This document shows, in pieces, positions 1 to 24,786 of a stretch of 24,786 nucleotides of DNA. The DNA lies in the IMG/VR virus record IMGVR_UViG_3300044800_000031, positions 1 through 24,786 of that record; one strand, 5' to 3'. The translations under genes were made by a program, and so were the position numbers. The notes under the pieces are model-generated. The model was given only the letters and a program-made list of their open reading frames with translations. It was not told the DNA's origin and did no database searches. Source of the stretch: a virus. Every line of letters starts with the position of its first letter. The first letter of the stretch is position 1.

Positions 1-639
1 TCCGGCGCACAGCCAGTTGGTGGGATTGACGATGTTGGCGCCGACAGCCGACAGGGCGCGGCTCGTCGCCGTAATCCCGCCAAGCACGACCTTGCCGACA
101 AGGCAGATTGTCCCGTCCTTCATGACAATCGACGACTTCCCGCTCGGGTCCGTGATCATCACCTGCTCTTTGGTCATCTCGAACAGGGCGCCGAATGCCG
201 CGATCTGGATCTTGTCGTTCTTGCCGTCCAGCGTGAGCAGCATGTTGTGCCCGTCGCTGTCCTTCGTCATGGCCGCGATGTTGCGCGTTGCCTTGCACTG
301 GACCTGCGCGCTCGCCGCCGGGTCGGTCGAGTGCAGGGCCGTGTCGCCGGGCTTCAGCTTGCCCACCACCGAGGCGCACCGGCCATCACGCCCGCCCACA
401 ATCACGCCGTCCGTGTTGCCACAGTTGCGCGAGATGACGCCCTCGGCATGTCCCGCGTCGTCCGCCGGGTAGGGGAGCGCCGTCACGCCTAGGCACATGG
501 CCGAATCGACCGCGCCGAACTCCTCCACGTCGGTCGTGCCGACCTCGGCGCTCAGCGGCACGGTCGCGCGAATGAGCGGGAGATTGGTCTTGGGGTCCAG
601 CGTCGGCGCGTCGAGCGTGACGATTTCGAGTGCACTCAT
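1..639 (-). CDS. Baseplate spike / gp45 (gpV)-like protein, 3' end outside window
   Basis: Open frame of 213 codons starting at ATG 639 and running off the left edge without a stop. A GAGGAG ribosome site lies six bases before the ATG. The product is rich in short beta-strand repeats with Gly, Asp and Thr (for example GKLKPGDTALHS and ITDPSGKSSIVMKDG), as in the beta-helical central spike proteins of contractile tails (Mu gp45, P2 gpV). The family forms the trimeric spike under the tail tube that meets the cell envelope. It follows the gpD/gp44-like hub gene by ten bases, the same order as Mu gp44-gp45. The missing C-terminus would hold the tip. Identification rests on repeat character plus synteny; the exact family is inferred. 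Confidence 0.72.
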   Translation of the reverse strand, partial: MSALEIVTLDAPTLDPKTNLPLIRATVPLSAEVGTTDVEEFGAVDSAMCLGVTALPYPADDAGHAEGVISRNCGNTDGVIVGGRDGRCASVVGKLKPGDTALHSTDPAASAQVQCKATRNIAAMTKDSDGHNMLLTLDGKNDKIQIAAFGALFEMTKEQVMITDPSGKSSIVMKDGTICLVGKVVLGGITATSRALSAVGANIVNPTNWLCAG

Positions 640-649
640 GACCCACTCC

Positions 650-1987
650 TCAAACGATGAACGTGTAGGGACGCCAGCACACAAGCGTCGTGCGGGCCGC
701 CCCGTTCTCCACCTGCTCGAATGCCCGCCCCTCAATCCACAGCCGCTCGTTCACGCCCGTGATCTCGTCCGCCACCGTGATCATCGTGTTGGGCGTGTAG
801 AACGCGCCGGTCACGGGGTCGCAGTGCCCCCGCACCACCACCTCGTAGTGCAGCGTGTTCTTGAGCCGCTCGCTCATGAGCCTGAGGCACACCTTGTCGA
901 GTTGCGCCTTGCTCTTGCTATCGGTGTCGCGATGGTAGAGTAGGCGGTACAGCTTGTAGCCAGTCTTCGGCGGGTCCGTCGGCTTGATGCGGCCCGCGTG
1001 CACCAGGTCGAACTTCGACGATAGCCGCACGTCGAACTCGTGCACACTCTCCTCGCTGTTGCCCGAGTCCTGCGCTTCGATCTTGATGCTGGCGGCCGCG
1101 AGGGTCGCGAGGCTAATCCGCTTGACCCACGCGGTAGCGGAGGCAACGTCGGCGTTTACCTGGGCCGCCGACTCTTTGACCGCGTTGGCCAGGCCCGGCC
1201 ACTTGACCTCCGCGACGGTCGGTTCCTTGGGCGTGCCGCTTGCACCAGACTTGCCGACCACGAGCAGGTGGGTCGGGAACGTGGACAGATCGCGCCGGGC
1301 CGTGGCGCTCAAGATCGTGTTGCGCTCGCCGGGCGCTTGCTTGAGCTTGCGCACCAGCGTGTAGGCCGACTCCTGCATGTAGTCGGGCTCGGACAGCATG
1401 ACGGCGCCCCGGTGGTCGGCGCACTGGATCGTGACACCCTGGCGCGCGGCCAGCCTGTTGCAGAAGTCCCAAATCGTTTCGTTCGGGTGGACCTTCCAGT
1501 CCTCCAACTTGTTCTTGCGCCGGCTGCTGCTCGACTTCTTGCCCTTGATGCGAAACCCGCTGCGGATCTCGCGCATGCCGGCGTCCGCCTCGTCCACCAC
1601 CTCGGTCACGCCGATGGGGCCGCACGCGAGTTTGAGCGCGTCCTCTAGCGATTGCTCTTCCTTGACCTTGAGCGTCGGGTCGGCCGAGCAGGTGACGAGG
1701 TCGCTCAGGTAGTCGCGGCCCGAGCACACGACGGTCGAATCGTCGCGCCGCTCCGTCACCTCGATGCGGCCGAGTAGCTGCGAGTGCCCGTCGATGAACA
1801 GCTCGACCGGCTGGAGCTCCAAACCGTCGACCGTGTCGCGGTCGAAGTCCGCGATGGTGAAACTGAAGCCGTCGGTCGAGGTCGTGTAGTTCGACTCGAT
1901 CTTGTAGCTCTTGACACGATCGGTCTTGACGCCGATCGCCTCGAACGCGACGGCGAATAGCTGGCGCTCGCCCTGGTCAGCGGACAT
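650..1987 (-). CDS. Baseplate hub protein, gpD / Mu gp44-like
   Basis: 445 residues from ATG 1987. The family makes the trimeric hub joining tail tube and spike (P2 gpD, Mu gp44, T4 gp27). The N-terminal part (about 30-100) has the usual hub pattern of strands and a stretch about ligand or vector direction, including FSFTIADFD and VELFIDG, then VVCSGRDYLSDLV, a typical position for the conserved R-D-x-x-x-D-L motif. The middle (about 180-200) has NETIWDFCNRLAARQG, matching the LysM-like 'tvwd..raLA...G' segment of the family. A Ser/Lys/Arg-rich loop lies just before it. The C-terminus ends GRAFEQVENGAARTTL, a common family ending. The 5' end overlaps the preceding LysM gene by 11 bases, suggesting translational coupling. 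Confidence 0.82.
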   Translation of the reverse strand: MSADQGERQLFAVAFEAIGVKTDRVKSYKIESNYTTSTDGFSFTIADFDRDTVDGLELQPVELFIDGHSQLLGRIEVTERRDDSTVVCSGRDYLSDLVTCSADPTLKVKEEQSLEDALKLACGPIGVTEVVDEADAGMREIRSGFRIKGKKSSSSRRKNKLEDWKVHPNETIWDFCNRLAARQGVTIQCADHRGAVMLSEPDYMQESAYTLVRKLKQAPGERNTILSATARRDLSTFPTHLLVVGKSGASGTPKEPTVAEVKWPGLANAVKESAAQVNADVASATAWVKRISLATLAAASIKIEAQDSGNSEESVHEFDVRLSSKFDLVHAGRIKPTDPPKTGYKLYRLLYHRDTDSKSKAQLDKVCLRLMSERLKNTLHYEVVVRGHCDPVTGAFYTPNTMITVADEITGVNERLWIEGRAFEQVENGAARTTLVCWRPYTFIV

Positions 1988-2864
1988 AGAAGTAGACCGT
2001 GGTCCCGGGCGGTACCGCGGGCGTCATGGCGAGCATGGGATTGAGCGCCAGAAACGCGCCAACCGTCATGCCGAACTGGCTAGCCAACGCGCTGATGGTC
2101 GACGCGGCGCCGAGCGTCACTTGCCCGATCTTCTTGCCGGGGCTGCCCACCTTCATCGCGAGCTGTACCGCAGCATCCTTCAATCGGATTGCACTTTGGC
2201 GCACCGGCCACGCCATCGGGTCTTGCAGCCGGTCGAGGGCGGCAATCGTCTTGTCGATTTTCGCGGCGGCGCCCGCCATCGCTGCGCCGAACTTCCCGGC
2301 CTCGAACTCGGCCATGCGCTCAAGAGAGTCGGCGAGCAGGAACGGGTCGATGGTCGGCTCGGGCGATTCCTCCTGCCCCCAGTTCACCTTCGACACGGCC
2401 TTGTCGAGCGCGCCGGATTCGTCGGTCGCCGTGTGGATGTTGATCGTAACCGGTTCGTCGGTGGCGTCGTCGTCGGGCGCGTACTTGAAATCGACCTTTA
2501 CGTCGACGCCGTCGCGTAGCGCCGTGTCGATGTCGTGCGACCACGACGTACACTTCGCGCGGAACGGCCCCAGCACCGGGTCTACAAGGTCGCCGGTCGT
2601 ACGGTCGCGGCAGGCCGTCAAGAACTTGGCAAGCGTATCGGTGAAGAGGTGCTTGTACGGTCCTTTCGCGACGCCCTCACGGAAAGGGATGTCGTACGAA
2701 AAGACCCAGTTCTCCAGGCCCGTCGCTTCGATGAGCTGCTTGTCGCGGTAGATGTAGCGATGCTCAGCTTCGCCCGACGCAAATCTCGCGGTACCGTGGC
2801 GCGCCGGCACGAGGATGTCGCGCCAGGATAGCCCGGGGAGGTCAGCGAGGAGGTCGGTGGACAT
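1977..2864 (-). CDS. DNA circularisation N-like tail/baseplate protein with C-terminal LysM-like segment
   Basis: 295 residues from ATG 2864. The first about 125 residues match the pattern of the DNA_circ_N family (Mu gpN): a start around LSWRDILVPARHGTARF, a central 'ENWVFSYDIPFREGVAKG' segment, then LLTA-type helix and DLVDPVLGPFRAKC, followed by acidic strands. Mu gpN is a baseplate-associated tail protein despite its historic name. The middle is helical. The last about 50 residues read as a LysM-like module (ISALASQFGMTVGAFLALNP, then VPPGTTVYFY), which may bind peptidoglycan or act as a connector to the hub. The start codon shares one base with the tape-measure stop. Family assignment is by remembered pattern, not a search. 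Confidence 0.75.
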   Translation of the reverse strand: MSTDLLADLPGLSWRDILVPARHGTARFASGEAEHRYIYRDKQLIEATGLENWVFSYDIPFREGVAKGPYKHLFTDTLAKFLTACRDRTTGDLVDPVLGPFRAKCTSWSHDIDTALRDGVDVKVDFKYAPDDDATDEPVTINIHTATDESGALDKAVSKVNWGQEESPEPTIDPFLLADSLERMAEFEAGKFGAAMAGAAAKIDKTIAALDRLQDPMAWPVRQSAIRLKDAAVQLAMKVGSPGKKIGQVTLGAASTISALASQFGMTVGAFLALNPMLAMTPAVPPGTTVYFYVR

Positions 2865-5101
2865 TAGCGGTTCGTCGTCGGGCTAGTGCTCGGGCGAGTG
2901 AGCGACGGGAGCATGCCGAACAGGGCGCCGCCTCCGAGATTGCCACCAGCAGCCACGAGTGCGGCGGCAGCGGCATTGAGGGCAGCGGCAGCGGCCTGTA
3001 ATTCCTTGCCGCCTTCGACCTTCTGTCCTTGCCCGCCCGGCAGCTTGCCGGCCAGACCCGAGGCGAATCCGCCTTTGAGCATCGACGGATCTTCGACCAG
3101 GCCGAGCATTCGCGCGATCGGGATGATCGGGCTGGCGTTCTCGTTCATGCTGCGAATGGCGCGCGCCTTCGTAACATCGGACACCGCACCCTTCGCAGCG
3201 ATGTCAGCGTCGGCCTGCGAGTTGATGTCGGACTGTCGCCCGTATTCGTTCTTGATGGCGAATCCGCTAGCTATGAGAGCGAGCACACCAGTGCCAATCA
3301 GCCCAGCCGGGCGTCCCTTGCCACCACCCGCCCCCATGACCGGGTTGGTGCCGGCCGCGATGCTCTTGACGGCTGAGGCCCACTTCTCGCCGATGGCGGC
3401 CGCGGCAATCTCCTTGACGATGTATCCACCGACGAGTATGCCGATCCCGCTGAACGGGTTGGCAATGAAGAACGTGGCGACACTGGCGACCGCATCGGCC
3501 AACTTGCCAATGCTCGGCGTGAGTTTCTCAAGCTTGGGGATCAGCTTTTCGACCACCGGCAACAGGGCCGACCCTAGCGTCTCCTCCAGCTTGTTCATCG
3601 CGACGTCGAGCTTGCCCTGGTCGGTCGTGCGCACGGCCGTCGCGGCTGCCCCCACCTCGCCCTCCTCGAACTGGGCGCCGAGCCCGCTCTTGCGCAACGC
3701 CTCGTGCAGTCCTGCTCTCCCGGCTGCCGCACCTGCCGCCCCGCCACCGGCCGCGGTAGAGGCATCCATGTACGCCTTGCGCAACGGCTCCGCCATCATC
3801 ATGCCGCGCTTGCCAAACACTTCGCCCCATGGGCGAATGTCGCCGCCCGTCGCACTGATGAAACTCGCCATCGTCTCGATCGGTCCTTCCTTCAGGCCGA
3901 CCGCTACCTTCTTGCCGTTGGGGCCGATTCCGTACTCGAATGGGTCGATTCCGTACTTGCTCAGAATGGCCTTGCTGTTCTTGGCCTTCTCGATGATCTC
4001 GGCCTTCATCGTCTTGAGCGCGTGCATGGCGACGCCAGGATCTCCGCCGGCCTCCGTGCCGGTGCTCAGCTGCATCATGGCGCCCACTTCGCCCAGGTTC
4101 TTGATGAGGTCGCCACCGCCGAAGCCGCGCGCTGCCCCCAGCATGGGGCCCACGAGCTGCGGCAGGAGCTTGGGGTCGATGGCGCCGGCTTTCGACTGAG
4201 CGAATAGCTGGTCGAGCACCTTGCGCGTCATGTCGGCCGGGTCCTTGATGCTCGGGTCCTTGCCGAGCGTCGACAGCACCATGCCGGCCATGCCGCCCAC
4301 GTCGCCCATCTCGGCTCCCTGTCCCTGGGCCAAGTCGGCCGCATGCGACATGAGTGCCACGCCCCCCTTGATGTCGCCGCTCTTGACCTGGACTGCGCGC
4401 AGGAACTCAAGCATCGGGCCCTTGCCCATGCCCGTGCGCGTGCCCTCGATCTCCGCCGAGCGCTGGATCATGCTGACGACCTGGCTGCGGCTCATGCCCC
4501 TGGTCGCGTCGGTGCCCATCGCCATGTTGGCCAGCACGGTCGCGTTGACCTCGGCCTTCATCTTCTTCTGGATGGCGTCTGCGGCAGCGATTCCGCCCAC
4601 GAGCCCCACGCCCAGCCCCACGGCCGAACCCACGGCGCCCAGCCCCGACACGACGCCACTGCCGGCCGCCCCGAAAATGGTCTTGCGGAACTGCTGTTGC
4701 CGGCGCATCTGCGCATGCGCCTCGGACTGCAGCTTGCGCTCGGCTACCCGCTCGGTGCGCAGCTGCTCCTTGATGCGGTAGTCCGCGCTCTTGGTGTGGA
4801 GCTGCTGCCAGTGCCGGTCCTCGGCGACTTTGGAGCGAGCCATCGCGCGGCGCTCGGCCTCGGCAATGCGTGCCGCGGACTTCTCAGCAGCGACGATGGC
4901 GTTGCGCTCGTGAGTGACGCCGCCGCGGGCTAACGTACCGGGGCCAGCCTTGCCGCCCGTCCCGCCCACGCTGCGGCCCGTTTGCGCTGCCGTTCGCTCG
5001 ATCGCCCTCGCGGTCGCGACGAACCTGGCCTCGATGCCGGCGAGCGCACGGAAGACGATTTCCTGGCCCGTGACGGCGAAGTCGTACTGAAGTAGCGCCA
5101 T
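2864..5101 (-). CDS. Tail tape measure protein
   Basis: 745 residues from ATG 5101, the longest gene in the window. Tape measure proteins set tail length and are released on infection. The N-terminus is helical and charged (about 60-140, rich in Ala, Arg, Glu and Lys, likely coiled coil). Hydrophobic glycine-rich stretches lie at about 142-180, 545-577 and 603-620, as expected for the membrane-inserting parts of the family. The body alternates Gly/Met-rich helices. The C-terminus ends in an Ala-rich helix and a Pro/Ser/Thr tail. It sits between the probable chaperone gene (4-base gap) and the gpN-like gene, the standard Mu-type order. An AAGGA site precedes the ATG by eight bases. Tail length scales with this gene, so a fairly short contractile tail is expected. 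Confidence 0.88.
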   Translation of the reverse strand: MALLQYDFAVTGQEIVFRALAGIEARFVATARAIERTAAQTGRSVGGTGGKAGPGTLARGGVTHERNAIVAAEKSAARIAEAERRAMARSKVAEDRHWQQLHTKSADYRIKEQLRTERVAERKLQSEAHAQMRRQQQFRKTIFGAAGSGVVSGLGAVGSAVGLGVGLVGGIAAADAIQKKMKAEVNATVLANMAMGTDATRGMSRSQVVSMIQRSAEIEGTRTGMGKGPMLEFLRAVQVKSGDIKGGVALMSHAADLAQGQGAEMGDVGGMAGMVLSTLGKDPSIKDPADMTRKVLDQLFAQSKAGAIDPKLLPQLVGPMLGAARGFGGGDLIKNLGEVGAMMQLSTGTEAGGDPGVAMHALKTMKAEIIEKAKNSKAILSKYGIDPFEYGIGPNGKKVAVGLKEGPIETMASFISATGGDIRPWGEVFGKRGMMMAEPLRKAYMDASTAAGGGAAGAAAGRAGLHEALRKSGLGAQFEEGEVGAAATAVRTTDQGKLDVAMNKLEETLGSALLPVVEKLIPKLEKLTPSIGKLADAVASVATFFIANPFSGIGILVGGYIVKEIAAAAIGEKWASAVKSIAAGTNPVMGAGGGKGRPAGLIGTGVLALIASGFAIKNEYGRQSDINSQADADIAAKGAVSDVTKARAIRSMNENASPIIPIARMLGLVEDPSMLKGGFASGLAGKLPGGQGQKVEGGKELQAAAAALNAAAAALVAAGGNLGGGALFGMLPSLTRPSTSPTTNR

Positions 5102-5105
5102 GACG

Positions 5106-5981
5106 TCAGTCCTTGCGCAGTTCCTTGGCGAGTTCGAGCGCCTGCGCCATGGTCAGCGGCTCCAACGGGATGGGCGACAGCACGGGCGGCAAGTCGGCTA
5201 CCGGCTCGTCCGGCGCGTCATCGTCCTTTGGTGGCAATCCAAGGGCCTGCGTCACGGTAGAGTCGACAGCTGGCCACCCACGCGAGGATGTGCCAATCCC
5301 CCAGTCTTCGAGGAGCGACTTCAAAGTATCGGGCAAGGTCGATTGTAGGGACGCGAGGATCGCGGATAAGGAATAGGCCCGCCGCGCCAATCCAAGAGTA
5401 AGCGTCGCCAATTCCGGCAAGGCGACTCCCACTAAAGGGTTGGCGCTCGCCCCCTCGGTCAAGCGCTGGATCCAGGCCGTTCGCTCGGCATCGTCTGGCA
5501 GGCCGGTGTAGTGTGGGCCGTAGCGATGCTGCGTCAGCACGTAGGCCGACATGAGCGCGTTGACCTCGTCGGCGCTGAGCTTGCCCACGTCCTCTGGCGT
5601 GGCGAACCATCGGATGTACCGTAGCGCGCCCGTCGCCTCGCTACCCTCGATCGGCTTCTCGCTGCAGGCCGACAGCGCGATCACCTCCTGCGCAATGCGA
5701 TCGGCCAGCACCTCGCGAGACGCGGCGCCCGCCTTCGCGTCCTTGCTGACCTTGCGCTGCGCTAGCCATTCCTCGCCGCGCAACCTGGCGTTGTGGTGCT
5801 CGTCGAGCGGCAGCACCATCATGCGGACCTTGGCGTCCACACCACGTCGCGGAAAGTCGAACACCTCGCTTGGCGCCGGCGTCTCCAGGAACTTGCGGAA
5901 CAGCGCGCCTGCCGACACGTCTACCGGTGGCCCGCGTCGCCCCATTTCCTCGGCCAACCGCTCGTCACTCGGAGTCTGCAT
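5106..5981 (-). CDS. Putative tail assembly chaperone
   Basis: 291 residues from ATG 5981, with a GGAGGG site overlapping the stop of the gene before it. No motif is recognised with certainty. The assignment comes from position: it lies directly before the tape measure gene, where tail assembly chaperones sit in long-tailed phages. The protein is mostly helical and acidic, has few Cys residues, and ends in a Pro-rich linker and a Lys/Glu helix. Between about 5218 and 5450 a second frame (minus one) stays open and the G/C preference at third codon positions drops, which could reflect the programmed frameshift common in these genes or only dual-frame chance. It is longer than most such chaperones. 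An alternative is a tail protein of unknown role. Confidence 0.5.
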   Translation of the reverse strand: MQTPSDERLAEEMGRRGPPVDVSAGALFRKFLETPAPSEVFDFPRRGVDAKVRMMVLPLDEHHNARLRGEEWLAQRKVSKDAKAGAASREVLADRIAQEVIALSACSEKPIEGSEATGALRYIRWFATPEDVGKLSADEVNALMSAYVLTQHRYGPHYTGLPDDAERTAWIQRLTEGASANPLVGVALPELATLTLGLARRAYSLSAILASLQSTLPDTLKSLLEDWGIGTSSRGWPAVDSTVTQALGLPPKDDDAPDEPVADLPPVLSPIPLEPLTMAQALELAKELRKD

Positions 5982-5986
5982 CGCCC

Positions 5987-6337
5987 CTACCCTCCAATCT
6001 CATGCTCGCTCACGGGCACGCCGTAAGCCGCACGAATGCCGCCCAGTATCGCCGCGTGCCGTTTGAGCGCGCCCGGCCTACACTCGGCCGCGTGAAGCTC
6101 GGCGCCGTCCAGCACCCACGACAGGATGATACCCCACTTGTCGGGCCGTTGCGCCGCATCGAGTGAGCCGCGCGACCACGCGCACTGGTACTCGCGGCAC
6201 TCTGCCATGCGCTTGCTGTGGATGCCGCACCCGAGCTTGGTCAGGTGCTCACACGTCACGCCGCGCGGCTTGTCGAACGTCATGCACGCCATCCACGTGC
6301 AGCACTCGCGGCAGGCGCCGCATTGTCGATCCGCCAT
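5987..6337 (-). CDS. YkgJ-like cysteine-cluster protein
   Basis: 116 residues from ATG 6337, AGAGG upstream. The N-terminus carries a dense Cys pattern: residues 6, 9, 12, 13, 18, 29, 37, 47 and 52, with CGACRECC at 6-13, GCGIH at 36-40 and ECREYQCAW at 46-54. This is the layout of the YkgJ / CxxCxxCC family, thought to bind zinc or an iron-sulfur cluster; no firm biochemical role is known. Stand-alone YkgJ-like genes occur in other phages, but its place here, between tail tube and the putative tail chaperone, is unusual. It ends five bases before the next start and shares the operon. Whether it is a virion part, an assembly factor or a moron gene cannot be told from sequence. Confidence 0.8.
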   Translation of the reverse strand: MADRQCGACRECCTWMACMTFDKPRGVTCEHLTKLGCGIHSKRMAECREYQCAWSRGSLDAAQRPDKWGIILSWVLDGAELHAAECRPGALKRHAAILGGIRAAYGVPVSEHEIGG

Positions 6338-6453
6338 TCGCCCAACCTCTTAGCCAAAAGCCCCACGAGCAGCAGCGCGACGGCGCCGCCCGTGGGGCCT
6401 TGGTGCTGTGCTACCCAGCCGATCAGCTCATCGCGCTCGGCTCGCCTTCCCAT
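6280..6453 (-). CDS. Possible small membrane protein overlapping tail tube end
   Basis: 57 residues from ATG 6453, in a different frame from both neighbours: it overlaps the tail tube end by 31 bases and the YkgJ-like start by 58 bases. It would otherwise leave 85 bases empty. The middle is one hydrophobic helix (GGAVALLLVGLLAKRLG) with a charged N-terminus, compatible with one membrane segment. No clear ribosome site precedes the ATG. It could be a tiny membrane or holin-like protein, part of a frameshift product, or a chance frame. I see no homologue that I recognise. Confidence 0.33.
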   Translation of the reverse strand: MGRRAERDELIGWVAQHQGPTGGAVALLLVGLLAKRLGEWRIDNAAPAASAARGWRA

Positions 6454-6791
6454 TCGACGTTGATCTCGGCCGCGGCGTTGACGCTCTGGCCGAGGTCGCA
6501 GGTGATGATCTTGCCAGTGCCGAGATACGACACGGCGCCGGCGCCAATCTGCATGGTGCAGTAGGCGTGCGTCATGCAGAGCTGCTGGAACGGCGCCTCT
6601 GTGCCGGCCTGCGGGACGGCGCACTTGAGCGTGATGCCCGTCTCACCGGGGCCCGGCGAGAAGCCGACGAGTCCCTCGAGCGTCACGACCTTCTGCTCGC
6701 CGCTCGCGAAGTGTAGCCGGATCTCGATGACCTCGGTGAGGTACTGGCTGTTGAAGAAGACTGGTAGCTTTGCATGGTCCTGGAGAGCCAT
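6423..6791 (-). CDS. Tail tube protein (Mu gpM-like)
   Basis: 122 residues from ATG 6791. Size and position directly after the sheath gene match the tail tube protein of contractile tails (Mu gpM is about the same length). It is a compact beta protein with alternating strands, such as EIRLHFASGEQKVVTLEGLV near 23-42 and KIITCDLGQSVNAAAEINVEW near the end, and begins with the short hydrophilic arm of tube proteins. Hexameric rings of this protein would stack inside the sheath. The gap to the sheath stop is 27 bases, so both are probably on one message at high level. Confidence 0.82.
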   Translation of the reverse strand: MALQDHAKLPVFFNSQYLTEVIEIRLHFASGEQKVVTLEGLVGFSPGPGETGITLKCAVPQAGTEAPFQQLCMTHAYCTMQIGAGAVSYLGTGKIITCDLGQSVNAAAEINVEWEGEPSAMS

Positions 6792-6818
6792 AGCTTATGC
6801 CCTTTCGGTGCGGCCGGC

Positions 6819-8399
6819 TCAGCCGGACGACGACTCGGCGATCTGGAACGTGACCTGATGCAGCAAGTCGATCGCGTACAGGTTGTAGGCCGTCTCGATT
6901 CGGCCCGCGTTGCTCGGGTCGATCTCGCAGTAGAGCGACGCCATCGTGTCGGCGATGTTCTTCAACAGGCCCGCGTTGTAGTCGCGCGTGATGCCGTCGC
7001 GCAGGAACGGCTGGAAGTTCCAAGGCGTCACGACGTTGGGCGCAAGCTTTTGGTTCGTGTTGACCTTGCCGGTCGGCAGCTTCTCGTCGGGTCGCAGCTT
7101 CTTGGCCCGGTAGCTCAGCCCGTAGTTGAGCAGTTGCGTGTCCGTGTGGAAGTCGCACACGCTCACGCGGTGGAACTCGACCACGCGGAAGTCGTCGAGC
7201 GTGCCGCCCGCCGCTTTGCTTCGGGTCGTGCACGCCATCACCACATACGAGCCCGAGTCGTTCGACGCGATCGCCGTGATGCCGTCGGTGATCGCGTCGT
7301 TCAAGTCGTTGCCGTCGGGCCAATCGCTGGTCGAGGCCGCCGCCTTGATGAGCCAGTTGCACGACTGGTCGCCGTTGTAGAGGTCGAAGTTGAACGCCGC
7401 GTCGATCTCGGTCTTGGCTTGCAGCGCGGCCGACCAGTTGGACGCGATCTCGGCCGGGTCGTGCTCGCTGTTCTTCTGCCACGCCATCGTCATGCGCTCG
7501 TAGTTCAGCGCGTTCGAGATGGTGGTGGCGGACGCGAGGATCTGCACGTTGGCAAACACGCCGACGCTTCGGAGCCCCGGGTTCGGCGCCGACTTGTTGA
7601 CGACGTGGGTCTTGAGCGGGGTCAAGTCGGCCGTCTGCGTCAGGCTCGACACGATGAAGTAGCGTCGCGTCGCATTGATAGCGGCGAGCGCGGCCGTGAA
7701 GCCTGCCACCTCGGTCACGGCGCCGTCTGTGCCCGCCACACCGGGGGCAAGCCCAAGGGCCGCCGCGCTGTACGCCACGGTCACGCCGATGCCTGCCGTC
7801 AGGGTGCCGGCCCGCATGCGCAACGCGCTGATGGTCGCGGTACCCTGCGACGCACCCAAACACTTGGCCGTGAGCGTGACGACGCCACCGGCGTTGACCG
7901 CCGCGAGCGGTAGCCACGTCTTCGCGTTGATGGCGGCCGCGATGTCGTCCCCGAGCGTGGTGGGCGTGTGCGTGATCTTGATCCCGCAGGACCAATACTC
8001 GCCGCAAACCCACCCCTCGACCGAGCCGGTACCCGTGGGCGTGCCGCCGCCCATCGTGACGGTAATGACGCCCGTGGCCGCCACGGCGCCCGCGCCACTC
8101 GACGGCAGGTAGGGTAGGGCGTAGTGCTTGGCGTGCGGATTGGCCATGATGCCGAGCCGCAGGGAGCGATGAAGGGGCGCGCCGGCCCCAGCGCCGAGCA
8201 CGGCCTCGCCCTCGTTCTTGATCGGGCCGTACAGCGTGGCGGCGGCCCAAGAGCCGCTCGCCGCGAGCTTGGGCATGCAGTGGACGATCGTGCGGATGCC
8301 CGCGCTCGCGCTCGACGGGCCCTGGCCGAACAGGATCTCGGCATAGCCGCCCGGTAGACGCCACGAGCTGGGGATGCCCGTGATTGGCTTGAGTGCCAT
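6819..8399 (-). CDS. Contractile tail sheath protein (Mu gpL-like)
   Basis: 526 residues from ATG 8399 with GGAG nine bases before it. The N-terminus (MALKPITGIPSSWRLPG ... EILFGQG) and the early hydrophobic core fit Mu-type sheath proteins. A beta-rich insert at about 100-230 with GTPTGTGSVEGWVCG, then DDIAAAINAKTWLPLAA and VTLTAKCLG, matches the outer domain of Mu gpL. The C-terminal part has RVSVCDFHTDTQLLNYGLSY followed by a long region ending LYAIDLLHQVTFQIAE, the usual end where sheath subunits mesh. It contracts to drive the tube through the envelope, making this a myovirus. A different minus-strand frame (6643-8364) is even longer but is Arg/His-rich and not coding. Confidence 0.9.
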   Translation of the reverse strand: MALKPITGIPSSWRLPGGYAEILFGQGPSSASAGIRTIVHCMPKLAASGSWAAATLYGPIKNEGEAVLGAGAGAPLHRSLRLGIMANPHAKHYALPYLPSSGAGAVAATGVITVTMGGGTPTGTGSVEGWVCGEYWSCGIKITHTPTTLGDDIAAAINAKTWLPLAAVNAGGVVTLTAKCLGASQGTATISALRMRAGTLTAGIGVTVAYSAAALGLAPGVAGTDGAVTEVAGFTAALAAINATRRYFIVSSLTQTADLTPLKTHVVNKSAPNPGLRSVGVFANVQILASATTISNALNYERMTMAWQKNSEHDPAEIASNWSAALQAKTEIDAAFNFDLYNGDQSCNWLIKAAASTSDWPDGNDLNDAITDGITAIASNDSGSYVVMACTTRSKAAGGTLDDFRVVEFHRVSVCDFHTDTQLLNYGLSYRAKKLRPDEKLPTGKVNTNQKLAPNVVTPWNFQPFLRDGITRDYNAGLLKNIADTMASLYCEIDPSNAGRIETAYNLYAIDLLHQVTFQIAESSSG

Positions 8400-8403
8400 G
8401 GTG

Positions 8404-8745
8404 CTACTCCTTCACGGGCTTCGCGACGCTCGCGGCCCGGGGTGAATCGGTGGAGGCAACCCAGGCACCGTCCACGAGCTTGATGGGGACGAACGGCACG
8501 CCGAGCGCCGCGGCCGTCTCCTTGTCCGCGGGCCACAACGAGCCGTCCCTCACGCACAGGAGCGCGATGCGCTGTCCGTGCTTGGTGTCGCCGTCGACCA
8601 CGTGGGGCTCGGCAGTCGCGACGAACGCATTGTCCTTCGCATCGTACCGGCGGCCCACGTAGCTCGCGACCGCCCCCTTGTACAGGTGCTCCAGCGGCTC
8701 GCGCACGAGATGGTCCTCGCGCGAGTGAAACTTCAGCATTGCCAT
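8404..8745 (-). CDS. Hypothetical protein next to sheath gene
   Basis: 113 residues from ATG 8745, GAGG nine bases upstream; a second ATG two codons later is possible. I do not recognise the family. It contains LYKGAVASYVGRRYD and later LWPADKETAAALGVPFVPIK, a W/P-rich pattern that recalls the small DUF2635-type proteins encoded just before the sheath in Mu-like phages, but the match is weak and it is longer than those. Position between the gp10-like neck gene and the sheath suggests a role at the head-tail joint or in sheath assembly. Only four bases separate its stop from the sheath start. Confidence 0.7.
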   Translation of the reverse strand: MAMLKFHSREDHLVREPLEHLYKGAVASYVGRRYDAKDNAFVATAEPHVVDGDTKHGQRIALLCVRDGSLWPADKETAAALGVPFVPIKLVDGAWVASTDSPRAASVAKPVKE

Positions 8746-8747
8746 CG

Positions 8748-9197
8748 TCAGAACCTCGCAGCGAGCGCGGCCATGCGGGGCACCATGCGCTCTAGGAAAT
8801 GGTCGGCACTTCGCGCCCAGGCGTCGTGCAGGAAGCTGTAGGGTCGGTTGCCCGGGTGATTGACCTTGTGCAGCGACACCCACGCGCCGATCTTCGCCCA
8901 GTAGAACGTGAGCATCGGGCGGCCCATGATGGTGTGGGGACGCGCGCCCTTGTCGATTGCGGCAGCGTAGGGCAGCCGGTTGAACAACTTGAGCGTGCCG
9001 CCGCGTGCCCCCATCGCGACCGTGAACTTGGTCTCGGCCTGCAGCTTGCCGGTGCGCGGGTGGAAGTGCGGAGTCGACCGCACGTGCTGCTGGGCGAACA
9101 TGCCGGCGCCCACGAGCTCGTGGCTCACCATGTCGCGGTGCGCCTGCTTGAATCGGTCGTGCGCCAGCTTCAGCCCGTGGATGTCGCAGGTTGGCAT
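8748..9197 (-). CDS. HK97 gp10-like head-tail / tail completion protein
   Basis: 149 residues from ATG 9197; the start overlaps the stop of the gene before it (TGATG). The segment PYAAAIDKGARPHTI (about 77-91), then FYWAKIGAWVSLHKVNHPGN and PYSFLHDAW, is the characteristic run of the HK97-gp10 / Mu gp37-type family, in which a Tyr-Ala-x-x-x-Asp/Glu-x-Gly motif is followed by a proline-glycine turn and a C-terminal helix. Members act at the neck during tail completion. The gene falls in the neck block upstream of the sheath, as in related phages. Confidence 0.72.
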   Translation of the reverse strand: MPTCDIHGLKLAHDRFKQAHRDMVSHELVGAGMFAQQHVRSTPHFHPRTGKLQAETKFTVAMGARGGTLKLFNRLPYAAAIDKGARPHTIMGRPMLTFYWAKIGAWVSLHKVNHPGNRPYSFLHDAWARSADHFLERMVPRMAALAARF

Positions 9198-9949
9198 CAG
9201 CCGAACTCCACCGGGAACTCGGTCCGCACGGTCGTCTCGTCCGGCAGCACGCCAGCCGGATCGCCTCCGAGCCCAATCGACATCGACACGCCCGTCAGGT
9301 CGGGATCCGCACCAGCGTCGCCGTACTCGTGCTCCTTCGTTTCGAGCTGCATGCTCAGCACGTAGACCACCTGGCCCTCACCCTCGGGACCCCACGTGGC
9401 CGCGCCCTGCTTGTAGCTCCTGAGGTACACGCTGGCGAAGTGACCTCGGCCGGGGAAGAACTGCAGCTCGCCCGCGCGGTAGCTGGCGTGGCCACGCTGC
9501 CGGATGACCAGCAGGACGGTGGCGCGCACGCCATTCATGATGGCGGCGAGCCGTCGGTAGTCCTCGGGCGACAACGGGCCCAGGATGTAGTCGATCCCCC
9601 AGGTCGTCGCCTCCTCGTCCTGGTCGAGCGTGTGCTCGGTGAACGTGCCTTCCTCGCGGTAGACTGCGAGGCAAGGGAAGTTGATTTTGGCCTCGCGCAG
9701 GACCGACTTGTCCGGAAGCGCGTACATCGAATCCTCGACCACCTGCTTGGTCGCCAGCGCGGTACCGGCCCGCGCGACGTTCCACGCGGCCGCCAGTTCC
9801 GCATTCAGTGCCGCGACGAACAGGGCGCGCAGGATGTCGGCGCCAGGATCCAGCGCGCTGAAAAGCTGCGCGTTCGTAACATCGGTCGCGACGACGGGGA
9901 GGGCGAGCTCGCCCACGCTTCTGTGCAGCGGCGGAAGCGCGTACGGCAT
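9197..9949 (-). CDS. Putative tail terminator-like protein
   Basis: 250 residues from ATG 9949 with AAGGAG seven bases upstream. The middle (about 88-160: FPCLAVYREEG, then TTWGIDYILGPLSPEDYRRL and VLLVIRQRGH) has alternating strands and a W/Y pattern like tail terminator or neck subunits that measure and cap the tube, but no diagnostic motif is certain. N-terminal helices precede it. Gene order (stopper-like, this gene, gp10-like, sheath) fits a terminator. It follows the tRNA gene and a 249-base gap, so it may have its own message end or promoter. Alternative: unknown structural neck protein. Confidence 0.6.
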   Translation of the reverse strand: MPYALPPLHRSVGELALPVVATDVTNAQLFSALDPGADILRALFVAALNAELAAAWNVARAGTALATKQVVEDSMYALPDKSVLREAKINFPCLAVYREEGTFTEHTLDQDEEATTWGIDYILGPLSPEDYRRLAAIMNGVRATVLLVIRQRGHASYRAGELQFFPGRGHFASVYLRSYKQGAATWGPEGEGQVVYVLSMQLETKEHEYGDAGADPDLTGVSMSIGLGGDPAGVLPDETTVRTEFPVEFG

Positions 9950-10198
9950 GCCGACTCCTTAGAATTGCGGGGAGCGCCGGGCTGCCTAAATCCCAGCGCG
10001 GGCCTTCCGACCGTTGGCAGGCGATCGACCCCGCACGGGCTCATTCCGCCATGCCCATTCCGCACTCGCGGTGTGCTAGGCGGCACTACGGTTCGCCACG
10101 CATCCGCGAGGCGACCTGTAGAAAAGCAGCCAGGGCCACCGGGAGGAGGTGGGGGCGACGATGGCCCCGGCCGCAGGATTGTGGCCATTCGGCCGTTG
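9950..10198. other. 249-base stretch without a convincing gene
   Basis: This interval lies between the tRNA 3' end and the 9949 start. Open frames exist on both strands but are Pro/Arg/Ser-rich and lack codon preference of real genes. It contains an imperfect inverted repeat (arms 9974-9981 and 9992-9999, one mismatch, ten-base loop) without a T-run, and an eight-base CATTCCGC direct repeat near 10043-10065. It could hold tRNA processing or message-end signals, but none can be shown. Confidence 0.6.
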
Positions 10199-10273
10199 TA
10201 GCGCGGGTCGGATTTGAACCGACGATCTCCTGGTTATGAGCCAGGCGAGGACTCCGGACTCCTCCACCACGCA
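10199..10273 (-). tRNA. tRNA-Met (CAT), initiator-like
   Basis: A full cloverleaf can be drawn on the minus strand. Anticodon stem CCTGG/CCAGG closes the loop CTCATAA, giving anticodon CAT. The T arm is GTCGG-TTCAAAT-CCGAC; the variable loop AGATC has five bases. The D stem is GAGG/CCTC with A11:T24, the reverse of most elongator tRNAs and typical of bacterial initiators. In the acceptor stem positions 2-7 pair (GCGTGG with CCGCGC, one G-T), but 1:72 is T-T, so it is unpaired as in initiators (E. coli has C-A). Two of three G:C pairs at 29-31/39-41 are present (29:41 is T:A). The base at 73 is A and CCA is not encoded (CAA follows). The D loop has one more base than E. coli. Elongator Met or lysidine-Ile tRNA remain alternatives. 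It sits on the same strand as its structural-gene neighbours. Confidence 0.85.
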
Positions 10274-10283
10274 TCAAGTCTTG

Positions 10284-10739
10284 TCAGTCCGCCGCCCGCT
10301 CCAGGACCAAGATGTAATGGCAGAAGCGATCGTGCTTCAGGTTGTTCAGGCGGAACCGCGCGCCCGTCGCCGGGTAGTCGGGCCCGCGCAGCACGAATCG
10401 AACCGTACTGTTCACTGCCGTAGGATTCGGGTGCAGCGTGGCGATCAGCGTGCCGCCACCTGGGAAGTCGGGCGTGATGGGCCCCACCTCAACCGTGCCG
10501 TCCTCGTAGCCGCCGAGCGCGATCTCCTTGTTGGAGAGCCACCTGACCTTGGGCGGCTGGCCGTTCGCTTCCGTGATGACGGTCGTGATGACCGTCTGGA
10601 TGCCCTCGCCGAACTCCGCGCCGGCCGAGCTGGTGACCTGCGCCTCAACCGTGTAGGGCCTGATGCCCATGCGGCCAGGAATCGCGCGGACGTGATTCGC
10701 CAGCCGCCTGAGCGGCATGCGCAGGCCGGTGCCGGGCAC
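10284..10739 (-). CDS. Putative neck protein (head-tail stopper-like)
   Basis: 151 residues from GTG 10739, immediately after the stop of the 51-residue gene; an ATG at 10718 gives 144 residues and is equally possible. The protein is beta-rich: IQTVITTVITEANG, VRWLSNKEIALGGYEDG, GTVEVGPITPDFPGGG, then RFVLRGPDYPATGARFRL and FCHYILVLERA. The 'GP..p..GA.f.l......hY.l.L' ending recalls head-closure or stopper proteins, yet I cannot name the family firmly. Its place between the adaptor-like gene and the terminator-like gene fits the neck. The tRNA gene begins about ten bases after its stop. Confidence 0.6.
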   Translation of the reverse strand: MPGTGLRMPLRRLANHVRAIPGRMGIRPYTVEAQVTSSAGAEFGEGIQTVITTVITEANGQPPKVRWLSNKEIALGGYEDGTVEVGPITPDFPGGGTLIATLHPNPTAVNSTVRFVLRGPDYPATGARFRLNNLKHDRFCHYILVLERAAD

Positions 10740-10895
10740 CTACTTGCCCTTGGGCTTCCGCACGTGATGCACCACTACCGTTCCGCCGGTGCGCGGGTGC
10801 GTCACGCGCGGGCTGCACCAGCACTCGCCGCCGTCTGTGTTGTGCGCGGGCTCGCCGTTCGGGTAGACGTGGACAATCTTCTTCATGATCGGCAT
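10740..10895 (-). CDS. Small protein, 51 residues, with ECWCSPR motif
   Basis: ATG 10895 follows the previous stop with no gap (TAGATG), and its own stop abuts the next GTG. The peptide begins MPIMKKIVHVYPNGEPAHN, then has GGECWCSPRVTHP near 22-34 and a basic C-terminus (HHVRKPKGK). Cys25 and Cys27 with nearby His residues could bind a metal, but two cysteines alone are weak evidence. Third-position G/C preference and the tight spacing support a real gene. Function unknown. Confidence 0.65.
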   Translation of the reverse strand: MPIMKKIVHVYPNGEPAHNTDGGECWCSPRVTHPRTGGTVVVHHVRKPKGK

Positions 10896-11027
10896 CTACT
10901 TGCTCCTGCTCCTCTTCACGCGCTCGGGCAGTTTCTTACCCTTGGGCGTCTTGCTCTCGAACTCGCGCGCCACCTTTGGATCCTTCGACCACAGGGCCCT
11001 GCGCTGTGCCTTGCTGACCATCGGCAT
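10896..11027 (-). CDS. Small basic phage protein, 43 residues
   Basis: ATG 11027 with TAGGAGG five bases upstream. The peptide starts MPMVSKAQRRALWSKDPKVA and ends GKKLPERVKRSRSK. This 'vSkaQrr.lws.dPk.A.e....tp....LPe.v' pattern is common among tiny proteins encoded in tailed-phage structural regions; their role is not known. Very basic, so nucleic-acid contact or a role in head filling is conceivable, but that is speculation. Confidence 0.75.
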   Translation of the reverse strand: MPMVSKAQRRALWSKDPKVAREFESKTPKGKKLPERVKRSRSK

Positions 11028-11032
11028 GGTGT

Positions 11033-11039
11033 CCTCCTA
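11033..11039 (-). promoter_or_regulatory. Ribosome site overlapping a stop codon
   Basis: TAGGAGG: the TAG ends the adaptor-like gene and AGGAGG serves the ATG at 11027, tying the two genes' translation together. Confidence 0.75.
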
Positions 11040-11645
11040 GTAGAGCTCGTAGCCGCTGCCGGCCGCCCCGCGCCGCATCTTGCGCAGGTACACGACGCCG
11101 AGCGAATCGGCTAGCTCCTGCCGCCAGTATTCGCGCTGAGCCGCAAGCGTCGCGCTGATGTCGCCGGCGGACTTGTCGAAGAACTCGATCTCGTCCACCT
11201 TCTTGACGCCCGCGGCCGTCAACATGGTGTCGCCCTGCGCATCGTCGACCGCGCGGATCTTGGCCAGGATGCCGCGCACGATGCTCAGCCCGCCCTCGAC
11301 CGTCACGGGGTAGGTACCGGTGTGCGCCTTCGAGAGCGCGAGCGTGATGATGGGGGCGGCCATCGAGCGGACGGTCGCGACCTCTTGCAGATCGTCCACG
11401 TCCACCACCACGCGCACGCCGGCAGCGAACCCGGTGCCCGACGCCAGCGTGATGGGCACGGGCGTCGAGGTCAACGCCGCCACCACGGCCGTCGCGGAGG
11501 TCGTGTCGGCCCCCTCGGTCATGTAGGTGGCGATCACCTGGTTGAAGACTTCCACGACCGAGATGTAGGGAGCTGCGCCCGCCGCCAGGACGTTGTAGCC
11601 CAGCTCAAAGCGCAGCTTGGAAATCTCGCTCGTGGATAGCGGCAT
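11037..11645 (-). CDS. Putative head-tail adaptor protein
   Basis: 202 residues from ATG 11645. The N- and C-terminal parts are helical (SEISKLRFELGYNVL ... and REYWRQELADSLGVVYLRKM), with a beta insertion at about 55-115 (PVPITLASGTGFAAGVRVVVD, then ITLALSKAHTGTYPV). Adaptor proteins of the gp6/gp15 type have such helices and dock under the portal, and phage versions with a strand insertion exist. The position downstream of capsid and upstream of the stopper-like gene agrees. No decisive motif is visible, so the role is inferred. Confidence 0.58.
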   Translation of the reverse strand: MPLSTSEISKLRFELGYNVLAAGAAPYISVVEVFNQVIATYMTEGADTTSATAVVAALTSTPVPITLASGTGFAAGVRVVVDVDDLQEVATVRSMAAPIITLALSKAHTGTYPVTVEGGLSIVRGILAKIRAVDDAQGDTMLTAAGVKKVDEIEFFDKSAGDISATLAAQREYWRQELADSLGVVYLRKMRRGAAGSGYELY

Positions 11646-11651
11646 GGTGCC

Positions 11652-12065
11652 CTACGCGCTCTTGGCCGCCTGGAACTGGTACCCGATCCGGTACGTGTCG
11701 GCGATCAGCCCGTCCGCCACCTTGTTGATGACGCTCAGGCGAACGGCGGACAGCCCGTAGGCAGCTGGCGGAGCCTGTACGTAGACCTCGACCGCCGCGG
11801 CCGTTCCGGTCGTCACCACGATCGTCGCGGGGTTGGCAAAGTCGAGGATCTTGTACCAATGGGCGCCCGCATCATTCGAGCCCTGCCACAGCACCTCAAG
11901 CGTGAGGGTCGCCGTGTTGGCCACGAGCGAGGCCCACGCCGAAAGCGTGCCGTCCTTCACTAGCGCCATGTCCAACGTCGGGCCACCGGTGATCGTGGTC
12001 TTGGCAATGCCCGTCATCACCACTACCCCGGTGTCGGCGTAGAGGTTCTTCTTGAGCGTGCTCAC
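11652..12065 (-). CDS. Tandem paralogue 3 (possible capsid-associated protein)
   Basis: 137 residues from GTG 12065, which overlaps the stop of paralogue 2 (GTGA). It shares with paralogue 1 the runs DTG-VV-TGIAK, GPTL-M, a 'W/FQ-SND' turn and an identical GLIADTYRIGY near the C-terminus. Alternating hydrophobic residues predict a beta sandwich. No catalytic motif or signal peptide is seen. Being one of three adjacent copies directly after the coat gene suggests a virion surface or decoration role, but this is inference. Copies 1 and 3 are more alike than either is to copy 2. Confidence 0.78.
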   Translation of the reverse strand: MSTLKKNLYADTGVVVMTGIAKTTITGGPTLDMALVKDGTLSAWASLVANTATLTLEVLWQGSNDAGAHWYKILDFANPATIVVTTGTAAAVEVYVQAPPAAYGLSAVRLSVINKVADGLIADTYRIGYQFQAAKSA

Positions 12066-12487
12066 GGGGCACCGTCCTCTTGCGCGAAGTTGTAGCCGAT
12101 CGCGTACGTGTCGTTGACGGTGCCGGCGATGAACCGATTGCGCACACTGGCGCGCGCGTACAGGGCCGAGTAGACGCAGCCCGGGGCCCCGAGCACGACC
12201 GACACGGCGGCGTCAGCCGCCGCGGTGCCAGACGCCTCGACCACGGGCACGAAGTTGTCGCGCGTGACCACCTCGTACCAAGGACCGGCACCACCGACGT
12301 TCGAGATTTCCCAGAAGGACTCGATCGCGATGGTGTCGGTCTCGGCCTTGACGGTCACGAGCGCCGAGAGGGATCCGCGCTTCACCAGCGACATGTCGAG
12401 CGACGGCCCGCCGGTGATCGTGTCTTTCGCGATCGCCGTCAGGACCGTCGCTCCGGTCGCCGCGTAGTTCCAACGCTTGGTTGCCAT
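12062..12487 (-). CDS. Tandem paralogue 2 (possible capsid-associated protein)
   Basis: 141 residues from ATG 12487. It carries the family pattern: ATG-TVLTAIAKDTITGGPSLDM near 10-31, LVKRGSLSALV, a strand with FWEISN, and YARASVRNRFIAG...NDTYAIGY at the end. It is the most diverged of the three copies; the GLIADTYRIGY signature is replaced by GTVNDTYAIGY. Upstream, only a weak GGGGTG can be seen before the start. Like its neighbours it is beta-rich, without cysteine pairs arranged for metals. Function unknown; a decoration or fibre-base protein of the capsid is possible. Confidence 0.78.
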   Translation of the reverse strand: MATKRWNYAATGATVLTAIAKDTITGGPSLDMSLVKRGSLSALVTVKAETDTIAIESFWEISNVGGAGPWYEVVTRDNFVPVVEASGTAAADAAVSVVLGAPGCVYSALYARASVRNRFIAGTVNDTYAIGYNFAQEDGAP

Positions 12488-12499
12488 CGGAACACCCCG

Positions 12500-12919
12500 C
12501 TACGGCAGCAGGTCGTCCTTTTCGAAGCAGTAGCCGATGCGGTAGGTGTCCGCGATCAGCCCGTTGGCCACCAAGTTGATGACGGACGCGCGCGCGTACC
12601 GCCAGCCGTAGATCGACTCGGGCGCGGGCAGCACCTGCGTCACGATCGTGGTCGTGCCGGTGGCCCACACGACCTGCGCCGCGTTGTTCAGCGGCACGAG
12701 GTTGACGAAGGTGGCGCCATCGTTGCTCACCTGCCAGAACACCGCCAGCGTGATGGTGGCGGTATCGGCCACGACGGACGCGAGGCACGACAGCGTGGCC
12801 GTCTTGACCTCCGACATCAGCAGGGTGGGGCCCGGCGTGGTCGTGCCCTTGGCGATACCGGTCAGCACGACCGTGCCGGTGTCGAGGTAGTTGTAGACCA
12901 GTCGCTCGCTTTGACTCAT
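12500..12919 (-). CDS. Tandem paralogue 1 (possible capsid-associated protein)
   Basis: 139 residues from ATG 12919 with GGAG nine bases upstream. The order of conserved stretches is the same as in the two downstream copies: DTGTVVLTGIAKGTTTPGPTL near 13-33, EVKTATLSCLAS, TITLAVFWQVSNDG, then YARASVINLVANGLIADTYR and a short acidic tail (EKDDLLP). Predicted all-beta. It begins thirty bases after the stop of the major capsid gene, so it is likely made in large amounts with it. Possible roles are capsid decoration or a trimeric surface protein; no homologue is recognised. Confidence 0.78.
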   Translation of the reverse strand: MSQSERLVYNYLDTGTVVLTGIAKGTTTPGPTLLMSEVKTATLSCLASVVADTATITLAVFWQVSNDGATFVNLVPLNNAAQVVWATGTTTIVTQVLPAPESIYGWRYARASVINLVANGLIADTYRIGYCFEKDDLLP

Positions 12920-12949
12920 GGTCGTTTCTCCAGTGGGTCGCGCGGGCGC

Positions 12950-14062
12950 CTAGCTGTGGCGACCGTTGATGATGAACCGGTTGTCCAGCGTCGCGAGGCC
13001 CATGTACATGAGCCAGATTAGCAGCGCAGTTTCGCCGTAGTTGTCGTTCGAGCTGTTGGCGATGCGCGGCAGCTCCGCAATCCCCACGCCCACGGCGCCG
13101 GGGCCGAAGAACTGGTCGTGGAAGATCGGGACCGTCACGGTCGGGGACAGTAGGGTCGTGCTGGTGAACAGGTGCAGCCGGCCGAACGACTTCCAGTAGG
13201 AGCCCTGGAACGCCGGGTTGAACTCGGGGTGGAACTCGGCGAGCCGCTGGAAGCTCGCATCGCTCGACAGTTGCAGCTTGGTCGTCGGGTTGACGACGCC
13301 ACAGCGGAACCCATCGTCGAACGTCGGGACGTTCAGGATGTCGAACGTGGTCTCGATGGTCTGGAGCCACATGGCCGACGCGGGGTAGTCACCCGCCATC
13401 ACGGCGGTCGCGTCCGCAATCATGCCGCGCGGCCGCACGATCGTGCCGGCCAACTCGAACCGGTCGCGGAGGAAGCAATCCATCGTGCGCTTGTGATCCA
13501 TCTCCAGCGTCTTGGCCGCGATCTGCGCCGGCTCGTGGATGCTGAAGTGGCCGTCGAACCGCGCGACGCCGAGGGGCCGCACGCCAACGCCCGGGGCCGC
13601 ACCGAACGCCACGCCGTCGCTGTAGGGGCCGCCGTACCGACGCACGGTCACGGGCACCTGGTCGCTCAGGCTGTTGATCGGCACCTGCGAGATGACGGCC
13701 CCCTCGGTGATTTCGCGCACGAGCTCGGTGTGCACGGTCGTGGGGAAGTTCGGGCGGTTCAGGCGGATCGTGTGACCCGGCATCTTGCCCTGGCCAATCT
13801 CGGGCACCACCTGGATGGCGGCCGACATGATGGGATCGGCGAGCATCAGGCCGTCGGTCTTGACGTCGTACGGCTCGCCGTTGGTCCCGAACTGGCGGCC
13901 CGGGATCGGGAGGCCGACCGAGCTGCCACCCGAAAGCTTGGCATTGAGCGCGACCTGGAACATGCGCGCGTAGGGGAACTGGGGCAGGGGCGGCGTCAAC
14001 AGCTTGGCGCTGGTGATGTCGTAGTACTCCTGCGGGAGGGTCATTCTGCTGGTTTCAGCCAT
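12950..14062 (-). CDS. Major capsid protein
   Basis: 370 residues from ATG 14062. Size, position after the scaffold-like gene, and sequence character (many beta strands, few cysteines, no catalytic motif) fit a coat protein. Recognisable parts are an N-terminal helical arm (about 1-40), a strand region with VHTELVREITEGAVISQVPI near 110-130, a helix region FDGHFSIHEPAQIAAKTLEMDH near 168-190, and a C-terminal ANSSNDNYGETALLIWLMYMG helix. The last segment is similar in style to coat proteins of the HK97-fold types seen in P22- or N4-like phages; the precise subfamily is not certain. It would make the head with the scaffold at 14115-14813. AAGGA lies close to the ATG, giving short spacing. Confidence 0.75.
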   Translation of the reverse strand: MAETSRMTLPQEYYDITSAKLLTPPLPQFPYARMFQVALNAKLSGGSSVGLPIPGRQFGTNGEPYDVKTDGLMLADPIMSAAIQVVPEIGQGKMPGHTIRLNRPNFPTTVHTELVREITEGAVISQVPINSLSDQVPVTVRRYGGPYSDGVAFGAAPGVGVRPLGVARFDGHFSIHEPAQIAAKTLEMDHKRTMDCFLRDRFELAGTIVRPRGMIADATAVMAGDYPASAMWLQTIETTFDILNVPTFDDGFRCGVVNPTTKLQLSSDASFQRLAEFHPEFNPAFQGSYWKSFGRLHLFTSTTLLSPTVTVPIFHDQFFGPGAVGVGIAELPRIANSSNDNYGETALLIWLMYMGLATLDNRFIINGRHS

Positions 14063-14114
14063 TGTCCTTGCTCGCTACGGTTGTGCCCCTGCCAGTCTCT
14101 ACGGCGGTCCTCGC

Positions 14115-14813
14115 CTACTGGGCCTTGTGGATGTGTGGGGCGATCTCTTGGTGGTCGACGAGGATCCTCGCCGCGAAAGTGTCACGGCCGGCCGACTTGT
14201 GGCTCTTGTACAGAGCCAACCAGTCGATGGGCTGGCCGGGTTGCGCCGGCGCGGGCGCCAGTGCGGTCGGAACGGTCGTGGCGGCCGCCGGCACGGTCGC
14301 GAGATTGGGCTTGGCCGTCTCGGCGCCAATGCCCGCGAGCACCGTCCAGGTGGGGCGGAGCGCGTTGATGCAGCTGAGTTGCTGGGCCTTGTCGACTGGC
14401 GCGATGTTCAGCACGGCCGCGCGCTGCCCGTCCGTCAACTTCGCCATCTCGGCGTCGGTCTGGGCATTCAGCGCCGACTCCAACGCGGGGATGCGCTTGA
14501 CTTGCGCCTTGAGCTGCGCCATCGCCTCGTCGAGCACTTGGCGCTCGGTCTTCTCAGAGTCGCGCCGCTTCTTGAGGTCGGCAAGCGCGGCCGAGATGTC
14601 CTCCACGCTCTCGACGCCGAGCGACTTGAGCATGGTGCGCTGCTCGCGTTCGAGACGCGACTTGAGCCACGCGGGGTTCGGCTCGCCCCCGCCGGCCGGT
14701 TGATCGGGCACGGCGGGCGGCACCACCACTGCGGCGGCGGCCGGGGTTGCGGCGGGCGTAGCCGGGGGCGGAGTTGCAGTTGCGGGCGCGGTGGTCTCTT
14801 CGGGCTTTGCCAT
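14115..14813 (-). CDS. Capsid scaffold-like protein
   Basis: 232 residues from ATG 14813, GAGGA upstream. The N-terminus (about 1-50) is almost only Ala, Pro, Thr and Val; then a charged helix (WLKSRLEREQRTMLKSLG ... DLKKRRDSEKTERQVLDEAM, about 49-105) predicts coiled coil; the remainder is Ala/Pro-rich with a short C-terminal helical tail. Disordered arm, coiled coil and position immediately before the major capsid gene are the hallmarks of internal scaffolds. No protease active-site motif is visible, so processing, if any, would need another protein. Confidence 0.72.
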   Translation of the reverse strand: MAKPEETTAPATATPPPATPAATPAAAAVVVPPAVPDQPAGGGEPNPAWLKSRLEREQRTMLKSLGVESVEDISAALADLKKRRDSEKTERQVLDEAMAQLKAQVKRIPALESALNAQTDAEMAKLTDGQRAAVLNIAPVDKAQQLSCINALRPTWTVLAGIGAETAKPNLATVPAAATTVPTALAPAPAQPGQPIDWLALYKSHKSAGRDTFAARILVDHQEIAPHIHKAQ

Positions 14814-14913
14814 TGGCTGTCCTCGTGTCCACGCTTAACCGGGGTGGGGCCCGTGTGAGGGGTGAGCCGCCGGCACGCACCGGGCGCGCAGCGGTAAGGT
14901 AAGGGGTCGGGCG

Positions 14914-15339
14914 CTAGGCGATGAGCCGTGCGTACTCGACGCAGAACACCATGTCGCGCGTCCAGGTGGCGGCCGCGGCCCACGCGCCGTTGCCCTTCTC
15001 GGTGGCCTCGTCGGCTACCAGGATGTGGCACACGACCGTGCCGGCCGTCACGACGCAAGCGCCGGCTCCCACCTGCACGCCGTTGTCCAGCCCGCTGGAC
15101 ACGCAGCAAGCCTGAAGCGCCGTGATGGTCTGGCCGTCACGGAACGAGTTCTGAATCACGACGGTCGGGTTGAACGACACGCCGTCAGCCTGCGCGTACG
15201 CCGTCGCGTTGTTCGCGTTGACGCTCACGTAGCAACGCTCGATCGCCCACTGATGCGCGGCGATCAATTGGGTTCCCTGCGATCCGGTGACGGGCCCCGC
15301 GCCCCAGGCACCAGTGACTACTGCCGGTCCGATTGCCAT
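14914..15339 (-). CDS. Hypothetical, probable virion protein
   Basis: 141 residues from ATG 15339 with AAGGA nine bases upstream. All-beta in character: VTGAWGAGPVTGSQG, IERCYVSVNANNATAYAQADG, then VIQNSFRDGQTITALQACC and VVTAGTVVCHILV. No family recognised. It is about the same size as the three tandem genes downstream of the capsid gene, but I see no shared signature with them. Location between head-assembly genes makes a decoration or head-stabilising protein plausible. One hundred bases without an ORF separate it from the scaffold-like gene; no clear terminator or promoter is seen there. Confidence 0.68.
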   Translation of the reverse strand: MAIGPAVVTGAWGAGPVTGSQGTQLIAAHQWAIERCYVSVNANNATAYAQADGVSFNPTVVIQNSFRDGQTITALQACCVSSGLDNGVQVGAGACVVTAGTVVCHILVADEATEKGNGAWAAAATWTRDMVFCVEYARLIA

Positions 15340-15392
15340 GTGCTAATTCCTTGTTGAATGGGCACGGCTTCACCCGGCCCGAAAATTCGTTG

Positions 15393-15569
15393 CTACTCTT
15401 CCACGACCTTGCCGCGCGGTCGCTTGCTCGTCCTAGGCGCCGCCACCTCGACGGGCTCGGGCACGGCCGACATCACGGTCGCGACCGACCACGATGCCTC
15501 ACCGCACGCCGGGCACACGCGGGCCTCGGCATCACACTCGGTGCCGCAGCACTGACAAGTCTTGGTCAT
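15393..15569 (-). CDS. Small zinc-ribbon protein, 58 residues
   Basis: ATG 15569 preceded by AGGA five bases upstream. Cysteines at 5, 7, 8, 12, 19 and 22 include CQCCG and CPACGE, a short zinc-ribbon arrangement, followed by a flexible middle and a basic then acidic C-terminus (TSKRPRGKVVEE). The gene is complete and shows the codon preference of its neighbours. Role unknown; such mini-ribbons often bind nucleic acid or a protein partner, but nothing here specifies which. Confidence 0.68.
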   Translation of the reverse strand: MTKTCQCCGTECDAEARVCPACGEASWSVATVMSAVPEPVEVAAPRTSKRPRGKVVEE

Positions 15570-15579
15570 GGCGTCCTGA

Positions 15580-16047
15580 TCACTTCCCGAGCAGCCGCTT
15601 GAGCTGCTTGGCTTCGGTCTTGAGGGTCTCGCGCTGCGCTTCCACCTCGACGAGGCGAGCTCGGCATTGGTCGAGAAACGTGGCGGGGCCAGTTGGCGTC
15701 GCCATTAGCCACGGGCTCACCGGCGGCGCGGGTCCGGCGATCGGCATGGCGACCGGTGGCCTGCCCGCTGGCGGGGGCGTCGCAACACCCACGACCGTCG
15801 TGCCCACGTCATCCGTCGGTCGCGTCGGCTTCGTCGGTGACAGGCAAACGGGGCACCGGGCGATCGCGTTCGATGGCCGCGCGCAGTCGGTTTTCGCGTC
15901 GCTCATGCCACCGGCGCCTGGCTCCGTGTACGGCGGCACCATGCCGGCGCAGTACGCGCACCACTGCAACGTCTGCAACGACTCGACCTCGCCCCCAGCT
16001 TGCGGAGGCTGTACCTCTACCACCTCAGTCGTTTTCGCTTCGTCCAC
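15580..16047 (-). CDS. Cys-motif protein with C-terminal coiled coil
   Basis: 155 residues from GTG 16047; the strong AAGGAGG at 16053-16059 decides this start. Two Cys pairs are seen, CAYC near residue 30 and CPVC near 70, spaced widely by a Pro/Gly/Asp segment, so they could make a split metal site. A Pro/Ala-rich linker follows, and the last about 30 residues form a charged helix (EVEAQRETLKTEAKQLKRLL) that should be a coiled coil. It lies between the minor head protein and the zinc-ribbon gene. I recognise no family. A head-assembly cofactor is a possibility only by position. Confidence 0.66.
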   Translation of the reverse strand: MDEAKTTEVVEVQPPQAGGEVESLQTLQWCAYCAGMVPPYTEPGAGGMSDAKTDCARPSNAIARCPVCLSPTKPTRPTDDVGTTVVGVATPPPAGRPPVAMPIAGPAPPVSPWLMATPTGPATFLDQCRARLVEVEAQRETLKTEAKQLKRLLGK

Positions 16048-16052
16048 CGCTT

Positions 16053-16059
16053 CCTCCTT
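16053..16059 (-). promoter_or_regulatory. Strong ribosome site for GTG start
   Basis: AAGGAGG lies five bases before the GTG at 16047 and fixes the start of the coiled-coil protein gene. Confidence 0.7.
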
Positions 16060-16074
16060 GCCGCGCCCCCGCGG

Positions 16075-16854
16075 CTACGCTGCTAGTTCGGCGAGCGACT
16101 CGCCCGCCTCCAGTTCGTCCGCCTCGCCCCCGCTCGACAGCAGCCACACGACGTCGAACCAGCAGAGGCACCGCGGGTGAACGTCGCCCGGCTCGCCGAG
16201 CTTGAAGTCGTCCGACATCACTACCATCTCGCCGTGTGCACCCGCGCACTGGTCGCACGTCTCCTTCTCGAGCGCGCTGCACCACACCTTCCACGGCACG
16301 ACCGCCAGATGTTTGGTCAACGGAACGATGGCGCGCGCGACCGCCGACCGTTCGGCCGTGTAGGCCGTGCTCGCCTCGGTCGTGGCGTCCATCCGCAGGC
16401 GGAATAGCTGCGCCCCGTTCGCTTCCCCGATGGCCGCCCGTTCGCTGCCCGCCACGTCGAGCGACTTGCGTGCCGATGCCAGCCAGTAGCCGGCGAATGC
16501 GGCGGCCGTCTGCCGGGCCCGGCGCTTGTCGGCCGCCAGGCTATCGGCCGTTTCGATGTCGCGCCCCGGAATGCCCAACTCGTCAAGCATGCGGTCGCGC
16601 CCTGCTCGACGCGCCGCCCGCCTGCCCGCCAGGATGGTGGCGGCGAATGCCGCCGCGATGCCGCGTGATGCGCTCCTTAGCAGGCCAAGGCCCGACCCGG
16701 CGGCGTAACCCGTGCCGAACGCCAGCGCTCGCTCTAGCCCAGCCTGTAGCCTGCCCTCGGCCGTCAGGAGCGCGGCCGCGTTGTGCTTGCGCGAGATGAC
16801 CAGGCTACGCTGTTGCGCTGCCGATAGGTGCCGCGTGTGGGTCGGTTGGCTCAT
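16075..16854 (-). CDS. Minor head protein, SPP1 gp7 / Mu F-like
   Basis: 259 residues from ATG 16854. The C-terminal half shows the family signature: a long helical region, then VWCSALEKETCDQCAGAHGE and, after a loop with a Gly-Glu-Pro-Gly turn, DVHPRCLCWFDVVW. In these proteins the paired cysteines and the His-Pro-x-Cys-x-Cys part form the conserved C-terminal core. They bind the portal and take part in head morphogenesis or travel with the DNA. The N-terminus is Ala/Arg-rich helix with a small hydrophobic part near 60-80. A GTG at 16872 would add six residues; the ATG is preferred. The gene start lies inside the end of the nested gene upstream. Confidence 0.84.
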   Translation of the reverse strand: MSQPTHTRHLSAAQQRSLVISRKHNAAALLTAEGRLQAGLERALAFGTGYAAGSGLGLLRSASRGIAAAFAATILAGRRAARRAGRDRMLDELGIPGRDIETADSLAADKRRARQTAAAFAGYWLASARKSLDVAGSERAAIGEANGAQLFRLRMDATTEASTAYTAERSAVARAIVPLTKHLAVVPWKVWCSALEKETCDQCAGAHGEMVVMSDDFKLGEPGDVHPRCLCWFDVVWLLSSGGEADELEAGESLAELAA

Positions 16855-17095
16855 CCCGCTCGATCCCCACACCGCAAAGGTCTAGGCCGAACGATCCGAT
16901 CATCAAGTCGGGCTTGCCGTGGCCAGTCTCGCACCATTGGCGCAGGGCCGAGTAGTGCGGCTCACGTAGCCGAATCTGCTCCGGCAGCTTTCCCCGTCGC
17001 CTTGCCTTTCGGATTGCCAGGCGCATTTCCCGCAGCACCGTCCGGCCCAGCGTTGCTCTTGCCACCTCCGCGTTGTGCTCCTCCACCGTCGTCAT
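16805..17095 (-). CDS. Nested small protein overlapping portal end
   Basis: 96 residues from ATG 17095 (a GTG at 17104 is possible). It overlaps the last 134 bases of the portal gene and the first 50 of the minor head gene, each in another frame. The first third is basic helix (LREMRLAIRKARRRGKLPE); the second part, IRLREPHYSALRQWCETG followed by GSFGLDLCGVGIERD, looks like a real folded protein and resembles small conserved proteins found near portal genes in other phages. The portal C-terminus in the shared part is a low-complexity Gly/Ala/Lys tail, which would tolerate overlap. Function unknown. Confidence 0.6.
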   Translation of the reverse strand: MTTVEEHNAEVARATLGRTVLREMRLAIRKARRRGKLPEQIRLREPHYSALRQWCETGHGKPDLMIGSFGLDLCGVGIERDEPTDPHAAPIGSATA

Positions 17096-18866
17096 CTTGC
17101 CCACCCATGTCCCCTAGAGCCGCCCGAAACTGCTTGGCCTTCTCTTCCGCTTCGTCCGCTAGCTCGTCGATGTACTCGTCGATGTTGCTTGCCGGAATGT
17201 CTTGGTAGAACGGCTCGATCCGTGTGACCGCCGTCTTGAGCGTGACGAGGCCCGCCTGCTTGTCGTCGCGCGCTTCCTTCGCCACCGTGCTCTTGTCCGC
17301 ATCGGTCGGCGGGAAGTACGCGGGCCAATCGAGCAACAGGGGCGGGTCGAACCAGCGGGCCGTCCTGGTGCCGTCGCCGTTGTCGACCTCACGCACGAAT
17401 CGCGCGAGCGTCTTGCCCATCGACTTGGCGCCCGCGAGGTACAGCGCGCCACTCGCCTGCGTCGCGTGATGCATGACGATCCGAAGGGCCAACCGAACGA
17501 TCGGCAAGATCCAGCCGTCGCCGAAGTCCACGCGATAGCGGTCGCATCGGCTCAGCTGCTTCTGCATCATCCACTTGAGCGCTTCGCCTGACAGGCCGGT
17601 GAACCGTAGGCCGCCGCCCGCCTTGCCCGGCTCACGGTCGCGCACCCAGCCGAGCGCATCGGCGATCATCTCGCGCAAATCGTCACGGTCCATCGCGATG
17701 GCTTCGAGCGCCTCTTTCGGGAGCGTGAGGACCTCGACCTTCACGTCCTTGCTATCGTACCGCCAGACGACGCCCGGCCCCTTCTTGCGCCGATCGCCGC
17801 CCGCCTCGACCCCGCCCATTCCCCATTGCTCGTTTGCCGCCTTGACGTCTTGCGACTCGATGGGGTAGGGCGCGAGTCCACGGGCCGGTCGACCCATGGC
17901 CGTGGGGTTGTGGCCAGCCGCCACGCCCGTTTCGACGAACTGTGGGTCGCCACAGTACAGGGCGGCCCGGTTGTGCTGGCTGCATGCCCGGTTGAGCGCG
18001 TCGATTTCATCCAGCAGGTCGGCATGAATCGCGTGGCCGTCGCGCTCGCTCTCGGGCATGAGCTTGCGATCGAAAGCGTACCAGTGGGCCGGCACGAATC
18101 CGTAGCCGTGCTGCACGCTGCCCTTGCCAATGGCCTTCGCGTGCCACGTGGGTTCGGCGCCGTCGTCCTTCGCATCCGCCGGCTCGTACACCGTGTCGGT
18201 CGTGGCCGTGATGGTGCGGCGGTAGAGCTTGGCCTTCCGCTTCCACTTCTTCTCGGCCGCGTCGTACTCCGTGATGGTGTAGGGGTAGCGGATGTCGAGC
18301 TCGTCGAGCTGGTCGGGGTCGAGTGCATTCCACGTGGGAGTGCACCACTTGGCCGCCAGATTCTCCAGCACGAGCTTGCCGAGCTTGGCCCCAATGGTCG
18401 TCACGACCGTGCCGCACGACATGGCGGCACCCAGCGCCTCGTGAGCCGCCGACAGGGCGCGCGCATGTTCGGTCATGCCGTCGAGAAACTCCTCGGTCTC
18501 CTCGCGCTCGTCCTCCGCCATCGCGAGCGAGTCGTCCCACACGTCAGGCGCCGGCTTGGCGTTGCCCTTGGGCGAGTCGTCCTCGGCGGACTGCACCTTG
18601 ATGGTGGGCCACCTGCCCTCGCCGAGTAGCAGGTCCTGGTAGCTCGAAATCGCGTTCGACGAGATGGGCTCGACCACGTGAGGCCCACGCTCAGCAAGCG
18701 GGACGTCGCGCTCGGGCCAGATCCAGTGTTGCATGCCGGCGTACTGCGTGCCAGCGCAGTAGTCCTCAAGCCGCGACAGCCGCACGTAGCGGGGCGACAG
18801 GTTCGCGCGTACCGCCTTCTGCGCCTCCTGCTCGCTGCGTTCGTCGATGTGGCTCGGGTCGGTCAT
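16962..18866 (-). CDS. Portal protein
   Basis: 634 residues from ATG 18866, whose ATGA overlaps the stop of the preceding small gene. The portal is the twelve-subunit ring at the capsid vertex for DNA entry. Features: N-terminal RYVRLSRLEDYCAGTQYAG near 26-45, typical of portals; a helical middle with EALGAAMSCGTVVTTIGA; a clip/stem region around LDEIDALNRACSQHNRA near 290; the helix DDLREMIADALGW near 400; and a C-terminal helix (NIDEYIDELADEAEEKAKQ). The last about 70 residues are low-complexity Gly/Asp/Lys/Ala, probably unfolded. Size is at the large end for portals. Its position after terminase and before the gp7-like gene is canonical. Confidence 0.85.
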   Translation of the reverse strand: MTDPSHIDERSEQEAQKAVRANLSPRYVRLSRLEDYCAGTQYAGMQHWIWPERDVPLAERGPHVVEPISSNAISSYQDLLLGEGRWPTIKVQSAEDDSPKGNAKPAPDVWDDSLAMAEDEREETEEFLDGMTEHARALSAAHEALGAAMSCGTVVTTIGAKLGKLVLENLAAKWCTPTWNALDPDQLDELDIRYPYTITEYDAAEKKWKRKAKLYRRTITATTDTVYEPADAKDDGAEPTWHAKAIGKGSVQHGYGFVPAHWYAFDRKLMPESERDGHAIHADLLDEIDALNRACSQHNRAALYCGDPQFVETGVAAGHNPTAMGRPARGLAPYPIESQDVKAANEQWGMGGVEAGGDRRKKGPGVVWRYDSKDVKVEVLTLPKEALEAIAMDRDDLREMIADALGWVRDREPGKAGGGLRFTGLSGEALKWMMQKQLSRCDRYRVDFGDGWILPIVRLALRIVMHHATQASGALYLAGAKSMGKTLARFVREVDNGDGTRTARWFDPPLLLDWPAYFPPTDADKSTVAKEARDDKQAGLVTLKTAVTRIEPFYQDIPASNIDEYIDELADEAEEKAKQFRAALGDMGGQDDDGGGAQRGGGKSNAGPDGAAGNAPGNPKGKATGKAAGADSAT

Positions 18867-19108
18867 GCTGCGGCCTTCCTGGCCAATCGCTCGTCAGCCC
18901 ATCGCTTGGCCTCGTCGGCCGTCGCGTGTGCGCTTGGCTCACCGTCGAGGCAATCGGCTATCCAGTGGGCGGGCCATCCGAATCGTCGCGTGCCTGGGCT
19001 GTGCCACACTTTCGCGACGCACCCGCCGATGATTGGGTCGGCGCGCTCGAAGAAGTAGTCGGCCTCGTGCTCGCGCTTGCCCGGCACGTGCCGCCACGCG
19101 CTGGCCAT
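18863..19108 (-). CDS. Small conserved-looking protein between terminase and portal
   Basis: 81 residues from ATG 19108, which overlaps the terminase stop (TGATG), and its own stop overlaps the portal start (ATGA). Tryptophans at 5, 36, 46, 50 and 71 alternate with charged residues, followed by HATADEAKRWADERL, a pattern common in short phage proteins of unknown role. There is no metal motif. Coupled at both ends, it is very likely translated with terminase and portal. A longer GTG start at 19117 would lie inside terminase and is less likely. Confidence 0.72.
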   Translation of the reverse strand: MASAWRHVPGKREHEADYFFERADPIIGGCVAKVWHSPGTRRFGWPAHWIADCLDGEPSAHATADEAKRWADERLARKAAA

Positions 19109-20457
19109 CAACCCCACTCCTGCGTCGTCCAGGCGACACGCTCGCTCGACGGGAAGCCGAAGCGACCAACCAGGGCGTAGCGTAGCGCATCCATCGCGTG
19201 GTTGTTCTTGTCCTCGATCTCCTCGCCGTACCGGTCTGACTCGCCTCGCAATGGCTTGCGTCGGTACGTCGTGATCTCGTTCAACGTGTGGGCACAGCTC
19301 GGATCGATGTAGAGGCGCGACCAGCGGTGGTCCTGCTCATCCACCACGTCGCCGCGAATGAACAGCTTGTCGGCAACGCACGCGACTCCCTGGAGGATCT
19401 TGTTGTTCGCCCCCTCGATCGCGATGCCGACCTCAGACGCGAGCGTCGCGATGTTGGCGGGCTGCGACGGGTCGGCGTACCATCGGGCATCCGGATAGAG
19501 TTGCTTGATCGTGCGCGCCTTCTCAGCCCACTGCCCGACCGTGAGCTTAGGCGCCACGTCCTCGTGCATCACGTACGCCTGCGCGTCGGACCCATGGCCA
19601 ACGATACCGATCACTAGGAAGACGCCCGGGTTCTCCCAGCCCCAGTCGACCCCCACCACCACGTCCGACAGCCGCGCGCTCGCCGGCAGCGCTCGCACGT
19701 GGAACGCCGGATCGAAGATGTCGTAGACCTGGCCCTCGCCAGAATCGAAGTCGCACTCCCACTCGCGCTTGAATGTCGAGGGCGTCATGGTGAGACGCTG
19801 CTGCTCGACGTACTCCTGGCTGACGATGCGCGGGCACTCGCGGTATGTCGCGTGCACCGAATGGTGATGCGCAAATTCAGGCTTGTCGCTCTGCCCACGC
19901 AGATAAAGCTTGTAGAGAAGCCCGTGCCGCCCACGGCGCGGCGTGCCTCCCACCAGCGTGAGCCTGTAGCTCCACCGCTCACTGAACCACGGGAGCGCGA
20001 CCGACTCGTAGACCGACAGGTCGATGTTGTCGGCCTCGTCCAGCAACATGACGTCGCAGCGCTTTCCCAGTGCTGACTTGCTCGTGTGCTCGGCGGCGGG
20101 GAACGGCTTGATGATGCTGCCGCCCGGGAACCGAATCTCCAGCGTCGATCGGTTGACCACTCCGCCCAGGAACTTCCAGCTGCGGTCCGGCGCGCCGGGG
20201 TCGTCGCAGTCAAGCTCGCCGATGAAGCCGGGGTCGTAGATGTCGCGGAAGTGCTTGAGCGTGTCGACCAGGAAGATGATGCGGATGCCGCGCTGTGGCC
20301 CGTGCCGCACGCCATCAAACTTGGCGACGAGCAGCAAGGCCACGTGCCACAAGAACCAACTCTTGCCGGTGCCACGGCCCCACGCGAGGCACAGGGTCGT
20401 GCCCCACTTGAGCAGTTCGAGCGCGCGCGACTGCGGAGGCTCGAGGTCAAGCAGCAT
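19108..20457 (-). CDS. Terminase large subunit
   Basis: 449 residues from ATG 20457. The ATPase domain has a Walker A motif AWGRGTGKS at 25-33, Walker B VMLLDEAD at 136-143 and the coupling GTP at 171-173. The nuclease domain shows GVDWG with Asp271, YADPSQP with Asp329, and NNHAMDALRY with Asp423: the three acidic positions of the RNase H-like metal site. The enzyme cuts concatemeric DNA and drives it into the prohead through the portal. The length is normal for the family. Its start overlaps the small subunit gene by eleven bases, so the two are coupled. All key residues are present. Confidence 0.95.
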   Translation of the reverse strand: MLLDLEPPQSRALELLKWGTTLCLAWGRGTGKSWFLWHVALLLVAKFDGVRHGPQRGIRIIFLVDTLKHFRDIYDPGFIGELDCDDPGAPDRSWKFLGGVVNRSTLEIRFPGGSIIKPFPAAEHTSKSALGKRCDVMLLDEADNIDLSVYESVALPWFSERWSYRLTLVGGTPRRGRHGLLYKLYLRGQSDKPEFAHHHSVHATYRECPRIVSQEYVEQQRLTMTPSTFKREWECDFDSGEGQVYDIFDPAFHVRALPASARLSDVVVGVDWGWENPGVFLVIGIVGHGSDAQAYVMHEDVAPKLTVGQWAEKARTIKQLYPDARWYADPSQPANIATLASEVGIAIEGANNKILQGVACVADKLFIRGDVVDEQDHRWSRLYIDPSCAHTLNEITTYRRKPLRGESDRYGEEIEDKNNHAMDALRYALVGRFGFPSSERVAWTTQEWG

Positions 20458-20917
20458 CGACCAGCTTGGCGTCGGCGCTCGGCGTTGGCCCTAGGTCCAG
20501 CATCACGCGCCCGCCCGAGGTCACGATCTCGATCGACGGCTTGCCCACCGCCACCGACTCGTCTTCTCCTGCCTTGGGACCGTACAGCCGCGGTGCAAGC
20601 TTTTCGAGTAGCCAGGCGCGCGCCTTCCAATCGGGCCCCCCCGACTTGGACGAGAGCACGCCCACGCGAACCTCACCCACCAACTCGACTACAGCCCCGG
20701 ACCGAGCGGCCTCGACGCTGGACGCCCAGTCCACATCGGATGGATCGGCTCCGTCCTCCTGGGCTAGCCGGAGACGCGCGCGCACGCGGGTCGGGTCAAG
20801 CCGTAGCGACTTTGCCGCTACCTCCAGGAAGTTTGCGCCGCGAAGCAGCTCGCACAATTTCGGCAGAGCCGCGTCGAGCCTTTCCCTGTCGGCCTTCCCG
20901 ATGGGCGCCTGTGCCAT
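20447..20917 (-). CDS. Terminase small subunit-like protein
   Basis: 156 residues from ATG 20917. The N-terminal part (about 10-55) has a helix-turn-helix-like run (CELLRGANFLEVAAKSLRLDPTRV is within it), then a helical middle, and GPDWKARAWLLEKLAPRLYG near 93-112, a W-x-A-x-x-x-L-E-x-x-x-P-x-x-x-G pattern common in small terminase subunits. It would recognise the packaging site and load the large subunit. The gene directly precedes and overlaps the large subunit. The C-terminus is acidic/Ala-rich. Confidence 0.8.
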   Translation of the reverse strand: MAQAPIGKADRERLDAALPKLCELLRGANFLEVAAKSLRLDPTRVRARLRLAQEDGADPSDVDWASSVEAARSGAVVELVGEVRVGVLSSKSGGPDWKARAWLLEKLAPRLYGPKAGEDESVAVGKPSIEIVTSGGRVMLDLGPTPSADAKLVDAA

Positions 20918-20988
20918 CCGTCTACCCGCCTGCCCCTCTACCGCCCGTTACCGCCGGCGTCGCGTGGGGCCGCGTTGCGTCCGCGCTG

Positions 20989-21216
20989 TCAATTGAGCGC
21001 GGAATTATTGATGTCGAGCGAGTCGCGCAGTACCTCGGCCAGCCACACGGCCACGAATCGGGCCGAGTCGTCTAGCGGCACGGGGTACCAGTCGCTCCTG
21101 ATGCCCATCGCGTCCTCGTGCAGGGCGCATTCTAGGCAGTAGGCGTCGTGGCCAATCTGCACCAGCCTGACGGCCCCACGCTCGCCCAGAATCCTCGGAT
21201 ACTTGTCGCTTGCCAT
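20989..21216 (-). CDS. Hypothetical small protein
   Basis: 75 residues from ATG 21216, with AGGA-cAGGG before it. The sequence contains IGHDAYCLECALHEDAMG (a C-x-x-C pair with a nearby His), then YPVPLDDSARFVAVWLAEVL, a mixed helical segment. Family not recognised. About 70 bases without an ORF separate it from the terminase small subunit; no promoter or terminator is visible there. Gene order suggests it belongs to the early small-gene block. Confidence 0.62.
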   Translation of the reverse strand: MASDKYPRILGERGAVRLVQIGHDAYCLECALHEDAMGIRSDWYPVPLDDSARFVAVWLAEVLRDSLDINNSALN

Positions 21217-21230
21217 CGTCCCTGTCCTCC

Positions 21231-21572
21231 TCACGCGATGTCATCTTGCGGCGTCGGTGCCCCATGGCACTCACCGAACGGCTTGCCCGAGCCACACGCG
21301 CACTCGCCAGCATGCGGGCCCGTGACGAACGCCATGGGCACGGGCGAAGTCGCGTCCGGTGATGCGGGCGCTTGCGCTTCCGGCTCGCTCGGCAGCTGAG
21401 CCTCGAGCGCCGCGATCACTGCGGCCAGGTCGCCCGTCTTGCGCGCCACATCGACGGCGGTGCGCAGTCCCACCTCGTACCCCTCGGCGAATGCCCGCGA
21501 CGCGACGGCCTCGACCATCTGGCACACGTTCTGCCGCGCGATGGCCCACCAGGTGTCGTGGTCGTGCGTCAC
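21231..21572 (-). CDS. Small protein with SEC-C-type metal motif
   Basis: 113 residues from GTG 21572. A helical N-terminal half (RQNVCQMVEAVASRAFAEGY ...) is joined by a Pro/Glu/Ala linker to a C-terminal ECACGSGKPFGECHGA. This C-x-C-G-S-G-K-x-[YF]-x-x-C-[CH] pattern is that of the SEC-C motif at the end of SecA, where Cys-x-Cys and Cys-His bind zinc; the final ligand here is His103. The motif also occurs in other proteins, so a SecA role is not implied. It could attract the phage protein to a ribosomal or SecB-like partner, which is speculation. Start choice is uncertain because the upstream ribosome site is weak. Confidence 0.72.
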   Translation of the reverse strand: MTHDHDTWWAIARQNVCQMVEAVASRAFAEGYEVGLRTAVDVARKTGDLAAVIAALEAQLPSEPEAQAPASPDATSPVPMAFVTGPHAGECACGSGKPFGECHGAPTPQDDIA

Positions 21573-21575
21573 GGC

Positions 21576-21776
21576 CTAGCGCTTACCCTGGGCGCGCACA
21601 CCATGACCACGGCAACTGTCGGTACGTGGTCCACCTCGGTGGCGCCGTCCGCAATACGTGCACGCCCCACGCGAGCCCGTAGGCAAGTCCTGCCGCAATG
21701 CTGGACTCCACGGCCACTCGTCGTCGCTCAGCGCGACAGCCAGGAGCATGAGCGTGATGGCTAGTGCGCCGATCAC
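21576..21776 (-). CDS. Small membrane protein with Cys/His tail
   Basis: 66 residues from GTG 21776; its GTGA overlaps the stop of the gene before it, and GAGGAG eight bases upstream fixes the start. Residues 2-17 (IGALAITLMLLAVALS) form one membrane helix. The tail has GACTYCGRRH and SCRGHG, a possible small metal knuckle, and is basic. No lipobox is seen, so it is not an obvious spanin. Type and function unknown; a membrane anchor for a phage factor is conceivable. Confidence 0.62.
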   Translation of the reverse strand: MIGALAITLMLLAVALSDDEWPWSPALRQDLPTGSRGACTYCGRRHRGGPRTDSCRGHGVRAQGKR

Positions 21777-22030
21777 GGGAACGACTCCTCGCGGTAGTCG
21801 TCCGCTGACCAGTCGGCCGGCAGCACGACGTGCTCCCACAGCCGATCTACCTCGCCGTCGCCGTCGATCGTGCGCGAGGGGTCAACGTGCGACATCGCGT
21901 CACGGGCATGCGCTCGCGTGGCACGCTTCTCGGCGCGATCCATGGCCAGCTCTACGGAGCGGTCGCTCCTGCGCCACCCCGCCTCATCCGCCCTTGCCGC
22001 CACCGCTAGCGCTTTTCCGAACTTCCCCAT
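21773..22030 (-). CDS. Hypothetical protein, 85 residues
   Basis: ATG 22030 with AGGAG eight bases upstream; a TTG at 22036 would add two residues. The N-terminal half is basic helix (GKFGKALAVAARADEAGWRR), the C-terminal half acidic (GDGEVDRLWEHVVLPADWS). I do not recognise it. It ends with overlap into the small membrane protein gene and follows a 60-base gap. Confidence 0.65.
   Translation of the reverse strand: MGKFGKALAVAARADEAGWRRSDRSVELAMDRAEKRATRAHARDAMSHVDPSRTIDGDGEVDRLWEHVVLPADWSADDYREESFP
21785..21790 (-). promoter_or_regulatory. Ribosome site deciding a GTG start
   Basis: GAGGAG, eight bases before the GTG at 21776, selects this start for the small membrane protein. Confidence 0.65.
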
Positions 22031-22090
22031 CACCAACGCTCCTGCTATTCGTATTCGGACAGCGCCGTGCTCGCCAGTGCTCGCCGCTGC

Positions 22091-22453
22091 TCACCGATTC
22101 CTAGAGTTTGCGCGCAGATCGGCCACGATGCGGGCGATGGCGTCGAGCTTGCCTTGCTGGACGCACAACTGCTCGCGGAGCTCATCCACTTCCGAGCGCG
22201 CCGCATCCACGATCTCGCGGTCCCACTCGACAAGCTCGGGGAATCCGCGACGCAACAGCGCCTCGGTCGTGTACCACCTGGCGCCCTTGGTGTCCGACAT
22301 GCGAAGCAGCAACTTCTCGCCACACCGCTGCTCCCGCTTCTTGAGCGCGCGGATGAGCCAGAACCGCGTGGCCACGTTCCACTCGCGTCCGAATCGCTTG
22401 GCCAAGTCGCGCAGGTACAGCAGTCCGCCCTCCTGGTTGGACTGGTCCGTCAT
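22091..22453 (-). CDS. HTH-like protein with C-terminal coiled coil
   Basis: 120 residues from ATG 22453, GGGGAG nine bases upstream, ATGA overlap with the gene before. The first 65 residues (LLYLRDLAKRFGREW, RFWLIRALKKREQRCG, KGARWYTTEALLRRGFPEL) look like a winged or MerR/excisionase-type DNA-binding unit. The remaining part is a long charged helix with heptad-like spacing (EWDREIVDAARSEVDELRE ...) that could make a dimer. It may bind phage or host DNA as a small regulator, but no target is visible. An alternative is a structural helical protein. Confidence 0.66.
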   Translation of the reverse strand: MTDQSNQEGGLLYLRDLAKRFGREWNVATRFWLIRALKKREQRCGEKLLLRMSDTKGARWYTTEALLRRGFPELVEWDREIVDAARSEVDELREQLCVQQGKLDAIARIVADLRANSRNR

Positions 22454-22725
22454 GGCGTCGCTCCCCACATGCGAACGATGATCCTGCGGATGCATTGTCT
22501 ACGCCCGCGCACACTCATCCGCTCATCTGCCAACTGGAGCGCCCATCCCAGATCACACATGGCGTCCTTCCGAAGATGGTAGCGAGTCGCCAGGTCTTTG
22601 GATCGGCGAAGCATGAGTCCAGTGTAGTCGTCGGAGCTAGGCCTTGACACCCACAAGACCAACTCACGATGCGGCCACCGATCAAACCCCAGGCCAACAA
22701 TCCACCTCTCATTAGCGTTGCTCAT
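22450..22725 (-). CDS. Hypothetical protein, 91 residues
   Basis: ATG 22725; coupled by ATGA overlaps to the genes on both sides. The first part is WIVGLGFDRWPHRELVLWVS, predicting strands, and the last is basic helix (RMSVRGRRQCIRRIIVRMWG). No family recognised. The basic tail suggests nucleic-acid contact, weakly. Confidence 0.66.
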   Translation of the reverse strand: MSNANERWIVGLGFDRWPHRELVLWVSRPSSDDYTGLMLRRSKDLATRYHLRKDAMCDLGWALQLADERMSVRGRRQCIRRIIVRMWGATP

Positions 22726-23438
22726 GGCGCCTCCACCCCCATCATGGCGACGACCCAGGCCGCCACCTTATCGAGCACGATTTGCCGAATGGTCCTGCGC
22801 TTTGGCTTCGCTGCCGCCGCCACGCCAAGCTGCAACACCTCGACGCGCTTCCCGTGCACGAACCGATCGAGTTCGGCCTGTGCGCACATGACCTCGCGGT
22901 AGGCTGCCTCGAATCGCCCCTGTGCCGCCTCGGCCTCGTGTGCGGCAGCGAGCGCCGCTCGTCGATGCACAATCTCGGCGTCCGTCTTCTTGGCCAACGC
23001 GCGCTTTTCCGCCGCCAGGTGCGAGGCCGCCCGCGCGAGTGCCGAGTTGATCCCGTCGCGGTCGCGCGTCTTGCCCGCCACGCGCGTCGCCTCCCTCGCG
23101 AGCGCGCGCTCACCACGGGCCACGCGATCGGCATCATCCACGCGAACGCGCAGCGAGCCGCACGACATCGTGACCCAGTTGTTCGCCGGATCGACCAGAT
23201 CCCACGTGGCGCCAGTCGTGGGCCGGTAGCAGTTCTCCAGCAGGAACTGATCGCGCCCATCGAGCGTCGCGAGTGCCGTGCGCACGCGGCTCGACTTGGT
23301 GGCCGCCGACCGTTGCCGTTGCGTGAGGCCCGCGGCATCGGGGTCGCGCCCGCCGCTCGGCTCGAATGGGCAGGCGCGTAGGCCCAGCAGCGTGGGGGCG
23401 TCGCGGTAGTAGAACTCCAGCGGCTCGCATCGGTTCAT
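22722..23438 (-). CDS. Hypothetical helical protein, 238 residues
   Basis: ATG 23438, ATGA overlap with the preceding gene and ending in ATGA with the next. N-terminal half: a short loop with RACPFEPSGGRDPDAAG, then RVRTALATLDGRDQFLLENCY (about 52-72), a helix-loop-helix run that recalls region 4 of small sigma-like or Q-type regulators but without a clear recognition helix. The C-terminal half is Ala/Arg/Glu-rich helix (about 105-200), probably coiled coil, followed by a basic stretch (KPKRRTIRQIVLDKVAAWVV). It is the longest gene of the right-hand block. The role is unknown; a transcription-related or DNA-associated protein is one possibility. Confidence 0.66.
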   Translation of the reverse strand: MNRCEPLEFYYRDAPTLLGLRACPFEPSGGRDPDAAGLTQRQRSAATKSSRVRTALATLDGRDQFLLENCYRPTTGATWDLVDPANNWVTMSCGSLRVRVDDADRVARGERALAREATRVAGKTRDRDGINSALARAASHLAAEKRALAKKTDAEIVHRRAALAAAHEAEAAQGRFEAAYREVMCAQAELDRFVHGKRVEVLQLGVAAAAKPKRRTIRQIVLDKVAAWVVAMMGVEAP

Positions 23439-23698
23439 GGTAGAAACGGCTCCGCTGCTGGTTCGTCAATTCGGTTTGCCATCTCGCACTCCGTCATCAT
23501 CGGAAGATTGGCCAGCCGTCTAGCGTTCGCCCGGACGACCTCATTGACCTCGACCATTCGGAGCACCTCGTCACGCCACTTGTCCAATTCTTCGGCAAGC
23601 ATGCCGACGCGCCACTCGTGCCTGCCCTTTCGCCTCGGTGCGTCGCGTAACCGGCGATAGATCGCTCTGGCTCGTCTGTGCGATTCGTCAGATGGCAT
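23435..23698 (-). CDS. Hypothetical helical protein, 87 residues
   Basis: ATG 23698, chosen because it overlaps the stop of the tiny upstream ORF (TGATG); extension farther upstream in this frame is Arg/Thr-rich noise. The peptide is basic at first (RRARAIYRRLRDAPRRKGR) and then acidic helix (LAEELDKWRDEVLRMVEVNEV). No family recognised. Ends by ATGA overlap into the next gene. Confidence 0.62.
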   Translation of the reverse strand: MPSDESHRRARAIYRRLRDAPRRKGRHEWRVGMLAEELDKWRDEVLRMVEVNEVVRANARRLANLPMMTECEMANRIDEPAAEPFLP

Positions 23699-23748
23699 CA
23701 GCGTGGTTCCCCTGGTCGTCGCAGCCACTCGTGCAGCTCGGGTGTCAT
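23698..23748 (-). CDS. Tiny coupled ORF, 16 residues
   Basis: ATG 23748 overlaps the stop of the upstream gene (ATGA) and its TGA overlaps the next ATG (TGATG). The peptide is MTPELHEWLRRPGEPR. It fills the 46-base gap exactly, which favours translation as a coupling peptide, though a non-functional relay is also possible. Confidence 0.5.
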   Translation of the reverse strand: MTPELHEWLRRPGEPR

Positions 23749-24035
23749 CGCTGCACCTCGCTCGCCAGCCCCACGACAATGTCGCCGTCGAGAAGCTTGC
23801 ACCAGTAGGGCGGGGGATTTGGCGGATATGCCGCCGCCCGTTGTTCCTTGTCGACGTGGCAATAGCTTCCGTAGCACTCATCGTAGTGGCACAACGGGCA
23901 CGTGCCGCAACTCGTCGCCTCAATGCGGGGCGGTAGCGGCCCCGGCTTCTCTACCATGACCACGCCGTCGAGCATGAAGGCGTCGACCAGCACGCGGGGG
24001 TCGCGCGGGGGCAGCAGATCGAGCGGCCTACTCAT
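23745..24035 (-). CDS. Cys-cluster protein, 96 residues
   Basis: ATG 24035, overlapping the preceding gene by eight bases. The middle has SCGTCPLCHYDECYGSYCHVD (about 42-62), six cysteines or histidines in a tight cluster, then YWCKLLDGDIVVGL. The layout (C-x-x-C-x-x-C, C, C, later C) looks like a small zinc-binding fold seen in short phage proteins, where a trailing 'C-[KP]-L' segment closes the site. No catalytic motif. Function unknown. Confidence 0.7.
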   Translation of the reverse strand: MSRPLDLLPPRDPRVLVDAFMLDGVVMVEKPGPLPPRIEATSCGTCPLCHYDECYGSYCHVDKEQRAAAYPPNPPPYWCKLLDGDIVVGLASEVQR

Positions 24036-24222
24036 CGCATACCTCGCAGCCCTCGACGTTGTAGCCGCGCGGTCCGTGGCAGCGTGGGCAGATGTCGACC
24101 GGCGTCATGCCGAACACGGCCATCAGTGCATCGGCTGTTGCTCGTGCGCGCGCAATCTCGCGTTGCGGATTCGCCCGGTACTCGATGATGCGCCCCGGTT
24201 CGTTCACGTGGTCGATGGTCAT
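24028..24222 (-). CDS. Small protein with two CxxC pairs
   Basis: 64 residues from ATG 24222, whose ATGA overlaps the preceding stop. Helical N-terminal part, then C-terminal DICPRCHGPRGYNVEGCEVC, two C-x-x-C pairs eleven residues apart, the compact zinc-ribbon spacing. Function unknown; it lies in a row of Cys-rich mini-genes. Confidence 0.72.
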   Translation of the reverse strand: MTIDHVNEPGRIIEYRANPQREIARARATADALMAVFGMTPVDICPRCHGPRGYNVEGCEVCDE

Positions 24223-24560
24223 GGCTCACTGTCCGGTGGGTCGTCGTCGTAATCTCGCTCTGGCACGACTGAAGCATGCCCGACGCTGACCAGCGTCAAC
24301 AGCGCCTGCCTGACCTTGCCCTCAATCGCCAGCGTTAGGGCCGACAGTAGCTTGGCGTTTGCGGCCTGCACTTCGCCAAGCATCCGCTCCAATGCCTGCC
24401 GCTCCTTTGCCGCCACCAACAGCATGTCGGCCGCCTGGTGCTCCCGTGTCTTGCACGCCCTCGCCTCGCCGAGGATGGATTGCTGCTCGCCGTTGATCTT
24501 CTCGCAGGTGGCCTTGCACTCGGCGAGCTGTGCCGTGAGTTTCGCTTCTAGGGCAGTCAT
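24219..24560 (-). CDS. Helical coiled-coil protein, 113 residues
   Basis: ATG 24560 with GAGGA five bases upstream and an ATGA overlap with the alternative end of the gene before. The peptide is nearly all helix: LEAKLTAQLAECKATCEKIN, then AADMLLVAAKERQALERMLG and a C-terminal acidic tail ending DDDPPDSEP. Cys residues at 14, 18 and 33 are not arranged as a clear site. The frame stays open upstream to ATG 24689, so a longer fused protein of 156 residues cannot be excluded. Confidence 0.68.
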   Translation of the reverse strand: MTALEAKLTAQLAECKATCEKINGEQQSILGEARACKTREHQAADMLLVAAKERQALERMLGEVQAANAKLLSALTLAIEGKVRQALLTLVSVGHASVVPERDYDDDPPDSEP

Positions 24561-24689
24561 GGCGTCCTCACGGTCGCACCGTCGTACGAAAACGACTCGA
24601 TGATGCCGACGCCCAGGTCCGTCGAGCTGCCAGCACCGCTTGCACCGGTTCTTGCCGCAGTCGACATCGATCATCAGTCGTCGCTTCAT
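24557..24689 (-). CDS. Small Cys-rich gene with apparent frame switch
   Basis: ATG 24689 has a very strong AGGAGG site five bases upstream. The first about 23 codons (MKRRLMIDVDCGKNRCKRCW) show high G/C third positions and a C-x4-C-x-x-C cluster. Near 24616-24622 the third-position preference moves to the +1 frame, which reads LGVGIIESFSYDGATVRTP and stops at 24557 in an ATGA overlap with the next start. The length, 133 bases, is not a multiple of three. Options are a sequencing or real one-base indel, a programmed +1 shift, a short start at ATG 24667 in the second frame, or a fusion with the next gene in the first frame. Confidence 0.42.
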
Positions 24690-24694
24690 GTCGT

Positions 24695-24700
24695 CCTCCT
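24695..24700 (-). promoter_or_regulatory. Strong ribosome site
   Basis: AGGAGG five bases before ATG 24689. It supports translation starting there and not at the internal ATG 24667. Confidence 0.7.
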
Positions 24701-24714
24701 GCCAGTCGGCCGTG

Positions 24715-24786
24715 TCACTTGCCCTTGCTCGCCTTGTACGCCGCTTCTGCCACGAGGCACTTCTTGCAGCGCACGGGCACATCATG
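24715..24786 (-). CDS. 3' end of a Cys-motif protein, start outside window
   Basis: Twenty-three codons and a TGA at 24715-24717, entering from the right edge. The visible tail reads VRCKKCLVAEAAYKASKGK. A C-x-x-C-L-x-A-E ending with strong G/C third positions is a common finish of small Cys-cluster phage proteins. The rest of the metal site would be beyond the window. Twenty-five bases separate it from the next start. Confidence 0.6.
   Translation of the reverse strand, partial: HDVPVRCKKCLVAEAAYKASKGK

Follow-up and report, generated by a model that had tools for sequence, protein, structure and literature searches.

Initiator tRNAs coded by phages have been described before. Bacteriophage T5 codes a tRNA-fMet, known since 1975 (Chen et al. 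1975, as cited in PMC4810235), and the Caulobacter phage phiCbK (JX163858.1) carries a tRNA-Met(CAT) gene. The determinants of formylation are a mismatch at 1:72 together with G2:C71, C3:G70, and A11:U24, while three G:C pairs in the anticodon stem (29-31:39-41), conserved in all domains of life, favour entry into the P-site in E. coli (PMC7949028).

We analyzed a DNA stretch of 24,786 nucleotides (IMG/VR record IMGVR_UViG_3300044800_000031; hereafter the window) and found that its single tRNA gene is a variant of these phage tRNAs. It is probably an initiator-type tRNA(Met) gene that was recently gained as a small cassette and that would supply extra initiator to the late-infection cell. The record is a virus fragment in which the genes for the large terminase, portal, and tail sheath all lie on the minus strand, and the tail sheath points to a contractile-tailed phage. 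A nucleotide search against named phages gave no match to the window, and the nearest annotated genome by protein was MW202476.1. The closest relative, the viral locus L002, shares the gene order of the window, and the products of the genes that flank the tRNA are 77-85% identical between the two. The neighboring genes are as follows.

12950..14062, minus strand: presumed major capsid protein, judged from position and conservation; syntenic in many related loci, with no match to a PHROGs or Pfam family
10284..10739, minus strand: upstream ORF of 151 aa, the last before the tRNA; 84-85% identical to L002 2412-2864
9197..9949, minus strand: downstream ORF of 250 aa, conserved in relatives; 77% to L002, about 35-38% to MW202476.1
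8748..9197, minus strand: tail-completion/neck1-like protein, weak match (phrog_5, E 9.5e-4)
6819..8399, minus strand: tail sheath (phrog_165, E 1.5e-40)

The preliminary description had placed the tRNA between neck genes, a loose wording, since neither the 151-aa nor the 250-aa ORF matched PHROGs or Pfam and it is the next gene down that gives the weak neck1 match. A profile scan for more relatives of the 250-aa gene again returned L002 only. Further upstream, the presumed capsid gene is followed by three paralogous ORFs in tandem, each of about 140 aa (11652-12065, 12062-12487, and 12500-12919, minus strand), of which L002 has two; they are a possible expanded capsid decoration protein.

ARAGORN detected tRNA-Met(cat) at 10273-10199 of the minus strand, the strand that also carries the structural genes, which supports the explanation given above, and no second tRNA was found in the 24.8-kb record. 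RF00005 of Rfam matched the same positions with 53 bits (gathering score 29, E 5.9e-9).

10199..10273, minus strand: initiator-type tRNA(CAU), 75 nt (ARAGORN, Rfam, initiator versus elongator covariance models, fold)

Its minus-strand sequence is UGCGUGG UG GAGG AGUCCGGAGU CCUC G CCUGG CUCAUAA CCAGG AGAUC GUCGG UUCAAAU CCGAC CCGCGCU A. Folded alone, it forms a cloverleaf in which positions 1 and 72 are unpaired and the anticodon CAU lies within a CUCAUAA loop. The features that the preliminary description had read from the letters (CAT anticodon, A11:T24, T1-T72 mismatch, and T:A at 29:41 beside two G:C pairs) are all present; in RNA terms the tRNA has U1-U72, A11:U24, G13:C22/U21/A46, and U:A, G:C, and G:C at 29-31. 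The D arm (G13:C22 and U21), the missing CCA (A73 is followed by CAA), and a terminator-like hairpin just downstream had been overlooked. U21 is atypical, as is the pair that it could form with A14, and both count against the explanation that we prefer.

We built covariance models of initiator (n=45) and elongator-CAU tRNAs (n=25) from bacterial and viral CAU tRNAs gathered by pattern scans. The window tRNA scored 82.0 bits with the initiator model versus 50.7 bits with the elongator-CAU model, although the initiator training set was chosen by an acceptor pattern that the window tRNA also satisfies, so that an independent check is useful: the best match in E. coli, with 82% identity, was the lone tRNA-Met gene flanked by argG and rimP, which is the initiator gene metY. 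In the controls, the elongator model was favored by 16-39 bits for true elongators, and the initiator model by about 34 bits for true initiators. The likeness of the T arm and the anticodon flank to E. coli tRNA-fMet, as noticed at first reading, was borne out by the CUCAUAACC and AUCGUCGGUUCAAAUCCG stretches shared with metY. All of the formylation determinants of PMC7949028 are present, with U1-U72 forming no Watson-Crick pair, and the top BLAST matches were phage tRNA-Met genes, one of them annotated as tRNA-fMet in CcrSC. An elongator Met or a lysidine-modified Ile2 tRNA would agree with the CAU anticodon and with the absence of one of the three anticodon-stem G:C pairs, but there is hardly any probability left for such an identity: the initiator model is preferred by 31 bits, and the C11:G24 and G1 found in 25/25 elongators, where G1 pairs with 72, are replaced in the window tRNA by A11:U24 and the U1-U72 mismatch. 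The covariance models support the initiator identity that had been proposed.

The T-T combination at 1:72, which had been called unusual, is not: the same acceptor end was found in at least 118 bacterial-genome and at least 119 viral stretches, and the bacterial carriers of U1-U72 initiators include Stenotrophomonas, Legionella, Pedobacter, and Phycisphaerae. We therefore rejected it as an odd feature. The broken pair at 29:41, mentioned only in passing in the preliminary description, is real and proved to be more informative. Among the matches listed, three G:C pairs were present in 66/73 unique bacterial U1-U72 initiators versus 28/96 viral ones. An alternative parse of the matches listed gave 70/77 versus 28/96 (Fisher p ~2e-17), and by position the bacterial and viral sets differed at 29:41 (p 5e-11) and at 31:39 (p 2e-8), whereas 30:40 was kept in both (p 0.07), all of these p-values ignoring the shared descent of the sequences. 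The exact U:A/G:C/G:C stem of the window tRNA occurred in 10/96 viral and 0/73 bacterial U1-U72 initiators among the matches listed. No initiator with this stem turned up when 299 Pseudomonadota genomes were searched directly; as no more than 16/40 genomes matched a control pattern for initiators of this kind at large, the effective number of genomes is nearer 120. In viral C1-A72 initiators, the full set of three G:C pairs was found in 29/65, and the commonest departure was A:U at 29:41; this pair is also found in bacteria, so part of that departure is host background. U29:A41 breaks the set that favours P-site entry and leaves two of its three G:C pairs, which is a point against the explanation that we prefer. 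Because 7/73 unique bacterial U1-U72 initiators also lack the three G:C pairs, the set is not strictly defining, and we filed the window tRNA as an initiator-type variant.

Its value could also lie in resistance, as a back-up initiator that is poorly recognized by a host tRNA-fMet nuclease of the VapC type, or by some other host check, because its anticodon stem and D arm differ from those of the host. Several toxins of the VapC type cleave tRNA-fMet within its anticodon stem-loop (PMC4105405, PMC8522696), phage tRNAs have been proposed to evade such nucleases (PMC10264068), and viral initiators as a group differ at 29:41 and 31:39 from the anticodon stem of the host. We nevertheless regard resistance as an unlikely explanation, since the VapC cut site A38-C39 (PMC4105405), the G31:C39 pair, and the entire anticodon loop are unchanged in the window tRNA, and phages facing VapC-LT2 generally avoid encoding tRNA-fMet (PMC10264068). 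The same pattern would moreover arise if constraint were simply relaxed on a redundant copy, which is the null explanation for the missing third G:C pair. Direct evasion of VapC through an altered cut site is unsupported for the window tRNA, in which A38-C39 is intact, although the group trend at 31:39 fits nuclease evasion.

The D arm sets the window tRNA apart from ordinary initiators, which have C13:G22, A21, and mostly G46, whereas the window tRNA has G13:C22, U21, and A46. Positions 13:22 and 46 covary over 164 initiators, of which 146 combine C:G with G46, while 6/6 G:C cases outside the window have both A46 and U21. The agreement of the window tRNA with this covariation favors a maintained tertiary fold over decay. 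A degenerate tRNA, as U21 might suggest, was rejected as the main reading, given these six cases and the company of U21 and A46 in a wider viral set. In this set, a complete scan of IMG/VR yielded 92 viral stretches with the D-arm type GAGG...GUCCUC, and 94 tRNAs were parsed (these stretches, phiCbK, and the window). U21 was present in 94/94 and A46 in all that have a 5-nt variable loop; 1:72 was mismatched in most, and three G:C pairs were present in 4. The D-arm type was found in 0/398 Pseudomonadota genomes, the genome controls being mainly of this phylum, and in none of the collected bacterial initiators. Judging from these sequences, G13:C22/U21/A46 initiators form a virus-associated sub-type (named here), into which the window tRNA fits and which also includes the tRNA-Met genes of phiCbK and phi92. 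A literature search found no description of it, which leaves the absence of one unproven.

Comparison with L002 showed that the tRNA lies in an insertion.

10194..10274, minus strand: insertion of 81 bp (A + tRNA + CAACG), with boundaries that may shift by 1 nt; L002 has the empty site
10183..10194, minus strand: small palindrome GGCCGAATGGCC on the 3' border of the insertion, unchanged in L002

The empty site of L002 reads ...CAGACTTG|GCCGAATGGCC..., and TGACCAGACTTG-GCCGAATGGCC of L002 aligns with TGACAAGACTTG-(A, tRNA, CAACG)-GCCGAATGGCC of the window, a difference of 81 bp. In eight more distantly related loci that keep both flanking genes (L004, L006, L008, L009, L019, L020, L024, and L035), ARAGORN and the initiator model found no tRNA near the homologous site, and neither the initiator model nor the annotation places one there in MW202476.1, which also keeps both genes. 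The simplest reading of these alignments is a clean and recent 81-bp gain in the window lineage. The placement stressed in the preliminary description, a sole tRNA inside the structural operon, is real and would reflect a recent insertion. The insertion is carried by one contig only, a point against the preferred explanation; a second contig of 100% identity (L003/L005) stops short of the tRNA, at about 11224. No gene is interrupted, because the insertion follows the stop codon of the 151-aa gene, in the head/neck region, and precedes the terminator-like hairpin. Its source may be another phage, given that phage tRNAs are the nearest sequences (87% in the viral record L440, 86% in phiCbK).

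Temperate phages often integrate at tRNA genes, and the insertion holds little besides the tRNA, as would be expected of an integration (att) site or of a decaying passenger copied from the host tRNA-fMet. However, the tRNA is full-length, with an intact 5' half and covarying tertiary positions, the best bacterial initiator in our sample was about 83% identical while phage tRNAs were closer (87%), and no integrase was found among the proteins scanned, which represent part of the ORFs. The chance that it is such a site or passenger is therefore very slim. At another gene border, 10740-11036 (minus strand), two small ORFs of about 43 and 51 aa separate the 202-aa and 151-aa genes, which abut in L002; this is possibly another recent insertion.

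The hairpin downstream of the tRNA is shared with L002.

10126..10174, minus strand: terminator-like hairpin of 16 bp with a 17-nt loop, then UUUU (10125-10122); conserved in L002

In its L002 counterpart at 2893-2941 (plus strand), 16/16 pairs are kept, 5 of them by two-sided changes, and the U-run is TTTT or TTTA across the pair of loci. The G+C-rich stem, the U-run, and the compensatory changes are those of an intrinsic terminator, with a loop of 17 nt that is long, and the element reads as a predicted terminator of the head-side transcript. A promoter/terminator consensus scan, which permits loops of 3-8 only, passed nothing, and this counts against the preferred explanation. The same hairpin was found in the window and L002 and not in more distant relatives. 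With the conserved hairpin downstream, the tRNA would belong to the 3' tail of the transcript of the head operon, the least harmful place. The loop holds an invariant CCCCACCUCCUCC against the covarying stem, and CACCUCCU is similar to the anti-Shine-Dalgarno tail of 16S rRNA; the hairpin may therefore have a role besides termination. From the hairpin to the 250-aa gene (9950-10121, minus strand), the window has about 150 bp more non-coding DNA than L002, which may hold a promoter.

A tRNA in sense orientation that follows a stop codon and precedes a conserved terminator-like hairpin would also suit an RNA-processing mark, with a fold that mainly serves to cut and trim the end of the head-operon mRNA and a secondary use in translation. 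This is highly improbable, because the initiator-specific positions, needless for such a mark, are kept, and the hairpin exists without the tRNA in L002.

Under the preferred explanation, an initiator added to the late pool, transcription of the late head operon would end with the tRNA as the final RNA segment, its 5' end would be freed by RNase P and its 3' end by trimming, and a host enzyme would add the CCA, which is required because the gene does not encode it. The tRNA would then be charged with Met and formylated, and would enlarge the late initiator pool. That RNase P releases it and that it is charged, formylated, and used are assumed here from established tRNA biology, and a putative supplementation of the initiator capacity for late genes, as suggested in the preliminary description, is plausible.

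The virus-associated sub-type to which the window tRNA belongs departs from a rule obeyed by most bacterial initiators. Should phages routinely carry initiators that lack the full G:C set, the rule would either be less strict in infected cells or be profitable for phages to break, and in either case these tRNAs are natural, ready-made variants for probing the three-G:C rule and the evasion of tRNA nucleases. The empty site illustrates how a single tRNA enters a compact operon of virion genes with no gene disrupted. A wider proposal, speculative and unlikely, is that phage initiators are a virus-specific class that has kept the formylation end, shed the three-G:C rule, and remodelled the D arm under selection for differing treatment by host tRNA-fMet nucleases or initiation checks, with the window tRNA as a recently mobilised member.

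Among known systems, E. coli metY (argG-metY-rimP; 82%) shares with the window tRNA the CUCAUAA loop, A11:U24, a mismatched 1:72, A46, and a near-identical T arm, but has C1-A72, C13:G22, A21, three G:C pairs at 29-31, and an encoded CCA. The tRNA of L440 (IMGVR_UViG_3300022555_000101), the closest sequence found (87%), has the same D arm and anticodon stem, but has C1-U72, encodes its CCA, and adjoins a Ro/TROVE-like gene and not virion genes; in that record, at 429-2351, the sub-type tRNA immediately precedes a 585-aa ORF that looks Ro/TROVE-like on reading its sequence. The tRNA-fMet of T5 is likewise a phage-coded formylmethionine tRNA, a likeness of kind, and is one of more than 14 T5 tRNAs, whereas the window has a single tRNA. 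The tRNA-Met(CAT) of phiCbK and its relatives is 85-88% identical and shares CAU, G13:C22/U21/A46, U29:A41, G30:C40, and G31:C39, but has C1-U72 in place of U1-U72, encodes the CCA that the window tRNA lacks, and lies about 370 bp from another tRNA-Met gene in a 205-kb genome, not in an operon of virion genes like that of the window.
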